From assembly GCF_018332655.1 (NCBI RefSeq), contig NZ_BOQL01000078.1, positions 1 to 64,000 on the forward strand: DNA of 64,000 nucleotides, in the 5' to 3' direction. This DNA comes from Actinoplanes auranticolor. GTDB taxonomy: Bacteria > Actinomycetota > Actinomycetes > Mycobacteriales > Micromonosporaceae. Made by a program: the position numbers and the translations under genes. Of this stretch, positions 1 to 64,000 are shown piece by piece (position 1 is the stretch's first letter; each line of letters begins with the position of its first letter). The notes below the pieces were generated by a model that saw nothing but the letters and a program-made list of their open reading frames with translations, was not told the DNA's origin and did no database searches.

Positions 1-327
1 CACACCGTCACCGCAGCTCAGAACGGATCTCCTGCTGGAGTACTAGACCCGGAAGCTGTGCGCGCATTGGTCGAAGCCTTCATCGCAACGAGCGAGAAGT
101 TGGCGGAGGCAAGGCCGCATGCGGTTGACAGCTCGCTCAATAAGATGACCGCCGCCATCGAAGGACTCGACGATAGAGTCGCCACACTCCAGCAGCGCAT
201 CGTCGCGCAGCAACATCAGCTGGATCACGCCAACCGGGCTGCCGGTAAGACTTCCCTGTATTACTTCGTCGGCGGCATCGCGGTATCCATCCCCATCGGC
301 GTCATCATCAATCTCGCCACCAAGTGA
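1..327 (+). CDS. Coiled-coil protein with C-terminal membrane anchor (5' cut by window)
   Basis: The reading frame is open from base 1 to the TGA at 325-327, so the true start probably lies outside the window; the first internal start is GTG at 58. The visible ~108 residues are a helical region with coiled-coil spacing (Leu/Val/Ile every 3-4 residues up to the QQRIVAQQHQ stretch), then a single hydrophobic helix (LYYFVGGIAVSIPIGVIINL) and a short LATK tail. This is a tail-anchored layout. No family is recognised. Codon use is less GC-biased than in metH, and an integrase fossil lies 280 bp downstream, so it may be cargo of an old mobile element. Confidence 0.6.
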   Translation, partial: HTVTAAQNGSPAGVLDPEAVRALVEAFIATSEKLAEARPHAVDSSLNKMTAAIEGLDDRVATLQQRIVAQQHQLDHANRAAGKTSLYYFVGGIAVSIPIGVIINLATK

Positions 328-603
328 CGGACGGGCGTACAGCGTTGGAACGGACCGTCGCGCCTCGCGCCAGTCGAAGATCCCGTAGGTCAGCACTCCG
401 TCAGCGAAGCCGTCCGACGTGAGAAGCACAGCCCGCCCGATTCCGCACGGCCCGTTCTCCATGTCACCCGGCACGTCAAGGTCGTTCACGGACGGCTGAT
501 ATTCGGCTTGCCAAAGGACGGCAAGGGGCGCGATGCGCCGCTGCCGGATTCGGTGCGGCGCTCGGAAGCACACGCCAAGAGATACCCACCGGTCGGCGGT
601 CAC
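43..603 (-). CDS. Doubtful minus-strand ORF overlapping the coiled-coil gene
   Basis: An open frame of 186 codons starts at GTG 603 and overlaps the plus-strand coiled-coil gene by 285 bp. The part outside the overlap (328-603) has protein-like text and about three quarters G/C at third positions by my hand count, so a degraded or truncated gene here is possible. There is no Shine-Dalgarno sequence and no recognisable domain. Both frames cannot be fully real, and I prefer the plus-strand frame. It is listed so that this gene-poor edge is not left unexplained. Confidence 0.2.
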   Translation of the reverse strand: MTADRWVSLGVCFRAPHRIRQRRIAPLAVLWQAEYQPSVNDLDVPGDMENGPCGIGRAVLLTSDGFADGVLTYGIFDWREARRSVPTLYARPSLGGEIDDDADGDGYRDAADEVIQGSLTGSPVGVIQLMLLRDDALLECGDSIVESFDGGGHLIERAVNRMRPCLRQLLARCDEGFDQCAHSFRV

Positions 604-609
604 ATTGCC

Positions 610-812
610 GTGGGGAAGCTCAACCGGCCGGCCTTCAAATGCCAGGGTGGAAGCCAGCCATCCGGGCGACCGGAATTGAGGACAGCCGCCTCAAGGGCAT
701 GCACGTGCTGCGCCATACCTACGCCTCGGTTCTGCTGCCCGCCAGCGAGGACCGGACCCGGCGGGCTATCGACCGGGCATTCGCGGACGACCCGGAAACC
801 CCGACGGCCTGA
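610..812 (+). pseudogene. Tyrosine-recombinase (phage-type integrase) C-terminal fossil
   Basis: The frame ending at TGA 810-812 reads WKPAIRATGIEDS... then MHVLRHTYASVLL and directly PASEDRTRRAID. MHVLRHTYAS is the box II H-x-x-R region of actinomycete phage integrases, and SEDRTRRAID is their usual C-terminal tail. The LGHSDPGFTLRTYTHLMP-type segment that carries the catalytic tyrosine is missing between VLL and PAS, an apparent in-frame deletion of about 30 codons. Upstream, NRPAF at about 629 is in another frame from WKPA, so there is also a frameshift. Everything before box II is absent. It is not a functional recombinase, and it marks an old integration event next to metH. Confidence 0.75.
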
Positions 813-816
813 TCAT

Positions 817-834
817 GCAAATCTGGGGATTTGC
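817..834. terminator. 7-bp hairpin at the metH 3' side
   Basis: GCAAATC-TGGG-GATTTGC is a perfect 7-bp stem with a 4-nt loop, 35 bp beyond the metH stop codon and just after the integrase remnant. It could end metH transcription. The stem is AT-rich for this genome and there is no clear U-tract, so the role is uncertain. Confidence 0.35.
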
Positions 835-869
835 TGGTACTCCGCTGCAGTTCAGACCCTATGTGTCGG

Positions 870-3800
870 CTACTTGGCGTTGAAGTAGTTGGCGTCCGGG
901 TGGTGGGTGATGATGGCGTCCGTCGACTGTTCCGGTTCCAGCTGGAATTCTTCCGACAGCTTCACCCCGATGCGGCCCGCGTCCAGCAGGTCGACCACCT
1001 TGGCCCGGTCTTCCAGGTCCGGGCAGGCCGGGTAGCCGAACGCGTACCGGCAGCCCCGGTAGTCGTTCTTCAGGATGCCGGCCAGGTCCGTCGGGTCGTT
1101 CGCGCCCACCGCCGCACCGTTGGGCAGGATCAGTTCTGAGCGGATCCGGCGGTGCCAGTACTCCGCCAGGGCTTCCGTCAGCTGCACCGACAGGCCGTGG
1201 ACCTCGAGGTAGTCGCGGTACTCGTCGCGGGCGAACATCTTGGCCGTGTATTCGCTGATCGGCTGGCCCACCGTCACCAGTTGCAGGGCCACCACGTCGA
1301 GTTCGCCGTCCGCGCCGCGGGGTTTGAAGAAGTCGGCCAGGCACAGGCGCCTTTCCTGGCGCTGGCGGGGGAAGGTGAAGCGGGCCCTTTCCGCGGCGCC
1401 GTTCTCGTCCAGCACCACCAGGGTGTTGCCTTCCGAGTACGCCGGGAAGTAGCCGTACACGACCGCCGCCTCCAGGACGTGCTCCGCGGCCAGGCGGTCC
1501 AGCCAGTAGCGCAGGCGGGGCCGGCCCTCGTTCTCCACCAGTTCCTCGTACGACGGGCCGCTGCCGCCGCGGGCCGCCTTGAGGCCCCACTGGCCCAGGA
1601 ACGTCGCGCGCTCGTCGAGCATCGACGCGTAGTCCTTCAGCGGGATGCCCTTGACCACCCGGGTGCCGAAGAACGGCGCCTTCGGGACGTCGACGCCGGT
1701 CGCCACGTCCGAGCGGACCGAGGCGTCGTCCAGGGGCGGCAGGTTCTCCGTGACCATCGCGCGCTGCTTCTCGCGGCGGGCCCGGCGGGCGGCCAGCGCC
1801 GCCTCGCGCTCCGGGTCGATCACCGGGGCGCCGCCGCGCTTGGCGGTCATCACCTTGTCCATCAGGGACAGGCCCTCGAACGCGTCCCGGGCGTAGTGCA
1901 CCTCGCCCTCGTACTGCGAGCGCAGGTCGTCCTCGACGTACGCGCGGGTCAGCGCCGCGCCGCCGAGCATGACCGGATACTTCGCCGCGACGCCGCGCGA
2001 CGCCATCTCCTGCAGGTTCTCCTTCATCACGACCGTGCTCTTCACCAGCAGGCCGGACATGCCGATCGCGTCCGCCTGGTGCTGCTCGGCCGCCTCGATG
2101 ATCGCGTTGATCGGCTGCTTGATGCCGATGTTGACGACCTCGTAGCCGTTGTTGCTGAGGATGATGTCGACCAGGTTCTTGCCGATGTCGTGCACGTCGC
2201 CCTTGACCGTGGCGAGCACGATGCGGCCCTTGCCCTCCTCGTCCTCGTTCTTCTCCATGTGCGGCTCGAGGAACGCCACGGCCGCCTTCATGACCTCGGC
2301 GGACTGCAGCACGAACGGCAGCTGCATCTGCCCGGAGCCGAACAGCTCACCGACCGTCTTCATGCCGTCGAGCAGGACGTCGTTGACGATCGCCAGGGCC
2401 GGCTCGGTCTGCAGCGCCTCCAGCAGGTCGTCCTCGAGGCCGTTGCGCTCGCCGTCGATGATGCGGCGCTTGAGGCGCTCCTCCAGCGGCAGCCCGGCCA
2501 GCTCCTGAGCCCGGGTCTCGCGGGCCGAGGTGACGTCGACACCCTCGAAGAGCTGCAGGAACTTCTGCAGCGGGTCGTAGCCCTCACGGCGCCGGTCGTA
2601 GATCATGTCCAGCGCGACCTCGCGCTGCTCGTCCTGGATCTTCGACATCGGCAGGATCTTGCTGGCGTGCACGATGGCGCTGGTCATCCCGGCCTGCACG
2701 CACTCGTGCAGGAAGACCGAGTTGAGCACCTGGCGGGCGGCCGGGTTCAGGCCGAACGAGATGTTGGAGACGCCGAGGGTGAAGTTGACGCCCGGGTACA
2801 GCTCACTGATCCGCCGGATCGCCTCGATCGTCTCCAGGCCGTCGCGGCGGGTCTCCTCCTGGCCGGTGGCGATCGGGAACGTCAGGCAGTCGACCAGGAT
2901 GTCGGACAGCTTCATGCCCCATTTGCCGGTGAGGTCGTCGATGAGTCGCGTCGCGACCCGGACCTTCCAGTCGGCGTCGCGGGCCTGACCCTCCTCGTCG
3001 ATGGTCAGGGCGACCACGGCGGCGCCGTGCTCCTTGACGATCGGCATCATCCGGGCGTACCGGGAGCCGGGGCCGTCGCCGTCCTCGTAGTTGACCGAGT
3101 TGACCACGCAGCGGCCGCCGAGCATCTCCAGGCCGGCCTCGACGACCTGGGGCTCGGTGGAGTCCAGCATGATCGGCAGGGTCGACGCCGTGGCGAAGCG
3201 GCCGGCCAGCTCGCGCATGTCCTGGGTGCCGTCGCGGCCGACGTAGTCGACGCAGAGGTCGAGCAGGTGCGAGCCGTCGCGGGCCTGGCTGCGGGCGATC
3301 TCCACGCAGGCCTGCCAGTCGCCGGCCAGCATCGGCTCGCGGAACGCCTTCGAGCCGTTGGCGTTGGTGCGCTCGCCGATCATCAGCACGCCGGCGTCCT
3401 GCCGGAACGGGACCTCGTGGTAGATCGATGCGGCGGCGGGCGCGTGCTGCGGCTCGCGCGGGGCGGCCTGCAGACCGCGGACCCGGTTGACGACGGCCTC
3501 GATGTGCGCGGGCGTGGTGCCGCAGCAGCCGCCGATCAGGGAGACGCCGTACTCGCGGACGAAGCGGTCCAGCGCCTCGGCCAGCTCGTCCGGGGTCAGC
3601 GGGTAGTACGCGCCGCCGGCGGCCAGCACCGGCAGACCGGCATTGGGCATGACCGACACCGGTACGCCCGCCGACTGCGCCAGGTAGCGCAGGTGCTCGG
3701 TCATCTCGGCCGGGCCGGTCGCGCAGTTGAGTCCGATCAGGTCGATGCCCAGCGGCTCCAGCGCGGTCAGCGCCGCACCGATCTCGCTGCCCAGCAGCAT

Positions 3801-4394
3801 CGTGCCGGTGGTCTCCACGGTCACGTGGCAGATGATCGGCACCTTGCGCCCGACCTCGGCCATCGCCCGGTGCGCGCCGACCACCGCCGACTTGGTCTGC
3901 AGCAGGTCCTGACAGGTCTCGATGATCAGCGCGTCGGCGCCGCCCAGAACCAGGCCGGCCGCGTTCTCGTGGTACGCGTCACGCAGCGTGGTGTAGTGCG
4001 TGTGGCCGAGGGTGGGCAGCTTGGTGCCGGGACCCATCGAGCCCAGCACGTACCGGGGCTGCTCGGGGGTCGAGAAGGCGTCGGCCGCCTCGCGGGCGAC
4101 CGCGGCACCGGCCTGCGACAACTCCCGGATGCGGTGCTGGATGTCGTAGTCGCCGAGGTTGCCGAGGTTCGCACCGAAGGTGTTCGTCTCCACGCAGTCG
4201 GCCCCGGCGGTCAGGTACGCCTCGTGCACGCCCCGGACGACGTCGGGCCGGGTCACGTTCAGGATCTCGTTGCAGCCTTCGAGACCCTGGAAATCGGTGT
4301 CCACGTCGAGGTCGGCGGCCTGCAGCATCGTGCCCATCGCTCCGTCGGCGACGAGGACACGATCGGTCAGCGCGGCAAGGAAGGAAGTCTGCAC
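870..4394 (-). CDS. metH: Cobalamin-dependent methionine synthase MetH
   Basis: This enzyme moves the methyl group of 5-methyltetrahydrofolate to homocysteine through enzyme-bound cobalamin, the last step of methionine synthesis. The 1174 residues follow the full MetH order. The homocysteine domain has the zinc ligands Cys224 (GLNCATGP) and Cys290-Cys291 (GGCCGTTP). The pterin domain begins near GERTNANGSKAF (about 340). The B12 cap and Rossmann domain carries DVHDIGKN with the cobalt-ligand His735. The C-terminal half has the activation-domain text around EYTAKMFARDEYRDY. The length is normal. The start is GTG 4392-4394; the GAAAG before it abuts the codon, so a normal Shine-Dalgarno spacing is absent. 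It is monocistronic and divergent from the PAC2 gene. Confidence 0.97.
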   Translation of the reverse strand: MQTSFLAALTDRVLVADGAMGTMLQAADLDVDTDFQGLEGCNEILNVTRPDVVRGVHEAYLTAGADCVETNTFGANLGNLGDYDIQHRIRELSQAGAAVAREAADAFSTPEQPRYVLGSMGPGTKLPTLGHTHYTTLRDAYHENAAGLVLGGADALIIETCQDLLQTKSAVVGAHRAMAEVGRKVPIICHVTVETTGTMLLGSEIGAALTALEPLGIDLIGLNCATGPAEMTEHLRYLAQSAGVPVSVMPNAGLPVLAAGGAYYPLTPDELAEALDRFVREYGVSLIGGCCGTTPAHIEAVVNRVRGLQAAPREPQHAPAAASIYHEVPFRQDAGVLMIGERTNANGSKAFREPMLAGDWQACVEIARSQARDGSHLLDLCVDYVGRDGTQDMRELAGRFATASTLPIMLDSTEPQVVEAGLEMLGGRCVVNSVNYEDGDGPGSRYARMMPIVKEHGAAVVALTIDEEGQARDADWKVRVATRLIDDLTGKWGMKLSDILVDCLTFPIATGQEETRRDGLETIEAIRRISELYPGVNFTLGVSNISFGLNPAARQVLNSVFLHECVQAGMTSAIVHASKILPMSKIQDEQREVALDMIYDRRREGYDPLQKFLQLFEGVDVTSARETRAQELAGLPLEERLKRRIIDGERNGLEDDLLEALQTEPALAIVNDVLLDGMKTVGELFGSGQMQLPFVLQSAEVMKAAVAFLEPHMEKNEDEEGKGRIVLATVKGDVHDIGKNLVDIILSNNGYEVVNIGIKQPINAIIEAAEQHQADAIGMSGLLVKSTVVMKENLQEMASRGVAAKYPVMLGGAALTRAYVEDDLRSQYEGEVHYARDAFEGLSLMDKVMTAKRGGAPVIDPEREAALAARRARREKQRAMVTENLPPLDDASVRSDVATGVDVPKAPFFGTRVVKGIPLKDYASMLDERATFLGQWGLKAARGGSGPSYEELVENEGRPRLRYWLDRLAAEHVLEAAVVYGYFPAYSEGNTLVVLDENGAAERARFTFPRQRQERRLCLADFFKPRGADGELDVVALQLVTVGQPISEYTAKMFARDEYRDYLEVHGLSVQLTEALAEYWHRRIRSELILPNGAAVGANDPTDLAGILKNDYRGCRYAFGYPACPDLEDRAKVVDLLDAGRIGVKLSEEFQLEPEQSTDAIITHHPDANYFNAK

Positions 4395-4400
4395 CTTTCA

Positions 4401-4406
4401 AGGCTA
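4401..4406 (-). promoter_or_regulatory. Candidate -10 element of a leaderless metH transcript
   Basis: On the minus strand TAGCCT ends 6 nt before the GTG start of metH. A TANNNT box 6-7 nt before a start codon is the usual arrangement for leaderless actinobacterial mRNAs, and it would explain the lack of a correctly spaced ribosome-binding site. The 167-bp divergent gap is too short for a full cobalamin riboswitch plus promoter. Confidence 0.35.
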
Positions 4407-4561
4407 ATGGCACATCCCCCGACTGCGGAGGATCGGTGTCCGACAGGTGGACGGACTGTGATCGGGCTCTCCAAGCGTTGACGGGGGTCGGCGCGGCCGC
4501 CGGGTGGGATCAGACGCGTACACGTAGGCTTTGCGTACGTGAGGTACGAAAGGTTGGCACC

Positions 4562-5431
4562 GTGACAGAGTTCGACGGTCTACCCCTGCTGCGCTCCCCC
4601 GTGGCGATCGCCGCCTTCGAAGGGTGGAACGACGCGGCCGACGCGTCGACGGCTGCGGTGGAGCACCTCGAGCAGGTCTGGCAGGCTCGCGAGATCACCA
4701 CCATCGACCCCGAGGAGTTCTACGACTTCCAGGTCAGCAGGCCGACCATCACCATGACCGAGGGTGAGACCCGCAGGATCGACTGGCCGACCACCCGGTT
4801 CAGCGTGGCGAGCCCGCCCGGCACCGACCGTGACGTGGTGCTGATCCGCGGCATCGAGCCGAGCATGCGCTGGCGCACCTTCTGCGAGCAGATCCTCGAG
4901 GTCTGCCACAGCCTGGAGGTCAACCGCATCGTGCTGCTCGGCGCCCTGCTCGCGGACGTGCCCTACACCCGGCCGCTGCCGATCAGCGGCTCGGCGTCGG
5001 AGAAGGAGGTCGCGGAGAAGTACAAGGTCGTCCCGACCCGCTACGACGGCCCGACCGGCATCGTCGGCGTGCTGCAGGAGGCGGCCGACCGCGCGGACGT
5101 GGACGCCCTGTCGTTCTGGGTGCACGTCCCGCACTACGCGAACAACCCGCCCTGCCCGAAGGCGACGCTGGCCCTGCTGAGCCGGCTCGAGGACGTGCTC
5201 GACCTGCCGGTGCCGCTGGCCGACCTGGCGGAGGAGGCCGACGAGTGGGAGAAGCGCGTCCGGGCCGCCGCCGAGCAGGACACCGAGCTCGGTGACTACG
5301 TCCGTGAGCTGGAGGAACGGGTCGGCGACGAGGGCATCAAGCCGCTGACCGGCGACGAGATCGCCACCGAGTTCGAGAAGTACCTGCGCCGCCGCGGCGG
5401 CTCGGCCGGCCCGACCGCCGGCTCCTGGTAG
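4562..5431 (+). CDS. PAC2 (proteasome assembly chaperone-like) family protein
   Basis: The 289-residue protein belongs to the actinobacterial PAC2 family, which is related in fold to eukaryotic proteasome assembly chaperones and includes mycobacterial Rv2125. Diagnostic text is FEGWNDAADASTAAVEHLE near the N-terminus, LIRGIEPSMRWRTFCEQIL, IVLLGALLADVPYTRP, GPTGIVGVLQEAA and FWVHVPHYANNPPCPKATLALL. The C-terminus is an acidic helical stretch. Biochemical function in bacteria is not settled. GTG 4562 is preferred over the upstream start at 4436 because GAAAGG lies about 8 nt before it and homology begins right after it. The gene is divergent from metH and ends at a strong hairpin. Confidence 0.85.
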   Translation: MTEFDGLPLLRSPVAIAAFEGWNDAADASTAAVEHLEQVWQAREITTIDPEEFYDFQVSRPTITMTEGETRRIDWPTTRFSVASPPGTDRDVVLIRGIEPSMRWRTFCEQILEVCHSLEVNRIVLLGALLADVPYTRPLPISGSASEKEVAEKYKVVPTRYDGPTGIVGVLQEAADRADVDALSFWVHVPHYANNPPCPKATLALLSRLEDVLDLPVPLADLAEEADEWEKRVRAAAEQDTELGDYVRELEERVGDEGIKPLTGDEIATEFEKYLRRRGGSAGPTAGSW

Positions 5432-5434
5432 CAA

Positions 5435-5471
5435 CGCCGTCCCCCACCGCCCGGAGCAGTGGGGGACGGCG
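5435..5471. terminator. Bidirectional hairpin terminator
   Basis: CGCCGTCCCCCAC (5435-5447) pairs perfectly with GTGGGGGACGGCG (5459-5471) across an 11-nt loop. It sits between the convergent PAC2 gene and the ABC permease gene and can serve both. Confidence 0.8.
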
Positions 5472-5477
5472 ACACCG

Positions 5478-6794
5478 TCAGCGCAGGGCCGCGACGGCCG
5501 GGCCCCGGAGGGTACGGCGGGTCGTGCCGAGCAGCGACAGCCCGGTCAATGCGACCGCGATCACCACGATCGTCATGTAGGCCACCGGCGACGCGTCCGG
5601 CCACACCCGGTCGGCCCGGGCCGCGCCGAACGGCAGGATCGTGAACAGCGACGCCGTCGAGCCCGACAGCACCCCGGTCGCCGTCACCAGCAGCCCTTCC
5701 AGCGAGACCAGCGCGAGCACCTGCCCCCGCGTCGAGCCGGCCAGCCGCTGCTGGGCGAACTCGCGACGCCGGTGGGCGGTCGCCGCGATCAGGGAGTTGA
5801 CCAACATGATCGCCACGAAGACGGTGATCATGCCGACCACCACGTAGTTCAGGGTCTGGATGTCGCGCGCGTACGCGGGCTGGATCGTGCCGGCCGCCGC
5901 GTCGTCCTCGATGCCCTGCATGTAGACCGTGCCGGTGGCGATGCCGGTGAACAGGGCCACCGGCATCACCGCGCCCGCGAGCCGGCGGGTGCGCTGTCGT
6001 ACCCCCAGCACCGCCAGTTCCCCCGCCGCGCCGCCGGCCAGCCGGACCGGGCCGGCCAGCACCGCCGTGACCAGGCGCAGCAGTTCCGGCGCGAACAGCG
6101 CCAGGCCGATCGCGGCCCAGATGCCGGCCTGGCCGGCCGTTTGCATCGCGTCGATGCCCTTGCCGTCCATCAGAGTCGCGGTGAGCACCGAGCAGTTCGT
6201 GGCGATCAGCAGGAACACCACCCCGGCGACGCGGCGGGCCCGGGGGCGCTCGGGGCGGGCGCCGGCCGGTCCGGCCGTCCGCCGGACCGTCGCCACCGCC
6301 GCGACCACCGAGCCCAGCAGCGTGACGCCGAAGCCCACACCCAGCGCGACCGGGCCGAACGCGTACCCGACGCCGGCGGCGACCTGGCCGGTGTCCTGCA
6401 TCAGGGCGAGCAGCAGCCGGCCCAGGACCAGCCCGACCGGTACGGCCGCCGCCGACGCCACCAGGGCCACCGCGACGGCCTCGCCGACGATCATCCGGCC
6501 CACCTGCGGACCGGTCGCGCCGAGCCGGCGCAGCAGGGCGGTCTGCTCGGCCCGCCGGCGCACCGCGAGGCTCAGCGTCGAGGTGACCGCGAAGATCACG
6601 ATGATCAGGCACCAGCCGCCCGCCACGGCCGCGGTCGTGGACAGCGACTCGGCGCTGACGGTGTCCGCGCCCGCCGCGGTGTCCAGCATGGCCGCGAAGG
6701 TCATCAGCAGGGTCGCCCCGAGGAAGGCCGACAGGAACGTGGCCACGAAACCGCCCGGGCGGTGCCGCAGGCCGCGCAGCGCGACGGCGATCAT
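5478..6794 (-). CDS. ABC transporter permease, FtsX/MacB type
   Basis: This 438-residue integral membrane protein starts with a cytoplasmic tip and a hydrophobic helix (about 14-38). A short extracytoplasmic stretch and a second helix cluster (GGWCLIIVIFAVTSTLSLAV) follow, then RRRAEQTALLRRLGATGPQVGRMIVGEA, the typical FtsX-type coupling segment. The pattern repeats in the second half (RRREFAQQRLAGSTRGQVLALVSLEGLLV). It therefore looks like a condensed duplicated FtsX permease. Its ATG overlaps the ATPase stop codon (ATGA), so the two are translationally coupled and form one exporter. The substrate is unknown. Regulation is probably by the adjacent GntR-TetR repressor. Confidence 0.9.
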   Translation of the reverse strand: MIAVALRGLRHRPGGFVATFLSAFLGATLLMTFAAMLDTAAGADTVSAESLSTTAAVAGGWCLIIVIFAVTSTLSLAVRRRAEQTALLRRLGATGPQVGRMIVGEAVAVALVASAAAVPVGLVLGRLLLALMQDTGQVAAGVGYAFGPVALGVGFGVTLLGSVVAAVATVRRTAGPAGARPERPRARRVAGVVFLLIATNCSVLTATLMDGKGIDAMQTAGQAGIWAAIGLALFAPELLRLVTAVLAGPVRLAGGAAGELAVLGVRQRTRRLAGAVMPVALFTGIATGTVYMQGIEDDAAAGTIQPAYARDIQTLNYVVVGMITVFVAIMLVNSLIAATAHRRREFAQQRLAGSTRGQVLALVSLEGLLVTATGVLSGSTASLFTILPFGAARADRVWPDASPVAYMTIVVIAVALTGLSLLGTTRRTLRGPAVAALR

Positions 6795-7546
6795 GCGACG
6801 GCCTCCGCACCGGCGCCGACCAGGTCGCCCAGGTGGGCCAGGCGTTCCGCGACGGCCTCGGCGGTGGGCGCGCTCAGCGCGCCGGCCAGCCGGCCGTCGG
6901 CCAGGAAGAGCACCGAGTCCGCGTACGCGGCCGCGACGGGATCGTGGGTGACCATCACGACGGTACGGCCGTGCTCGTGCACCACGGTCCGCAGCAGGCT
7001 CAGCACCTCGCGGGCACTGCGCAGGTCCAGGGCGCCGGTCGGCTCGTCGGCGAAGACGACGGCCGGGTCACCGATCAGCGCGCGGGCGATCGCCACCCGC
7101 TGCCGCTGGCCACCGGAGAGCCGCTCGGGCAGGTCGTCCCGGCGGTCCAGCAAGCCGAGGCGGTCCAGCACCGCCCGGGCCCGGGCGTGGTCGGCGCGGC
7201 GGCCGGCCAGCCGGGACGGCAGCAGCACGTTCTGCTCGACGGTCAGCGCGGGCAGCAGGTTGTAGTCCTGGAACACGAAGCCGACCCGGGTGCGGCGGAA
7301 CTTGGTCATCGCGGTGTCCTTGCCGGCGTGCAGTTCCGTCCCGGCGAGGAACACCCGGCCGGCGGTGGGCCGGTCCAGACCCGCGGCGCACTGCAGCAGG
7401 GTGCTCTTGCCGGAACCGGAGGGGCCCATCACCGCGGTGAACGTGCCCGCGCCGAAGGAAGCCGTCACACCGTCGAGCGCGGTGACGGCGGTACCGGTGT
7501 CGTCATAGGTCTTGTAGAGCGTCTCGAGGCGTACGGCGTCGGTCAT
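6791..7546 (-). CDS. ABC transporter ATP-binding protein (MacB/LolD type)
   Basis: A 251-residue ATPase partner of the FtsX-type permease. Motifs seen in order: Walker [11 protein letters not shown]-loop region [18 protein letters not shown], signature [15 protein letters not shown], Walker [13 protein letters not shown], and the switch histidine in VVMVTHD. ATG 7544-7546 is chosen over a start at 7618 because GGAAAGG precedes it at about 6 nt and the family begins here ([13 protein letters not shown]). It is the first gene of the two-gene exporter operon and is divergent from the double-HTH regulator, with shared operator-like palindromes between them. Confidence 0.93.
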
Positions 7547-7635
7547 GGCAGGCCTTTCCCGTGGAGGTCTTGGTACACCGTACGAGCGCACTATGGTGGC
7601 CTCAAGTGGTGCTAACACCCGTATTCATTGGCGCT

Positions 7636-7668
7636 CACTAGTGCACTAGAGTAGAGCGCACTAGTGCA
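7636..7668. promoter_or_regulatory. Duplicated palindromic operator CACTAGTGCA
   Basis: CACTAGTGCA occurs at 7636-7645 and again at 7659-7668, 23 bp apart; the second is part of the perfect palindrome GCACTAGTGC. A weaker relative, GAGCGCACTA, lies at about 7584. The sites sit in the divergent promoter region, and the second abuts the Shine-Dalgarno sequence of the regulator gene. They suit autorepression and control of the exporter operon. Binding by the neighbouring regulator is inferred. Confidence 0.65.
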
Positions 7669-7678
7669 GAGGAGGGTC

Positions 7679-8623
7679 ATGGGGGCCGTACCGCCGTACC
7701 GCCGGATCGCCGCCGGGATCGCGGCCCGGATAGCCGCCGGGGAGCTCGCGCCCGGGGACCGGGTCCCGTCCACCCGGCAGCTGATCGCCGACCACGGCAT
7801 CGCCATGGCGACGGCTACCAAGGTCATCGCCACCCTGCGCGAGCAGGGCCTGGTCCGGACCCGGCCCGGCGTCGGCACGGTCGTCGCCACCCCGGCCCAT
7901 CCCCGGCCAAGCCCATCCCAGCACGGTCGGATCGCGCCGGCTGTGCCGGACCGCGAGCGGGTGGTGCGCACCGCCGTCGCCGTCGCCGACGCGGAAGGCC
8001 TCGGCGCGCTCTCCATGCGCCGCCTCGCCGGCGAGCTGGGCATGCCGACGATGTCGCTCTACCGGCACGTGTCCGGCAAGGAGGAACTGCTGCTGTTCAT
8101 GATGGACACGGTCTTCGCCGGTGACGCCCTGCCGGCGCTCTCCCCCGGCACCGACGGCTGGCGCGCCTGTGTCGAGGCGCTGGCCCGGCTCCAGTGGTCG
8201 ATGTACCGGCGCCACCCGTGGCTGGCCCAGGCCGTCTCCTTCACCCGGCCGCTGCTCGCCCCGCGCGCGATGGCCCACACGGAGTGGACGATGCGCGCCC
8301 TCGACGGGCACGGCCTCGCCCCGGACGTGCTCTTCCTGGCCGCGGTCACCGTGGCCAACTACGTCCGCGGCACGGCCGTCAACATCGAGGAGGAGGCCCA
8401 GGCCGAGCAGGAGACCGGGATGAGCGAGGAGCAGTGGCTGGACTCCCAGCAGAACCGGCTGGGCGAGATCCTCGGCAGCGGCCGCTACCCGTTGATGCAC
8501 CGGGCCGTGGCCGACCCGGAGCTCGAGTTCGATGTCGACCGACTGATGGAGTTCGGCCTGCAACGCCTCCTGGACGGACTCGCGCCCGTCCTGGACGGCC
8601 AGGGCCGGTCCCGCCGGTCATGA
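7679..8623 (+). CDS. GntR-TetR double-HTH transcriptional regulator
   Basis: The 314-residue protein fuses two DNA-binding modules. Residues about 4-72 are a GntR winged helix (YRRIAAGIAARIAAGELAPGDRVPSTRQLIADHGIAMATATKVIATLREQGLV...GVGTVV). Residues about 90-140 are a TetR HTH (VRTAVAVADAEGLGALSMRRLAGELGMPTMSLYRHVSGKEELL). The rest is a helical TetR-type ligand/dimer domain. ATG 7679 is preferred over GTG 7664 because GAGGAGG lies just before it, though the spacer is short (about 3 nt). It is divergent from an ABC exporter, with duplicated palindromes between them. By analogy with TetR-type exporter regulators it is probably a drug- or metabolite-responsive repressor. Confidence 0.9.
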   Translation: MGAVPPYRRIAAGIAARIAAGELAPGDRVPSTRQLIADHGIAMATATKVIATLREQGLVRTRPGVGTVVATPAHPRPSPSQHGRIAPAVPDRERVVRTAVAVADAEGLGALSMRRLAGELGMPTMSLYRHVSGKEELLLFMMDTVFAGDALPALSPGTDGWRACVEALARLQWSMYRRHPWLAQAVSFTRPLLAPRAMAHTEWTMRALDGHGLAPDVLFLAAVTVANYVRGTAVNIEEEAQAEQETGMSEEQWLDSQQNRLGEILGSGRYPLMHRAVADPELEFDVDRLMEFGLQRLLDGLAPVLDGQGRSRRS

Positions 8624-8640
8624 CGGCCCGCGCCGGGCCG
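8624..8640. terminator. Short GC hairpin between convergent genes
   Basis: CGGCCCG-CGC-CGGGCCG forms a 7-bp stem with a 3-nt loop directly after the regulator stop codon and just beyond the stop of the convergent membrane-protein gene. The position suits a weak bidirectional terminator. Confidence 0.4.
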
Positions 8641-8651
8641 GCCGACAGGCT

Positions 8652-8999
8652 CTAACGCCAGAAGGTGGCGACCGCGGCGTTGATCAGCGTCAGGGCGATG
8701 ATGCCGATGAAGTGGCCGCGGTTCACGTCGGCGCGCTTGCGGGACGCGAAGACCATGATGAAGATCAGGATCGCGAGCACCAGCTTCACGGCCAGCTTCG
8801 CCGGGGCCGGCTCGTCGTCGCCGCCCCCACGCAACGGCGCCGCCAGCGCCAGGCCGGTGAGAACCTGGATGATCGAGCCCCACAGCATCGCCGGGTTGAT
8901 CCGCAGTTTCGCCGAGACGAACTGCGCGATCGCCCCGCCGAGCAGCAGCGCGAAACCGATCAGGTGCGCATAGCGCAGGATCAACCGTAGAGCTTCCAC
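8652..8999 (-). CDS. Small four-helix integral membrane protein
   Basis: The 115-residue protein has about four hydrophobic segments. The first is LIGFALLLGGAIAQFV with an N-terminal LILRYAHLIGF; the second surrounds LWGSIIQVLTGLALAAPL; the third is KLVLAILIFIMVFASRKR; the fourth is FIGIIALTLINAAVATFW. A short charged loop (GGGDDEPAPAK) separates helices two and three. The style matches uncharacterised actinobacterial CopD-like or DUF small membrane proteins, but I cannot name the family. The start is GTG 8997-8999 without an evident Shine-Dalgarno sequence. It lies 10 bp after the methyltransferase stop and is probably co-transcribed with it. Confidence 0.75.
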   Translation of the reverse strand: MEALRLILRYAHLIGFALLLGGAIAQFVSAKLRINPAMLWGSIIQVLTGLALAAPLRGGGDDEPAPAKLAVKLVLAILIFIMVFASRKRADVNRGHFIGIIALTLINAAVATFWR

Positions 9000-9009
9000 G
9001 GAGGACAGC

Positions 9010-9822
9010 TTAGGGGGCGGGCCGGCGGGCCATGGTCAGCAGGTGGCTGCTCGCGCCCAGCAGGCTCGGCTCGTCCTCGATCCGGCGCAGCATGTCCAGC
9101 ATGATGCCGGTCAGCCGCTCGTCGGCGAGGAACTCCGTCAGCCGCGTACCGGTCATCCACAGCGGGCCCTCGACCGCCACCGTGCGCGCCCCGGTGAGCC
9201 CGGCCTCGGTCGCCTCGGCCGCCGGCTCCTCGGGCCGATGGAAGTACGCGCTGGTGAACCACCGTGACTGCCCGCCCTCGTTGCGGTGCACGCCGTCGTC
9301 CAGCGCTCCCTGGACGATCGGCACGAACTCGGGTTCGGCGTAGTAGCCCTTCACCACGCCGTCGAACAGCGACGCGAAACGGCTGATCACGGCTCCGGCG
9401 ACCACCCCGCCCGGCCGAACGACCCGGGCCGCCTCCCGCCATGCCGCGATGCGGTCCGCGCGCCGGGGCAGGTGGTAGAGCGGGCCGAAGAGCAGCACCG
9501 CGTCGGCACCGGCGTCGGGCTCGGGCAGCGCCCGCGCATTACCCAGGGCGGCGGTCACTCCGGGCAGAGCAGCGGCGGCCTCCACGTGGCCCGGGACCGG
9601 ATCGATCACCCGGACGGCGTATCCGGCCTCGGCCAGCGGGCGCGCGTAGACCCCGGTGGCCCCGCCGACGTCGACGATCCGGGCCGGCGCGGGCGGCAGC
9701 ACCCGGGTCAGCACGTCCCAGGTGCGCAGGAACTCCAGACGGCCGGTGCCGGCGGTGAGCCGCAGGTGCTCGCCGCCGCGTTCGTAGTACTCGAGGATCT
9801 CCGGACTCAGCATGCTGACCAT
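9010..9822 (-). CDS. Class I SAM-dependent methyltransferase
   Basis: About 270 residues with the class I methyltransferase signature: motif I RIVDVGGATGVYARPLAEAG, the acidic end of strand 2 in VRVIDPVPGHV, ALGNARALPEPDAGADAVLLFGPLYHL (motifs II/III) and VVRPGGVVAGAVIS. Substrate is unknown. The frame is open up to ATG 9897, which would place the start against the CCTAGG repeats without a ribosome-binding site. ATG 9820-9822 (MVSMLSPEILEYYERG) fits the family better, but its Shine-Dalgarno sequence is also poor, so the start is uncertain. It is divergent from a GntR regulator and followed by the small membrane protein. Confidence 0.85.
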   Translation of the reverse strand: MVSMLSPEILEYYERGGEHLRLTAGTGRLEFLRTWDVLTRVLPPAPARIVDVGGATGVYARPLAEAGYAVRVIDPVPGHVEAAAALPGVTAALGNARALPEPDAGADAVLLFGPLYHLPRRADRIAAWREAARVVRPGGVVAGAVISRFASLFDGVVKGYYAEPEFVPIVQGALDDGVHRNEGGQSRWFTSAYFHRPEEPAAEATEAGLTGARTVAVEGPLWMTGTRLTEFLADERLTGIMLDMLRRIEDEPSLLGASSHLLTMARRPAP

Positions 9823-9897
9823 GCTCGATGTCCGCACCGCTCTCGTCGACCGACTTTCCGCGTGTCGCTGCCCCGGGGCGCACGCTGCGTGAGTCAT

Positions 9898-9911
9898 CCT
9901 AGGAACCTAGG
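9898..9911. promoter_or_regulatory. Tandem CCTAGG operator-like element
   Basis: CCTAGG-AA-CCTAGG: two 6-bp palindromes separated by two bases, between the divergent methyltransferase and GntR genes and just upstream of the GntR Shine-Dalgarno sequence. It is a plausible operator for the GntR protein next to it; no binding evidence is available. Confidence 0.45.
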
Positions 9912-9927
9912 GTCAGGAGGTACCGCC

Positions 9928-10719
9928 ATGACGATCAATCCCGGCGCCGCCGAGTTCCCGCACCGGCAGATCGCCGCCCAACTGCGCGAACGGATCCGCC
10001 GCGGGGACTGGAACCCCGGTGAGCGGCTCCCCTCGATCCCCGCCATGGCCGAGATGTTCGGCGTCGCCAAGCAGACCGTGCAACGCACCGTCGACCAGCT
10101 GCGCGTCGAGGGCATCCTGATCACCAAGCCGGGCTCCGGCACGTACGTGCGCGGCACCCGGCGCCGGCTCAACCGGCTCTCCCGCGGCCGCTACGGCGCC
10201 CACCGCGGCTACCACGCCGACCTGGCGGCCCGGTACCGCCAGCAGCTGGCCGGCGTCGGCCGCGAGGCCGCGCCGCCCGAGGTGGCGGACGCGTTCGGGG
10301 TCCGCGACGGCACGGAGATGCTGGTCCGGCGACATCTCGTACGCGCCGACGACGCCACCGTCGAGGTGGGCGCGTCGTGGTTCCGGGTGACCGACGCGAC
10401 CGGGACGTCGCTGGAGCGGGCCGAGGCTTTCGGCCGGCCGCTCTACCAGGAGGCCGAGGAGGCGATCGGGCGGCGCTACGCGTCGGCGACCGACACCATC
10501 AGCGCGCGGCAGCCCAGCCGCGAGGAGGCGGAGATCCTGCAGATCCGCCCGGACACCCCGGTCCTGCACCTGCTGCACGTGGCGTTCGACGAGACCCGCA
10601 AACCGATCGAGGTGGCCCAGGCGACCTGGCCGGGGCCGATGACCACGCTGACCGAGGAGTACCGGATCCCGGCGCCGGTCCCCGAGCCGGACCCGGACCC
10701 GGGTCTCACTCTCGCGTGA
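9928..10719 (+). CDS. GntR/UTRA (HutC-type) transcriptional regulator
   Basis: A 263-residue regulator with an N-terminal GntR winged helix (HRQIAAQLRERIRRGDWNPGERLPSIPAMAEMFGVAKQTVQRTVDQLRVEGILITKPGSGTYV, residues about 10-75). A UTRA-like effector domain follows, including REEAEILQIRPDTPVLHLLHVAFDETRKPIEVAQATWPG. ATG 9928 has AGGAGG 7 nt upstream. The C-terminus is a Pro/Glu/Asp-rich tail (PVPEPDPDPG), and the gene overlaps the convergent marR-family gene by 14 bp. The ligand is unknown. The divergent methyltransferase is the most obvious target. Confidence 0.9.
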   Translation: MTINPGAAEFPHRQIAAQLRERIRRGDWNPGERLPSIPAMAEMFGVAKQTVQRTVDQLRVEGILITKPGSGTYVRGTRRRLNRLSRGRYGAHRGYHADLAARYRQQLAGVGREAAPPEVADAFGVRDGTEMLVRRHLVRADDATVEVGASWFRVTDATGTSLERAEAFGRPLYQEAEEAIGRRYASATDTISARQPSREEAEILQIRPDTPVLHLLHVAFDETRKPIEVAQATWPGPMTTLTEEYRIPAPVPEPDPDPGLTLA

Positions 10720-11212
10720 CGCCGCGCCGCGCCGCCGCCTGACCGGCGCGGCCGCCGGGCACGGTGTCCAGCACGTTGCCCTCGAGCCGGAGCAGGGTGT
10801 CCAGCGCGGCCCGCTGCTCGGCCGGCGACATGTCGGCCACGGTGAGCTCCTCGAGCTGCGTCCAGATGCGTTCGACCTGCTCCCGCAGGGCCTGCCCGGC
10901 GGTGGTGACCTCGACCAGGGTGGCCCGCCGGTCGCACGGGTCCGGCCGGCGGCGCACGAAGCCGGCCTGTTCGAGGCGGTGCACGACCCGGGTGGTGCCG
11001 GCCGAGTCCATGCCGAGCTCGGCGCCGAGCTCGGTCTGCCGCTGCGGGCCGGCGTCCCAGAGCACCATCAGCGTCAGCTCCTGGCTGGCGTGCAGGCCCG
11101 CCTCGCGCAGCAGCCGGCCGGCGAGCTGGGAGTGGATCCGGGCCAGCCGGAAGATGGTGTGGCTGATCGGCCCGCCGGCAGCGGCACTGGGCGCGCCCGA
11201 TCGCTCGTTCAT
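10706..11212 (-). CDS. MarR-family transcriptional regulator
   Basis: The 168-residue protein carries a MarR winged helix: LHASQELTLMVLWDAGPQRQTELGAELGMDSAGTTRVVHRLEQAGFVRRRPDPCDRRATLVEVTTAGQAL. DRRA is the wing signature. Flanking helices form the dimer domain. Its 5' end faces the Old Yellow Enzyme gene, and a perfect 15-bp inverted repeat lies between them, so it most likely represses that enzyme in response to an electrophile or aromatic ligand. The 3' end overlaps the GntR gene on the other strand by 14 bp. Confidence 0.92.
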   Translation of the reverse strand: MNERSGAPSAAAGGPISHTIFRLARIHSQLAGRLLREAGLHASQELTLMVLWDAGPQRQTELGAELGMDSAGTTRVVHRLEQAGFVRRRPDPCDRRATLVEVTTAGQALREQVERIWTQLEELTVADMSPAEQRAALDTLLRLEGNVLDTVPGGRAGQAAARRGVTRE

Positions 11213-11290
11213 GCAGATCAGCGTAGTCCGGCCGGACTGTGTCCCCGATCACCCCGCGGGCCGGCAATAAACGCGGACGGGCGGGGTTTA

Positions 11291-11326
11291 CCTGTCCTGG
11301 ACAGCAAATTAGCTGTCCAGGACAGG
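11291..11326. promoter_or_regulatory. Perfect 15-bp inverted repeat, MarR-type operator
   Basis: CCTGTCCTGGACAGC (11291-11305), the spacer AAATTA, then GCTGTCCAGGACAGG (11312-11326). Each arm is itself a near-palindrome TGTCC-N-GGACA, and their centres are 22 bp apart, that is two helical turns. The right arm runs into the Shine-Dalgarno sequence (GGAG 11325-11328) of the oxidoreductase gene. It is very probably the operator of the divergent MarR protein. Confidence 0.8.
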
Positions 11327-11334
11327 AGTTAGTC

Positions 11335-12405
11335 ATGACCAGCGCATTCGACGGGGCCCCGCTCGGCCGGTACACGACGCGCAACCGGGTGGTGATGGCC
11401 CCGATGACCCGCAGCCGGGCGTACGGGCCGGGCGCGACCCCGACCGGGCTCATGGCCACCTACTACGGCCAGCGCGCGGGCGCGGGCCTGATCATCACCG
11501 AGGGCACCCAGCCCTCGCCCGTCGGGCAGGGGTACCTGAACACCCCGGGCCTGCACACGCCCGAGCAGGTGGCGGCGTGGCAGCCGATCACCGCGGCGGT
11601 GCACGAGCGCGGCGGCCTGATCTTCGCCCAGCTCATGCACACCGGCCGGATCGGACACCCGAGCCTGCACGGCGCCACCCCGGTGGGCGCCTCCCCGGTC
11701 GCCGCGGCCGGGCAGGTCCACACCACCGAGGGTCCGCTGGACTTCGTCGAGCCCGAGCCGCTGGACGCCGAGGGCATCGCCGAGACCATCGCTGACTTCA
11801 CCGCCTCGGCGCGCAACGCGATCGAGGCCGGCTTCGACGGGGTGGAGCTGCACGGCGCGAACGGCTACCTGCTGCACCAGTTGTTCCTGTCCACCAACGC
11901 CAACCGGCGTGACGACGACTGGGGCGGCACCATCGAGGGCCGGATCCGGCTCACCGTCGAGGTGGCCGGGGCCGTCGCGGCGGCGATCGGCGCGGACCGG
12001 CTCGGGCTGCGCATCTCCCCCGCCAACCCGTTCAACGACATCGCCGAGGACGACCACCGCGAGACCTACCTGGCGCTCCTCGACGCGCTGGCGCCGCTCG
12101 GGCTGGCGTACCTGCACGTCGCGGAGGGGCCGGACACCGACTTCACGCCGGTGCTGCGGGAGCGCTGGAGCGGGACGCTGATCCTCAACCCGTACACGCC
12201 GGGGGCCTGGACCGGGCCGGAGGCGCTCAAGCGGATCGAGAACGGCGACGCCGACCTGATCTCGTACGGGGCCCTGTTCCTGGCCAACCCGGACCTGCCG
12301 GAGCGGCTCGCGGCCGGCGGGCCGTTCAACACCCCGGACTACAGCAAGGCGTACGGCGGCGACCATGAGGGTTACACCGACTACCCGGCCCTGAGCGCCG
12401 CGTGA
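11335..12405 (+). CDS. Old Yellow Enzyme family ene-reductase (NemA-like)
   Basis: A 356-residue FMN-dependent alkene reductase of the N-ethylmaleimide reductase/xenobiotic reductase group. Diagnostic text: NRVVMAPMTRSRA, the substrate-binding His173/Asn176 in ELHGANGYLLHQLFLS, TNANRRDDDWGGTIEGRIRL, the FMN-phosphate region ADLISYGALFLANPDLPERL, and the C-terminal YTDYP. These enzymes reduce electron-poor alkenes, nitro compounds and quinones with NAD(P)H. ATG 11335 has GGAG 6 nt upstream, partly inside the operator. It is controlled by the divergent MarR protein by inference, and ends in a strong hairpin. Confidence 0.95.
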   Translation: MTSAFDGAPLGRYTTRNRVVMAPMTRSRAYGPGATPTGLMATYYGQRAGAGLIITEGTQPSPVGQGYLNTPGLHTPEQVAAWQPITAAVHERGGLIFAQLMHTGRIGHPSLHGATPVGASPVAAAGQVHTTEGPLDFVEPEPLDAEGIAETIADFTASARNAIEAGFDGVELHGANGYLLHQLFLSTNANRRDDDWGGTIEGRIRLTVEVAGAVAAAIGADRLGLRISPANPFNDIAEDDHRETYLALLDALAPLGLAYLHVAEGPDTDFTPVLRERWSGTLILNPYTPGAWTGPEALKRIENGDADLISYGALFLANPDLPERLAAGGPFNTPDYSKAYGGDHEGYTDYPALSAA

Positions 12406-12410
12406 CCGGT

Positions 12411-12444
12411 GCCGCCCGGCAGCCCCCTCCAGCTGCCGGGCGGC
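12411..12444. terminator. Hairpin terminator after the ene-reductase
   Basis: GCCGCCCGGCAGC (12411-12423) pairs perfectly with GCTGCCGGGCGGC (12432-12444) over an 8-nt loop. It starts 6 bp after the stop codon and abuts the stop of the convergent small ORF. Confidence 0.8.
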
Positions 12445-12446
12445 CC

Positions 12447-12662
12447 TCAAGCCGCCGCGGCCACGACGGGGGCCGGACCGTCCACGGTCTCCCGCGGCCG
12501 GCGCAGATCGCGGCCGAGCAGGCCGAATGCGATCAGCAGCAACAGCGGCCCGGTCACCCCGGCCGGGCCGAGCGGCACGATCAGGAACATCGCCATCCCC
12601 GCGACCGCGAGCACCGGCACCCACCACCGGGTCAGCCGGTCCACCGCCGCGCCGATCGGCAC
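12447..12662 (-). CDS. Small two-helix membrane protein, possibly truncated
   Basis: 71 residues: a short amphipathic start (GAAVDRLTRWW), two hydrophobic helices (VPVLAVAGMAMFLIVPLG and VTGPLLLLIAFGLLGRDL) and a charged tail. No family is recognised. The GTG start at 12660-12662 falls exactly where the decayed [2Fe-2S] reductase remnant begins on the other strand, so the true N-terminus may have been lost in the same rearrangement. There is no clear Shine-Dalgarno sequence. It is convergent with the ene-reductase gene. Confidence 0.45.
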   Translation of the reverse strand: MPIGAAVDRLTRWWVPVLAVAGMAMFLIVPLGPAGVTGPLLLLIAFGLLGRDLRRPRETVDGPAPVVAAAA

Positions 12663-12663
12663 C

Positions 12664-13049
12664 GCTGGTGGCGGCCGGCGTGCCGGGGAACCGGATCACC
12701 ACGGAGATCTTCGGGGCGGAGCCGGGGATCACGCCCGGGATCAGCGCGGCGGCGGGCCGGGCGCCGCATGCTCCCGCGGGTGAGCCGGGAGATGGGCCGG
12801 CGCTGTCCTTCGCCCGCAGCGGGGGTGACCGTCCCGTGGGGTGACGGGCGGGACAGCCTGCTGGAGCTGGCTGAGGCTTGTGACGTGCCGGTGCGCTGGT
12901 CGTGCCGGGCCGGGGTGTGTCACAGCTGCGAGACGGGGCTGCTGTCGGGGGAGGTCGCCTACATCACGGAACCGGTCGATCCGCCTGCGGACGGCGACGT
13001 TTTGATCTGCTCTGCCCGCCCGCGCGGAGCTGTTGTGCTCGACCTTTAG
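12664..13049 (+). pseudogene. C-terminal remnant of a ferredoxin-fused reductase, frameshifted
   Basis: Two frames together read the end of an actinobacterial reductase fused to a plant-type ferredoxin. First comes LVAAGVPGNRITTEIFGAE...GDGPALSFARSG. After a +1 slip in the G-run at about 12819-12824 it continues VTVPWGDGRDSLLELAEACDVPVRWSCRAGVCHSCETGLLSG...GDVLICSARP. The cluster ligands are intact: C-x4-C-x2-C plus the distant Cys in LICSARP. The large flavin/NAD part that should precede is missing, with a sharp 5' junction near 12662. It is a decayed gene unless the slip is a sequencing error. Confidence 0.7.
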
Positions 13050-13119
13050 GGCTGTCCCAGGGCGTGGTGATCGCCGTTGGCCGTGGTGGCTGGTGGCTGG
13101 TGGCTGTCGCGGCCATCAC

Positions 13120-13270
13120 GGCCGGGGCCATCGCCGTGGCCGTCGCGGCCGTGGCCGGGGCCGTGGCCGTCGCAGCCGTCCCGTCGCCGTCGGGGCCGTC
13201 GCCGTCGCCCGAGGCGTCGCGGTCGCCCGGATGTCGTCGCGGCCGTCACGGCGGTCACGGCCTTCACGCC
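13120..13270. repeat. Degenerate GGCCGT/GCCGTC hexamer tract
   Basis: About 150 bp built from imperfect copies of GGCCGT and GCCGTC (for example ggccgtcgcggccgtggccggggccgtggccgtcgc), followed by the reverse sense (ggccgtcacggcggtcacggcc). It can fold extensively. All six frames are open but low-complexity, and I see no real gene between the ferredoxin remnant (13049) and mshC (13442). Confidence 0.6.
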
Positions 13271-13380
13271 CGTCAGGTCACGCTGCCTCAGTGCCACCCC
13301 CGGCCACGGCCGAACCCGTCGGTGCGCGCCGGCCCGTCGAGACCTCCCAAGCCGACGGGGCAACACCCCCAGGAAGCCGC

Positions 13381-13424
13381 CTCGGCGAGGGCGCGGAAGG
13401 GCAAGCCCTCGCGCTGTCGCCGAG
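13381..13424 (-). terminator. Hairpin downstream of mshC
   Basis: CTCGGCGA (13381-13388) pairs with TCGCCGAG (13417-13424), with an inner GCGCG/CGCGC stem separated by a small internal loop. It lies 18 bp beyond the mshC stop and probably ends transcription of the five-gene cluster. Confidence 0.6.
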
Positions 13425-13441
13425 CGGCCGCGCCGGGACCG

Positions 13442-14680
13442 CTACAGGCGGATGCCGAGGAGGGCGTCGACCGTGCGGGCCATCAGGGCCGGGGCCTGCA
13501 CGTCGTCGCCCACGCCGGACAGCGCAGCCTCGGACCAGGCGTCGACCAGGGCCAGGGCCGCCGGTGTGTCGAGGTCGTTGTGCAGAGCCTCGCGCACCGC
13601 GGCCAGCAGGCCCTCGCCCGACGGGCCGGCTGCGGCGGCGGATGCCTCGCGCCAGCGGGCCAGGCGTTGCTGGCCCGCTTTGAGGACGTCGTCGGTCCAC
13701 TGGCGGTCGGTGCGGTAGTGCTCGGCGAGCAGGCCCACCCGGACCGCCATCGGGTCCACGCCGTCGGCGCGCAGGCGGGAGACGAAGACCAGGTTGCCCT
13801 TGGACTTCGACATCTTCTCGCCGTTCAGGCCGATCATGCCGGCGTGCACGTAGTGCCGGGCGAACGGTGTCGTGCCGGTGAGGCGCTCGGCGTGCGCCGC
13901 GGAGCACTCGTGGTGCGGGTAGAGCAGGTCGTTGCCGCCGCCCTGGACGTCGATCGTCTCGCCGAGCAGGGCCAGGGCGATGGTGGCGCACTCGATGTGC
14001 CAGCCGGGGCGGCCGGGGCCGAGGTCGCCGCCGTCCCAGGCGGGCTCGCCGTCGCGGGCGCCGCGCCAGAGCAGCGGGTCGAGCGGGTCGCGCTTGCCCG
14101 GGCGCTCCGGGTCGCCGCCGCGCTCGGCCGACAGCACCAGCATCTCGTCGCGGGACAGGTGGGACTCGTAGCCGAACTGGGGCGCCGCCTCGATCGGGAA
14201 GTAGACGTCGCCGGTGCCGTCCTCCAGCCGGTAGGCCGCGCCGGCGTCGAGCAGCTCGCGCACGTGCGCCGCGATCGCCGGGATGGACTCGACCGCGCCG
14301 ACGTAGTGCGCCGGCGGGATCATCCGCAGCGCCTCCATGTCCTCGCGGAACAGCGCCGTCTCGCGCATGGCCAGGACCACCCAGTCCTCGCCGTCGCGGG
14401 CGGCCCGCTCGAGCAGCGGGTCGTCGATGTCGGTGACGTTCTGCACGTAGCGCACGTCCAGGCCGGCGTCCCGCCAGGCGCGCTGGACCAGGTCGAACGT
14501 GATCATCGTGGCCGCGTGACCGAGGTGGGTCGCGTCGTAGGGCGTGATGCCGCAGACGTACATCGTCGCGGTGTCAGCGGGGGTCGTCGGCTGCACCGAC
14601 CGGCGGGCCGAGTCGTACAGCGCCGGCAGCGTCGCGGTCCCCGGCAGCTTCGGCACCTCGTGCCCGGTCCATGCGTCCAT
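13442..14680 (-). CDS. mshC: MshC, cysteine:GlcN-Ins ligase of mycothiol synthesis
   Basis: MshC joins cysteine to the amino group of 1-D-myo-inosityl-2-amino-2-deoxy-glucopyranoside with ATP, the third stage of mycothiol synthesis. The 412-residue protein is a class I cysteinyl-tRNA synthetase paralogue. It shows [17 protein letters not shown] (HIGH-like motif and zinc/cysteine-binding Cys), [10 protein letters not shown] and [12 protein letters not shown] (zinc site region), and [15 protein letters not shown] (KMSKS loop). The anticodon-binding domain of CysRS is absent, as expected. ATG 14680 ([14 protein letters not shown]) matches family starts better than TTG 14704. It is the last gene of a conserved cluster with SCO1664, DUF3090, phosphomutase and LLM genes. 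Confidence 0.95.
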
Positions 14681-14735
14681 GGCCAGGAGCCTATCCAGCG
14701 CCAACGACAGAAATCCGCCCGGCGTGAGTAAAGCC

Positions 14736-15551
14736 TCAGACCGGCGGCCAGGGCACGGCCGGCCAGTCCTGCGGCGGCCGCGGGAAGCGGGCGGCGCGCA
14801 GCAACCGGCGTACGCGCAGCCGGGCGTGCTGAACCTCGGTGAGGGTCAGGTGCTCCTCGAGAGCCTCGCCCAGCCTGCCGTCGAGCTGCTCGCCCAGCCT
14901 GGTCAGCACCTCGACGGAGTCGGCCGGGATCGGCTTGCCCGTCCAGCCCCAGAGCACCGTGCGGAGTTTGTTCTCCACGTGGAAGCAGACGCCGTGGTCG
15001 ACGCCGTGGATCCGGCCGTCGGGGGCGTACAGCACGTGGCCGCCCTTGCGGTCGGCGTTGTTGATGACCGCGTCCAGCACCGCCAGGCGGGACAGCCGCG
15101 GGTCGTCGGCGTGGGCCAGGGCGTACGCGTCGCCGTCCTCGTCGCGGGCCGAGGCGACCGCGAACCAGCCCGCCGGCACGTCGTACGCCGGGACGAAGCC
15201 GACCAGCGACTCGGCGTCGTCCGGCTCGTCGATCCAGAGCTGGCAGGCACCGGGGCCGAGCGGGCCGTCCCGCAGGATCGTCGGCGGCACCAGCCCCCAG
15301 CCGGTGGCCTGCGAGACCAGGAACGCCGACACCTCGCGCCCGGCCAGCGTGCCGTCCGGGAAGTCCCAGAGCGGGCGCTCACCCTGCACCGGCTTGTAGA
15401 CGCAGCGCCGGGTCAGCCCGTCGAGGGTGATCTCGGCGCGCAGCGTGGTGTTGGAGGCGTCGACGAGCCGGCCCTCGAGCTCCATCTCGCCGCGGGCGAG
15501 CAGCTCCAGGGCCTCGTCCTCGGCGAGCACGCTGGCCGGCTCCGTCGTCAC
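14736..15551 (-). CDS. SCO1664 family protein (PI3/PI4-kinase-like fold)
   Basis: The 271-residue protein belongs to the SCO1664 family that accompanies MshC in actinobacteria. Kinase-like landmarks: [33 protein letters not shown] (nucleotide-binding lysine region), [50 protein letters not shown] (catalytic loop with N-x-DRK and the metal-binding D in GVDHG). The lipid or protein substrate is unknown. The GTG start at 15549-15551 overlaps the DUF3090 stop as GTGA, indicating translational coupling. Confidence 0.88.
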
Positions 15552-16147
15552 CGGTGGTAACCGTTGTGCCGGGGACAGAGGTGGCCGGCCGGGTCCAGCG
15601 GCTGGCCGCAGAGCGGGCACGGCGGGCGTCCCGCCGCGACCACGCGCCGGGCGCGGTCGATGAACGCGCGGGTCGCCTCCGGGGTCAGCCGGACCCGCAG
15701 CCGGTCGAGATCGTCGTCGGGCTCGTCGTCCTCGTCGTCGTCGGCGATCGGGGCGTCGTCGTCCTCGTCGTCCTCGTCGAGCTCGACCTCCGCCTCGCCC
15801 TCACCGGCCTCGATCGCCTCGATGACGACCGTGGTGGTGTCGACGTCGAAGGCCAGGCCGAGCGTGCCGACCCGGAACTCCTCGTCGACGGGGGTGTCCA
15901 GCGGCTCGTTGTCGTTGATCGCGAGCACGGGGGCCTCGGGCAGGTCGACGCCGAAGCGGCGGCTGGCCTCGGTGAGCAGCTCCTCGAGCTTCTCGGCGAG
16001 CAGCGACACCTGGACCTTCTCCAGCGCCACGCTGACCACCCGGCCGCCACCGCGGGCCTGGAGGAAGAATGTCCGGTCCCCCGGCTCGCCCACCGTCCCG
16101 GCAACGAACCGCTCGGGCGGCTCGAAGGCATGCACCTGGTGGGTCAT
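15548..16147 (-). CDS. DUF3090 family protein with C-terminal zinc ribbon
   Basis: 199 residues of the actinobacterial DUF3090 family (TIGR03847 type). The N-terminal half contains FEPPERFVAGTVGEPGDRTFFLQARGGGRVVSVALEKVQVSLLAEKLEELL; the middle is a very acidic linker (VELDEDDEDDDAPIADDDEDDEPDDDLD). The end is a probable zinc ribbon, [26 protein letters not shown] 16145-16147 is where homology begins; the upstream extension to 16225 looks non-coding. The function is unknown, but it is always linked to the SCO1664 protein and the phosphomutase-like protein next to it. Confidence 0.9.
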   Translation of the reverse strand: MTHQVHAFEPPERFVAGTVGEPGDRTFFLQARGGGRVVSVALEKVQVSLLAEKLEELLTEASRRFGVDLPEAPVLAINDNEPLDTPVDEEFRVGTLGLAFDVDTTTVVIEAIEAGEGEAEVELDEDDEDDDAPIADDDEDDEPDDDLDRLRVRLTPEATRAFIDRARRVVAAGRPPCPLCGQPLDPAGHLCPRHNGYHR

Positions 16148-16256
16148 GGGTTCGACCCTATCCGCCCGCGTGCGCGAGCGCTCAGCCCACCGGCGGGGTT
16201 CGCCGAGGGCGCAAAGCGAGCGCACGCTGTGGTAACACGCCGGTTACCGGCCGTAC

Positions 16257-16946
16257 TCATGCGCCGCCGCCCGCGCCACCGCCCACGGCCGCGTCGGACT
16301 CCGGGAGCGCGCCCTCGGCGGGCTTGGCCGGGACCAGCGCCGACAGGTCGGCGGTGTCGTTGAGCCGCACCAGGAACGGGCGGGTCGGGGTGTAGCGGAT
16401 GACGCTCACCGAGGCCGGATCGGCCACCAGGCGCTGGAACTCGTCGAGGTGCAGGCCCATCGCGTCCGCCACGATGGCCTTGATCACATCGCCGTGGCTG
16501 CACGCCAGCCACAGCGCCTCCGGGCCGTGCGTGGCGGTGACCTGGGCGTCCCAGCGGCGGATGGTGGCCACCGCGCGGGCCGACATGGCCGCCATCGCCT
16601 CGCCGTTGGGGAACACGGCCGCGCTGGGGTGCTGCTGGACGACCGGCCAGAGCGGCTCGCCGGTCAGCTCCTTGAGCGGGCGGCCCTCCCAGTCGCCGTA
16701 GCCGCACTCGATCAGGCCCTCGTCGACCTCCGGCACGATGTCCGGCAGGGCCAGCTCCAGGGTCTGCCGGCAGCGGATCAGCGGGCTGGTCACCACGGCG
16801 GCGAGCGGCAGCTTGCGCAGCCGCTCACCGACCCGCTGGGCCTGTCCCCGGCCGGCCTCGTCGAGCTCGACCGGCAGCCGGCCGGCCAGCTCACCGGTGG
16901 CGTTGGCGGTGGTCCGCCCGTGGCGGAGCAGCAGGACGGTGGCCAC
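16257..16946 (-). CDS. MSMEG_4193-type histidine phosphatase/phosphomutase-like protein
   Basis: A 229-residue member of the histidine phosphatase superfamily. The catalytic RHG motif is LLLRHGRTTANATG with the phospho-accepting His8. VVTSPLIRCRQTLELAL supplies the second arginine region, the acid is in LIECGYGDWEGRPLKEL, and LACSHGDVIKAIVADAMGLHLDEFQ gives the second histidine. The C-terminal Gly/Ala-rich tail is disordered. The substrate is not known. It starts at GTG 16946, 2 bp after the LLM oxidoreductase stop, in the same operon. Confidence 0.9.
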   Translation of the reverse strand: MATVLLLRHGRTTANATGELAGRLPVELDEAGRGQAQRVGERLRKLPLAAVVTSPLIRCRQTLELALPDIVPEVDEGLIECGYGDWEGRPLKELTGEPLWPVVQQHPSAAVFPNGEAMAAMSARAVATIRRWDAQVTATHGPEALWLACSHGDVIKAIVADAMGLHLDEFQRLVADPASVSVIRYTPTRPFLVRLNDTADLSALVPAKPAEGALPESDAAVGGGAGGGA

Positions 16947-16948
16947 GG

Positions 16949-18001
16949 CTACTCGGCCACGCCCGACGCCTCGTACGCCTCCGCGACGGTGCGCAGCGTG
17001 GCGATGCCGCTCTCCAGATCGCCCACGTACGGGCTGATCGAGAGCGTGCCGACGCCGGCGGCGGCGTACTCCCGGATGCGTTCGGTGATCCGCGCCCTGG
17101 GGCCGATCATCGAGGTCCGGGTGATGAAGTCCTGCGGGATCGCGGCCGCGGCGTCGCGCGGCTTGCGGTCCAGGTAGAGGTCCTGGACCTCCTTGGCGGC
17201 GTCCGCGTAGCCCATCCGGACGGCGAGCTGGTTGTAGAAGTTCTGCTCGCGGCTGCCCATGCCGCCGACGTACAGCGCGGCGTACGGCCGGATCTGGTCG
17301 GCTCCGGCCGCGATGTCGTCACCGACCACCACGGGCACGGTCGGCGCCACGTCGAAGCCGGTCAGCCCGGCGCCGCTCTTGGACCGGCCACGCTCGACGT
17401 GCTGCAGATACTCCCCCGCGGCGTCGGGGGCGAAGAAGATGGCCAGCCAGCCGTCGGCGATCTCGCCGGCCAGCTCGAGGTTCTTCGGGCCCACCGCGGC
17501 CAGGTAGATCGGGATCTGCTCGCGCGGCGGGTGGAAGCCCAGCCGCAGCGCCTTGCCCGGGCCGTCGGGCAGCGGCAGCGTGTAGTGCTCGCCGTCGTAG
17601 GCCACCGGCTTGCGGGCGATCGCCAGCTTGACGATGTCGACGTACTCGCGGGTGCGGCCCAGCGGCTTGCCGAAGCGCACCCCGTGCCAACCCTCGGAGA
17701 CCTGCGGCCCGGAGACGCCCAGGCCCAGCCGGAACCGGCCGCCGGAGAGGGTGTCGATGGTCGCGGCGGTCATCGCGGTCATCGCCGGGCTGCGGGCCGG
17801 GATCTGCATCACGGCCGCGCCGACGTCGATCGACTGCGTCTGGCCGGCGATCCAGGCGAGCATGGTGGGCGAGTCCGAGCCGTACGCCTCCGCCGCCCAG
17901 ACCACCGAGTAGCCGAGCCGGTCGGCCTCCTGGGCCATGGCGAGATGGTCGGCGGGTGTGGTCCACGAGGTCTGGTATCCGAGGCTGAGTCCGAGCCGCA
18001 C
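16949..18001 (-). CDS. LLM class F420-dependent oxidoreductase
   Basis: A 350-residue luciferase-like monooxygenase-fold enzyme, most like the coenzyme F420-dependent group of actinobacteria. Typical text: SLGYQTSWTTPADHLAMAQEADRLGYSVVWAAEAYGSDSPTMLAWIAGQT, DTLSGGRFRLGLGVSGPQVSEGWHGVRFGKPLGRTREYVDIVKLAI, PIYLAAVGPKNLELAGEIADGWLAIFF. Its exact substrate cannot be read from sequence. The GTG start at 17999-18001 has GGGAGG about 5 nt upstream. It is the first gene of the cluster that ends with mshC, so its promoter probably drives all five genes. Confidence 0.92.
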   Translation of the reverse strand: MRLGLSLGYQTSWTTPADHLAMAQEADRLGYSVVWAAEAYGSDSPTMLAWIAGQTQSIDVGAAVMQIPARSPAMTAMTAATIDTLSGGRFRLGLGVSGPQVSEGWHGVRFGKPLGRTREYVDIVKLAIARKPVAYDGEHYTLPLPDGPGKALRLGFHPPREQIPIYLAAVGPKNLELAGEIADGWLAIFFAPDAAGEYLQHVERGRSKSGAGLTGFDVAPTVPVVVGDDIAAGADQIRPYAALYVGGMGSREQNFYNQLAVRMGYADAAKEVQDLYLDRKPRDAAAAIPQDFITRTSMIGPRARITERIREYAAAGVGTLSISPYVGDLESGIATLRTVAEAYEASGVAE

Positions 18002-18056
18002 GGGTCCTCCCGTTTCTTCCGCGAGAGCACCGATGCTCCGCGCTACGAAGCCTAGG

Positions 18057-18087
18057 CGAACACGCTCAGTGATCTTCGCGGTGTTCG
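18057..18087. promoter_or_regulatory. Inverted repeat upstream of the LLM operon
   Basis: CGAACAC (18057-18063) and GTGTTCG (18081-18087) form 7-bp arms 17 bp apart in the divergent region between the LLM operon and the aldo/keto reductase gene. A second short repeat, CGGTCG-N6-CGACCG, overlaps at 18086-18103. They are possible operators; no cognate regulator is adjacent. Confidence 0.3.
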
Positions 18088-18167
18088 GTCGTCAACCCGA
18101 CCGATCGCGGCCCTATTGAGCTGCCGCGAGCGTTTCGCGGCCGGGCCGGGCTGAATAAGGTTCACCC

Positions 18168-19184
18168 ATGCAACAGCGACCGCTCGGCCGAAGCGGGCTG
18201 GCGGTCTCCCGGCTGGCTCTCGGCACCATGACGTGGGGCCGGGACACCGATCCCGACGACGCGGCCGACCAGCTGAAGCTCTATCTGGAGGCGGGCGGCA
18301 CGCTGATCGACACCGCCGACGTGTACGGCGACGGCGACGCCGAGACGGTCATCGGCTCCCTGATCGACCACCTGGTGCCCCGCGACGAGGTGCTGATCGC
18401 GACCAAGGCCGGCCTCGGCGAGTACGGCTTCCGCCGCCGCGACAGCTCCCGCGGCCACCTGCTGCGCAGCCTGGACCAGTCGCTGCGCCGGCTCGGCACC
18501 GACTACGTGGATCTGTGGCAGGTGCACGGCTACGACCCGCAGACGCCGCTGGAGGAGACACTGTCGGCGCTGGACCACGCGGTGAACAGCGGCCGGGTCC
18601 GCTACGTGGGCGTGTCGAACTTCGCCGGCTGGCAGACCGCGCGGGCCGCCGCCTGGCAGCAGGCCTTCCCGACCCGGGCCCCGATCGTCGCCACCCAGGT
18701 GGAGTATTCGCTGCTGGAGCGCGGCGTCGAACGCGAGGTGCTGCCGGCCGCGGCGGCGCTGGGCATCGGGGTGCTGCCGTGGTCGCCGCTGGGCCGCGGG
18801 GTGCTGACGGGCAAGTACCGCAACGGCCGGCCGCTGGACTCGCGGGCCGCCACCGAGCACCTGGCGCCGTTCGTGCAGACGTACCTGGAGCCGCGCAGCT
18901 CGAGCATCGTCGAGGCGGTGGTGATCGCGGCCGGCGGCCTGGGCGTGTCGCCGCTGGAGGTCGCGCTGGCCTGGATCCGCGACCGCCCGGGAGTGGTCGC
19001 GCCGATCCTGGGCGCCCGCACGGCCGGGCAGTTGCAGGGCGCGCTGCAGAGCGAGGAGCTGGTGCTGCCCGGCGAGATCGCCGACGCGCTCGACGACGTG
19101 TCGGCGGTGCCGGTCGGCTATCCCGAGAGAGAGGGCCTGACCGGCCCGGGGACTGGTGACATGCCGGGCGCCGGGGCATATTAG
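18168..19184 (+). CDS. Aldo/keto reductase
   Basis: A 338-residue TIM-barrel NADPH-dependent reductase. The catalytic tetrad is complete: Asp48 (LIDTADVYG), Tyr53, Lys80 (VLIATKAG) and His120 (DLWQVHGYD). The C-terminal cofactor-binding region (PGVVAPILGARTAGQLQGAL) is also present. YVGVSNFAGWQTARAAA and QVEYSLLERGVEREVLPAAAALGIGVLPWSPLGRGVLTGKY are typical of the Tas/YajO-like group. The physiological substrate is unknown. ATG 18168 has AAGG 9 nt upstream. The DUF5703 gene follows 5 bp after the stop, probably in the same transcript. Confidence 0.93.
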   Translation: MQQRPLGRSGLAVSRLALGTMTWGRDTDPDDAADQLKLYLEAGGTLIDTADVYGDGDAETVIGSLIDHLVPRDEVLIATKAGLGEYGFRRRDSSRGHLLRSLDQSLRRLGTDYVDLWQVHGYDPQTPLEETLSALDHAVNSGRVRYVGVSNFAGWQTARAAAWQQAFPTRAPIVATQVEYSLLERGVEREVLPAAAALGIGVLPWSPLGRGVLTGKYRNGRPLDSRAATEHLAPFVQTYLEPRSSSIVEAVVIAAGGLGVSPLEVALAWIRDRPGVVAPILGARTAGQLQGALQSEELVLPGEIADALDDVSAVPVGYPEREGLTGPGTGDMPGAGAY

Positions 19185-19189
19185 GACGC

Positions 19190-19381
19190 ATGGACTACGA
19201 GTACGCGCCGCTCCGGTTGCCATCGAATGTCGATCGCTTGACCGCCGCGGCGCAGCTGGCGATCCAGGCGGAATTCTCGGGGTGGGAGCTGGCCCGCGTC
19301 CAGCTCTTCCGGGACGGAACCCGGCAGGTGATGCTCCGCCGCAAGATCCAGGGCAACCTCCAGCCAGGCCTGAGCACCTAG
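19190..19381 (+). CDS. DUF5703 family small protein
   Basis: 63 residues, MDYEYAPLRLPSNVDRLTAAA...SGWELARVQLFRDGTRQVMLRRKI, matching the DUF5703 pattern of short actinobacterial cytosolic proteins (an acidic/aromatic start, GWEL, and an arginine-rich end). There is no catalytic motif. It begins 5 bp after the aldo/keto reductase stop and ends at a strong terminator, so it is the second gene of that transcript. Confidence 0.85.
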   Translation: MDYEYAPLRLPSNVDRLTAAAQLAIQAEFSGWELARVQLFRDGTRQVMLRRKIQGNLQPGLST

Positions 19382-19394
19382 CCAAAGTCAAAAG

Positions 19395-19425
19395 CAGCCG
19401 CCCGCCTCAAGGAGGCGGGCGGCTG
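19395..19425 (+). terminator. Strong intrinsic hairpin terminator
   Basis: CAGCCGCCCGCCTC (19395-19408), loop AAG, then GAGGCGGGCGGCTG (19412-19425): a perfect 14-bp stem followed by TTGCC, 14 bp after the DUF5703 stop. Confidence 0.85.
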
Positions 19426-19463
19426 TTGCCCTGCCCGACGCGGGTTACACCGCAACCAGAGTC

Positions 19464-19562
19464 GCAGTGCGCCCGTCGATGTCGGGGACGCCGAACTGAC
19501 TAGGCGCTCTTTGCCGTGGTCAGTTTCGGCGGCCCCGGCATCGACCTCGTGGGGCGCACTGC
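19464..19562. repeat. Long imperfect palindrome between convergent genes
   Basis: The left arm 19464-19500 and right arm 19519-19562 are reverse complements except for a 6-7 nt insertion in the right arm and about three other differences. Both arms share GCAGTGCGCCC, TCGATG, CGGGG, CGCCGAA and CTGAC in order. An 18-nt spacer separates them. It lies between the DUF5703 terminator and the next minus-strand gene. It may be a second bidirectional terminator or the ends of a vanished mobile element. Confidence 0.6.
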
Positions 19563-19589
19563 CCGCCGAGCGGAGCGAGGCCATTCAGC

Positions 19590-20255
19590 TCAGTGGTTGT
19601 GGCCGGCGTGTTCGTCTTCCTCGTCTTCGGTGAAGGGGTGTTCGTCCAGGCGGCCGACCAGTTGGTCGTCGGGGGCGGGGGCGAAGGGGCCGGCGCCGTC
19701 CTCGTCCTCGAAGGCTTCGAGGTCGAGGGGTTCCGTGACCTCGCTGACCGTGAGCAGGCCGTCGAGCGGCTCCAGCTCCGGCACGTCGAGCGAGGACAGC
19801 GAGCCGTCGCCGGCCTGGAGCAGCTCCAGCACCGCTTCGCCGACCGATTCGACCTCGCCGGCCTCCTCGTCGGCCGGGACCAGGTTGCGGCGGGTCGCGT
19901 CGGCCACCCGCAGCAGCGCCGAGACGCTGGGCACCCGGTAGTCGCGGCGCTGGCGCACCGAGATCACCCGCGCATGCGGGTCGGCGCCGGCGCCGTCGAG
20001 ACCGGCGACCGTACCGAAGCGCTGGTCGGCCTCGTCGGGGTCGATGGACTCGACGTCCCACGGCGTGACCTCGCCGAACGCCTCGAGCAGCTGCTCGTCG
20101 TACGCGAAGGAGGTGTTGTTGAGGTTGACGTACGCCTGCCACACATCGTCGTCATCCACCCGCCCCTGGGCGGCCTTGACTGCCGCCAGGTGGGCTTTCG
20201 CGGCCTCGACGACGCGCTCGAGAGCGGCATCCAGATCCGCGTGCTGGTCGGTCAT
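19590..20255 (-). CDS. Actinobacterial hypothetical protein with acidic, His-ending tail
   Basis: 221 residues without a named domain that I recognise. The N-terminal third is helical (LDAALERVVEAAKAHLAAVKAAQGRVDDDDVWQAYVNLNNTSFAYDEQLLEAFGEVTPWDVE). A basic RVISVRQRRDYRVPSVSALLRVADATRRNL segment follows, and the last 80 residues are acidic, ending HAGHNH. ATG 20253-20255 is where coherent coding begins; AGGAC lies about 10 nt before it. It starts 20 bp downstream of the M20 peptidase stop, so the two form one transcript. The His/Asp-rich tail could bind metal, which is inference. Confidence 0.75.
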   Translation of the reverse strand: MTDQHADLDAALERVVEAAKAHLAAVKAAQGRVDDDDVWQAYVNLNNTSFAYDEQLLEAFGEVTPWDVESIDPDEADQRFGTVAGLDGAGADPHARVISVRQRRDYRVPSVSALLRVADATRRNLVPADEEAGEVESVGEAVLELLQAGDGSLSSLDVPELEPLDGLLTVSEVTEPLDLEAFEDEDGAGPFAPAPDDQLVGRLDEHPFTEDEEDEHAGHNH

Positions 20256-20274
20256 GGTGTGAAAAGTCCTTTCA

Positions 20275-21582
20275 TCAGCTCGCCTGCAGCAGTCGGTCGA
20301 GCACACGCACGCCGAACTGTAGTCCTTCCACCGGAACCCGTTCGTCGACGCCGTGGAACAACGCGGAGAAGTTCAGGTCGGCCGGCAGCTTCAGGGGTGC
20401 GAAGCCGAAGCAGCGGATGCCCAGCGTGCTGAACGCCTTGGCGTCCGTGCCGCCGGAGAGCATGTACGGCACCGTGCGTGCGCCCGGGTCCTCGGCGCGC
20501 AGCGCGGCCCCCATGGCCTCGACGAGCGCGCCGTCGAAGCCGGTCTCCAGGGCTCCCTGCCGGGAGATGTGCTCGATCTCGATGTCCGGGCCGATCACCC
20601 CGCGCAGCTGCTCGAGGAAGATCTCGGCCTGGCCCGGCAGGGTACGGCAGTCGATGGTCGCCGACGCCTTGCCGGGGATGACGTTGTCCTTGTAGCCGGC
20701 TTCGAGCCGGGTCGGGTTGGCGGTGTTGCGCACGGTCGCGCCGATCAGGTTGGCGATGGGGCCGAGCTTGGCGATGGCCAGCTCGGGCTCGTCCGGGTCG
20801 AGTTCCACGCCCAGCGCCTCGGAAATCTGCTCGAGGAAGGACCGCACGGTCGGGGTGACGACCATCGGGAACTTGTGCCGGCCGACCGCGGCGACGGCCT
20901 CGGCGAGCGCGGTGACGGCGTTGTCGTCGTGCACGAAGGAGCCGTGCCCGGGGCGCCCCTTGGCGTGCAGCCGCAGCCAGTCGATGCCCTTCTCGGCGGT
21001 CTCGACCAGGTAGAGGCGCAGGTCGTCGTTGACCGTGTAGGAGAAGCCGCCGACCTCGCCGATCGCCTCGGTGCAGCCTTCGAACAGGTCGGCGTGCTCG
21101 CGGACGAGGAACTGCGAGCCGTACTCCATGCCCGCCTCCTCGTCGGCCGTGTAGGCCAGGACGATGTCGCGGGGCGGGACGTAGCCGGTGCGCTGCCAGC
21201 CGCGGACCACGGCGAGCATCATCGCGTCGAAGTCCTTCATGTCGATCGCGCCGCGGCCCCACAGGTAGCCGTCCTTCTCCTCGCCGGAGAAGGGCGGCAC
21301 CGACCATTCGCTGGCGTCGGCCGGGACGACGTCGAGGTGCCCGTGCACGAGCAGGGCGCCGCGGCTGCGGTCGGCGCCCGGGATGCGGGCGACGAGGTTG
21401 GCCCGCCGGGGTGCGGACTCGTGCAGTTCGACGTCGATGCCGACGTCGCTGAGCTTGGCCGCGACGTACTCGGCGGCGACGCGTTCGCCGACGGTGGTGC
21501 GCGGATCGCCGGTGTTGCTGGTGTCGATCCGGAGCAGGTCGCGGCAGATGTCGACGACCTCGTCGGCGGGGACAGGTTCCAT
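20275..21582 (-). CDS. M20 family zinc metallopeptidase
   Basis: A 435-residue M20/M25/M40 hydrolase (aminoacylase/dipeptidase/deacetylase group). The di-zinc ligands are visible: LLVHGHLDVVPAD, LWGRGAIDMKDFDAM (bridging Asp), AYTADEEAGMEYGS (catalytic Glu pair) and the C-terminal LFHGVDERV histidine. The lid dimerisation domain contains KGRPGHGSFVHDDNAV. Substrate class is not resolved by sequence. ATG 21580-21582 faces the hemerythrin gene on the other strand. It is followed by the acidic hypothetical gene after 19 bp. Confidence 0.92.
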   Translation of the reverse strand: MEPVPADEVVDICRDLLRIDTSNTGDPRTTVGERVAAEYVAAKLSDVGIDVELHESAPRRANLVARIPGADRSRGALLVHGHLDVVPADASEWSVPPFSGEEKDGYLWGRGAIDMKDFDAMMLAVVRGWQRTGYVPPRDIVLAYTADEEAGMEYGSQFLVREHADLFEGCTEAIGEVGGFSYTVNDDLRLYLVETAEKGIDWLRLHAKGRPGHGSFVHDDNAVTALAEAVAAVGRHKFPMVVTPTVRSFLEQISEALGVELDPDEPELAIAKLGPIANLIGATVRNTANPTRLEAGYKDNVIPGKASATIDCRTLPGQAEIFLEQLRGVIGPDIEIEHISRQGALETGFDGALVEAMGAALRAEDPGARTVPYMLSGGTDAKAFSTLGIRCFGFAPLKLPADLNFSALFHGVDERVPVEGLQFGVRVLDRLLQAS

Positions 21583-21679
21583 CCGCTCTTCTTACCAGCT
21601 GACCGCCGGCCGCGTTTGGCGGGAGATCAGGTACGGGTAAGACGGGCCCGACCCGCCGGGTTCCGCGAAAGGAAGCACA

Positions 21680-22285
21680 GTGTCGGTTCAGCTGCCTCCC
21701 CTGCCGCCCGTGGGCGGTGAGACGACCGGTCCCAACGTCGTCGATCTCATCAACCGCGAGCACCGCGAGCTGCTCGCGCTCTGCGACGAGCTCACCGGCG
21801 ACGGTACGGACGCGGCGCGCCGCCGGACCCTGGCCCAGGTGATCAGCGCGGAACTGTCGCGGCACCTGTCCGCGGAGGAGCAGTACCTCTACCCCGCGAT
21901 CCGGACGACGGTGCCGGACGGCTACGCGCTCGTGGACCGGGAGATCGCCGAGGACCGGGCTCTGCTGGAGGCTCTGCGGCTGCTGGAGGCCGCGGACGAC
22001 GAGAGCCGGGCCGGGCGTGCGGACGACGTCTCCCGGCGCCTCACCCGGCACGCGGACGCCGCGGCGGGCGAGCTGCTGCCGCTGCTGTTGCAGATGGCCC
22101 CGGTGGAGGACCTGATCCGGCTCGGCAACCGGGTCGAGCTGGCCGAGGAGGCCGCTCCGACGCGTCCGCACCCGGGCACTCCGGCGACGCCACCGTGGAA
22201 CAAGGTGGTCGATCCGGCGGTGGCGGTGGTGGACAAGATGCGCGACATGGTGAGCCGGCGGACGACGTACCCGCGGGATCTATGA
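21680..22285 (+). CDS. Hemerythrin HHE domain protein
   Basis: A 201-residue protein with a hemerythrin-like four-helix bundle. Iron-ligand candidates are NREHRELLALCDEL, ELSRHLSAEEQYLYPAI (H-x4-E) and a later RRLTRHADAAAGELLPLLL. The C-terminal 50 residues are proline-rich then basic (MRDMVSRRTTYPRDL). Such proteins bind a di-iron site and are linked to oxygen/NO sensing or iron handling; the role here is unknown. GTG 21680 has AAAGGA 5 nt upstream. It is divergent from the M20 gene. Confidence 0.88.
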   Translation: MSVQLPPLPPVGGETTGPNVVDLINREHRELLALCDELTGDGTDAARRRTLAQVISAELSRHLSAEEQYLYPAIRTTVPDGYALVDREIAEDRALLEALRLLEAADDESRAGRADDVSRRLTRHADAAAGELLPLLLQMAPVEDLIRLGNRVELAEEAAPTRPHPGTPATPPWNKVVDPAVAVVDKMRDMVSRRTTYPRDL

Positions 22286-22465
22286 ACAAAGCACAAAGTG
22301 GACGGCAGATTTTACGGATAGTGAAACACACCTCACGGTACGTGCCGGTAACAGCGTACGGGTTCGCAGCTTCTGTCCTTTTGGTTAACCTATTTGTCAC
22401 AAGTGGAGGATCTTTGGCTGGCCGAAGGTCTAGCCGTTATCCCGCGAAAGTCCTACCGTCACGCT
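22286..22465 (+). other. AT-rich leader upstream of the LysR gene
   Basis: This 180-bp stretch is markedly poorer in GC than its surroundings (for example gtccttttggttaacctatttgtcacaag). It holds no convincing ORF or tRNA. It most likely contains the LysR promoter and binding sites. An open frame upstream of ATG 22466 exists but does not resemble the family. Confidence 0.5.
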
Positions 22466-23446
22466 ATGAACCTGGAGCTGCGGCATCTCAAGGTGGTCTG
22501 TGCCATCGCGGAGACGGGCAGCGTGACGAAGGCGGCATCGCTGCTGGGGCTCGCCCAGCCGGCGCTGACCGCTCAGCTGCAACGCATCGAGCGGACCCTG
22601 GGTGGGCCGCTCTTCGAACGTGACCGGCGCGGTGCCCGCCCGACCGCCCTCGGTGAACTCGTCCTCTCCCGGGCCCGGGTGCTGCTGCCCGCGATGAAAG
22701 GTCTGCAGGACGAGGCCGCCCGGCTGGCCGGGTCCGGCGCGGACGAGAACGTGATGACCCGCTACCGGATCGGCGGGATCGGCGGACCGGTCATCGGTGG
22801 CATGGTGCACCGGCTCTCCGAGGCCCAGCCCGATGCCCAGATCAGCACCCACGCGTCGTACTACGTGGACGAGCTGTGCGGCATGGTGCTGGCCGGCAAG
22901 CTCGACTACGCCCAGGTGGGTGTCTGCGGTGACGCCATCCCGTCGGCCGACTACGGCCTGGTGTGGCAGACCATCGCGGTCGACGCGGTGTGCGTACTGA
23001 TGCCCGAGGACCATCCGGCGGCCAAGGGCGTCGACGTGGACCTCGCGGAGCTCGCCGAGGAGCAGTGGGTGGCCGGCACCGGTGACGGCTGCTTCGCCGA
23101 CTGTTTCGCGGCCTGCTGCGCCCGTTCGGGTTTCACCCCGCGCCGGATGCTGGAGACCGATATCCGCGGCTGCGTGGACATGGTGGAGTCGGGGCTGGCG
23201 CTCGCGCTGTGCCAGCCGACGTTCCGGCCACCGGCCGGGCTCACCCACCGCCCGCTGCAGGGCGCGCCGCTGCGCTGGCGCCAGGTGCTCGGCTGGCACC
23301 CGGACAGCACCGCCGCCCGGGTCGCGCCCCGGCTGATGACCATGGCCGCGGAGACCTACAACGAGGTCGTGGCCCGCAACCCGCTCTACATCGAGTGGCT
23401 GGAGGACTATCCGCAGCTCGGCGGGGCGCACCTCGCGGCGGCATGA
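22466..23446 (+). CDS. LysR-family transcriptional regulator
   Basis: A 326-residue LysR regulator. The N-terminal winged HTH reads LRHLKVVCAIAETGSVTKAASLLGLAQPALTAQLQRIERTLGGPLFERDRRGARPTALGELVL. The remainder is a periplasmic-binding-protein-like effector domain that is unusually rich in cysteine (GDGCFADCFAACCARSGF), which is uncommon in LysR proteins. ATG 22466 matches the family start (MNLELRHL). No divergent target gene is next to it; the upstream gene is a co-directional hemerythrin gene. It ends at a shared hairpin. Confidence 0.9.
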   Translation: MNLELRHLKVVCAIAETGSVTKAASLLGLAQPALTAQLQRIERTLGGPLFERDRRGARPTALGELVLSRARVLLPAMKGLQDEAARLAGSGADENVMTRYRIGGIGGPVIGGMVHRLSEAQPDAQISTHASYYVDELCGMVLAGKLDYAQVGVCGDAIPSADYGLVWQTIAVDAVCVLMPEDHPAAKGVDVDLAELAEEQWVAGTGDGCFADCFAACCARSGFTPRRMLETDIRGCVDMVESGLALALCQPTFRPPAGLTHRPLQGAPLRWRQVLGWHPDSTAARVAPRLMTMAAETYNEVVARNPLYIEWLEDYPQLGGAHLAAA

Positions 23447-23448
23447 CG

Positions 23449-23482
23449 AACGCCCCGGCTCTCCGAGGAGAACCGGGGCGTT
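23449..23482. terminator. Bidirectional hairpin terminator
   Basis: AACGCCCCGG and CCGGGGCGTT form a perfect outer stem, extended inward by TCTCC/GGAGA. The element lies 2 bp after the LysR stop and 13 bp beyond the stop of the convergent ClpC-like gene. Confidence 0.8.
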
Positions 23483-23494
23483 GTCTCTCGCCGG

Positions 23495-26092
23495 TCAGGC
23501 CGTGGCCGCCGGGGCGGGCGACTGCACGTCGAAGGTCAGCTGACCCTCGGCCACGTCGACCCGGACCGTCTGCCCGGGCGCCAGGTCGGCGCTGAGCAGC
23601 AGCCGCGAGAGCCGGTTGTCCAGCTCGCGCTGGATCGTGCGGCGCAGCGGCCGGGCGCCGTACTCGCGCTGGAAGCCGCGCTCGGCCAGCCAGTCGATCG
23701 CCACCGGGGTGATGTCCAGCGTGACGTCCTGCGCGTGCAGGCGCCGCCGGGTCTCCTCCAGCAGCATCTCGGTGATCTGCCGCAGCTGCTCGGTCTCCAG
23801 CTGCCGGAAGACGATGATCTCGTCGATCCGGTTGATGAACTCCGGCCGGAACTGTTCGCGCAGGCGGCGGTCCAGCTTCTCCCGCAGGCCGTCGTCGACG
23901 GCCGAGCCGTCGTCGCCGGTGCCGAAGCCCAGCGTGCGCTTGGTGCCGCTGATGATGTCCGAGCCGATGTTGCTCGTCATGATCAGTACGGTGTTCTTGA
24001 AGCTCACCGTCCGGCCCTGGCTGTCGGTCAGCCGCCCGTCGTCCAGCACCTGCAGCAGGATGTTGAACACGTCCGGGTGCGCCTTCTCGATCTCGTCCAG
24101 CAGCACCACCGAGTACGGCCGGCGCCGCACAGCCTCGGTGAGCTGACCGGCCTCGTCGTAGCCGACGTAGCCGGGAGGCGCACCGACGAGCCGGGAGACG
24201 GTGTGCCGCTCCTGGAACTCGCTCATGTCGAAGCGGACCATCCGCTCGGCGTCGCCGAACAGCGCGTCCGCCAGGGTGCGGGCGAGCTCGGTCTTGCCGA
24301 CACCGGTCGGGCCGAGGAACAGGAAGCTGCCCACCGGCCGGTCCGGGTCACCCAGCCCGGCCCGGGACCGCCGGACCGCCTCGGCGACGGCGGAGACCGC
24401 CTCGTCCTGACCGATCACGTGCTCGTGCAGGTGCGTCTCGAGGCGCAGCAGCCGCTCGCGCTCCTCCTCGGTGAGCTGCGCGACCGGGATGCCGGTGGCC
24501 CGCGACACGACCTCGGCGATGTCGTCCGGGGTCACCTGCGGCACGGCTGAGCCGGCCCCGCGGCGGGAAACCGAGGCAAGACCGTCACTTGAGCCGGTGG
24601 CGTCCGTACCCTCGATCCGCTGCTTGATCGCGTTGATCTCGTCCCGCAGGGCCGAGGCCTTCTCGTAGTTCTCCGCCGCGACCGCCTGGTCGCGGTCGCG
24701 GGTGAGCTGCTCGAGGAGCCGCTCCTGCTCGCGTACGTCCGCCGCGGGGGTCTTGACCCGCAGCCGCACCCGCGCACCGGCCTGGTCGATCAGGTCGATC
24801 GCCTTGTCCGGCAGGAACCGGTCGGTGATGTAGCGGTCGGACAGCTCCGCCGCGGCGTCGAGCGCCTCGTCGGTGATCCGCACCTGGTGGTGCGCCTCGT
24901 AGTTGTCGCGCAGACCGCGCAGGATCGCCACGGTGTCCTCGACGCTGGGCTCGCCGATCAGGACCGGCTGGAAGCGGCGGGCCAGGGCGGCGTCCTTCTC
25001 GAGGTACTTGCGGTACTCGTCCAGCGTGGTCGCGCCGACCACCCGCATCCGGCCCCGGGCCAGGGCGGGCTTGAGCATGTTGCCGGCGTCCATGCCGCCA
25101 CCGTCGCCGCCGCCGCCACCGGCGCCGACCAGGGTGTGGATCTCGTCCAGGAAGACGATCAGGCCGTCGCCGTTCTCCTGGATCTCGTCGATGATCTTGC
25201 TCAGCCGCTCCTCGAAGTCGCCGCGGTAGCGGGTGCCCGCCACCAGGCCCGTCAGGTCGAGCTGGATGACGCGCTTGCCCGCGAGGGTCTGCGGCACGTC
25301 GCCGTCCACGATGCGCTGGGCCAGGCCCTCGACGACGGCGGTCTTGCCGACGCCGGCCTCACCGATCAACACGGGGTTGTTCTTGGTCCGCCGCGACAGG
25401 ATCTCGACGGCCTGCTCGATCTCGTCGGCCCGGCCGATGACCGGGTCGATCTCGCCGCGCCGGGCCAGCTCGGTCAGGTCCACGCCGTACTGCTCGAGGG
25501 TGGGGGTGCTGCCCGTGCCGCCGTTCTCATTGCCGCGACCACCGGGACCACCCCGGCCCGGCTGCGGCTCGGCCTGCTGCAGCGTGCGCGGGTCGATCCG
25601 CGCGGCGAGCAGGCGGCCCGCCGTGGAGTCCGGGTTGAGGCCGAGCGCCATCAGGATGTGCTCGGGCCCCACATAGGAGGCGCCGACGGCGCGCGAGAGC
25701 TGCAGGCTGTCCAGCAGCGCGCGCTTGGCGGCGGGGGTCAGCGCGATCCGGTCGGGAAGCTGGCCGCCCGGCACCCGGGTGACGCCGCCGAGCTCGGCGA
25801 GCAGGGCGTCGGGGTCGCCGCCGGCCCGGCGGACCAGGGCCTGCTGCGGCTCCTGCTGGAGCAGCGCCCAGAGCAGGTGCTCGGTGTCGAGGTCCGCGAG
25901 GCCGATGCCGGCCGGCGCCACCTCGGCGGCCCGGCGCGCGGCGACGGACAGGACCTCACGCGCGTCCGCGCTCATGAATCTGGTGATGTCGATCCGCTGC
26001 GCGGACCGTCGTGGCTCGGCCGCCCCGAAGAAGCGGGCGAACAGGTCGTCCCAGTCACCGGGGCCACCCGGCCCCAGGGGTCCGATGCTCAT
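23495..26092 (-). CDS. ClpC-like AAA+ unfoldase (Clp ATP-binding subunit)
   Basis: The 865-residue Hsp100 protein starts with a Gly/Pro-rich leader and WDDLFARFF, then two Clp-N repeats (about 35-175) and a Gly-rich linker. AAA domain 1 has Walker A GEAGVGKT at 244-251, Walker [10 protein letters not shown] and RRFQPVLI. The middle domain carries a UVR-like motif, [21 protein letters not shown], near 475-495. AAA domain 2 has Walker A GPTGVGKT at 594-601 and [13 protein letters not shown]. The LGF tripeptide in KRTLGFGTG matches the ClpP-docking loop, so it probably feeds ClpP. ATG 26090-26092 begins the conserved text. It is distinct from a typical ClpC1 because of its leader. Confidence 0.9.
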
Positions 26093-26200
26093 AGTCTCTT
26101 CTCTCCTGATACAGCTGGTCGGGAGCGGCGATCCACCGCCTGCCCGTGGCAGCACAGCGCCCTGAACGGGTGTTTGATTCCGGTGTGAGACGCTCCTTAC

Positions 26201-26575
26201 ATGAGCGTCCCGCTGCTGGTCGTCGACGCCGCCAACGTGCTCGGCTCCAAGCCGGACGGTTGGTGGCGGGACCGCGCCGGGGCCACCGCCAGGCTGCGCG
26301 ACGGCCTCGTGGGTATCAACGCCACGGGGCTGCCGGATCTTCCGGGACCGGTCGAGGTGGTGCTGGTCGTGGAGGGCCGCGCCCGCGACGTCCCGGCGGT
26401 CGAGGGGGTCCGCGTCGTGCGCGCGTCCGGCTCCGGGGACGACACGATCGTGGCGGTGGTCGCCGGCGAGGGCGCCGGCCGGCCGGTGGTCGTGGTGACC
26501 GCGGACCGCGGCCTGCGCGAGCGGGTGACCGCCCTGGGCGCGGCGGTACGCGGTCCTTCAGCCGTCCCCCGCTGA
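26201..26575 (+). CDS. NYN/PIN-like domain protein
   Basis: A 124-residue single-domain protein with the acidic pattern of NYN/PIN-fold nucleases: LLVVDAANVLGSKPDGWWRDR (D9, N12), a central VVLVVEGRAR, RASGSGDDTIVAVVA (paired Asp) and VVVVTADRGLRERV (T-x-D). An RNase role is known for related folds but not shown here. It is divergent from the ClpC-like gene. ATG 26201 lacks a strong Shine-Dalgarno sequence. Confidence 0.8.
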   Translation: MSVPLLVVDAANVLGSKPDGWWRDRAGATARLRDGLVGINATGLPDLPGPVEVVLVVEGRARDVPAVEGVRVVRASGSGDDTIVAVVAGEGAGRPVVVVTADRGLRERVTALGAAVRGPSAVPR

Positions 26576-26680
26576 GCTCCCGTGGGCACCGGGTGGGCCG
26601 CGCTGCCGTGTCCCCGGCGGACGTGCGAGCATGAATTCGCGAAAGGGGCGTGCGGGCACGACCGCCCCATCGTGGACGAC

Positions 26681-26686
26681 TATTCT
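26681..26686 (+). promoter_or_regulatory. Candidate -10 box of the FtsK-like operon
   Basis: TATTCT lies 42 bp before the GTG start of the first operon gene in an otherwise GC-rich gap, with a GGGGCG-N12-CGCCCC hairpin at 26645-26668 just upstream (possible terminator of the NYN gene). The -35 region is not convincing. Confidence 0.35.
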
Positions 26687-26727
26687 GGGTTCTCACCGCC
26701 GTGTCGATATCGCAGGAGGCTGCACGA

Positions 26728-26988
26728 GTGGCCAGCGTCGCCGAGGTCAGAGCGGCTGTGGACGCCGCACTCCAACAGGTCACGGAGGGTCAGGCGGCGA
26801 TCCAGGCAGCCCGCGAGAAGCTCGGTGAGGCCCAGCAGAGCCTGGCCGCGGCGCTCGACGGCAGCGCCAACGACGCGGTCGGTGCCGCCCATGCCTCCCT
26901 GTCGCAGGCCGACCAGCAGCTCGAGGAGTGCCTCGGCGCCACGCTGCTCGCCGTCGAGCAGGCGCAGACCTACACGGCGACGCTGTAA
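26728..26988 (+). CDS. Small alanine/glutamine-rich helical-hairpin protein
   Basis: 86 residues predicted as two long amphipathic helices (about 4-45 and 52-82) broken by DGSANDAVG. Size and shape resemble ESX/WXG100 substrates, but there is no W-x-G at the turn and no YxxxD/E tail; the end is QTYTATL. GTG 26728 has AGGAGG 8 nt upstream, a strong start. It is the first gene of a four-gene operon with an FtsK/EccC-like ATPase two genes later. I do not recognise the family with certainty; similar short helical proteins occur in Micromonosporaceae genomes. A secreted substrate or ATPase adaptor role is inference. Confidence 0.7.
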   Translation: MASVAEVRAAVDAALQQVTEGQAAIQAAREKLGEAQQSLAAALDGSANDAVGAAHASLSQADQQLEECLGATLLAVEQAQTYTATL

Positions 26989-26992
26989 CGCG

Positions 26993-27892
26993 ATGTCGCT
27001 GCTGCAGGAACTCGGCGCCCAGCTCCGGGCCACTTCCGACGAGCTGCCCACCGGCCTGGTCACGGTGGCGATGGAGCGGCTGCGCAGCGCCACCGAGCTG
27101 CTGAACTGGGTGCGCCAGACCTCCGTCGACCCGATCGGCGTACCGCAGCTGGGCAACGCCACCGAGCACGCCGAGCACGCCGCGGCCGCCCTGCGGCTGG
27201 CCCAGGACGCCATCGCGGCGTACCTGGCCGCGCTGGGCCTGTCCGCCGAAGCGAGTGCCCCGCCGGACCGGGACTGGAAGGCCGGCCTGCAGGAGCAGAA
27301 GGAGAAGAAGCAGGACGAGCCCGCGGGCCCCCCGGCGCAGCAGGAGCAGCAGCCCCCGCCGGAGAAGCTCGGCCCCTGGTGGCGCGAGCGCGTCGAGAAG
27401 CTGACCGGTGAGGCGCCGCCCCCGGCGCAGGAGAGCGACACGCCGGAACGCCCGCAGAACACCGCCGAGCTGCTGCGCAAGGTGGCCGCCGGGGTGCGTT
27501 CGGGTGACCGCGCGCGGCTCGGCCGGGACCTGCACGGCGTCAACGCCGCCACCGGGCTGGGCCTGTCCGCGGTGACCCCGCCGGTGCTCCAGCGCCTCGC
27601 CGGCGACCTGCTCGGTCACGAGCCCGGGCCCGACGACCTGCAACGGCTGCGCGGCGCCGCCGGGGGCCGGGTCAAGTCCCTGCTGCCGGGCACGCCGCCC
27701 GCCGTGCTGGACGCCCTGCTCGCCCGCATCTGCCGGACCAAGCCACCCGAGCAGGCGCCGGCCCACCCGGCCGACTCGGCGGTCACCGCGAGCGTGCTGA
27801 CCGGCGTGCTGCTGGCCCGCCTGGGCCGCGATCCGGCGACGCTCGACCCGGGCGCGCCCGAGCCGTTGCGACCCCGCGGTGTCGATGCCTGA
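26993..27892 (+). CDS. Uncharacterised two-domain protein of the FtsK-like operon
   Basis: 299 residues in three parts. Residues 1-85 are helical (LLQELGAQLRATSDELPTGLVTVAMERLRSATELLNWVRQTS...HAEHAAAALRLAQDAIAAYLAAL), of the same helical-hairpin style as the preceding small protein. Residues about 85-150 are a charged Gln/Pro/Lys linker with PWWRERVEKLTG. Residues about 155-299 are a compact Ala/Leu/Gly-rich domain (NTAELLRKVAAGVRSGDRARLGRDLHGVNAATGLGL...RGVDA). No named family is recognised. It starts 4 bp after the small gene, and its stop overlaps the ATPase start, so all are co-translated. The shared first domain suggests it interacts with the same partner. Confidence 0.75.
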   Translation: MSLLQELGAQLRATSDELPTGLVTVAMERLRSATELLNWVRQTSVDPIGVPQLGNATEHAEHAAAALRLAQDAIAAYLAALGLSAEASAPPDRDWKAGLQEQKEKKQDEPAGPPAQQEQQPPPEKLGPWWRERVEKLTGEAPPPAQESDTPERPQNTAELLRKVAAGVRSGDRARLGRDLHGVNAATGLGLSAVTPPVLQRLAGDLLGHEPGPDDLQRLRGAAGGRVKSLLPGTPPAVLDALLARICRTKPPEQAPAHPADSAVTASVLTGVLLARLGRDPATLDPGAPEPLRPRGVDA

Positions 27893-30530
27893 CTCCAAGG
27901 CCCAGCAGGTCGTCGAGGTCCGCGCCGCGCTGTCGCACGCCCTCGGCGCGGCCGACGACGCCCTCGAGGAGGCCCGCAGCGCGTACGAGGCGGCCGTGAC
28001 CAGGCGGGCCCGGGTGGTGGCCGCGGCCCGCGAGCGGCGGATCCGGCTCGCCGGCGAACGCGACAAGCGGCTGCGCGAGATCGACGAGCAGCACGAACGT
28101 GACCTCGCCGCGCTGGCCGGGGCCGCTACCGAGACCGCTCTGCTGGCCGCGCCGGGCGCCGCCGGTCTGCCCTGGGACCAGTGGCGGCCCACCCCGGCCG
28201 GCACCCAGGTCGCGGCGCCGGAGCTGCGGGTGGGCCGGTTGCTGCTGCCGTACGACGGCGACGTGCCCGCGCTCGTGCCGCTGCTCGATCACGGGCACGT
28301 GGTGGTCGAGGGCGACGAGCGCATCGGTGACGACGTCGTCGCCAGCCTGCTGCTGCGGGCCCTCGGCAGCTCGGAGGCGGGCCGGATCCGGCTCACCGGC
28401 TACGACCCCGAGCAGCTCGGCGGCGGACTGGCCGGCTTCGCGCCGCTGGCCCCGGCCGGGGTGCTGAGCTTCGTCGGCCCCGGCGGGCTCCCGGCCCTGC
28501 TGGACGAGCTCGTCGACCACGTCCGGCGGATCAACGAGACCGTGCTGGCCGGCGAGCACACGTCGCTGCGCGAGCTGGCCTCGGCGACCGGCCGGCGGCC
28601 CGAGCCCTGGCGGGTGGCGATCCTGCTGGGCGCCGGGCGAGCCGACGAGCTGTCGCGGCACGAGCGCGGTCAGCTCGACCGGCTGCTGCGCACTGGGGCC
28701 GCTTGCGGCGTACACCTGATCATGCGGGGTCTCGCGGTGCGGCCCGGCACCGGCATCGAGGTCGTCACGGCGGCCGAAGGCGACGCCGCGCGGCTGAGCG
28801 GTTGCGGTGACCTTCCGGTACGCCTGGACGCCGGCCCGCCGGCGTCCGTGGTCACCCGCACCTGCCGGCAGATCGCCGACGAGGTCGCCGCCGGACCCGC
28901 CCCCGTCGCCCTGGACAGCCTGCTGCCGGAGCACGAGTGGCAGCAGAGTTCCGCCCGGGCGCTGACCGCGCCGCTCGGCGACAGCCCGCAGGGCGCCCCG
29001 GTGCACGTGACCCTGAGCGACTACCCGCCGCACGCCCTGATCGCCGGGCCGTCCGGCACTGGCAAGACCAATCTGATCTACGCCTGGATGGGCGCGCTCG
29101 CGGCCCGGTACTCCCCCGCCGAGCTGGCCTTCTATCTGCTCGACTTCAAGGAGGGCGTGTCGTTCGCCCGGTTCGCGCCGGGCCGGCGCGACCCGAGCTG
29201 GCTGCCGCACGTACGGCTGGTCGGGGTGAACGTCAACACCGACCGGGAATTCGGCCTGGCGCTGCTGCGGTTCCTCGGCGCCGAGCTGCGCAGCCGGGCG
29301 GACGCGGCCAAGCGGCACGAGGTGACCAACCTGGCCGAGCTGCGGGCCGAGGATCCGGACGGCTCGTGGCCGCGGATCGTGGCCGTGGTCGACGAGTTCC
29401 AGGTGCTGCTGTCCGGGCGCGACGCGGTGGCCGCCGAGGCCGTGGACCTGCTGGAGGATCTGGCCCGGCGCGGCCGTTCGCAGGGCATTCACCTGGTGCT
29501 GGCCAGCCAGGACGTCTCCGGCATCGAGGCGCTGTGGGGCCGGCCCGCGCTGGTCGCGCAGTTCTCGCTGCGGATCGCGCTGCCCCGGGCCCGCCGGGTG
29601 CTGGCCGAGACCAACCAGGCCGCGGACGCGCTGCCGCGCTACCACGCGGTCGTCAACGCCGACTCGGGCGCGATCGAGGCGAACCGGGTGGTCCGGGTGC
29701 CGGACGCGGGCAACCGGGAACGCTGGAGCGAGCTGCAGCACCGGCTGTGGCGGCACCGGCCGCCGGAGCTGCCCGCACCACGGCTGTTCGACGGCGACGC
29801 CATCCCCCGACTGGAGGACAGCCCCGAGTTCCGCCGGTTCGCGCCGGCCGCCACGGTGCCCGCGCCGGTGGTGCTGCTCGGCGAGACCATCGATGTCGCG
29901 TCGCGGTCCGCGCAGACTACGCTGCGCCGGGCGCCGGGCCGGACCATCGCGGTGCTCGGCACCCGGGTCGACGAGGCGTGCGCGGTGCTGGGCACCGCGG
30001 CCCGGTCGCTGGCCGCCCAGTTCACACCGGGAGCGGCCCAGTTCTCCGTGGCGTGCCTGGACACCGATGCGGCGGTGGCGGTCGAGGCGCTGAAGCCGTA
30101 CCTGCCGGCCGAGACCGGCTATTTCGACAACGACAACGTGGACAGCCTGCTGGAGCTGGCGGCCGAGCGGGCCGAGTTCGGCTCGGCGGCCGACAAGCCC
30201 TGGTTCCTGCTGCTGTACGCCGTCGACGCGGCGCCCGGCGGCAGCAACGAGCTGCTGCGCCGGATCATGCGTCAGGGCCCGGAACGCCGCATCCACGTGA
30301 TCGGCTGGTGGCGCGGGGCGGCCCTGCTGCGCGACACCCTCGGCGGGCAGGGCACCAGGACCGACACGGTGGGAGCGTGGGTGGCGCTGGACGTGCACGG
30401 CAGTGAGCTGTCGCCGTACTACCCGGGACACGGCTCGCCGAACTGGTATCCGCGGCCCTGGCGGGCCCTGCACTTCGACCGCTCGGTGCACCGCGGGGCC
30501 GAGGTCATCATCCCGTACGGGCCGTCGTGA
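27885..30530 (+). CDS. FtsK/SpoIIIE/EccC-like ATPase without membrane segments
   Basis: An 881-residue protein. The N-terminus (1-80) is a charged coiled coil; 80-370 is a region with no motif I can name; then an FtsK/HerA-type P-loop ATPase. Walker A is AGPSGTGKTN (388-395), FYLLDFKEGVSFARF follows, and Walker B is IVAVVDEFQVLL with Asp503-Glu504. RGRSQGIHLVLASQDVSG is the FtsK-family sensor segment. A C-terminal ~230 residues (TLRRAPGRTIAVLGTRVDEACAVLG...) resembles a degenerate further nucleotide-binding fold. It differs from FtsK (no transmembrane domain, no gamma domain) and from EccC (one intact ATPase, not three). It may move DNA or protein; the substrate is unknown. Confidence 0.85.
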   Translation: MPDSKAQQVVEVRAALSHALGAADDALEEARSAYEAAVTRRARVVAAARERRIRLAGERDKRLREIDEQHERDLAALAGAATETALLAAPGAAGLPWDQWRPTPAGTQVAAPELRVGRLLLPYDGDVPALVPLLDHGHVVVEGDERIGDDVVASLLLRALGSSEAGRIRLTGYDPEQLGGGLAGFAPLAPAGVLSFVGPGGLPALLDELVDHVRRINETVLAGEHTSLRELASATGRRPEPWRVAILLGAGRADELSRHERGQLDRLLRTGAACGVHLIMRGLAVRPGTGIEVVTAAEGDAARLSGCGDLPVRLDAGPPASVVTRTCRQIADEVAAGPAPVALDSLLPEHEWQQSSARALTAPLGDSPQGAPVHVTLSDYPPHALIAGPSGTGKTNLIYAWMGALAARYSPAELAFYLLDFKEGVSFARFAPGRRDPSWLPHVRLVGVNVNTDREFGLALLRFLGAELRSRADAAKRHEVTNLAELRAEDPDGSWPRIVAVVDEFQVLLSGRDAVAAEAVDLLEDLARRGRSQGIHLVLASQDVSGIEALWGRPALVAQFSLRIALPRARRVLAETNQAADALPRYHAVVNADSGAIEANRVVRVPDAGNRERWSELQHRLWRHRPPELPAPRLFDGDAIPRLEDSPEFRRFAPAATVPAPVVLLGETIDVASRSAQTTLRRAPGRTIAVLGTRVDEACAVLGTAARSLAAQFTPGAAQFSVACLDTDAAVAVEALKPYLPAETGYFDNDNVDSLLELAAERAEFGSAADKPWFLLLYAVDAAPGGSNELLRRIMRQGPERRIHVIGWWRGAALLRDTLGGQGTRTDTVGAWVALDVHGSELSPYYPGHGSPNWYPRPWRALHFDRSVHRGAEVIIPYGPS

Positions 30531-31237
30531 CCGCGCCGGAGAACGACGGCACGGTGGAGCGCCGCACGCCGGACTACCGCAGTGTCGTACGGAAGCTGAC
30601 CAACCTGGACAACGAGGCCGCCGCCCACCGGGCCGAGGCGCGGGCCTGGCACGACAGCCGCGCGATCGAGGCCGACAACGCTGTCCGGGCGGCCGACCAG
30701 CGGATCCGCGAGACCCAGGCGGCGTGGCGGGCGGCCCAGCGCGAGCGGGAGGAGATCGACGCGCGCTCGGCGGTGCTGTGGGCCGAGTTCGCGCACAAGG
30801 CGGGCCGGGTGGCCGAGCGGTTCGGCGCGCACGCCCCGCAGCCGACCGTGCCCCACCAGCGGGACCGCGACGCCGAGGACTACCTGCAGGAGGCCGCGGC
30901 CACCGCGGCCTGGGCGCCGGCGCCGCGCAAGCCCTCCAGCGGGGCCTCACTGCTGTACGTCGTGCTGGGCGCGCTGGGCGGCGCGGTCGGGGTGGCGGCG
31001 TGGTCGACGTTGCGGTGGGCGGGCCGGGAGGCCGGGGGCGACTGGGCGGCCGGGCTGCCGGTGGTGGCGCTGGTCGTCGCGCTGCTGGGGCCGATCCTCG
31101 CGGTGATCACCGCGAAGCGGGTCGCTGACCGGCGCACGGTGCCGTTGGACACGTCGGCGGTGGCGACCGTGCTGATCGCCAGCTTGATCGCCGCCGGGTT
31201 GGTGCTGGCCCTGGCCCGGGGCAGCGCCGCAGCCTGA
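30527..31237 (+). CDS. Coiled-coil membrane protein of the FtsK-like operon
   Basis: 236 residues. Residues 15-100 form a highly charged coiled coil (LTNLDNEAAAHRAEARAWHDSRAIEADNAVRAADQRIRETQAAWRAAQREREEIDARS). A Pro-rich linker follows, then three hydrophobic helices: LLYVVLGALGGAVGVAAW, LPVVALVVALLGPILAVIT and VATVLIASLIAAGLVLALA. It starts with GTGA overlapping the ATPase stop. The layout suggests a membrane anchor that could dock the soluble ATPase through coiled-coil pairing, which is inferred from gene order and the ATPase coiled-coil N-terminus. No family is recognised. Confidence 0.8.
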   Translation: MTAPENDGTVERRTPDYRSVVRKLTNLDNEAAAHRAEARAWHDSRAIEADNAVRAADQRIRETQAAWRAAQREREEIDARSAVLWAEFAHKAGRVAERFGAHAPQPTVPHQRDRDAEDYLQEAAATAAWAPAPRKPSSGASLLYVVLGALGGAVGVAAWSTLRWAGREAGGDWAAGLPVVALVVALLGPILAVITAKRVADRRTVPLDTSAVATVLIASLIAAGLVLALARGSAAA

Positions 31238-31240
31238 GCC

Positions 31241-31329
31241 CGCGGAAGCCGGGCCTCTGCGCGGAAGCCGGACCTCTGCGCGGAAGCCGGGCCTGCGCGG
31301 AAGCCGGGCCTGCGCGGAGGCGGGCCTGG
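31241..31329. repeat. Tandem 17-19 bp repeat, 4-5 units
   Basis: Units of CGCGGAAGCCGGGCCT(CT)G begin at 31241, 31260, 31279 and 31296, with a degenerate fifth at 31313. The first two units are 19 bp, the next two 17 bp, differing by a CT dinucleotide. They lie between the operon end and a terminator. Unit length and absence of spacers exclude CRISPR. Confidence 0.8.
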
Positions 31330-31352
31330 CGAGGGCGGGAACTGGCCGGGTG

Positions 31353-31380
31353 CCCGGGCGCCGGTAGGGCGGCGCCCGGG
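31353..31380. terminator. Hairpin terminator between convergent genes
   Basis: CCCGGGCGCC (31353-31362) and GGCGCCCGGG (31371-31380) form a perfect 10-bp stem with an 8-nt loop. It lies just beyond the stop of the JmjC gene (minus strand) and downstream of the FtsK-like operon. Confidence 0.75.
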
Positions 31381-31383
31381 ACG

Positions 31384-32637
31384 TCAGGCGGTCGCCGGGA
31401 CGGTCAACGCTTCGCGGAGGAGGCGGCGGGCCAGGACCAGGCGGTCGTGGTCGTCGTCCAGCTCCGGCAGGTCGCCGACGCGGTGGGCGGTGCCGTCCAG
31501 CGCGGTGCGCACCGCCGCCGCGCAGTAGGCCGGGAAGCGCAGGGTGCGCCCGGTCATGCGGAGCACCACGTGCTCCGGGCCGTCCTCGTGCAGCTGCCAG
31601 CGCAGCCCCTCGCGGACCGTGATGCGGTCGTCCGGGCCGAGGCGCTCGGCGAACTCCAGCTGGGCCAGCGGGCGGACCGGGGCCGGGCGCTTGGCCGGCC
31701 AGGCCCGGTCGCGCAGCCGGGCCGCCACGGTGGCCGGGTCGGCGGTGAGCAGCCAGTCGCGCAGGGCTTCGACCGTCGCGGTGAGCTCCGGTGCGACGGC
31801 CTGCGGGTCGGCGACGTCCATCGCGTACGGCAGGGTGGCGCGCAGCCGCTGGTCCTCCGCCGCGAGCTGGAGCAGCTCCTCGACCAGGGCGTACCGGGTC
31901 AGCGCGCGGACGCCGAAGGTCAGGTGCAGGGAGCGTTCGCCCTGGGCCTGGGCCGAGTGCAGCCAGCCGCGGGGCAGGTAGAGGGCGTCGCCGGGGGCGA
32001 GCACGACGTCCAGCGTCGCCGGGCCGTCGGCCACCGCGCCGACCTCGTCCGCGCGGCCGCCCCAGGCCTGGCGTTCGAGCGGCTCGGGCAGGACGGGCTC
32101 GTGGATGCGCCAGCGCTTGGTGCCGTCCACCTGCAGCACGAACACGTCGTGGGTGTCGTAGTGGGTGGCGAAGCCCTTGTTGCCGGCCGGCGTCAGGTAG
32201 GCGTTGACCTGCAGCGGCTGCCGCAGCTCCTCGCCCAGCCGGCGGGCGTAGTCGATCAGCGGCGGCCAGATCCGGTGCAGGCCCTGCAGGACGAGGGTGG
32301 CGCCGCCGGCGTACAGGTGCATGATCTTGTCGTCGATCACCTGGTCGCTCACCTCGGCGCCGGCCCCGCCGCCGCCGGTGAAGGACGAGGCGGGCAGCAC
32401 CTTGCCCTGGTCGGCGACCCGCAGGAACGGGGTCCGCAGGCCGCGCTCGCTGAGCAGCTCGTCGACCGCCGCCGGGGAGAGCAGGTCGGTGAAGCCGTCC
32501 GGGCCGGCCAGCTCGTCGGCCCGGGTGAGCAGCGGCTGGCGCCCCCAGTAGGCCTCGGCGAACTTCGCCGGGTCGAGGGCGATCGCCCGCGCCAGTGCCG
32601 GGCGGTCCTCGGTGCCGCCCGGCGCAGGGTTCGTCAT
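31384..32637 (-). CDS. JmjC/cupin-4 2-oxoglutarate oxygenase (YcfD/NO66-like)
   Basis: A 417-residue Fe(II)/2-oxoglutarate dioxygenase of the family that includes ribosomal oxygenases YcfD (arginine hydroxylase) and human MINA53/NO66 (histidine hydroxylases). The iron facial triad is complete: His159 and Asp161 in FATHYDTHDVFVLQ and His227 in LYLPRGWLHSAQ. KRWRIHEP follows the first pair, and LQVNAYLTPAGNKGF precedes it. The C-terminal third is the winged-helix/dimer region of this family. ATG 32637 has GAGG about 10 nt upstream. The gene starts 10 bp after a gene for a repetitive Gly/Ala/Asp/His protein, which is an attractive substrate candidate. Confidence 0.92.
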   Translation of the reverse strand: MTNPAPGGTEDRPALARAIALDPAKFAEAYWGRQPLLTRADELAGPDGFTDLLSPAAVDELLSERGLRTPFLRVADQGKVLPASSFTGGGGAGAEVSDQVIDDKIMHLYAGGATLVLQGLHRIWPPLIDYARRLGEELRQPLQVNAYLTPAGNKGFATHYDTHDVFVLQVDGTKRWRIHEPVLPEPLERQAWGGRADEVGAVADGPATLDVVLAPGDALYLPRGWLHSAQAQGERSLHLTFGVRALTRYALVEELLQLAAEDQRLRATLPYAMDVADPQAVAPELTATVEALRDWLLTADPATVAARLRDRAWPAKRPAPVRPLAQLEFAERLGPDDRITVREGLRWQLHEDGPEHVVLRMTGRTLRFPAYCAAAVRTALDGTAHRVGDLPELDDDHDRLVLARRLLREALTVPATA

Positions 32638-32647
32638 GGCGTCAGCC

Positions 32648-32965
32648 TCAGAGCGCGCTGCCGTCGGCGCCACCGTCGTGGCCGCCCGGGTTGGCGCCAC
32701 CGTCGGCCGGGCCCTCGCCCGCGCCGCCGTCCGCGCCGCCGTCGTGACCGGCCGGGTTCGCGCCGCCGTCCGCGGGGCCCTCGGCACCGGCGCCACCGTC
32801 GGCACCGCCGTCGTGACCGGCCGGGTTCGCGCCACCGTCGGCCGGGCCCTCGCCCGCGCCGCCGTCCGCGCCACCGTCGTGACCGTTGGCGTTGGCGCCG
32901 CCGTCGGCCACACCCTCGCCCGAAACGCCGCTGCCGCCGGTGATGTCGTCGTCGCTGAGTCGCAT
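32648..32965 (-). CDS. Gly/Ala/Asp/His repeat protein, RiPP-precursor-like
   Basis: 105 residues: a 16-residue leader MRLSDDDITGGSGVSG, then four repeats of 22 (one of 23) residues with consensus EGPADGGANPAGHDGGADGGAG. Every repeat keeps one His in GHDGG, one Asn in GAN and three or more Asp. Composition is almost only G, A, D, P, N, H, E, with no aromatic residue and no Cys or Lys, so it should be disordered and acidic. ATG 32963-32965 has AAGGAG 6 nt upstream, a strong translation signal. It lies 10 bp upstream of the JmjC oxygenase gene. It could be a peptide precursor or scaffold hydroxylated on His, Asn or Asp; this is inference. Confidence 0.75.
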   Translation of the reverse strand: MRLSDDDITGGSGVSGEGVADGGANANGHDGGADGGAGEGPADGGANPAGHDGGADGGAGAEGPADGGANPAGHDGGADGGAGEGPADGGANPGGHDGGADGSAL

Positions 32966-33068
32966 GGAAAGCTCCTTCGTGTCGCCCCGACGCTGGGGCA
33001 GGTGGAGATCTGCTCGTACCCTGCGTGGATCACGTCTAACCGGGCCCGGACGTGGGTAACACCACCGC

Positions 33069-33809
33069 GTGCTGGTGATGGGGACGTCCGGCTGGCAGTA
33101 CAAGGACTGGCGCGGTGAGGACCGGCTGTACCCGCCGAAGCTGCCGCAGCGGCTCTGGCTGGAGAAGTACGCCGAGTCCTTCGACACCGTCGAGGTCAAC
33201 AACGCCTTCTACCGGCTGCCGGAGCGCGACACCTTCGCCCAGTGGCGGGCGCGCACCCCGGACGACTTCGTGTTCGCGGTGAAGATGAGCCGCTACCTGA
33301 CCCACATCAAGCGGTTGCGGGAGCCCGCCGAGCCGGTGGCCCGGTTCCTCGGGCGGGCCGAGGCGCTCGGTGACAAGCTCGGCCCGGTGCTGCTGCAGCT
33401 CCCGCCCACGCTCAAGATCGATGTGGCGGCGCTCGACGAGACGCTGGGGCTGTTCCCCCGGAGCGTCAAGGTCGCCGTCGAGCCGCGGCACGACTCGTGG
33501 TGGACCGACGAGGTCCGTGACCTGCTGTGCCGGCACAACGCGGCGCTGAGCTGGGCCGATCGTAAGGGCCGGCCGGTGACCCCGCTGTGGGTCACCGCGG
33601 ACTTCGGCTATCTGCGGATGCACGAGGGGCGGGCGCAGCCGTGGCCGCGCTACGGGCGTACCTCGCTGGCGACCTGGGTGGACCGGCTGCCCGGCGTACC
33701 CACCTATGTCTTCTTCAACAACGACCCCGGCGGCGCGGCAGTCATCGACGCCGCCGCGATGGCCGCGCAGGCCCGCCGCCGCGGGATCAAGGTCACCCGG
33801 ACGCCGTAG
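33069..33809 (+). CDS. DUF72 family TIM-barrel protein (first copy)
   Basis: 246 residues of the DUF72/YecE family: GTSGWQYKDWRGEDRLYPPKLPQRLWLEKYAESFDTVEVNNAFYRLPERDTFAQWRARTPDDFVFAVKMSRYLTHIKRLRE, LGPVLLQLPPTLK, VAVEPRHDSWW, YLRMHEGR and YVFFNNDPGGAAVID. The fold is a TIM barrel with a phosphate-binding-like groove; the reaction is unknown. GTG 33069 is the annotated start, with an alternative ATG 33078; neither has a good Shine-Dalgarno sequence. It is divergent from the repeat-protein gene and followed 9 bp later by the class IV aminotransferase gene. Confidence 0.88.
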   Translation: MLVMGTSGWQYKDWRGEDRLYPPKLPQRLWLEKYAESFDTVEVNNAFYRLPERDTFAQWRARTPDDFVFAVKMSRYLTHIKRLREPAEPVARFLGRAEALGDKLGPVLLQLPPTLKIDVAALDETLGLFPRSVKVAVEPRHDSWWTDEVRDLLCRHNAALSWADRKGRPVTPLWVTADFGYLRMHEGRAQPWPRYGRTSLATWVDRLPGVPTYVFFNNDPGGAAVIDAAAMAAQARRRGIKVTRTP

Positions 33810-33818
33810 GTTGATGAG

Positions 33819-34607
33819 GTGTTGAACGTCGAGCTCAACGGGCGGGCGCCGGACCTGGCGCAGCTGCACCGGATCGCCACCGTGAACTACGGGCACTACA
33901 CCTGCATGCAGGTGCGCGATCTGCGGGTCCGCGGCCTGGCTCTGCACCTGGCCCGGCTGGCCGACGCCTCGGAGGAGCTCTTCGGCCACCGCATCGGGGT
34001 GGCGGAGGAACACCGGCTGCTCGGGCTCATCCGGCACGCCCTCGACGACGTCCGCGACGCCTCCGTACGGGTGACTTTCGTGCCAGGTTCCGAGGAGCCG
34101 GCCCCGCCGGACGTGCTCGTGTCGGTCTCCGAGCCGGCGCCGGAAGAGCCCCGCCCGCCGCTGCGGGTGCAGACGGTGCGCTACGAACGCGAGCTGCCCG
34201 AGCACAAGCACCGGGCGACGATGGGCCTGCACTACCGGCTCCGCGAGGCCCGCCTGGCCGGCTTCGACGACGCGCTCTTCGTGGGTCACGACGGCCGGGT
34301 CCGGGAGGGCACGTCGTGGAACGTGGCCTTCTGGGACGGCGCCCAGGTGGTGTGGCCGGACGCGCCGGTGCTCAAGGGCGTGACCATGGTGCTGCTGCAG
34401 ATCGCCCTGTCGATCAACGGCACGCCGTGGACCCTGCGGCCGATCGACGCGGAGGAGCTGAGTGGCTTCGCGGCGGCCGCGGCGGCCAACTCGCACCGCC
34501 CGGCGCAGCCGATCGCCAGCATCGACGAGCTCCCGCTCAAGGACGACGGCCAGCTCGCCGAGGCGCTGCAGACGGCGTGGCAGACGGTGCCCTGGGACGA
34601 GCTCTAG
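33819..34607 (+). CDS. Class IV PLP-dependent aminotransferase-fold enzyme
   Basis: A 262-residue member of the fold-type IV PLP family (branched-chain aminotransferase, D-amino-acid transaminase, aminodeoxychorismate lyase). The candidate Schiff-base lysine is in LPEHKHRATMGLHYRLREARLAGFDDALF. The PLP-contacting Glu is in VREGTSWNVAFWDG, and LKGVTMVLLQIAL closes the site. Sequence is too divergent to choose among the activities. It starts 9 bp after the DUF72 gene, and its stop overlaps the stop of the convergent second DUF72 gene. Confidence 0.85.
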   Translation: MLNVELNGRAPDLAQLHRIATVNYGHYTCMQVRDLRVRGLALHLARLADASEELFGHRIGVAEEHRLLGLIRHALDDVRDASVRVTFVPGSEEPAPPDVLVSVSEPAPEEPRPPLRVQTVRYERELPEHKHRATMGLHYRLREARLAGFDDALFVGHDGRVREGTSWNVAFWDGAQVVWPDAPVLKGVTMVLLQIALSINGTPWTLRPIDAEELSGFAAAAAANSHRPAQPIASIDELPLKDDGQLAEALQTAWQTVPWDEL

Positions 34608-35470
34608 TCGAGCAGCTCGATCAGCTGGGTGGCGTTGCGCTGGGCGTAGTCGCCCGCGCAGTTGTTCATCAGGACGTGGGTCTGCTGCGCCTCGTCGGCC
34701 AGGGCGCGCAGCTTCGGCGCCCACTCCCGCAGCTCCTTCTCGGAGTAGCGGTAGCCGAACTTCTCGTGGATGTCCTTGCTGGTCCACTTGTCGCTGTGGC
34801 CGTGGAAGCGCACCACGGCCAGGTCGGCGGTCGCGGCCATCAGCGGCGGCACCGAGGACTTGTGGCCCTGCGGCATGTCGACGCAGACCAGCGGCAGCTC
34901 ATGGCGGCGCAGGAAACTCAGGGTCTCCTCGGCGTTGTCGCCGTCGAACCAGGAGGCGTTGCGGAACTCGAAGACCGGCCGCAGCGGCTTGCACCGGGCG
35001 GCGACCTCGCGCAGATAGTCCTTGTTGTCGCGGCGGATGCCCCACCACGGCGGGAACTGGAACAGCAGCGCGCCCAGCTTGCCCGCCTCGACCAGGGGAT
35101 CCAGGGCGCTCAGGAAGCGGGTCCAGATCTCCTCGTACGTCTGCGGCGGCACGTCGCCGGGGTAGACGTTCTTCTTGTCCGTCTCCGGGCGCAGATCCTT
35201 GTAGATCGCGGACACCTTGGTGGGGTGGCCGGTCAGCATGCTGAACGCCTTGATGTTGAACGTGAAGCCGTCCGGGGTGCGTTCGGCCCACAGCCTGGTC
35301 GTCTGCTCGGCCGGCGGCCCGTAGTACGTTGCGTCGACCTCGACGATCGGGAACTGCTTGGCGTAGTACCCCAGCCGCTTCTCCGGGGTGTTCGCCGTCT
35401 GCGGATACCAGCCCGACTCGAGCAGTGTCTTGTCGGTCCACGAAGCGGTGCCGACGCGGATCTCGCCCAT
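34604..35470 (-). CDS. DUF72 family TIM-barrel protein (second copy)
   Basis: About 288 residues, also DUF72: VGTASWTDKTLLESGWYPQTANTPEKRLGYYAKQFPIVEVDATYYGPPAEQTTRLWAERTPDGFTFNIKAFSMLTGHPT, LGALLFQFPPWWG, PVFEFRNASWF, AVVRFHGH and HVLMNNCAGDYAQRNATQL. It is a different subfamily from the copy 800 bp away (longer, with an extra YPGDVPPQTYEEIWTRFLSAL region). ATG 35470 or GTG 35473 can start it. Its 3' end overlaps the aminotransferase gene by 4 bp on the opposite strand. Confidence 0.88.
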   Translation of the reverse strand: MGEIRVGTASWTDKTLLESGWYPQTANTPEKRLGYYAKQFPIVEVDATYYGPPAEQTTRLWAERTPDGFTFNIKAFSMLTGHPTKVSAIYKDLRPETDKKNVYPGDVPPQTYEEIWTRFLSALDPLVEAGKLGALLFQFPPWWGIRRDNKDYLREVAARCKPLRPVFEFRNASWFDGDNAEETLSFLRRHELPLVCVDMPQGHKSSVPPLMAATADLAVVRFHGHSDKWTSKDIHEKFGYRYSEKELREWAPKLRALADEAQQTHVLMNNCAGDYAQRNATQLIELLD

Positions 35471-35543
35471 CACGACAAGCTATCCCCGATACGGCCGGTC
35501 CGCCGCCCGGCTGCGGGCGACGGACCGGATCAAGCCGCTGTGG

Positions 35544-35966
35544 TCAGCCCGCGCGCCGTTCGCGGTTGGACTTGCAGGCCACGCACGAGGTCGCCGACGG
35601 GAAGACGGCGAGCCGCTCCACCGGGATCGGCTTCGAGCAGCCCTCGCAGTTGCCGTACGTGCCGTCCTCCAGGCGCTGCATGGCGTGTTCCGCCTGCGTC
35701 CGCCGGTCGAGCAGAGTGCGGATGAGCGACGACGCCGCGTCGCGTTCCGCGGTCTTGGATCCGCTGTCGGCCTGGTCGTCACCGGCGGCGTCGCCGATCT
35801 CGACGAGCCGCAGCTTCTGGTTCTCGGCGACGGCTTCCTCGTACTCGGCCGTCAGATCGTCGAACCGGGCCCGCAGCAATTCGCGGATCTGGTCGAGCTC
35901 ATCGCTGGAGCGACCCTTGGCGGTGTCGGCACCTTTACCCGTGATGACCGCACTGTTGACGAGCAT
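35544..35966 (-). CDS. TraR/DksA-family zinc-finger protein
   Basis: A 140-residue protein. An N-terminal coiled coil (SSDELDQIRELLRARFDDLTAEYEEAVAENQKLRLVEIGDAAGDDQADSGSKTAERDAASSLIRTLLDRRTQAEHAMQRLEDGTYGNC) is followed by a DksA zinc finger C-x2-C-x17-C-x2-C (CEGCSKPIPVERLAVFPSATSCVACK). DksA proteins enter the RNA polymerase secondary channel, and related short forms are common in actinobacteria. ATG 35964-35966 with GGGGAG upstream is chosen; the 5' extension to 36128 looks non-coding. The 220-bp gap before it carries its promoter; I see no other gene there. Confidence 0.9.
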   Translation of the reverse strand: MLVNSAVITGKGADTAKGRSSDELDQIRELLRARFDDLTAEYEEAVAENQKLRLVEIGDAAGDDQADSGSKTAERDAASSLIRTLLDRRTQAEHAMQRLEDGTYGNCEGCSKPIPVERLAVFPSATSCVACKSNRERRAG

Positions 35967-36186
35967 GTGCTCCCCCTGCCCTTCCCTCTGCCCCTGCCGG
36001 TGGACGTCCCCCGCGCCGGCCCTTGGCGTCGCACCGTGGAGCCCGCTGATACCCACCGCCGAAGATCCCAAACGGGACCCTCGCAAAAAAGTAACCGCAG
36101 CATAACTGTCAGTGCACGTCACCGCCACGGACTGGGCGATCCAGCTTTCGCGTCGCAGCTCAGCGGGGGTGTGACGAGCGATTCAT

Positions 36187-36816
36187 TCATGATCCGAGGA
36201 CCACGGCCGGGCGCCGCGGGTCGTCGAGCCGGACCACGACATCGGCGAAGGCGGCAGGGTCGACCTCGTCGCCGTAGCGGGCGAACGCGGGCAGCGTCCA
36301 GTGCTGCTCCGGCCCGGTGCGCCGCTGCAGCGCCGCCGCTGAGAGATGCAGGTGGACGGTGACGTCGAAGGGCAGTCCGGAGCCGAGCAGCAGGGGGCCG
36401 CTGACGATCACCACGGCGTCCGGGGCGAGCTCCCGGTAGGGCTCGCGGGTGGCGCGGTCGGTGCGGGCGTCCCACAGCCTGGTCACGACGCGCCCGCTGC
36501 CGCCCGGGCCGGCCGGGTCGAGGACCTCGCGGCGCAGCCCGGCCTCGTCGAGCCAGCCGAGGTAGAACGAGTCGGGGTTGGTCCGGCCGAACTCCAAGCG
36601 CACCGAGGCGGGCCGCAGGAAGTCGTCGGTGCGTACGCGGACGGCCGGGCGGCCCCGGGCCCGCAGCGGATCGACGAGGGCGTCGGCCAGTGCCGCGGGG
36701 TCGGCGGCGTCGGCGCCGTCGATCGCGACCCGCAGCCGGCCGTCGGCCGCCGTGCCGGCCAGCCGGTCGGCCAGCTCGTCGACCAGGATCTCGATCGACA
36801 CCGGACGCACCCGCAC
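36187..36816 (-). CDS. Uridine-kinase-like protein with degenerate P-loop
   Basis: 209 residues that follow the actinobacterial uridine kinase-like/P-loop protein pattern: start VSIEILVDELADRL, then LRVAIDGADAADPAALADALVDPLRARGRPAVRVRTDDFLRPASVRLEFGRTNPDSFYLGWLDEAGLRREVLDPAGPGGSGRVVTRLWDARTDRATREPY, then VVIVSGPLLLGSGLPFDVTVHLHLS. The Walker A that should read GxxGSGKT is IDGADAADP, without the Gly-Lys-Ser/Thr, so ATP binding is doubtful. The rest of the scaffold is intact, suggesting a non-catalytic or altered role. GTG 36814-36816 is the start. Confidence 0.75.
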   Translation of the reverse strand: MRVRPVSIEILVDELADRLAGTAADGRLRVAIDGADAADPAALADALVDPLRARGRPAVRVRTDDFLRPASVRLEFGRTNPDSFYLGWLDEAGLRREVLDPAGPGGSGRVVTRLWDARTDRATREPYRELAPDAVVIVSGPLLLGSGLPFDVTVHLHLSAAALQRRTGPEQHWTLPAFARYGDEVDPAAFADVVVRLDDPRRPAVVLGS

Positions 36817-36836
36817 CCGGCCACTCTAGCCGGGCC

Positions 36837-37418
36837 CTAGTCGTGCGGCAGGACCACGATCCGGGCCTCGTCGGCCAGCCGGTAGCCGACTCCGTAGACG
36901 GTGGTGATCAGGGGCAGCTGGGTGCCCATCTTGACCCGCAGGCGGCGCACGTGCACGTCGACTGTGCGCTCGCCGGTGTGCTCGTAGCCCCAGACCGCGT
37001 TGAGCAGCTGGGTGCGGCTGAACACCCGGCGCGGGTGGTCGGCCAGGAACAGCAGCAGGTCGAACTCGAGCCGGGTCAGCGGGAGCAGCTCGCCGTCGAC
37101 CAGCACCTGGCGCGACGCCGTCAGCAGCCGCACCTCGACGGTGCCGTCGTGCTGGACGACGGGCTCCGGCTCGGCGACCCGCTCGGCCCTCGGCGGCTCG
37201 ACGGCCACGGAGCCCTGTCCGGCCTCGACCAGCTCACGGACGGCCTCGATGAGCCGGTGCGCCTGCGGCGGCAGCGTGTCACCGGTCAGCGGGATGTTGA
37301 GCGTGATGGTGAGGGCGGCGGGAGGCACGGGCGCGGGGGCGACGCGGCGGATCGCGGCCAGCCGGCCCGACCCCTTCGCATGTCGTCCCGTGCGTGCCGA
37401 CAGGGCGGTGACCGCCAT
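36837..37418 (-). CDS. Orphan OmpR/PhoB-type winged-helix regulator
   Basis: A 193-residue protein whose C-terminal ~95 residues are an OmpR/PhoB winged helix: EVRLLTASRQVLVDGELLPLTRLEFDLLLFLADHPRRVFSRTQLLNAVWGYEHTGERTVDVHVRRLRVKMGTQLPLITTVYGVGYRL. There is no receiver domain. Instead the N-terminal half is a basic then Pro/Glu-rich region with ALTITLNIPLTGDTLPPQAHRLIEAVRELVEAG. Control therefore cannot be classical phosphorylation. ATG 37418 has AGGAGG about 5 nt upstream. A long AT-rich region precedes it. Confidence 0.88.
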   Translation of the reverse strand: MAVTALSARTGRHAKGSGRLAAIRRVAPAPVPPAALTITLNIPLTGDTLPPQAHRLIEAVRELVEAGQGSVAVEPPRAERVAEPEPVVQHDGTVEVRLLTASRQVLVDGELLPLTRLEFDLLLFLADHPRRVFSRTQLLNAVWGYEHTGERTVDVHVRRLRVKMGTQLPLITTVYGVGYRLADEARIVVLPHD

Positions 37419-37669
37419 GAATCCTCCTGCGTCGAAGAATGAAAACGACGCACCCGACAACGGGCGCGAATTAATGCACGCTTAAACCGCGGTCGATATT
37501 TCCGGCCACGCGGTTGCCGGGTCAAGGTAGCATCCACACTGTGGGAAACTCGTTCCATAACCGTTGGATGCATCGTGTTTTCCCGCACTCGGAATGCGAT
37601 TACCATCGCTGCGGTTAACGGCGGGCGTCCGTTTGTCTTCGGTGACAAATAAAGCGGGACGGCAGCCGA
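37419..37669 (-). promoter_or_regulatory. AT-rich promoter region of the orphan winged-helix gene
   Basis: 251 bp with far more A/T than the genome average (for example gcgcgaattaatgcacgcttaaaccg, ggtgacaaataaagc). No credible ORF. It contains a spaced inverted motif GGGAAA...TTTTCCC around 37542-37585. It most likely holds the promoter and operators of the orphan regulator gene. Confidence 0.45.
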
Positions 37670-38047
37670 TCAGAGCGCCGGCGGCGGCAGGCGCCAGCCC
37701 GGAAGCGAGGGCCAGCGTACGGTCAGCACCACCGTCTCCACGTCCCCGGCCTGCCAGGAGTGGTCCTGACCGGGGCCCCAGACGACGTAATCGCCGGGCT
37801 CGCGCAGCAGCACCGTACGATCACGCAACTCGATGTCGAAAGATCCACGGATCAGCACCAGCAGTGCCGTACGGACCTCACCGGTGGCCCACGCCACGCG
37901 CCGGTCGCCGGGCGGGTGCACGCCCCACTTCACCTCGACGTCGACGCTGTGCAACAGCTCACCCTTGGGCATGAAATGGCCGAGCAGCCAGCCCTGGTTG
38001 GCCGCGCCGTCCGGCCCGGCCCGGCCCACGTAGACGCCGTCGTGCAC
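37670..38047 (-). CDS. Small cupin-domain protein
   Basis: A 125-residue single cupin: GELLHSVDVEVKWGVHPPGDRRVAWATGEVRTALLVLIRGSFDIELRDRTVLLREPGDYVVWGPGQDHSWQAGDVETVVLTVRWPS. The first cupin motif is degenerate (G-x5-P-x4) and the second supplies GxxDHSW, so metal ligation is only partial. Function is unknown; it could be a sensor or a sugar/small-molecule-binding protein. GTG 38045-38047 starts it. It is divergent from the ankyrin gene with a perfect hexamer inverted repeat between. Confidence 0.8.
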   Translation of the reverse strand: MHDGVYVGRAGPDGAANQGWLLGHFMPKGELLHSVDVEVKWGVHPPGDRRVAWATGEVRTALLVLIRGSFDIELRDRTVLLREPGDYVVWGPGQDHSWQAGDVETVVLTVRWPSLPGWRLPPPAL

Positions 38048-38061
38048 CGCTCACCCCCGGA

Positions 38062-38080
38062 TAATGTGCGTGAGACATTA
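38062..38080. promoter_or_regulatory. Inverted repeat TAATGT-N7-ACATTA
   Basis: TAATGT (38062-38067) and ACATTA (38075-38080) form a perfect 6-bp inverted repeat with a 7-bp spacer in the 52-bp gap between the divergent cupin and ankyrin genes. Its position suits a regulator site or overlapping -10 elements. Confidence 0.45.
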
Positions 38081-38099
38081 GCACCGTAGGCTGGCCGGC

Positions 38100-38492
38100 A
38101 TGCCCGAGGAATTGGATGCCGAAACGATCGCCTTCGCGCACCGCATGTTCGACCTCGCGCGCTCCGGCTCGACCGAGGAGCTCTCCGGTCAGGTGGCCCA
38201 CGGACTGCCGGCCAACCTGACCAACGACAAGGGTGACACGCTGCTGATTCTCGCGGCGTACCACAACCATCCGCCGACCGTCGCCATGCTGCTCGAGCGC
38301 GGCGCCGATCCGGCCCGGGTCAACGACCGCGGGCAGACCGCGCTGGCGGCCGCGGTCTTCCGCAAGAACGCCGAGAGTGTCCGGGCGCTGCTCGCCGCGG
38401 GGGCCGACCCCGCGGCCGGGAGCCCGTCGGCGATCGAGACGGCGGAGTTCTTCGAGCTGCCGGAGATGGCCGCACTGCTACGGGGAGAATGA
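38100..38492 (+). CDS. Ankyrin-repeat protein
   Basis: 130 residues: an N-terminal helix (MPEELDAETIAFAHRMFDLARSGSTEELSGQVAHG), then about three ankyrin repeats: LPANLTNDKGDTLLILAAYHNHPPTVAMLLERGADPARVNDRGQTALAAAVFRKNAESVRALLAAGADP. It is a cytosolic protein-binding scaffold. ATG 38100 is used. The stop overlaps an upstream alternative ATG of the DUF3500 gene, so the two are one operon. Confidence 0.92.
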   Translation: MPEELDAETIAFAHRMFDLARSGSTEELSGQVAHGLPANLTNDKGDTLLILAAYHNHPPTVAMLLERGADPARVNDRGQTALAAAVFRKNAESVRALLAAGADPAAGSPSAIETAEFFELPEMAALLRGE

Positions 38493-38494
38493 TC

Positions 38495-39421
38495 ATGACG
38501 CTCGCCGTCGACATGCGCGAGGCGGCCGCCGCTCTGCTCGCGACCACCGAGGGCGCGCGGGCCGCTGCCGCCTTCGACGACGACCGGGCGCGCCGCTGGA
38601 TCGAATACCGGCCCCGGCCGCGGCCCGGGCTCAGCCTGGTCGACCTCGGGGTCGGCGCCCGCAAGGCCGCGCACCGGCTGCTCGCCACCGCCCTGAGCCC
38701 GCCGGCGTACGCCCAGGCGATGGCGGTGCTGGCGCTGGAAGAGGTCCTCGACCGCCAGGAGGGCTGGGCCCGCGGACGGCACAGCGAGGACTACCGGGTG
38801 ATCGTCTTCGGCGCGCCCGGCGACGACGAGTGGGGCTGGCGCTTCGAGGGCCATCACCTGTCGGTGAGCATGACCGTGGCCGGCGACCGGGTCTCCCCCG
38901 CCCCGGTGTTCCTGGGCGCGAACCCGGCCCGGGTGCAGACCCTCGGCCGTACGGTGCTGCGGCCGCTGGCCATCGAGGAGGACCTCGGCCACGAGCTGCT
39001 GCGGTCACTGCCCGCGGCGGCGCGCAGCCGGGCGGTGGTGGCCGACGAGGCCCCGTCCGACATCCGCTCGGCCACCCGGCCGGACAGCACCCGCCTGTCC
39101 CCCGCCGGGATCGCCCGCACCGACCTGCGGCCCGGCGAGCGGGCCCTGCTCGACCAGCTCGTCGCGGTGCACCTGGGCCGGCTGCCGGACGAGCTGGCGG
39201 CGGCCCTCGACCCGGCCGGGGGCGACGTGCACTTCGCCTGGGAGGGGCGGCCCGGCCCGGGCACCCGGCACTACTACCGGATCCAGGCCGACGACCTGCT
39301 CATCGAGTTCGACAACACCAGTAACGACGGCAACCACGCGCACAGCGTGCTGCGGCGCCCGCACGGCGAATTCGGCGGCGACATCCTCGCCGCCCACCGC
39401 GCGGACGTCCCGCACGTCTGA
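38495..39421 (+). CDS. DUF3500 family protein
   Basis: 308 residues of the DUF3500 family. Landmarks: AQAMAVLALEEVLDRQEGWARGRHSEDYRVIVFGAPGDDEWGWRFEGHHLSVSMTVAGDRVSPAPVFLGANPARV, and at the end HFAWEGRPGPGTRHYYRIQADDLLIEFDNTSNDGNHAHSVLRRPHGEFGGD. The conserved GHH and the final NHAHSV histidines could bind a metal; function is not established. ATG 38495 is chosen over 38489 because GGGGAG is 7 nt before it. It is co-transcribed with the ankyrin gene. Confidence 0.87.
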   Translation: MTLAVDMREAAAALLATTEGARAAAAFDDDRARRWIEYRPRPRPGLSLVDLGVGARKAAHRLLATALSPPAYAQAMAVLALEEVLDRQEGWARGRHSEDYRVIVFGAPGDDEWGWRFEGHHLSVSMTVAGDRVSPAPVFLGANPARVQTLGRTVLRPLAIEEDLGHELLRSLPAAARSRAVVADEAPSDIRSATRPDSTRLSPAGIARTDLRPGERALLDQLVAVHLGRLPDELAAALDPAGGDVHFAWEGRPGPGTRHYYRIQADDLLIEFDNTSNDGNHAHSVLRRPHGEFGGDILAAHRADVPHV

Positions 39422-39432
39422 GCAAACGCGGT

Positions 39433-41721
39433 CTAACTGCTCGCGGTGAGGCGGCGGCCGACGGCCGCGATGAGCCGGTCCAGCTCGGAGCCGAACGGGT
39501 TGTCGTGCACGAGGTACGTCCACGTCGCGCTCGGGCGCACGATCTCGGCCTGCTCCGGGTGGTAGCCGTCGCTCAGGTCGAGCTCCTCGAACGTGGCGAT
39601 GGTGCGGGCCTCGATCTCGGTGAAGACCTTCTGGAAGGCGGGCACCGCGGCCCGGTGGAACTCGTCGAGCGGGTCCAGCTTGCCCAGCGCCCGCAGGTGC
39701 ACACCCTCGCGGACCTCGGACAGCTCGGCCAGGTGCTCGGCCCAGAGCCGGTCGAGGTGGTACAGCGCGATCGAGCGGGCGGCGTCGGAGAGCACGTCCT
39801 CGTCGATCTCCTTCGCCTTCTCCGGCGACCGTTCGAGCAGCATGATCGCGGCGACCTCGGAGGTGAGCAGCCGCTCCCGGCGCTGGGCCAGGGCCAGGCG
39901 CTGCTCCTCGATCACGACGCTGTAGCGCCAGGTGTTGCGGTGGATCTCGTGGTTGACGCCCTCGGCGACGCGCTGGGCGTGCTCGACGGCGTACTCCACC
40001 TGTTCGTCGTGCACGACGCCGTCCATGTCCATCCGCGGCGAGGACGGCAGGATGTCGCCGGCGTGCCGGGTGATCAGGTCGTCCTCGAGGCTGACGAAGA
40101 AGACCGAGCCACCCGGGTCGCCCTGCCTGCCGGCGCGACCGCGCAGCTGGTCGTCGACGCGGCGGCTGTCGTGCCGGCCACTGCCGATCACGTACAGGCC
40201 GCCCAGCTCGGCGACCTTCTCCGCGTCCTTGCCGTCGCTGCCGCCGAGGCGGATGTCAACACCGCGGCCGGCCATCTGGGTGGAGACGGTGACCGCGCCC
40301 AGGGAGCCGGCCTCGGCGATGATCGCCGCTTCCTCGTCGTCGTTCTTGGCGTTGAGCACGTTGCTCGGCACGCCGGCCGCGGCCAGCTGCTTGGCCAGCA
40401 GCTCGGAGGCCTTCACGTCGAGGGTGCCGATCAGCACCGGCCGCCCCTTGTCGTGGGCGATCTTGATCTCCTCGACCAGGGCCTCGTCGCGCATGTCGTG
40501 CGCGGAGTAGATCCGGTCCGGCTCGTCCTCGCGGATGTTGGGCGTGTTCGACGGGATGACCGCGACCTCGAGCTTGAAGTACTCCCGGAGCTGCTCGCCG
40601 ACGTGCACCGCGGTGGCGGTCATGCCGCACACCGTCTCGTACAGCGCGATGTAGGCCTGGACGGTGATCGTGTCGAGGACCTCGCCCTCGGCGGTGGCGC
40701 TGAGGCCCTCCTTGGCCTCCACGGCCGCCTGCAGGCCGTCGGGCCAGCGGCGGCGCTGGGCGACCCGGCCGCGCATCTCGTCGATCAGCTCGACGCCGCC
40801 GTCGCGCACGATGTAGTCGACGTCGCGGCGCAGCAGGGCGCGTGCGTGCAGGGCCACGTTGACCGCGGAAAGCTGCTCGACCTGGTCGTCGGCGTACAGG
40901 TCGATGCCCATCTTCTTCTCCAGCGCCTCCAGACCGGCGTTGGTGAAGGCGACGCTGCGTCCGTCCTCGGCCACCTCGTAGTCCTTGCCCGGGCGCAGGT
41001 CGCGGACCAGCGCGGCGGCGTCGTGGACCGGGTCGCTCTCGGTGGAGATGCTGCCGGCCAGCACCATCGGCACCCGGGCCTCGTCGATCAGGATCGAGTC
41101 GGCCTCGTCGACGACGGCCGTGGCCAACTTGCGCTGCACGCGGTCGGCGAGGTCGGTGACGAGCTGGTCGCGCAGGTAGTCGAAGCCGGCCTCGCTGACC
41201 GAGACGTAGGTGACGTCCGCGGCGTACGCCTCGCGGCGCTCCTCGTGGGTGGAGGCCTCGGTAACCCAGCCGACCGTCAGGCCCAGCAGCTTGTAGACCG
41301 GCTCCATCCAGGTGGCGTCACGGCGGGCCAGGTAGTCGTTGACCGTGAGCACGTGTACCGGGCCGTTGCCCCGCCGCACGTGGCCGTACGCGGCGATGGT
41401 CGCGGTCAGGGTCTTGCCCTCACCGGTGGCCATCTCGGCGACCTTGCCGGACAGCAGCGCCATCGCGCCGACCAGCTGGACGTCGTACGGCCGCTGCTCG
41501 AGGGCGCGCCAGGCGGCCTCCCGGCCGACCGCGCAGATCTCGGTGTAGTCGTCCGCCGCGGCAGCGGCCTCGGTCAGCGCGGCGTCGTCGAGCTCACGCA
41601 GCGCCTCCTCACGGGCTTCGATGGCCGGCAGCCGGCGCTCGAGCGGCGCCAGATCGACCGTGGTGCCCGGACGCTGCAGGAACTTACGGAACCGGTTCTT
41701 GAACCGCTGCGACACACCCAT
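39433..41721 (-). CDS. secA2: SecA2-type accessory preprotein translocase ATPase
   Basis: A 762-residue SecA paralogue, shorter than housekeeping SecA (about 900+). Walker A EMATGEGKT at 97-104, DEAD-like VVDEADSILIDEARVPM at 203-216, the SecA signature HVLTVNDYLARRDATWM, VCGMTATAV, and QMAGRGVDIRLGG with GSGRHDSRRVDDQLRGRAGRQGDPGGSVFFVSLEDDL. The C-terminal zinc/SecB-binding tail is missing, as in actinobacterial SecA2. It drives export of a small set of proteins, often without signal peptides. No SecY2 or obvious substrate gene is adjacent. Confidence 0.9.
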   Translation of the reverse strand: MGVSQRFKNRFRKFLQRPGTTVDLAPLERRLPAIEAREEALRELDDAALTEAAAAADDYTEICAVGREAAWRALEQRPYDVQLVGAMALLSGKVAEMATGEGKTLTATIAAYGHVRRGNGPVHVLTVNDYLARRDATWMEPVYKLLGLTVGWVTEASTHEERREAYAADVTYVSVSEAGFDYLRDQLVTDLADRVQRKLATAVVDEADSILIDEARVPMVLAGSISTESDPVHDAAALVRDLRPGKDYEVAEDGRSVAFTNAGLEALEKKMGIDLYADDQVEQLSAVNVALHARALLRRDVDYIVRDGGVELIDEMRGRVAQRRRWPDGLQAAVEAKEGLSATAEGEVLDTITVQAYIALYETVCGMTATAVHVGEQLREYFKLEVAVIPSNTPNIREDEPDRIYSAHDMRDEALVEEIKIAHDKGRPVLIGTLDVKASELLAKQLAAAGVPSNVLNAKNDDEEAAIIAEAGSLGAVTVSTQMAGRGVDIRLGGSDGKDAEKVAELGGLYVIGSGRHDSRRVDDQLRGRAGRQGDPGGSVFFVSLEDDLITRHAGDILPSSPRMDMDGVVHDEQVEYAVEHAQRVAEGVNHEIHRNTWRYSVVIEEQRLALAQRRERLLTSEVAAIMLLERSPEKAKEIDEDVLSDAARSIALYHLDRLWAEHLAELSEVREGVHLRALGKLDPLDEFHRAAVPAFQKVFTEIEARTIATFEELDLSDGYHPEQAEIVRPSATWTYLVHDNPFGSELDRLIAAVGRRLTASS

Positions 41722-41827
41722 GGGCGGTTACGGTACTTCACTTACCTTGAAACGTGGTGCCGACTCCCGGCTGTTTCGCCCTGGGCTCATGTAACTAACG
41801 TGCATGAGTTTTCCGCCGCGGGTGGGC

Positions 41828-43561
41828 TCAGCTGACCAGCAACTGGTGCGTGGCGAGCTCGCGATAGAGCGGGCTGGTCTCCAGCAGCTGCTCGTGCGGG
41901 CCGACGGCGACGACCCGGCCCGCCTCCAGCACCACGATCAGATCGCTGTCGACCACGGTGCTGAGCCGGTGCGCGACGACGATCAGGGTGCGCCGGAAGG
42001 ACGCCGCCGCGATCGCCTCACGCAGCGACGCCTCGTTGCGGGCGTCGAGATTGCTGGTCGGCTCGTCGAGCAGCAGGATCGGGGCGTCGGCCAGCAGCGT
42101 GCGGGCGATCGCCAGGCGCTGGCGCTCACCGCCGGAGAGCAGCACGCCGCCCTCACCGACCTGCACGTCCAGGCCCTCGGGGGTACGGGTCGCCAGCGCA
42201 CCGAGATTGACCTGCTCCAGCGCGGCCAGCAGACGCTGCTCGCCGGCACCGGGCGCGGTGAGCAGCAGGTTGTCGCGCAGGGTGCCGGCCAGCACCGGGG
42301 CCTCCTGCTCGACGTAGCCGAGCCGGCGGCGCAGCGCGTCCCGCGGCAGCTGCCGGATGTCGGTGCCGTCGACGCGGATCGTGCCGGCCGTGGGCTCGTA
42401 GAAGCGCTCGATGAGAGCGAGCACCGTGGACTTGCCCGCGCCGGACGGCCCGACCAGCGCGATCCGGCTGCCGGCCGGCACGGTGAAGGAGACGTCGCGC
42501 AGCACCTCGGTCCCGCCGGGATAACCGAAGCTGACGTTCTCCAGCACGACGGCCGGCTCGCCGTCGCGCTCGGGCCCGGCCGGCGCCGGGCTGTCGCCGG
42601 CCGTCTCCGACGGCAGGTCCAGGACCTCCTCGATGCGCTGCAGGGCGCCGAGGCCGGTCTGCAGCTGGGTGTACGCGTTGAGCGCCTGACCCAGCGGCAG
42701 CACCAGGAAGAAGAGGAACAGCACGAACGCCACCAGGTCGCCGACGCTGATCGCCCCGGACGCCACGCGGGCCCCGCCGACGCCCAGCACCAGCAGGAAC
42801 GCCCCCTGGGTGGCCGCCGCGGAGGCCGGCCCGATCAGTGCGCGCAGCCGGGCCACCCGCATGCCCGCCTCGTACGCCTCCGTGGCGCTGCGGGTGACCG
42901 TCTCGGCCTCCCGCTGCTCGGCGCCGCTGGCCCGGATGGTGCGCGCCGCCGAGATGGCCCGCTCGACGGCCGAGGTCATCTCGCCGAGCCGCGCCTGCGT
43001 CAGCTCGGACAGCCCGCGCACGCGGCGCGAGACCGAGATGGCGACGGCCATCCCGACGGCGAGCCCGCACAGGGCGACGCCGAGCAGCAGCGGGTCGAGC
43101 ACGGCCATGGCGACGGTCGCGCCGATCACCATGACCGTGCCGGTGACGATCTCGAACAACCCGGAGGTCACCACGGCGCGCAGCAGAGTGGTGTCGGCAC
43201 CGACCCGCGACAGCAGGTCACCGGTGCGACGGCTGTCGTACTCCGTGATCGGCAGGCGCAACAGGTGCCGGGCCAGCCGGCGGCGGGTGGTCAGCACCAG
43301 CCCCTCGGCGGTGCGCTGCAGCAGGTAGTCCCGCAGGCCGCCGAGGGCCGCCCCGGTCAGCAGCAGGGCGATCAGCAGAGCCACCACCCCGCCGATCGGC
43401 CGCGCGGCGCCGATGCCGTCGAGCACCGAGCGGACCAGGACCGGCTGCACGAGCGCGGTGACCGCGGTGACCAGGGAGAGCCCGCCCACCACGGCCAGCG
43501 TGCCGCGATGCTCGCGAAGGTAGGGCAGCAGTGCGGGCAGTCCCACTCTCCGCACGGCCAT
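41828..43561 (-). CDS. ABC exporter, fused membrane and ATPase domains
   Basis: A 577-residue half-transporter. Residues about 1-310 are the six-helix type I exporter membrane domain (VVGGLSLVTAVTALVQPVLVRSVLDGI; FEIVTGTVMVIGATVAMAVLDPLLLGVALCGLAVGMAVAI; VGDLVAFVLFLFFLVLPLG). The C-terminal ATPase has Walker A GPSGAGKST, Q-loop YVEQEAPVLAGTLRDNL, signature LLSGGERQRLAIART, Walker B LLLDEPTSNLD and switch VVAHRLS. It works as a homodimer or with an unseen partner; substrate (lipid, peptide or drug) is unknown. ATG 43561 is chosen over 43591 by family alignment. Confidence 0.92.
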   Translation of the reverse strand: MAVRRVGLPALLPYLREHRGTLAVVGGLSLVTAVTALVQPVLVRSVLDGIGAARPIGGVVALLIALLLTGAALGGLRDYLLQRTAEGLVLTTRRRLARHLLRLPITEYDSRRTGDLLSRVGADTTLLRAVVTSGLFEIVTGTVMVIGATVAMAVLDPLLLGVALCGLAVGMAVAISVSRRVRGLSELTQARLGEMTSAVERAISAARTIRASGAEQREAETVTRSATEAYEAGMRVARLRALIGPASAAATQGAFLLVLGVGGARVASGAISVGDLVAFVLFLFFLVLPLGQALNAYTQLQTGLGALQRIEEVLDLPSETAGDSPAPAGPERDGEPAVVLENVSFGYPGGTEVLRDVSFTVPAGSRIALVGPSGAGKSTVLALIERFYEPTAGTIRVDGTDIRQLPRDALRRRLGYVEQEAPVLAGTLRDNLLLTAPGAGEQRLLAALEQVNLGALATRTPEGLDVQVGEGGVLLSGGERQRLAIARTLLADAPILLLDEPTSNLDARNEASLREAIAAASFRRTLIVVAHRLSTVVDSDLIVVLEAGRVVAVGPHEQLLETSPLYRELATHQLLVS

Positions 43562-43615
43562 GCGCCGAGCGTAGCCGTGCCCCGCCCGCACCGGATGGTG
43601 TCGCTCAGCACTCTC

Positions 43616-44701
43616 TCAGCAGGCCAGTACCGCCTGGAGTTCCTGGCGGCGGCGGGCGGCCAGGTCGTCGAGGAACTGTGGCGCCTCGTCGAAGGGCACC
43701 ACAGCCGAGACGAGGTGCTTACGGATCAGGTCGCCGTCGGCGCGCAGCAGGTCGATCGTCGCGGCCGAGAGGCGTTCGCGGTCCCAGGTCGGCGCCAGGC
43801 CGCGGGGCACCCGGCCGATCTGGGCGCAGCGCAGCCCCAGCCCGTTGTGGTGGAACTCCTCGCCGAGCCGGACCTCGTCCGCGCCGCCCTGGTAGAAGGC
43901 CAGGTCGATCACCGTGCCCTGGGGGCGCAGCAACCGCAGGGCGAGCTGCAGCGCCGAGGCCTGGCCACGGCACTGGAAGACGAGGTCGGCGCCGCGGTCG
44001 TCCGCGGTGTGCCGCCAGGCGGTCTTCAGGGTGACCGCGGGGTCGCCGTCCTCGGGGTCCAGGGTGTCGAGGCCGAGTGCGGCGGCGACCGCGCGCCGCT
44101 GCGGCGTCGGGTCGAGCACGACCACGGAGGCCGCGCCGTGGGCCCGGGCGAACAGGGCCGTCAGCAGGCCGACCACCCCGGCCCCGGTGACCGCGACGCG
44201 GCGGCCGGCCACGCCGTCGCCGAGGCCGCGGACCGCGGTGCCGTACAGGTCGGCGGCGGCGTGCAGCAGGCCGTTGGCGCAGATCGGGCCCATGTGCGCG
44301 ACGTAGATGCCCAGCATGGGATCGAGGTCGGCGGGCAGCGGCACGACCCGGTCGCGCAGCGGATCGCCGGTGTAGCCGGTGCGGTGCCCGTAGGTCATCG
44401 CCACGACAGTGCCCTCGGCGACCGCCGGCGTGCGGCTCTGCTCGACCCGGGCCACCTCCATGTAGCCGAGCCGGGTCACCGGGAACGGCTGCTCGACCGG
44501 GCCGCCGAACAGGCCCAGGACCGGGTCGAAGCCGTGGTGCAGGGCCGGGTTGGTGCCCTTGACGTAGCTCAGCTCAGTGCCCGCCGACACCCCGCTGAAC
44601 AGGGTCGCGACCCGGAACTGCCCGTCGGCGAGCGGAGCGACCGGCTCCTCGGCGACCTCCAGCCGGCCGGGGGCGGCCACGATGATGTTGCGGTCAGACA
44701 T
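43616..44701 (-). CDS. Medium-chain dehydrogenase/reductase, sugar-type
   Basis: A 361-residue MDR-superfamily oxidoreductase with the nucleotide-binding motif VAVTGAGVVGLLTALFARAHGAASVVVLDPTPQRRAVAAALGLD. The N-terminal GroES-like domain (FSGVSAGTELSYVKGTNP, YTGDPLRDRVVPLP) lacks the usual GHE zinc motif, as in the bacteriochlorophyllide/sugar dehydrogenase-like branch. It overlaps the Gfo/Idh/MocA gene by 8 bp, so the two act in one pathway, probably oxidising and reducing a sugar or cyclitol derivative. ATG 44699-44701 is the start. Confidence 0.87.
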   Translation of the reverse strand: MSDRNIIVAAPGRLEVAEEPVAPLADGQFRVATLFSGVSAGTELSYVKGTNPALHHGFDPVLGLFGGPVEQPFPVTRLGYMEVARVEQSRTPAVAEGTVVAMTYGHRTGYTGDPLRDRVVPLPADLDPMLGIYVAHMGPICANGLLHAAADLYGTAVRGLGDGVAGRRVAVTGAGVVGLLTALFARAHGAASVVVLDPTPQRRAVAAALGLDTLDPEDGDPAVTLKTAWRHTADDRGADLVFQCRGQASALQLALRLLRPQGTVIDLAFYQGGADEVRLGEEFHHNGLGLRCAQIGRVPRGLAPTWDRERLSAATIDLLRADGDLIRKHLVSAVVPFDEAPQFLDDLAARRRQELQAVLAC

Positions 44702-45677
44702 GCGAGACCTCCGCGCTGCGGGGGGTGACGGCCCGGCCGGTGGCCGCGGACTCGGCGACGGCCAGGGCCACGGCATGGGTACGCAGCGCCTCGGCGTACG
44801 ACACCCGGATGTCGTCGCCGTCTCCCCGGACGGCGTCGATGAACGCCCGGTCCACGGCGATGCGCGCGCTCTCCGGGTCGCTGTCCACTGTGCGCGGTCC
44901 GTCGGCGTCGCGGACCACGAGCCCGGTCTCGGTCACCGCCAGGGCCAGCCCGTCGGCGTAGACCTCCAGGCCCGCCCGCTCCTTCCAGCCCAGCACGCAG
45001 GTCGCGGCCAGGGTCCCCACGGCCCCGCTGGCGAAGCGCAGCGTGGCGGCGGTGGCGCCGTCCACATCCGCCCCGTCGACCGGTGGCGGTGTGCCGTTTC
45101 CCACAGCGGTCACCTCAGTGACCTCGCCGGCCAGGTGGCGGGCCAGGTCGAGCACGTGGGCGGCCTGCTCGACCACCGGGCCACCGGACCGGTCCTGGTG
45201 CGGCCACCAGGACACCGGCGGCACTTTGTCCAGCCACGCCCCGGTCACCAGCCGGACCGGGCGGTCCTCCAGCAGGGCACGCGCTTGTTCGACAATGGCC
45301 AGATATCGCCAATGGTGACCGACTGCTGTCAATACCTGACGCTTAGCGGTGAGGGCAGCGATTTCGGTAGCCGTATCCCAATCAAGTGAAATAGGCTTTT
45401 CCACGAACAACGGCAGGCCCGCGGCCACCACCGCGCGCTCCGCGTCGCCGTGCGCGAACGGCGGCACACACACATAAGCCGCATCGACTCCGGCACTCAG
45501 GAGCGCTTCGACATCCGGATGAACCCGGGCGCCGTGCGCGTCGGCAAGGCTCTGCGCCGCCGCCGGAACGACGTCGGTCACGCCCACTACCTGTACTCCC
45601 GGTAGTCCGGACAACACTCTGGCGTGCCGTTGCGCGACACCGCCGGCGCCGATGATTCCCACTTTTGTCCCGGCCAT
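44694..45677 (-). CDS. Gfo/Idh/MocA family oxidoreductase
   Basis: A 327-residue NAD(P)-dependent oxidoreductase: Rossmann GIIGAGGVAQRHARVLSGLPGVQVVGVTD, the EKP motif in LFVEKPISLDWDTA, and a substrate domain with VGHHWRYLAIVEQARALL and GGPVVEQAAHVLDLARHLAG (catalytic His near the ExxxH). These enzymes act on sugars, inositols and their phosphates. ATG 45675-45677 with GGGAGGG upstream is preferred over the long 5' extension. It is co-translated with the MDR gene and divergent from the GpgS-like gene. Confidence 0.9.
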   Translation of the reverse strand: MAGTKVGIIGAGGVAQRHARVLSGLPGVQVVGVTDVVPAAAQSLADAHGARVHPDVEALLSAGVDAAYVCVPPFAHGDAERAVVAAGLPLFVEKPISLDWDTATEIAALTAKRQVLTAVGHHWRYLAIVEQARALLEDRPVRLVTGAWLDKVPPVSWWPHQDRSGGPVVEQAAHVLDLARHLAGEVTEVTAVGNGTPPPVDGADVDGATAATLRFASGAVGTLAATCVLGWKERAGLEVYADGLALAVTETGLVVRDADGPRTVDSDPESARIAVDRAFIDAVRGDGDDIRVSYAEALRTHAVALAVAESAATGRAVTPRSAEVSHV

Positions 45678-45860
45678 GAGCCCTCCCCGATCCTCGACAC
45701 CGTGCTGCGGCCCTTCGACTTCTCCGCCCCGGCAAATGTGAAACGTCAGGTCTGCCCGCGGATCCGGACATCCAGCTGTTACCCGCCGGCAAGATTGGAA
45801 GCGGCCGGTCATGGGAAAGTTCCGCGCTTCGCTGTTGATCGTCAACTGGGGGGTGTGCCC

Positions 45861-46877
45861 ATGCGGCATTCGCACACGAACGTTGCACCGACCGCGTCAC
45901 CCATCGTGGAGGCCTGGGCGGCCTACCGGACCGGAAATGCCACACAATGGTCATCCCGGCAACTGGCCCGCGCCAAGAAGGGCACCCGCGTCAGCGTGGT
46001 GATCCCGGCGCGCAATGAGGAGGCGACGGTCGGCGCGATCGTGTCGACCATCCATGAGCACCTGAGCGTCGAGGTGCCGCTGGTCGACGAGATCCTGGTG
46101 GTGGACTCCCGGTCCACCGACGCGACCGCCCTGGTGGCGCGCGCGGCGGGCGCCCGGGTGGTGCACCAGGACGACGTGACCCGCGGCCTGCCCCGGATGG
46201 AGGGCAAGGGCGACGCGCTCTGGGCCGGCCTCGCGGCCAGCACCGGTGACGTGGTCGCCTTCGTCGACGGTGATCTGCGCGACTTCTCCCCGCACTTCGT
46301 GACCGGCCTGCTCGGGCCGCTGCTCACCGATCCGTCGGTCGAGTTCGTGAAGGGCTTCTACCACCGCCCGCTGGTCAGCAGCACCGGCGTCGAGACCGAC
46401 GGCGGCGGCCGGGTCACCGAGCTCGCCGCCCGGCCGCTGATCAACCTGTTCTGGCCGGACCTGGCCGGCGTGGTCCAGCCCCTGGCCGGCGAGTACGCGG
46501 GCCGCCGCACGACCCTGGAGCGGATCCCGTTCGTCTCCGGGTACGGCGTCGAGATCGCGATGCTGATCGACCTGCTGGACCTGGTCGGCCTGGACGCGCT
46601 CGCCCAGGTCGACCTCGGCGAGCGGTTCCACCGCCACCAGGGCACCGAGGCGCTGGGCCGGATGTCGGCCCAGATCATGGTGACCGCGTGGTCCCGGCTG
46701 CACCGCCGTGGCCTGGTCACCGACCCGCTGCCGCCCTCGACGCTGCTCACCCAGTTCCGCCGCGGCGGCGCCGACGCCCTGCCGCACCTGGACCGCGAGA
46801 TCGTGCTCAGCGAGGTGGGCGTCACGGAACGGCCGCCGCTGAAGACGGTGGCGCGCAGGTCGGTGCCGGCCGCATGA
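45861..46877 (+). CDS. Glucosyl-3-phosphoglycerate synthase-like glycosyltransferase (GT81)
   Basis: A 338-residue GT-A transferase with strong similarity to GpgS, which moves glucose from a nucleotide sugar to 3-phosphoglycerate, the first step to glucosylglycerate and methylglucose lipopolysaccharides. Seen: SVVIPARNEEATVGAIVSTIHEHL, VVDSRSTDATALVARAAGARVVHQDDV, RMEGKGDALWAGLAASTGDVVAFVDGDLRDF (D-x-D), VEFVKGFYHRPL, VVQPLAGEYAGRR and FVSGYGVEIAMLID. ATG 45861 has a GGGGGG run 7 nt upstream. It overlaps the next glycosyltransferase gene as ATGA. The usual partner phosphatase GpgP is not adjacent. Confidence 0.87.
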   Translation: MRHSHTNVAPTASPIVEAWAAYRTGNATQWSSRQLARAKKGTRVSVVIPARNEEATVGAIVSTIHEHLSVEVPLVDEILVVDSRSTDATALVARAAGARVVHQDDVTRGLPRMEGKGDALWAGLAASTGDVVAFVDGDLRDFSPHFVTGLLGPLLTDPSVEFVKGFYHRPLVSSTGVETDGGGRVTELAARPLINLFWPDLAGVVQPLAGEYAGRRTTLERIPFVSGYGVEIAMLIDLLDLVGLDALAQVDLGERFHRHQGTEALGRMSAQIMVTAWSRLHRRGLVTDPLPPSTLLTQFRRGGADALPHLDREIVLSEVGVTERPPLKTVARRSVPAA

Positions 46878-48010
46878 AGGTCCTGATGAACGCCGGGCCG
46901 TGGCTCCCGGTCCCCCCGAACGGCTACGGCGGCATCGAGAACGTCATCGCCACCCTGGTGCCCGAGCTGCGCCGGCTCGGGGTCGAGGTCGTACTGGCCA
47001 CCGTGGCGGAGAGCACGCTCGCGGTGGACGAGCAGCTGTCGGTCTTCGGCACCGGCCAGTTCGGTCTGCTGCAACGGCCGTACAACCAGGTGTGCGGCAT
47101 CGTGCCCGCGCACCTGCACGCCGTGCGGCGCCGGCTCGCCGAGGGCGACATCGACCTGGTGCACGACCACGTCGAGGCGGCCGGGCTGGCCACCCTGGCC
47201 GCGCTGGGCCCGGACTCCCCGCCCGGCCTGCACACCCTGCACTGGGATCTGGCCAAGCACCCCGAGCTCTACGGCACCTTCGACGGCGGCGACCGGGTCC
47301 GGGTCAACGGCGTCTCGGCGAACCAGCTGACCCACGCCCCGGCCGCGCTGCGGGCGCACGCCGTCGGCCACGTGCACCTCGCGACGCCGCTGGCGGACGG
47401 GGCGGATCTGCGCGCGCCGGTCGCCAAGGAGGACTACGCGGTCGTGCTGGGCCGGATCAATCCCGGCAAGGGCCAGGACCTGGCGGCCCGGCTCGCGCAC
47501 AGTGCCGGCTTCGACCTCGTGCTGGCCGGGCCCGTGGGGCCGTACCACCGGCCCGAGGATCTCGCCGCGGCCGGCCCGGCGGCGGCGCAGAATCCCGATG
47601 TCCGGTTCTGGCAGGAGCAGGTCGCCCCGCACGTCGACGGTGACCGGGTCCGCTGGGTCGGCACGGTGACCGGGCAGGACCGGGACGACCTGGTCGCGCG
47701 CGCCCGGGTCGCGCTCTTCCCGCTGCGCTGGGAGGAGCCCGGCGGTACGGCGGTGGTCGAGTCGCTCGCGCTGGGCACCCCGGTGATCGGCATCGCCCGC
47801 GGCTGCCTGCCCGAGCTCATCGAGCACGGCCGGACCGGTCTGCTGACCTCCGACGAGGAGGAGCTCGGCGAGCTCGTGGCAGCCGCCGGCACGATCGCCG
47901 AGGCCGCCTGCCGGGAGGAGGCCGCCCGCCGGTTCACCCCGGCGGTGATGGCATCGCAGTACCTGGGCCTCTACGAACGGGTACGGGACGGGGCCGCCGT
48001 CGGGGTGTGA
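46874..48010 (+). CDS. GT4-type glycosyltransferase
   Basis: A 378-residue GT-B transferase. The acceptor domain starts VLMNAGPWLPVPPNGYGGIENVIATLVPELRRLGVEVVLATV. The donor domain has VVLGRINPGKGQDLAARLAHSAGFDLVLAGPVGP, RVRWVGTVTGQDRDDLVARARVALFPLRWEEPGGTAVVESLALGTPVIGIARGCLPELIEHGRTGLL. The E-x7-E motif is EPGGTAVVE. The acceptor is unknown. Translational coupling to the GpgS-like gene suggests both build one glucosylated product. Confidence 0.9.
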   Translation: MKVLMNAGPWLPVPPNGYGGIENVIATLVPELRRLGVEVVLATVAESTLAVDEQLSVFGTGQFGLLQRPYNQVCGIVPAHLHAVRRRLAEGDIDLVHDHVEAAGLATLAALGPDSPPGLHTLHWDLAKHPELYGTFDGGDRVRVNGVSANQLTHAPAALRAHAVGHVHLATPLADGADLRAPVAKEDYAVVLGRINPGKGQDLAARLAHSAGFDLVLAGPVGPYHRPEDLAAAGPAAAQNPDVRFWQEQVAPHVDGDRVRWVGTVTGQDRDDLVARARVALFPLRWEEPGGTAVVESLALGTPVIGIARGCLPELIEHGRTGLLTSDEEELGELVAAAGTIAEAACREEAARRFTPAVMASQYLGLYERVRDGAAVGV

Positions 48011-48097
48011 TGCCGCTCCTTGCGTTTGCCCCGGTGGGTTCGCGGGCACTGATCGCGAACGACGCGACGGACACGACGCGTCGGTAGAGGGGGGCGG

Positions 48098-48838
48098 ATG
48101 ACGAGCCAGCTGGTCTGCCGGCCGGAGCAGCACCTCCCGGTGGCGATCCTGCGGGTCAGCGGCGTGCTGGACGCGATGACCAAGGGCGCGCTGGAGCACG
48201 GGATCTCCCATGCGCTGTCGGCCCAGCCCGAGGCCCTGCTCCTCGACGTCGCCGCTCTCGAGATCCCCGATCCCGCCGCGCTGGACGTGCTGAGCACGGT
48301 GGTGTGCCGGACGGCCGACTGGCCGGCGGTACCCATCGTGCTCTGCGGCGCCGGGCCCGACACGGCCCGGACCATCGCCGCCTGGCCCGACTGCGCCGCG
48401 GTCAGCACCGCGGCCAACTGCGCCGACGCGCTGACCGACACCAAGGAAGAACCCGAGCCCCGGCGGATCCGGGTCCGGCTGCGGCCGGTCCCGGACGCCT
48501 GCCGGCAGGTACGCCAGCTGGTGACCCAGGCCTGCACCTCGTGGCACCGCCGCGAGCTCGCGGGCACCGCCGCGCTGGTCGCCACCGAGCTGGTCGCCAA
48601 CGTGGTCCGGCACGCGCACACCACCATGGAGTTCACGGTCGGGCTGCGCGACGGGCGGGTGTGCCTGACCGTCCGTGACGGCAGCCGGACGCTCCCCCGG
48701 CCCAAGGCACCCGGGATCGGCGACGCCGGTGGCCGTGGCCTGCAACTCGTCCGGGAGCTGACCGACGCCTGGGGAGTCCTGCCGGTCTCCGACGGTAAGG
48801 TGGTGTGGACCCATCTGACGGCGGGAGCGGCAGCGTGA
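48098..48838 (+). CDS. STAS-HATPase fusion (anti-anti-sigma plus anti-sigma kinase-like), copy 1
   Basis: 246 residues. The N-terminal ~105 are a STAS domain (VAILRVSGVLDAMTKGALEHGISHAL...ALLLDVAALEIPDPAALDVLSTVV); the C-terminal ~135 are an RsbW/SpoIIAB-like ATPase with N-box ELVANVVRHAHTTM and G-boxes VRDGS and GRGLQLVRELTDAWG. The serine that is phosphorylated in RsbV/SpoIIAA (in the D-S-S/T-G loop) is replaced by D-P-A-A, so this STAS cannot be switched the usual way. ATG 48098 has a GGGG-rich Shine-Dalgarno sequence. It is co-translated with the CheB gene (GTGA). Confidence 0.87.
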   Translation: MTSQLVCRPEQHLPVAILRVSGVLDAMTKGALEHGISHALSAQPEALLLDVAALEIPDPAALDVLSTVVCRTADWPAVPIVLCGAGPDTARTIAAWPDCAAVSTAANCADALTDTKEEPEPRRIRVRLRPVPDACRQVRQLVTQACTSWHRRELAGTAALVATELVANVVRHAHTTMEFTVGLRDGRVCLTVRDGSRTLPRPKAPGIGDAGGRGLQLVRELTDAWGVLPVSDGKVVWTHLTAGAAA

Positions 48839-49887
48839 CGGCCAGGCACCGGGACGTGATCGCAGTCGGCGCGTCCGCCGGCGGAGTCGAGTCCCTCCGC
48901 GCTCTGGTCGCCGGTCTGCCACCGGACCTCCCGGCCTCGGTCCTCGTGGTCCTGCACCTGCCCCGCGATGCGCCCAGCGCCCTGCCCTCGATCCTGGACC
49001 GCAGCGGCCCGCTGCCCGTGGCCGGGGTCTTCGAAGGTGAGCGCATCCGGCCCGGCCGCATCTACGTCGCGCCCATCGACCACCACCTGCTGCTGCTCGA
49101 CGGGCACCTGCGGCTGTCTCACGGCCCGGCCGAGAACGGGCACCGCCCGGCCATCGACCCCCTGTTCCGCTCCGTCGCCCGCGCCGCCGGCCCGCGCGGC
49201 ATCGGCGTCGTGCTCTCCGGTTCCCGCGACGACGGCGCGGCCGGCCTCACCAGCATCGTGGCGCGCGGCGGCCTGGCCGTGGTGCAGGATCCGGCCGAGG
49301 CGCTGTATTCGTCCATGCCGCTCGCCGCCCTCGCCCGGACTGCCACCGAGCACGTCGCACCCGCCGCCAAGCTCGGCGGCCTCCTCGCGGAGCTGACAGC
49401 CATGCCCCTGCCCGACGAGCCACGGCTGCCCGCCGATGAGCTGCTCGACAGCGAGGTGGCGATGTCCGACCTGGCCGCGGTCACGACCGACCGGTTCGCC
49501 CCGCCGGCCGGCTTCGGCTGTCCTGCCTGCGGCGGCGGGCTGTTCCAGATCGACGACGGACCGGTCCCGCGCTACCGGTGCCGGATAGGTCATGCCTGGT
49601 CGCCGGAGAGCCTGCTGGACGAGCAGGCCATCGCGCTCGAAGGTGCGCTGTGGATGGCGCTGCGGGCGCTGGAGGAGAAGTCCGAGCTGAGCCGGCGGAT
49701 GGCCGCCAACGGAGCCCACCGGCGGGCCGGCACCGGGGCCCGCTTCGACAACATCGCCGCCGACGCCGACGCGGCCGGTGCCACGATCCGCCGGCTGATC
49801 GCGCGGCTCGGAGCGATGCCGGAACGCGGGCCCGACACGGCGGCACCGGGCGAACATCCGGACGAGTCGCCCTCCGACGTGCGGTAG
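48835..49887 (+). CDS. Orphan CheB-type methylesterase with zinc-ribbon tail
   Basis: A 350-residue protein with the CheB catalytic domain but no receiver domain. The triad is Ser14 (VGASAGGVES), His41 (VVLHLPRD) and Asp133 (GSRDDGAAG). IYVAPIDHHLLL and AVVQDPAEALYSSMP are typical. The C-terminal part carries a ribbon CPACGG...YRCRIGHAWSPESLL, then a helical tail. In chemotaxis CheB demethylates receptors; here no receptor or CheA gene is near, so the target is probably the neighbouring CheR-PAS/STAS system. GTG 48835 overlaps the previous stop. Confidence 0.9.
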   Translation: MTARHRDVIAVGASAGGVESLRALVAGLPPDLPASVLVVLHLPRDAPSALPSILDRSGPLPVAGVFEGERIRPGRIYVAPIDHHLLLLDGHLRLSHGPAENGHRPAIDPLFRSVARAAGPRGIGVVLSGSRDDGAAGLTSIVARGGLAVVQDPAEALYSSMPLAALARTATEHVAPAAKLGGLLAELTAMPLPDEPRLPADELLDSEVAMSDLAAVTTDRFAPPAGFGCPACGGGLFQIDDGPVPRYRCRIGHAWSPESLLDEQAIALEGALWMALRALEEKSELSRRMAANGAHRRAGTGARFDNIAADADAAGATIRRLIARLGAMPERGPDTAAPGEHPDESPSDVR

Positions 49888-49920
49888 CGTCGCCGCGCAA
49901 CCATGTGACGGAAGGCGACC

Positions 49921-51783
49921 ATGATCCCCACCGACCCGGACTTCGAGGCGCTGCTGGTCCACCTCAAGGAGTCCCGGGGTTTCGACTTCACCGGCTACAA
50001 GCGGTCCAGTCTGATGCGCCGGGTGGACCGCCGCATGGCGCAGGTCGGCATCAGCGGCTACCAGGACTACGCCGACCACCTGCAGGTCCATCCGGACGAG
50101 TTCACGGACCTGTTCAACACCATCCTGATCAACGTCACCGGCTTCTTCCGCGATCCGGAGGCCTGGGAATACCTGCGCGCCGAGATGCTCGAGCCGCTGG
50201 TGACGGCCCGGGCGCCGGAAGCGCCGATCCGGATCTGGTCGGCCGGCTGCGCCTCCGGCGAGGAGGCGTACACGCTGGCGATCGTGCTGGCCGAGACGAT
50301 CGGCATCGATGCCCTCCGCGAGCGGGTCAAGATCTACGCCACCGACGTGGACGAGGAGCAGCTCGCCGAGGCCCGGCAGGCGACCTATGGCGAGCAGGCG
50401 CTGCAGGCGGTCCCGCCCGAGCTGAGGCCGAAGTACTTCGAACGGGCCGGCGACCGCTTCACCTTCCGCAAGGACCTGCGGCGCTCGGTCATCTTCGGGC
50501 GCAACGACCTGGTCCAGGACGCGCCGATCTCCCGCATCGACCTGCTGGCCTGCCGCAACACCCTGATGTACTTCAACGCCGAGACGCAGACCAAGATCCT
50601 TTCGCGCTTCCACTTCGCCCTCGCCGACGGCGGCATCCTGATGCTGGGCAAGGCCGAGATGCTGCTCAGCCACGGCAGCATCTTCACCCCGGTGGACCTC
50701 AAGCGCCGGATCTTCCGCCGCGTGCCCCGCGCTCTTCACCAGAACGCCGTCTTCGGCGAGCAGCTGCCGGCCACCGCGAACCATGTTCTCGGTCTCGACC
50801 AGCTGCGCATCGAGGCCTTCGCCGCCAGCCCGGTGGCTCAGCTCGGGCTCACCGCCGACGGCCTGGTGGCACTGGCCAACAACCGGCTGGACCGTCTCTT
50901 CGGGGTGTCGTCGCGGGACATCGGCCGGCCGTTCCGCGACCTCGACCTGTCGTACCGGCCGGTGGAACTGCGCCGCTACACCGAGCAGGCCCAGGTCGAG
51001 CGCCGCACGCTGCGGGTCTCCGACGTCGAGTACGTGCGCAACGGCGAGATGATCCACCTCGAGGTCCAGATCAGCCCGCTGACGGCGGCCGACGGCAGCC
51101 TGCTCGGGGTCAACATCGTCTTCAACGACGTCACCGCGGCGCGGCGCCTGCAGGACGACCTGGAGCAGGCGCATCAGCAGCTCGAGGCCGCCTACGAGGA
51201 GCTGCAGTCCACCAACGAGGAACTGGAGACCACCAACGAGGAGCTCCAGTCGACGGTCGAGGAGCTGGAGACCACGAACGAGGAGCTGCAGTCCACCAAC
51301 GAGGAACTGGAGACGATGAACGAGGAGCTCCAGTCCACCAACGAGGAGCTGCAGAACATCAACGACCAGCTGCGGGTCAGCACCACGCAGCTCGACGACG
51401 CGAACGCGTTCCTGGAGACCGTGCTGGCCAGCCTGCGCGCCGGGGTCGCCGTCGTCGACAGCGAGCTGCGGATCCGGGTGTGGAACCGGCGGGCGGAGGA
51501 CCTCTGGGGGCTGCGCTCGCACGAGGTGGTCGGCAAGCACTTCCTCAATCTGGACATCGGGCTGCCGTTCGAGCAGCTCCGGCCGCTGCTGCGCGGAGTG
51601 CTCGGCGCTCAGGGCGTCCCGGCGGAGCTCTCGGTCGAGGCGATCAACCGGCGGGGCCGGCCGGTCACCGTACGGGTGGCCGCGACCCCGCTCGCAACCG
51701 CGGATGCCGGACCGGACGACCACGGCGCCATCATCGTGATGGAGGCGGACGCGATGCTCGGCGTAACGGCCGACACCGTTTGA
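49921..51783 (+). CDS. CheR methyltransferase-PAS signalling protein
   Basis: 620 residues. CheR domain (about 1-275): FDFTGYKRSSLMRRVDRRMAQVGI, FRDPEAWEYL, WSAGCASGEEAYTLAIVLAE (SAM site), IYATDVDEEQLAEAR, LACRNTLMYF. Then a PAS domain (about 290-400) and a long coiled coil of heptads ELQSTNEELETTNEELQSTVEELETTN. A second PAS domain (about 485-600) follows, with VVDSELRIRVWNRRAEDLWGLRSHEVVGKHF. There is no output kinase. ATG 49921 has GGAAGG upstream. Together with orphan CheB it may set reversible methylation of a partner, possibly in response to a PAS ligand. Confidence 0.9.
   Translation: MIPTDPDFEALLVHLKESRGFDFTGYKRSSLMRRVDRRMAQVGISGYQDYADHLQVHPDEFTDLFNTILINVTGFFRDPEAWEYLRAEMLEPLVTARAPEAPIRIWSAGCASGEEAYTLAIVLAETIGIDALRERVKIYATDVDEEQLAEARQATYGEQALQAVPPELRPKYFERAGDRFTFRKDLRRSVIFGRNDLVQDAPISRIDLLACRNTLMYFNAETQTKILSRFHFALADGGILMLGKAEMLLSHGSIFTPVDLKRRIFRRVPRALHQNAVFGEQLPATANHVLGLDQLRIEAFAASPVAQLGLTADGLVALANNRLDRLFGVSSRDIGRPFRDLDLSYRPVELRRYTEQAQVERRTLRVSDVEYVRNGEMIHLEVQISPLTAADGSLLGVNIVFNDVTAARRLQDDLEQAHQQLEAAYEELQSTNEELETTNEELQSTVEELETTNEELQSTNEELETMNEELQSTNEELQNINDQLRVSTTQLDDANAFLETVLASLRAGVAVVDSELRIRVWNRRAEDLWGLRSHEVVGKHFLNLDIGLPFEQLRPLLRGVLGAQGVPAELSVEAINRRGRPVTVRVAATPLATADAGPDDHGAIIVMEADAMLGVTADTV
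51196..51360 (+). repeat. Heptad-coding DNA repeat in the CheR-PAS gene
   Basis: 21-bp units encoding EELQSTN/EELETTN are repeated about eight times in frame. The DNA repeats follow the coiled-coil heptad and can vary in copy number by slippage, changing linker length by whole heptads. Confidence 0.8.
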
Positions 51784-51841
51784 GACTGGATGCATCGGGT
51801 ATCCAGCGTCACCCGGGACCGAAATCGGGAGGTCGGTAGCA

Positions 51842-52570
51842 GTGTCTGTCGACTGCACCGTGAGCGACGACGGGCGCCGCCTGATCGCGGAGCTGTCCGG
51901 CGCCCTCGGCCTCGGCGACGTCGCCGACCTGCGGGTGAAGCTGCTCAAATGCCTGGCCGAGCAGCCCGAGGCGCTGCTGATCGACCTGTCCGCCCTGACG
52001 CTGACGGACCCGCTGGCCCTGCACGTCTTCGTCGCCGTGCGCCGGCAGGCCGCCCGCTGGCCCGGCATCCCGTTCCTGCTGTGCGCCGCCGAGCCCTACA
52101 CCGGCAACCTGCTGCGCGGCGCGGCATACCGGACCGTGCCCCGCTTCCCCACCCTCCAGGCGGCCCGCGAGCACGCCGGGCTGGAACGGCACACGCTGTC
52201 CGTGCTCAGCGACGAGCTGCTGCCGATCTCGGGCGCGGCCCGGCAGGCCCGCAACGTGGCCACCGACGCGTGCTTGCGCTGGGACCTGCCCGACCTGCTG
52301 GCCCCGGCCAGCCTGGTGGCCAGTGAGCTGGTCAGCAACGTGGTCGATCACGCGCACACGATGATGACGCTGCGGGTGACCCTGCGGCCGCGGTTCCTGC
52401 ACATCGCGGTCCGCGACGGCGTCGCAGGCGAGCCGCTCCGGCGGGTCAACGAGGGCGCCGCCTCGATGCGGGGGCGGGGGTTGCTGCTCGTGGAGGCCAC
52501 CGCGCACTCGTGGGGCTGGCTGCCGACCGACAACGGCAAGGTCGTCTGGGCGTCGCTGCAGGTCAGCTGA
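51842..52570 (+). CDS. STAS-HATPase fusion, copy 2
   Basis: 242 residues with the same layout as copy 1. STAS: DCTVSDDGRRLIAELSGALGLGDVADLRVKLLKCLAEQPEALLIDLSALTLTDPLALHVFVAV. HATPase: N-box ASELVSNVVDHAHTMM, VRDGV and GRGLLLVEATAHSWGW. The phospho-serine position is again absent (D-P-L-A). The N-box Asn and Glu are kept, so nucleotide binding is likely. GTG 51842 follows the CheR-PAS gene by 58 bp. It is convergent with the sigma-STAS gene, ending 15 bp from it. Confidence 0.87.
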   Translation: MSVDCTVSDDGRRLIAELSGALGLGDVADLRVKLLKCLAEQPEALLIDLSALTLTDPLALHVFVAVRRQAARWPGIPFLLCAAEPYTGNLLRGAAYRTVPRFPTLQAAREHAGLERHTLSVLSDELLPISGAARQARNVATDACLRWDLPDLLAPASLVASELVSNVVDHAHTMMTLRVTLRPRFLHIAVRDGVAGEPLRRVNEGAASMRGRGLLLVEATAHSWGWLPTDNGKVVWASLQVS

Positions 52571-52585
52571 CGCCCCGCGCCCGAT

Positions 52586-53731
52586 TCAGTGGCGGTCGGT
52601 GGCGAGCAGGTTGTGCAGGCCGGAGACGGCGAGGATGCGCGACACGTAGGGCTGGGCGCCGGTCAAGGACAGCGGGACCTCGGCCACCGCGGCCGCGGAT
52701 GCGGCGTCGACCAGGGCCGCCACGCCGGCGGCGTCCACGAGGGGCACGGCGGTCAGGTCGACCACCAGCCGGTCGGCGCCGACGGTGGCGACGGCGTGGC
52801 GCAGGCCCGTCCGCAGCCGGCCGGCCGTGTCGCGGTCGACCTCGCCGCGGATCCGCATTGCCAGGACACCGTCCTCGCGGGTGACGGTGATCTGCATGCC
52901 GTGGCCGTCGGACGGCGCGCTCGCCCCTTCCCAGCGGGGCAGCGTGTCGCTGAGCATGGCCTCGCGCAGCCAGCCCAGCGCCCGGCTGAGCAGCCGCGAC
53001 ACGTGCATCTGCGAGATGCCCAGCTCGGCCGCGATCTCCGCCTGGGTGCGGTTGCCGTAGAAGCGCATCGCCAGCATCTGGCGCTCGCGGGCCGGAAGCC
53101 GCAACAGCAGCCCGGCCACGGTGATCTTGTCGTCGACCGCCTCCAGCTCGGCGTCCATCCCGCCGATCAGGTCACCGAACTCCGCCGCGCCGTCCACCCC
53201 GGCCGGCGCGTTCAGCGAGGCCGGCGAATAGCCGGCGGAGGACTCCAGCGCGTCCAGCACCGCGGACTCCGACAACCGCAGGTGTGCGGCGAGCTCAGCC
53301 GGAGTGGGCCGGCGGGACAGCTCGGTGGTCAGCACCATCGTGGCGTGCCCGACCTCCAGGCTCAGGTCCTGGACCCGGCGGGGCACGTGCACACCCCAGG
53401 TCCGGTCACGGAAGTGCCGCTTGATCTCACCGGAGATCGTGATGACCGCGTACGCCGTGAAGGAGCCCCGCTGCGGGTCGTACCGGTCGACGGCCTTGAT
53501 CAGGCCGAGCCGCGCCACCTGCTCGAGGTCTTCGAGAGCCTCGCCGCGGCCGCGGTAGCGGCGGGCCATCCGGCCGGCGAACGGCAGGCAGAGCGCGACG
53601 AACTCCTCCCGCAACTGCTCGCGGGTGGCGGCGTCGGCCGACTCGAGACGCTCCGCATAGCCGGTGGCGGCCAGATCCAGGTCTTCGAGCACGCGCTCAC
53701 CGGACAGCTGCACGTAGTCAGGCGAAGACAT
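52586..53731 (-). CDS. SigB/SigF-family sigma factor fused to a STAS domain
   Basis: A 381-residue fusion. The first ~270 residues are a SigB/SigF/SigG-type sigma factor: region 2 ALEDLEQVARLGLIKAVDRYDPQRGSFTAYAVITISGEIKRHFRDRTWGVHVPRRVQDL, region 3 and region 4 LPARERQMLAMRFYGNRTQAEIAAELGISQMHVSRLLSRALGWL. Residues about 285-381 are a STAS domain (QITVTREDGVLAMRIRGEVDRDTAGRLRTGL...LVVDLTAVPLVDAAGVAALVDAA), where the phospho-serine is alanine (VDAAG). So the sigma factor carries its own anti-anti-sigma-like module. ATG 53729-53731 has AGGAGG 4 nt upstream. Confidence 0.88.
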   Translation of the reverse strand: MSSPDYVQLSGERVLEDLDLAATGYAERLESADAATREQLREEFVALCLPFAGRMARRYRGRGEALEDLEQVARLGLIKAVDRYDPQRGSFTAYAVITISGEIKRHFRDRTWGVHVPRRVQDLSLEVGHATMVLTTELSRRPTPAELAAHLRLSESAVLDALESSAGYSPASLNAPAGVDGAAEFGDLIGGMDAELEAVDDKITVAGLLLRLPARERQMLAMRFYGNRTQAEIAAELGISQMHVSRLLSRALGWLREAMLSDTLPRWEGASAPSDGHGMQITVTREDGVLAMRIRGEVDRDTAGRLRTGLRHAVATVGADRLVVDLTAVPLVDAAGVAALVDAASAAAVAEVPLSLTGAQPYVSRILAVSGLHNLLATDRH

Positions 53732-53949
53732 GCATCCTCCTAGATCACGCATCACTGGGCGATCTCGACACGCGAAACGCTGATTGTGACCCCGGGCGCG
53801 CGAAGGCCCGATGCCGGTCCGAGCCGATCATGAGACCCCCAGGACCGACTCCTCCGGCCACGGTACTGCCCGACCCGATTCATGCCGAAACACAATCCAC
53901 CGATAGGAGTTGCTGATTGTCCACCCGATCATGCCCAGGTCGTCCGTGA

Positions 53950-56409
53950 TCAGCCGTTGTGGTGTCCCCCGGGCTGGTCCGCGGCCGGATCGGGCCGGGC
54001 GGGCGCGTCCGGGCGGCGCGGGAGGCCACTCGGCGCGTCCTCGGGCGCCGCGCTCGCCGGAGCCTCGGCCGCCGCGGCGGGCCAGGCGGCCGGAGCCTGC
54101 GGAGCGGCACCCCGCGCGGGCAGTCCCGAGGGTGTGTCAGGGGGTGCGGGAGGGCGGTTGAGCTGCCCCATCTGCGGGGGCTCCAGGGGTGGGCGGGTGG
54201 TGCGGGCGGCCGGTTCCGGGCGGCTCAGGCCCGACGGGCTGCCGGGCTGGGGGGTGGCTTCCTGGGCGCTCGGGTGCGGTGGCTGGGTCGGCGCGGCGCC
54301 CAGCGGGGCCGGGCCGGCGGTCTGGGCCGGCGCCGGTCCCTGGGGCGTGGATCGATGCGGCTGCGGAGCTCCGGGGGCCTGAGGGCCGTTCGCCTGATCC
54401 CGGGGGGCGGCGGGCGGCTGGGCGGGGGTCGCCGTCGGGGCTGCGGGGTCGAAGGGGCGGTTGAGCTGGCCCATCTGCGGGGGTTCCAGTGGGGGGCGGT
54501 TGGACTGGCGGGGCTGGGCTGCGGGGTAGGACGGCCTGGCCGGGGCGGCTGGCTGGCCGCTCGGCGGATGGGGGCCGGACTGCTGGTCGCCGGGCCGGGC
54601 CGGGCCCGGCTGCTGGACCCCGAGCCCGCCCAGACCCGGCTGCTGGACGCCCGGCCCGCCTGGACCGGACTGCTGGCCACTTGACCCGCCCGGGCCCGGC
54701 TGCTGGACACCCGGCCCGCCTGGACCGGACTGCTGGCCGCTCGGTGGGACCGTGCCGGGCTGGTGGGCAGCCGGCGCGCTCAGGCCGGGCTGCTGGTTGG
54801 TCGGCTGGGTCTGGCCTGCCGGCGGGGCTCCCCACTGCTGGCCCGGCCCGGCCGGGTGGGGCTGCTGGGCGACGGCGGGGTTGGCCGGTTGGTGCGGACC
54901 GCCGGGCTCATTGAGGCTGCCCTGGAGAGGAGTTCCTACCGGGGCGCTCTGCTGGCCGGCGGCCGGGTTGGCTGGGCCGTCCGACGAGGCGGCGGGCCGG
55001 GTGCGGTCGTCGTCGCGGGTGAAAGGCGATGAGGTGCTGGTGGCGGGGTTGTGGTGCGGGGCGGGGTGGTTGGTCGGGCCGGGCTGGGGTGCCTCGGTGG
55101 GGCGGCCGGTCTGGTTCTGGTGCGAGGAGGCGTCCAGGTCTCCGCTCCATCCCGCGGCGGGCTGGGGGGTCGAGTCCGGCCGCGGGGAGCTGCTGGTGCC
55201 GGGCTGGTGCCGGGCCGTGCCGTTGGCGTTGCTCGGCGGGGTGGCCGGATCGGGCGTGCGGGCCGACGAAGTGAAGCGGGGTGCGTCCAGTGGGCGGTTC
55301 TGCTGGACGAACAGCGGTGGCCCCAGCAGCAGAGGGTCCACGTCCGGGGCCGCGCGGGCCGGCTCGGGTGTCTGGCCGGCCGCAGCGGGTCGTGCGGGGC
55401 CGGCCTGTCCGGCATCTTGCTCGGCGGGCGTGGAGAGGCCGCCTTCCGTGCGCCTCATCCCCGGCTGGTTCACGTCCGGGCGGCCTGCTGGTGGAAGGCC
55501 GGCAGGGAGCTGCCCCGCGTCCTGGGAGTTCTCGCTCAGCCGGGCGGCATCCGGAACACCAGCGTCCGGGCCGCTCAGGTCGGGACCGCCTGCGTCCGGG
55601 CCACCCGCGTCCGGGCGACCGGGCGTGAGGCCGCCGGGATCGGCATCGCGGTCGAGCGACGGTCGAGCAGCTTGCGCATGGCTGAAGAAGGACTGCGCGG
55701 ATGAAGCTTGGCCGAACGGTGCTCGACCAGCAGACGGTTGACCCGCGGAAGGGTCCGTCGAGAAGGACTGCGTCTGCGAGAGATCAGCTGAGGGCTCGGC
55801 CGGCGAAGGCGGGCCGAACGCTTCCGGCCCGGGTGGGACAAGTCCGGGCGGCGTCATACCGGGCGAGTCCGGTCCGGATGGCGGCGGCGTCGGCGTGACC
55901 GGTCCGGCACCAGGCGAGCGGGGCTCCACCGGACCCGGCGTAGCGGAGGCCGACGCGACGCCGATCGCCGGGCCCATCGCGGGACCGCCCGGCTGCGGGC
56001 TCATCGGCTCGCGCGGCACGTCGAACACCGGCGGCGTCACCGGCTGGGGGCCTGAGCGGTGAGCCGGCTCCGGAAGCGGCTCCGTCGGCGCGGTGAAGGC
56101 CATCGGCGGGTGCGCCACCCCGACCGCGGGGGCCGGCTGCTCGGCGTCCCCCCTCAAACCCAGCGGTGATGCTCCTCGGCCCTGCTCTCGTGCCGCTTCC
56201 ACCAGGCCGGACGATTCCGCGAGGCCCGCCGCCGCCACGACCTCCGCGGCGGCGCGGCCGGCCGTGCAGGGCAGGGGTTCGCCGCAGACCGGGCAGACGG
56301 TCATGCCCTCGTGGGGGCCCAGGCCGCCCGCGTGGGTCTGCACCATCTCCCACGCCGTCCGCGCGAGCACACTGTCTGGATTCACGTACTTCATGCCGAT
56401 CAGCGCCAT
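53950..56409 (-). CDS. Large Pro/Gly/Gln-rich protein with N-terminal Cys motif
   Basis: 819 residues. Only the first ~90 look folded: MALIGMKYVNPDSVLARTAWEMVQTHAGGLGPHEGMTVCPVCGEPLPCTAGRAAAEVV, with C-x2-C-x5-C that could form a small metal site. The remaining ~720 residues are disordered Pro/Gly/Gln/Ala repeats, including GQQSGPGGPGVQQPG copies and at least two copies of RPPLEPPQMGQLNRP. No transmembrane segment or signal peptide is visible. Function is unknown. The C-terminal RPPLEPPQMGQLNRP motifs may be binding sites for a partner. It is in the same orientation as the sigma-STAS gene but 218 bp upstream of it. Confidence 0.75.
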   Translation of the reverse strand: MALIGMKYVNPDSVLARTAWEMVQTHAGGLGPHEGMTVCPVCGEPLPCTAGRAAAEVVAAAGLAESSGLVEAAREQGRGASPLGLRGDAEQPAPAVGVAHPPMAFTAPTEPLPEPAHRSGPQPVTPPVFDVPREPMSPQPGGPAMGPAIGVASASATPGPVEPRSPGAGPVTPTPPPSGPDSPGMTPPGLVPPGPEAFGPPSPAEPSADLSQTQSFSTDPSAGQPSAGRAPFGQASSAQSFFSHAQAARPSLDRDADPGGLTPGRPDAGGPDAGGPDLSGPDAGVPDAARLSENSQDAGQLPAGLPPAGRPDVNQPGMRRTEGGLSTPAEQDAGQAGPARPAAAGQTPEPARAAPDVDPLLLGPPLFVQQNRPLDAPRFTSSARTPDPATPPSNANGTARHQPGTSSSPRPDSTPQPAAGWSGDLDASSHQNQTGRPTEAPQPGPTNHPAPHHNPATSTSSPFTRDDDRTRPAASSDGPANPAAGQQSAPVGTPLQGSLNEPGGPHQPANPAVAQQPHPAGPGQQWGAPPAGQTQPTNQQPGLSAPAAHQPGTVPPSGQQSGPGGPGVQQPGPGGSSGQQSGPGGPGVQQPGLGGLGVQQPGPARPGDQQSGPHPPSGQPAAPARPSYPAAQPRQSNRPPLEPPQMGQLNRPFDPAAPTATPAQPPAAPRDQANGPQAPGAPQPHRSTPQGPAPAQTAGPAPLGAAPTQPPHPSAQEATPQPGSPSGLSRPEPAARTTRPPLEPPQMGQLNRPPAPPDTPSGLPARGAAPQAPAAWPAAAAEAPASAAPEDAPSGLPRRPDAPARPDPAADQPGGHHNG

Positions 56410-56557
56410 GCCGTCCCACCCCCGTGATTCGCCCGCGACAGGCGTTCGGTTCCAAGTTCACCGTGTCCTGGACCGCGCCGTGACCGTTTCGGCCAATCGG
56501 TAGACGGACGGCGGACACCCCCGTGGCGTGCGGTGTTTCGTGGCGGCGCCGCCGGGC

Positions 56558-56824
56558 ATGTCCACCGCCATGAGCGGATCGGTGGACGATGGCGGCGCGA
56601 CCGTGATCCCGTACGAGGACGGGCCCCTGCTGCTGCGGGGCAATTTCACGCTCCGCACCCCCGACGGCGACGTCATCGATCCCGGCCGGGGCACCGTCGC
56701 GCTCTGCCGTTGCGGCAAGTCCGCGATCAAGCCGTTCTGCGACGGCACGCACAAGGCCATCGGCTTCCGGGCCGGCGTGGGCCGCGAGAGCGCCGCCCCC
56801 CGCAGCACCGCCGACGACGCCTGA
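56558..56824 (+). CDS. CDGSH iron-sulfur domain protein
   Basis: About 88 residues with one CDGSH [2Fe-2S] motif: ALCRCGKSAIKPFCDGTHKAIGF (C-x-C-x9-C-D-G-T-H, three Cys and one His). Upstream VIPYEDGPLLLRGNFTLRTPDG is typical of the bacterial MitoNEET-like family. It carries an electron or Fe-S cluster. The start is uncertain: ATG 56558, ATG 56570 or an upstream GTG at 56528 are in frame and none has a good Shine-Dalgarno sequence. It is convergent with the haem-oxygenase-like gene. Confidence 0.88.
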   Translation: MSTAMSGSVDDGGATVIPYEDGPLLLRGNFTLRTPDGDVIDPGRGTVALCRCGKSAIKPFCDGTHKAIGFRAGVGRESAAPRSTADDA

Positions 56825-56857
56825 CCGCTCACGCCCTCGGGAGCGGCCGGCGCCGGG

Positions 56858-57817
56858 TCATCCGCGCAGGGAGGTCTCCCCCGCCGACCAGCGGCCGAGG
56901 ACGTACTCCGCCCACTTCTCCTCCAGCATGAGCACGCACCGGGCCCCGAAGAGCACGTCGCCCGCCGACTCCGGCTCGGCCTTGCAGAACGAGCCGCACA
57001 TGTCGTACGCGGCGATCTGCTCGTGCACCGCGTCGGCCTCCACGTGCTCGTCGTAGAAACGGGTCCCGTCCGCGTCGCCGCCCAGCCGGCGCAGGCCGTT
57101 GCCGTACGCGCGGTTCGGGCCGGTCGAGGTCATCTCGTACGCGGCCAGGTGGCCCAGCAGCGCCCCGCGCCACCGGCGGTGCAGGCCGAACAGCGACATG
57201 AGGTTGTTGTTGGCCAGGGTCACCGCCGGGACCACGTCGACGTAGGCCCCGTACTCGGTGTCCAGGCCGAGCGCGGTCATCGTGCTGCGGAACATCTCCT
57301 GGTGCATGCGGTCGGCGACGCCGCCGCCGTACTCGTCGATCTGGATCTCGATGAGCGCGGCCTTGGCCTTGCCGCCCAGCCGGGGGATCGCGAAGGTGTG
57401 CGGGTCGGCCTCTCGCAGGTGGTAGATCGAGCGGTGCGTGGCGAACTCCTTGAACTGCTCCAGGGTCGCCCGGCCGCGCAGGTAGCCCGACAGCGACGGG
57501 CCACTGTTGTCGGAGGTCAGGGCGATGAGCGTGCGGGGCACGTCGTCGGCGGGCGCCGGGTCGCCGACGAGCTCGCGCAGGTCGGCCTCGAAGCGGGCCT
57601 CCAGGCGCGCGCGCAGCGCCAGCAGCCCGGGATGCCATTCCCACTGGTCGTCGACGCCGTCCCAGCCGCGGTAGTGCAGCTCGTAGAGCACGAACAGCGT
57701 CAGGTGCAGGTCCTCGTGGCTGACGTCGCCCGGGTCGAGCGTGAAGTCGTACGGCGAGCGCGCGAGGGCGTCGATGACAGCGGCCGAGAGCGGTCCGCGG
57801 GCAGAGGGCATCTTCAT
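56858..57817 (-). CDS. Iron-containing redox enzyme, haem-oxygenase-like fold
   Basis: 319 residues of the iron-containing redox enzyme family (haem-oxygenase-like di-iron oxidase/PqqC-like fold). Helix-borne ligand candidates are HEDLHLTLFVLYELHYRGWDGVDDQWEWHP, IEIQIDEYGGGVADRMHQEMFRSTM, HLAAYEMTSTGPNRAYGNGLRRLGGDADGTRFYDEHVEADAVHEQIAAYDM (E/H repeats). This fold can oxidise small metabolites with O2. Substrate is unknown. ATG 57815-57817 has AGGAC about 7 nt upstream. It is divergent from a small membrane protein across a paired GATCAGCAA repeat. Confidence 0.85.
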   Translation of the reverse strand: MKMPSARGPLSAAVIDALARSPYDFTLDPGDVSHEDLHLTLFVLYELHYRGWDGVDDQWEWHPGLLALRARLEARFEADLRELVGDPAPADDVPRTLIALTSDNSGPSLSGYLRGRATLEQFKEFATHRSIYHLREADPHTFAIPRLGGKAKAALIEIQIDEYGGGVADRMHQEMFRSTMTALGLDTEYGAYVDVVPAVTLANNNLMSLFGLHRRWRGALLGHLAAYEMTSTGPNRAYGNGLRRLGGDADGTRFYDEHVEADAVHEQIAAYDMCGSFCKAEPESAGDVLFGARCVLMLEEKWAEYVLGRWSAGETSLRG

Positions 57818-57880
57818 GCAGCACGTCCTAATGGGCAAGCGGGATTGAGGGATGCCCGATAGGACCGGCACCAAACGAGA

Positions 57881-57910
57881 GATCAGCAACCGGTGACGCG
57901 TGATCAGCAA
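57881..57910. promoter_or_regulatory. Direct repeat GATCAGCAA, 21 bp apart
   Basis: GATCAGCAA occurs at 57881-57889 and 57902-57910, exactly two helical turns apart, in the gap between the divergent iron-redox gene and membrane-protein gene. It is a candidate binding site for an unidentified regulator. A similar AATCAGCAA lies on the minus strand near 53912, upstream of the sigma-STAS gene. Confidence 0.45.
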
Positions 57911-57985
57911 TTCACTCACTGTGTTGAACAGGTAGCTCTCCGTACGATCGAGGGAAATGCATCTCCCATCCTTGGAGATATCCCC

Positions 57986-58525
57986 ATGGACGACACCGAG
58001 CTCTACCGCGAGCGGATCCTCCGGCACGCCGGTCCCGTCATCACCGGCCGGTTCCTCGGGTTCCGGCCCTCCTACACCCGCGAGGTCAAGGTCGGGCAGC
58101 CGCTGCTGGTCGCCGTGTTCGTCGCGGCCACCATCACCCAGGCGCTCGGCGCGCTGATCCTGGCCCTGCTGCGCAGCGGCGGCGGAGGCGCGCGGCGCAA
58201 GTTCAAGGACCTCAAGAAGGGCCCGGAGTACCTGGTCACCCCGGTACGGCTCCGCGACGACCTGGGTCAGACGTACGAGGTGGAGATGCACGGGCAGCTG
58301 CCGCAGTCGGCGTTGCACCGCGGTGACCTCGTGCAGTTGCGCACCCGGGCGCAGAAGGACCCGGATCTGCCGGTGAAGCTGGAACAGGTCCTGAACCTGA
58401 CCACGATGCAGCCGCTGACCCCGCGGATCCCCACGCTCTGGTCGCACTTCGGTCCCGGGCTGCTGATCCAGGCCGTGCTGGGGCTGGTGCTGACCGCCGT
58501 GCTCGTGGCGGCCTGGCTCAGCTGA
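57986..58525 (+). CDS. Two-helix membrane protein of unknown function
   Basis: 179 residues: a short cytosolic start (MDDTELYRERILRHAGPVITGRFLGFRPSYTREVKVGQ), one hydrophobic helix (LLVAVFVAATITQALGALILALL), a basic Gly-rich loop, and a ~90-residue soluble domain with beta character (EYLVTPVRLRDDLGQTYEVEMHGQLPQSALHRGDLVQLRTRAQ). A final helix (LLIQAVLGLVLTAVLVAAWL) ends it. No family is recognised. ATG 57986 has GGAGA about 9 nt upstream; the longer frame from 57893 is unlikely. Confidence 0.75.
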   Translation: MDDTELYRERILRHAGPVITGRFLGFRPSYTREVKVGQPLLVAVFVAATITQALGALILALLRSGGGGARRKFKDLKKGPEYLVTPVRLRDDLGQTYEVEMHGQLPQSALHRGDLVQLRTRAQKDPDLPVKLEQVLNLTTMQPLTPRIPTLWSHFGPGLLIQAVLGLVLTAVLVAAWLS

Positions 58526-58583
58526 GCCGCGAGCAGGCCACCGCGATGAGTGGTTCCGCCGGGGCGGGGGTAACGGCTCGGAC

Positions 58584-59429
58584 ATGTTCGACGGCTTCAC
58601 CCTGGACCGGATCGATGTCGGGACGGCGACCCTGCGGGTGCGCCACGGCGGCAGCGGCCCGCCGATCGTCCTGCTGCACGGGCATCCGCGTACGCATGTC
58701 ACCTGGCAGCACGTCGCGCCCGCGCTGGCCGCGGAGCACACCGTGGTCTGCCCGGACCTGCGCGGCTACGGCCGGTCGTCCAAGCCGCCGGCGGGCGACG
58801 ACTTCTCCGGGTACGGCAAACGGGCCATGGCCGGCGACATCGTGGCGCTGATGGCGCGGCTGGGACACGAGCGCTTCGCCGTGGCCGGGCACGACCGGGG
58901 CTGTTACGTGGCCATGCGGCTCGCCCTGGACCATCCTTCGGCGGTGAGCCACCTGGCGGTGCTCGACGGCGTACCCATCGGCGAAGCCCTCGCCCGGGCC
59001 GACGCCCGTTTCGCCGCCCGGTGGTAGCACTGGTTCTTCCTGGGCCAGACGGCGAAGCCGGCGGAACGGGTCATCAACGCCGACCCGCACGCCTGGTACG
59101 GGCTCGGCGACGCCGTGCCGCCGGAGGAACGCGAGGCGATCTACGACCCGGCGACCGTGCACGCGATGTGCTGCGACTACCGCGCCGGGCTGCGCGGGGA
59201 CCGCGCCGCCGACGACGCGGACCGGGCCGCCGGCCGGCGGATCGCCTGCCCGGCGCTGTTCGCCTGGTCGACCCGCGACGACATGGTGGAGCTGTACGGC
59301 GATCCGCTGGCGATCTGGCGGGAGTGGGCCGACGACGTGCAGGGGGTGCCGATCGAGAGTGGCCACCACATGGCCGAGGAGAACCCTCAGGCGCTCACGA
59401 CTGCGTTGCGGGCTCTGCTGCGGCGGTGA
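58584..59429 (+). pseudogene. Fluoroacetate-dehalogenase-like alpha/beta hydrolase with in-frame amber codon
   Basis: One continuous frame of 281 sense codons is interrupted only by TAG at 59025-59027. Before the stop: IVLLHGHPRTHVTWQHVAPALA, VVCPDLRGYGRSSKPPAG and AGHDRGCYVAMRLALDHP (Asp nucleophile followed by Arg). After it: HWFFLGQTAKPAERVINADPHAWY, AWSTRDDMVELYG and SGHHMAEENP (catalytic His). In fluoroacetate dehalogenases the TAG position is normally an aromatic residue just before the halide-binding His-Trp. A single base change from TAC/TAT would create it. The gene is therefore a recent nonsense pseudogene, a sequencing error, or split. Confidence 0.8.
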
Positions 59430-59718
59430 GGAGCCCCCGGGAACGGGCCCAGCGCTCGAAGGCCACGGTGGCGAACGGCGGGATCGAGCAGGCCAGCGCG
59501 ACCAGCGTCACCCACCACTTCCAACGGGCCACCCGGGCCTGCACCACGGTGACGGCCAGGTACGCCATGAAGAGCGCGCCGTGGATCGGCCCGGCGATCT
59601 GCACGCCGATCTCGTTGCCCACGACGACGTACTTGAAGAACATCCCGATCAGCAGCGCTGCCCAGCTGCACGCCTCCGCGATTGCCACGGCGACGAAAAG
59701 GGCAGGTATGCGACGCAC
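59395..59718 (-). CDS. DUF3817 family integral membrane protein
   Basis: 107 residues with three hydrophobic helices: IPALFVAVAIAEACSWAALLIGMFFKYVV, AGPIHGALFMAYLAVTVVQA and WWVTLVALACSIPPFATVAFERWA. This matches the DUF3817 pattern (E-A-x-S...GMxxKY...GPIHGxLFM). Function unknown. GTG 59716-59718 with GGAGG 7 nt upstream is the start. Its 3' end overlaps the dehalogenase-like gene by 35 bp on the other strand. Confidence 0.88.
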   Translation of the reverse strand: MRRIPALFVAVAIAEACSWAALLIGMFFKYVVVGNEIGVQIAGPIHGALFMAYLAVTVVQARVARWKWWVTLVALACSIPPFATVAFERWARSRGLLTAAAEPATQS

Positions 59719-59809
59719 GCGGAAACCTCCGGAGTGGTACGACGCGTTCTTCTGATGCGCCGATGGGTTGTCCACGGGATCATAGATGCTGGCAGAGGGG
59801 CGGTGCGCG

Positions 59810-61285
59810 GTGGGCGAAGAGGTCGACCAGAGGACATTCACCCGCGAGGACAGATCGCAGTACCGGCAGAAGATCAGGCGCAGTCTCGACGTCTTCGCGG
59901 GCATGCTGCGCGACTCGCGCTTCGATTTCGAACGGCCGCTGACCGGCATGGAGGTCGAGCTCAACCTGGTCGACGACAACGCCGACCCGGCGATGCGCAA
60001 CGCCGAGGTGCTGCGCGCGATCGCCGACCCGGACTTCCAGACCGAGCTGGGCCAGTTCAACGTCGAGATCAACGTGGCGCCCCGGCGGCTGGCCGGTGAC
60101 GAGAACGCCGACCTGGAACGCGAGCTGCGGGCCAGCCTCAACAACGCGGAGCAGCACGCCCGCAGCGTCGGCGCGCACATGGTGATGATCGGCATCCTGC
60201 CGACGCTGCGCAAGGAACACATGACCGCCGACTCCCTGTCGGCGAACCCGCGCTACAAGCTGCTCAACGAGCAGATCTTCGCGGCCCGCGGCGAGGACCT
60301 CGACATCCGCATCGACGGCATCGACCGGCTGGCCGTCACCACGGACACCATCGCGCCCGAGGCGGCCTGCACCAGCACCCAGTTCCACCTGCAGGTGAGC
60401 CCGGACCAGTTCGCGGCGTACTGGAACGCGGCCCAGGTGATCTCCGGCATCCAGGTGGCGCTGGGCGCGAACTCGCCACTGCTGTTCGGCCGTGAGCTGT
60501 GGCGCGAGACCCGGATCCCGCTGTTCGAGCAGGCCACCGACACCCGCTCGGAGGAGATCCGGGCCCAGGGCGTACGCCCGCGGGTGTGGTTCGGCGAACG
60601 CTGGATCACCTCGGTCTTCGACCTGTTCGAGGAGAACGTCCGCTACTTCCCGGCCCTGCTGCCGATCTGCGACGAGGACGACCCGGAGCAGATCCTGGAG
60701 AGCGGCGACACCCCGGAGCTCAGCGAGCTGCGCTTGCACAACGGCACGGTGTACAGATGGAACCGGCCGATCTACGCGGTGGTCAAGGGCCGCCCGCACC
60801 TGCGGGTGGAGAACCGGGTGCTGCCGGCCGGCCCGACGGTCGTCGACACGGTGGCCAACGGCGCGTTCTACTACGGCCTGGTCCGGATGCTGGCCGAGGC
60901 CGAGCGTCCGATCTGGACCCAGATGTCGTTCAGCGCCGCGGAGGAGAACTTCCACTCCTGCGCCCGGCACGGCATCGCGGCGTCGGTGTTCTGGCCCGGG
61001 CTGGGCTACGTGCCGGTGTCCGAGCTGGTGCTGCGCCGGCTGCTGCCGCTGGCCAAGGAGGGCCTGGACAAGTGGGGCGTGTCGGCCGGTGAGCGGGACA
61101 GGCTGCTGGGGATCATCGAACAGCGCTGCCTGACCGGGCGCAACGGGGCGACCTGGCAGGTGGAGACGCTGCACTCCCTGGAGGGTGAGGGGCTGGACCG
61201 GCAGGCGGCCCTGCACGAGATGCTGCGCCGCTACCTGCCGCCGATGCACGAGAACATCCCCGTCCACGAGTGGCCGGTGTCCTGA
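59810..61285 (+). CDS. Glutamate-cysteine ligase family (GCS2-like) protein
   Basis: A 491-residue member of the GCS2/carboxylate-amine ligase superfamily common in actinobacteria. Typical text: LTGMEVELNLVDDNADPAMRNAEVLRAI, TELGQFNVEINVAPRRL, HMVMIGILPTL, ACTSTQFHLQVSPDQFAAYWNAAQVISGIQVALGANSPLLFGRELWRETRIPLFEQATDTR, PHLRVENRVLPAGPTVVDTVANGAFYYGL. ExE and the ENR motif are metal/ATP ligands of the fold. Because the organism makes mycothiol it need not make glutathione; the peptide-bond product is unknown. GTG 59810 (GEEVDQRTFTRED) fits better than ATG 59786. Confidence 0.85.
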   Translation: MGEEVDQRTFTREDRSQYRQKIRRSLDVFAGMLRDSRFDFERPLTGMEVELNLVDDNADPAMRNAEVLRAIADPDFQTELGQFNVEINVAPRRLAGDENADLERELRASLNNAEQHARSVGAHMVMIGILPTLRKEHMTADSLSANPRYKLLNEQIFAARGEDLDIRIDGIDRLAVTTDTIAPEAACTSTQFHLQVSPDQFAAYWNAAQVISGIQVALGANSPLLFGRELWRETRIPLFEQATDTRSEEIRAQGVRPRVWFGERWITSVFDLFEENVRYFPALLPICDEDDPEQILESGDTPELSELRLHNGTVYRWNRPIYAVVKGRPHLRVENRVLPAGPTVVDTVANGAFYYGLVRMLAEAERPIWTQMSFSAAEENFHSCARHGIAASVFWPGLGYVPVSELVLRRLLPLAKEGLDKWGVSAGERDRLLGIIEQRCLTGRNGATWQVETLHSLEGEGLDRQAALHEMLRRYLPPMHENIPVHEWPVS

Positions 61286-61324
61286 CGCGACGGCCCGGTT
61301 GGCGGCGTCGGTCACCATGGCCAC

Positions 61325-61855
61325 ATGGCCGAGCTCTCACCCCCACGTCCGCCGCCGGTCCAGGCCGGGCGGCTCAGCCTCCGGCCACCCAGCCGGCGGC
61401 TGAGCCGGCGGTTCATCCTCTGGCGGACCCTGCAGACCCTGTGCTGGGCGATCGGCGTGCTCGGCACCCTGGGGGCGGTCTACGGCCTGGTGGAGGCCAC
61501 CCGCCCCTGGCTCGGCCCCGTCCTGCTCGTCGCCGGGCCGCTCTACGCCGTGCACCTGGCGGCCATCCCGACCCTGCGGTACCTGGTCCACCGCTGGGAG
61601 ACCACCGACGACGCGGTGTACGCGCTCAGCGGCGGGCTCACCCGGAAGTGGCAGATCGTGCCGATCTCCCGGATCCAGAGCATCGACACCAGCATCGGGC
61701 CGATCCAGCGGTATCTGCGGCTCGCCACCGTTACGGTCACGACAGCCTCGGCCGAGGGCAGCATCACGATCGAGGGCCTGGACGTGCGGGAGGCGGAGGA
61801 GGCCACCGACCGGCTGCGTGAGCTCGCCGCGGCCACCCGGGGCGACGCCACATGA
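61325..61855 (+). CDS. Bacterial PH-domain (bPH2/YdbS-like) membrane protein
   Basis: 176 residues: a basic N-terminus, two hydrophobic helices (LQTLCWAIGVLGTLGAVYGLV and WLGPVLLVAGPLYAVHLAAI), then a PH-like domain (VHRWETTDDAVYALSGGLTRKWQIVPISRIQSIDTSIGPIQRYLRLATVTVTTASAEGSITIEGLDVREAEEATDRLREL). YxLxxGxxxRxxxxIPxxRIQSID is the bPH2 signature. Function of YdbS/YdbT pairs is not established in detail. Its stop overlaps the start of the next gene (ATGA). Confidence 0.9.
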   Translation: MAELSPPRPPPVQAGRLSLRPPSRRLSRRFILWRTLQTLCWAIGVLGTLGAVYGLVEATRPWLGPVLLVAGPLYAVHLAAIPTLRYLVHRWETTDDAVYALSGGLTRKWQIVPISRIQSIDTSIGPIQRYLRLATVTVTTASAEGSITIEGLDVREAEEATDRLRELAAATRGDAT

Positions 61856-63450
61856 GGGAGCCCGCCGACGCCGGGCAACCCTGGCGGCGGCTCAGCGTCC
61901 GCGTCGTCCACCTCGACGTGATCCGGGTGGTGATCTCGCTGGCCACCGGCTACGCCGGCACCGTCGTCCGCGACGACCCGGTGTGGCCGCTGATCGCCGG
62001 CGCCGGGTTCGGGCTCGTCGGAGCTCTGCTCGACCTGAACCGCTGGCGGACCACCCGGTACCGGATCACGGCGGAGCGGGTGGAGATGCGCAGCGGCTGG
62101 CTGGCGCGCAAGCACAAGACCGTCGCCCGGGACCGCATCCGCAGCGTCGACAGCTCCGCCCGGTTGCTGCAGCGGCTGCTCGGCCTGCGATCGGTCCACA
62201 TCGGCTCGGGTGAGTCCGGGTCCTCCTTCGCGCTCGACGCCCTCGACCACCAGCACGCCACCCGGCTCGAGCGGGAACTCATGCCGGGCCGGGCGACGGA
62301 ACCGACAGCGGACGCGGCACCATCGCCCGAGCCCGATCCGGAGACCGTCATCGCCCGCCTGCGAGCCGGATGGGTGCCGTGGAACATCGTCACGGTGTGG
62401 TCGGTGTTCGCCGTCGCGGGCCCCCTCATCGGTCTGCACTTCGCGCTGCGCCCGTTCGGCGTCGACCTGATCGACCTCGGTGGCCGGTTGCTGAACTGGG
62501 AATCGCGCGCGGTGGTCTGGAACGTGATCCTGGTGCTGCTGATCGCGTACCCGTTGGGCATCGCCGCGACGGCGGGCGCATTCCTGCTGGAGAACTGGAA
62601 GTTCCAGCTGGTCCGCAAGGGCACGCCGCCGGACACCGCACTGGTGACGCGCCGCGGACTGCTGAACACTCGGACCGTGCAACACGCCGACGAACGGCTC
62701 CGCGGCATCGCGTTCGAGGAGCCGCTGGTGTGGCGCTGGCTGCGCCTCACCGGCACCAAGGTGATCTCGACCGGGCTGCGGCAGAGCGGGGAGTCGACGA
62801 CCAGCGGCATCCTGCCGCGGATCCGGCTCGCCGAGGCTCGCGAGCTGGCCGCCCGGATCCTGCCGGACGGCAGCCGCCCGCTGGAGAGCCCGCTGCACCG
62901 GCATCCCCGGGGCGCACTCGTACGGCGGCTCGGCTGGGCGGTGTACTACCCGCTGATCCTGTCCGGGGCGCTGCTGCTGTTCGGCCTCAGCGACGCGATA
63001 CCGGACCGGGTGTGGCCGCTGCCCCTGACGCTGGTGCTGCTGACAGTCCCGGTTGCCGTGGTGGCGTACCGGTCGCTCGGACACGGGCTCGCCGGGGACT
63101 ACCTCGTCGTCCGCGGCGGCGTGCCGAAGCGTCGCACGGTGGCGTTGCAGCGGCGCGCGGTCATCGGCTGGACGCTGGAACAGTCCATCTTCCAGCGCTG
63201 GGGCGGCCGGATGTCGGCCGGCGTCGCGACGGCCGCCGGCGACCGCTACTACACGGCGCCGGACGCGAGCGTCGAGCAGGCCCTCGCCCTCATCTCCGAG
63301 GCGACACCGGAGCTCGCGAGGGGCTTCATCGACGATCAGCAACCCGCCCATCTCCTCGGGGACGGCGTGGTCGAGATCGAGGTCGAGGTCGAGGACGCCG
63401 TCGCTGGAGCGGGTGTGTCCCGCCTTGACGGATCCAAGACGATCGATTAG
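61852..63450 (+). CDS. Multi-bPH2 (YdbT-like) membrane protein
   Basis: 532 residues carrying about three bPH2 units. Unit 1 is RYRITAERVEMRSGWLARKHKTVARDRIRSVDSSARLLQRLLGLRSVHIGSGE. Unit 2 is FQLVRKGTPPDTALVTRRGLLNTRTVQHADERLRGIAFEEPLVWRWLRLTGTKVISTG. Unit 3 is YLVVRGGVPKRRTVALQRRAVIGWTLEQSIFQRWGG. Paired hydrophobic helices precede each unit. The C-terminus is an acidic repeat (VVEIEVEVEDAV). It pairs with the preceding YdbS-like protein as in Bacillus ydbST; the complex is membrane bound. Confidence 0.9.
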   Translation: MREPADAGQPWRRLSVRVVHLDVIRVVISLATGYAGTVVRDDPVWPLIAGAGFGLVGALLDLNRWRTTRYRITAERVEMRSGWLARKHKTVARDRIRSVDSSARLLQRLLGLRSVHIGSGESGSSFALDALDHQHATRLERELMPGRATEPTADAAPSPEPDPETVIARLRAGWVPWNIVTVWSVFAVAGPLIGLHFALRPFGVDLIDLGGRLLNWESRAVVWNVILVLLIAYPLGIAATAGAFLLENWKFQLVRKGTPPDTALVTRRGLLNTRTVQHADERLRGIAFEEPLVWRWLRLTGTKVISTGLRQSGESTTSGILPRIRLAEARELAARILPDGSRPLESPLHRHPRGALVRRLGWAVYYPLILSGALLLFGLSDAIPDRVWPLPLTLVLLTVPVAVVAYRSLGHGLAGDYLVVRGGVPKRRTVALQRRAVIGWTLEQSIFQRWGGRMSAGVATAAGDRYYTAPDASVEQALALISEATPELARGFIDDQQPAHLLGDGVVEIEVEVEDAVAGAGVSRLDGSKTID

Positions 63451-63459
63451 ACCAAGGGG

Positions 63460-64000
63460 ATGAAGCGACGTCTGGCGTTCGTCCTGGTCTCGGTGTTCGC
63501 GGCCAGTGTGGTCGGTGCCGCCCCCGCCGCCGCGCACGGCACCGATCCGGCCGCGCCCACCAAGGGCCCGTGTGCGTACACGCCCACGCCGGACGATCCC
63601 GCCGCGCGGCCGGTGCCGCTGCCCCGCGATCCGCGGCACACGCCGGACCGCGGGACGGTCGACGTGCTGCTGCGGACCAACCTCGGGCCAATCCCGCTGG
63701 AGCTGGACCGGGCGCAGGCGCCGTGCACGGTGCAGAGCTTCGTGCACCTGGTCCGGCACCGGTTCTACGACCGGACCATCTGTCACCGGCTGACGACGTA
63801 CCCGACGCTGCTGGTCCTGCAATGCGGCGACCCGAGCGGAACCGGATCCGGTGGTCCCGGCTACCGGTACGGCGACGAACTGCCCACCGGTCTACCGCCC
63901 GCGCCGACCGACCCGACCGGCGAGCGCAAGGTGTACGCCCGCGGCGTGCTGGCCATGGCCAACGCCGGCCCGGACACCAACGGCAGCCAGTTCTTCCTGG
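63460..64000 (+). CDS. Secreted cyclophilin-type peptidyl-prolyl isomerase (3' cut by window)
   Basis: The frame runs off the window after ~180 codons. A signal peptide (MKRRLAFVLVSVFAASVVGAAPAAA, cleavage near AAA-HG) is followed by a Pro-rich linker. The cyclophilin domain reads GTVDVLLRTNLGPIPLELDRAQAPCTVQSFVHLVRHRFYDRTICHRL, LQCGDPSGTGSGGPGYRYGDEL and GVLAMANAGPDTNGSQFFL. The domain is of the bacterial type with relaxed active-site residues (CHRL where HRVI is typical). AAGGGG directly abuts ATG 63460, so ribosome-binding spacing is odd. It is an extracytoplasmic folding factor. Confidence 0.88.
   Translation, partial: MKRRLAFVLVSVFAASVVGAAPAAAHGTDPAAPTKGPCAYTPTPDDPAARPVPLPRDPRHTPDRGTVDVLLRTNLGPIPLELDRAQAPCTVQSFVHLVRHRFYDRTICHRLTTYPTLLVLQCGDPSGTGSGGPGYRYGDELPTGLPPAPTDPTGERKVYARGVLAMANAGPDTNGSQFFL

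Follow-up and report, generated by a model that had tools for sequence, protein, structure and literature searches.

The window, the whole stretch of 64,000 nucleotides of Actinoplanes auranticolor DNA that was analysed, carries on its reverse strand a gene for a small repeat protein followed closely by a gene for a JmjC-type oxygenase. The features of the locus, with the basis of each assignment in brackets, are as follows:

32972-32977, reverse strand: AAGGAG, the Shine-Dalgarno sequence for the peptide, at a distance of 6 nt from the ATG (read in the sequence)
32648-32965, reverse strand: Asp-repeat small protein of 105 aa, proposed precursor or substrate (translation; homologues directly upstream of JmjC genes)
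32918-32965, reverse strand: leader, residues 1-16, MRLSDDDITGGSGVSG (start motif common to relatives)
32852-32917, reverse strand: repeat unit 1, EGVADGGANANGHDGGADGGAG (translation)
32783-32851, reverse strand: repeat unit 2, 23 residues (translation)
32717-32782, reverse strand: repeat unit 3 (translation)
32651-32716, reverse strand: repeat unit 4, ending ...DGGADGSAL (translation)
32646-32649, reverse strand: GAGG, the Shine-Dalgarno sequence for the oxygenase, which runs into the stop codon of the peptide gene (read in the sequence)
31384-32637, reverse strand: JmjC_2, NO66-like Fe(II)/2OG oxygenase of 417 aa (PF08007, 101.8 bits; NO66 by sequence and fold)
31897-32214, reverse strand: JmjC_2 match, residues 142-247, with the HxD...H triad and Lys174 (PF08007)
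32161-32163, 32155-32157 and 31957-31959, reverse strand: codons of the triad residues His159, Asp161 and His227 (JmjC_2 match)
31387-31686, reverse strand: C-terminal winged helix, residues 318-417, candidate RRE-like leader-binding domain (AlphaFold2, Foldseek)

The stop codon of the peptide gene (TGA, 32648-32650) is followed by 10 nt and then by the ATG of the oxygenase gene at 32637, and the GAGG of the latter overlaps this stop codon, so that translational coupling of the two genes is likely. The original prediction had described a 105-residue protein with a short leader and four 22-residue repeats, preceded by a strong Shine-Dalgarno sequence and lying 10 bp upstream of an oxygenase with an intact iron triad; all of this was borne out, except that the second repeat is one residue longer than stated.

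The pair is isolated in the window, with a divergent DUF72 gene on its upstream side and, downstream, a convergent gene without a Pfam match plus a gene of the FtsK/SpoIIIE family. Among the best 80 of 348 loci of relatives, many of which are cut by contig ends, the DUF72 gene was kept in 52, the convergent gene in 68 and the FtsK-type gene in 67. A promoter and terminator scan of positions 31200-33200 yielded no candidate of either kind. A tandem GC-rich repeat of the CGCGGAAGCCGGGCCTG type, with about five copies, was observed at 31241-31328, in the gap between the end of the oxygenase gene and the convergent gene.

Repeat peptide and its conserved residues

The 16-residue leader of the window peptide is followed by four units of 22, 23, 22 and 22 residues, which are of the type EGPADGGANPAGHDGGADGGAG and contain one His each; Tandem Repeats Finder scored the array at 357 and 413. 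The peptide matched no Pfam and no NCBIfam model. The ORF is real and its repeat array is more than chance; among units of different genomes pN/pS was 0.187, a value that is only indicative, given that the unit pattern itself forces some residues.

A set of 271 repeat units, picked solely by their start EG[PVLT], was compared position by position. Asp occupied positions 5, 14 and 18 in 270 of the 271 units each, and the invariant feature of the units was an Asp followed by Gly or Ala, giving three candidate Asp residues per unit and twelve in the window peptide. Position 13, which is His in the window, was His in 159 units, Gln in 82 and Arg in 23, with Val and others in the rest. Whole cores devoid of His were found among those of the EGPADGG type (n = 13/88), the DG-dense cores (n = 26/35) and the further cores of the class sample (n = 9/38).

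Distant relatives carry cores of the (DGGA)n or DGDATDG type, which in the class sample reach 16 tandem DGGA units. The DG-dense cores contained 734 Asp against 27 Glu, and the residue X of the motif XGGA (n = 1067, class-sample and earlier cores together) was Asp 1041 times, followed by Gly (16), Ala (4), Val (3), Ser (2) and Glu (1). Mere negative charge would tolerate Glu, which is nearly absent, and so it is apparently the chemistry of Asp that counts.

Most of the peptides start with a short acidic leader, beginning with M-x-L-x-D-D-D-I/M in close relatives and resembling LTDEDIETV in distant ones. Outside Micromonosporaceae the leader motif is missing from many peptides; by the pattern used, it was not found in 24 of 95, some of which have a degenerate form of it. 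The DNA leader pattern CTNWSNGAYGARGAYATHSARACN, run against the 396 genomes of the phylum sample, gave two matches, one at an oxygenase locus (G370) and the other (G326, L163) at a place where neither an oxygenase match nor a small Asp-rich ORF was found; this pattern is too strict to detect orphan peptides, which may exist.

Oxygenase active site and C-terminal winged helix

The oxygenase matched PF08007 (JmjC_2) at 101.8 bits, against a cut-off of 22, and matched no NCBIfam model. In an alignment of 95 relatives, namely those with an upstream peptide, His159, Asp161, His227 and Lys174 were invariant in all 95, as were Arg73 and His163, with Arg68 and Arg122 nearly so. Lys174 aligns with the 2OG lysine of NO66. 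The closest solved structures by sequence were NO66 (4y4r, 2.8e-20) and then MINA53, Bacillus YxbC and YcfD; the model of the full protein (pLDDT 75.9, pTM 0.57) had NO66 as its first fold match (4e4h, 6.9e-27) and FIH as a distant one (2cgo, 2.6e-10). With its double-stranded beta-helix, HxD...H triad and 2OG lysine, the protein belongs to the JmjC_2 Fe(II)/2OG oxygenases, in the ribosomal-oxygenase branch.

Residues 318-417 were also modelled in isolation with AlphaFold2 (pLDDT 91.9, pTM 0.83). Foldseek placed NO66 at the top for this winged-helix model (TM 0.72, 6e-5), followed by MINA53 and YcfD, after which came weak matches to RiPP enzymes, the heterocyclase 4v1t (E 0.096, prob 0.96), ThcOx (5lq4, E 0.12, prob 0.89) and TigE (8vpo, E 0.57, prob 0.85), all three presumably through their RRE domains. 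The order of elements in the model, H-E-E-E-E-H-(short H)-H, has an extra helix and strand compared with the beta-beta-beta, alpha-alpha-alpha order of an RRE. By these weak Foldseek matches only, the winged helix of NO66/MINA53-type oxygenases and the RiPP recognition elements may be structurally related. Arg405 was found in 70/71 oxygenases whose peptide has the leader motif against 17/24 of those without it, and Glu409 in 68/71 against 9/24, both comparisons being only a confounded hint of leader binding, since they reflect largely one lineage.

Recurrence of the pair and the third gene

The closest oxygenase loci, taken as the best 80 of 348 confirmed relatives in named genomes and apparently all from Micromonosporaceae, carried the repeat peptide directly upstream in 78 cases, two of them with a peptide that is only partly visible (N run or contig end), and in the remaining two loci the contig extends no more than 72 nt upstream. 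Within the family of the window, an exact DNA match to EGPADGGA was present in 26 of 61 genomes, a pattern that misses variants. A phylum sample of 396 evenly drawn genomes contained 53 oxygenase matches (E <= 1e-30) in 52 genomes, and their distribution was patchy. In 47 of the 51 assessable loci, the window's own locus counted and two loci at contig ends set aside, the upstream region encodes a small Asp-repeat protein whose gene stops no more than about 60 nt short of the oxygenase gene; no Asp-repeat was seen upstream in the other four (L101, L127, L135 and L138). A class sample of 296 genomes gave 53 matches (E <= 1e-40) and 40 new loci, 39 of which were read, G534 being left out as it begins at contig base 18, and 38 of these 39 had the Asp-repeat upstream, the exception being L219. 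The original prediction had named a general lack of such a neighbour beside related oxygenases as the outcome that would speak against it; when checked in these three sets, the neighbour was found at nearly every locus.

As a control, genes were scored for a small ORF upstream of them with five or more D[GA]. This criterion was passed by 156 of 173 oxygenase loci, with six of the 17 misses not or only partly assessable, and by 7 of 819 other genes of at least 200 aa, drawn from the oxygenase loci themselves rather than from whole genomes; six of these seven were oxygenase genes missed by the filter, leaving about 1/813. A looser criterion alone was passed by 29/819 control genes.

Twenty neighbourhoods from distant families were compared, and in 11 of them a same-strand ORF followed the oxygenase gene; it encodes a Suc_Fer-like protein (PF06999), a copy of which gave no NCBIfam match. 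In a comparison of 11 Suc_Fer-like copies, seven Cys/His residues were invariant. The Suc_Fer-like gene is absent from the window's own genome, was the next gene in 40 of the 53 phylum-sample loci and lay downstream in 31 of the 39 class-sample loci. The family was above its cut-off in 45/52 oxygenase genomes versus 37/344 others (Fisher p 3.7e-29, kinship of the genomes not corrected for). Twenty Suc_Fer-like loci taken from genomes without an oxygenase match (n = 20/37) were inspected, and 19 were without oxygenase and peptide, while one had both. These loci and the upstream-ORF control indicate, therefore, that the peptide goes with the oxygenase, and the same pairing in many actinobacterial families suggests an undescribed peptide-oxygenase system.

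In a tree of 65 oxygenases (13 picked from the 80 close loci plus later ones, with L124 and L135 dropped for length), the EGPADGG-type and DG-dense peptides fell on different sides; the EGPADGG type required 2 changes and the DG-dense type 3, against about 20 and 22 with shuffled labels, and therefore the core type was inherited together with the enzyme. L127 and L138, both without a peptide, were long outside branches whose placement is unsure.

Several divergent upstream proteins were also observed. At L101 and L219, from one genus group, the upstream protein is Asp-rich without repeats and has a shared end, GPT[VI]EPGA. At L136, which was counted among the 47 phylum loci with a peptide, the leader ITDNDITS is kept and the core is a two-copy repeat, TEDDENLDAPGEHSQDTGDE, rich in Asp and Glu and without an Asp-Gly series. 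At L109 a longer divergent repeat, ADGTDQGV.GGTYGPRDA, stands behind a leader-like start.

Proposed function and alternative readings

We favour, with a probability of roughly 0.58, the reading that the pair is an actinobacterial RiPP-like system in which the JmjC enzyme hydroxylates the repeated Asp of a dedicated small-protein substrate. The unit would comprise two genes, or three in many other families, and the repeat protein would be the dedicated substrate of the oxygenase. Its acidic leader would probably dock on the C-terminal winged helix, as RiPP leaders do on recognition elements, and the repeated Asp-Gly and Asp-Ala would then be presented to the JmjC site, where Asp would be oxidised. 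The reaction would most likely be C-3 hydroxylation of Asp in the D-G and D-A motifs and would yield a cytosolic peptide with a high content of beta-hydroxyaspartate. The Suc_Fer-like protein, where present, may maintain the enzyme's iron in the reduced state or may act on the product.

Multi-core RiPPs combine a short leader, repeated cores and an adjacent modifying enzyme. The pair has a gene-encoded precursor with leader and cores, although the leader motif is missing in part of the relatives, and the modifying enzyme is encoded alongside in the three sets of loci; the gene pattern of leader, repeated cores and one modifying enzyme noticed in the original prediction is thus upheld by a recurrent pair. 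In contrast to multi-core RiPPs, the site on the chromosome is stable and there is no conserved protease or transporter. No conserved peptidase or exporter was found beside the pair in the compared neighbourhoods (such genes may lie elsewhere), so that a secretion or peptidase partner was rejected and a classical secreted RiPP is doubtful. As leader-removal and export genes were not found nearby, the system is not filed as a proven RiPP; together with the fixed chromosomal site, the lack of a conserved exporter or peptidase makes an intracellular role seem more likely than an antibiotic one.

Against Asp as the target stand the nearest characterised enzymes, NO66, MINA53 and YcfD, which modify His or Arg residues of ribosomal proteins (PMC4543633, PMC4295552), none of them Asp. 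The Asp-Gly-Ala repeats could also be kept for disorder or charge alone, though the scarcity of Glu argues against charge as the only reason. For Asp hydroxylation by a JmjC enzyme there is a precedent in FIH, whose targets include Asp residues of ankyrin repeats and, in repeat proteins generally, Asn and His as well as Asp (PMC4543633); for a JmjC hydroxylase at work in a RiPP pathway the precedent is BipG (PMC12707348). FIH and AspH resemble the proposed system as 2OG oxygenases that beta-hydroxylate Asp or Asn, but they are eukaryotic, their substrates are unrelated, and FIH is only a distant fold match.

NO66/RIOX1, MINA53/RIOX2 and YcfD share with the present enzyme the sequence, the fold, the triad, the Lys174 alignment and the C-terminal winged helix, and this common fold and domain plan would also suit an actinobacterial ribosomal oxygenase to which the Asp-repeat protein is bound as a regulator (an inhibitor, a decoy or a chaperone) instead of being its product. 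Mimicry of nucleic acid by acidic repeats is possible, and the conserved Arg68, Arg73 and Arg122 and the C-terminal Arg residues could bind acid. Those enzymes act on ribosomal proteins; here the gene is linked to one for an Asp-repeat small protein, and no ribosomal protein gene takes that place. A substrate is the better fit to repeats of near-identical units and to a core type that tracks the enzyme tree, and an inhibitor has no evident need for Asp over Glu. We consider this reading unlikely.

The Asp-rich cores, with median net charges of -13 and -19, might instead belong to an unmodified iron or calcium buffer, or to a chaperone, either of which would load or regulate the iron enzyme and also the Suc_Fer-like protein in loci that encode one. 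Its partners would be an Fe(II) enzyme and a protein with invariant Cys/His residues, from a family whose yeast member Apd1, of unknown function, is reported to hold a [2Fe-2S] cluster on two Cys and two His (PMC11126956). This explanation leaves the acidic leader and the winged helix unaccounted for, and a plain buffer needs no tightly linked oxygenase, which makes it rather improbable.

Hydroxylation of the His of each repeat, with the Asp-Gly as a mere scaffold, was the target suggested by the original prediction, which had stressed exactly one His per repeat in a fixed context. That description is accurate for every unit of the window peptide and does not extend to the relatives, and although NO66 and MINA53, the nearest relatives of known structure, hydroxylate His at C-3 (PMC4543633), position 13 is often another residue and whole cores lack His in relatives with an intact oxygenase triad, where Asp is conserved instead. 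His was therefore rejected as the target and this reading is very unlikely, so that the earlier interpretation stands for the recurrent precursor-enzyme pair and falls for the modified residue. The chance that the peptide ORF is an artefact of GC-rich repeats and yields no protein is negligible: spurious ORFs are common in high-GC DNA and abound in the ORF list of the window, but here amino acids are kept under synonymous change behind a good Shine-Dalgarno sequence, the ORF occupies the same position in many families, and only about 1 in 813 control genes has such an ORF upstream.

If the favoured Asp hydroxylation occurs, a further and speculative idea follows, because beta-hydroxyaspartate is a good Fe(III) ligand. 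The (D-G/A)n cores would be turned, across the actinobacteria, into a ribosomally encoded poly(beta-hydroxyaspartyl) peptide, a multidentate iron-binding polymer that would store or buffer iron inside the cell and whose redox partner in iron release would be the Suc_Fer-like [2Fe-2S] protein; we regard this extension as tentative and its truth as doubtful.

Oxidation of the repeats by this enzyme would provide a JmjC oxygenase of the NO66 branch with an Asp target and a dedicated, genetically linked substrate, making the specificity of that branch directly testable. It would define a common and so far unnamed actinobacterial peptide family, with no NCBIfam model for peptide or oxygenase, would suggest a kinship between the winged helix of ribosomal oxygenases and the RiPP recognition elements, and would place the Suc_Fer-like proteins, which are poorly understood, in a co-factor context.

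No account of an Asp-repeat peptide paired with a JmjC enzyme was found in the full text of open-access papers. The closest published accounts, as far as the available portions of the sources go, are the work on BipG and a single remark on JmjC-RRE proteins. BipG is a JmjC hydroxylase in a RiPP gene cluster, that of biphenomycin, where it hydroxylates ornithine as one of many tailoring enzymes (PMC12707348), whereas here a single oxygenase accompanies repeat cores and, apart from the Suc_Fer-like gene of other families, no further tailoring enzyme is conserved. A 2025 survey of RREs describes RRE-like domains fused to PF08007 JmjC domains in fish and algae and remarks that the bacterial homologues nearest to them occur in 'RiPP-like genomic contexts'; the available portion of that survey names no Asp-repeat peptide and no actinobacterial operon (PMC12710340).

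A plasmid search with the peptide gave no match, a result that carries no weight given BLAST's low-complexity filter. The corresponding search with the oxygenase returned 148 records, all below 60% identity, and three were looked at closely. On a Streptomyces clavuligerus plasmid (L184:3772-3918), a 36%-identical oxygenase lies behind a 48-aa protein that has a similar leader, SLEPDEIEVI, and ends in Asp-Pro-rich sequence (DNDPSDPP, DPDPFDP), which may represent a third type of core. No upstream peptide was seen at the second plasmid locus. The third, on a Mycetohabitans endofungorum plasmid (L186:1847-5197), carries a radical SAM gene, a 102-aa protein ending in SSDGCISNPGGPSC and a distant JmjC-type cupin, a row of genes that looks like another RiPP cluster with this oxygenase family.
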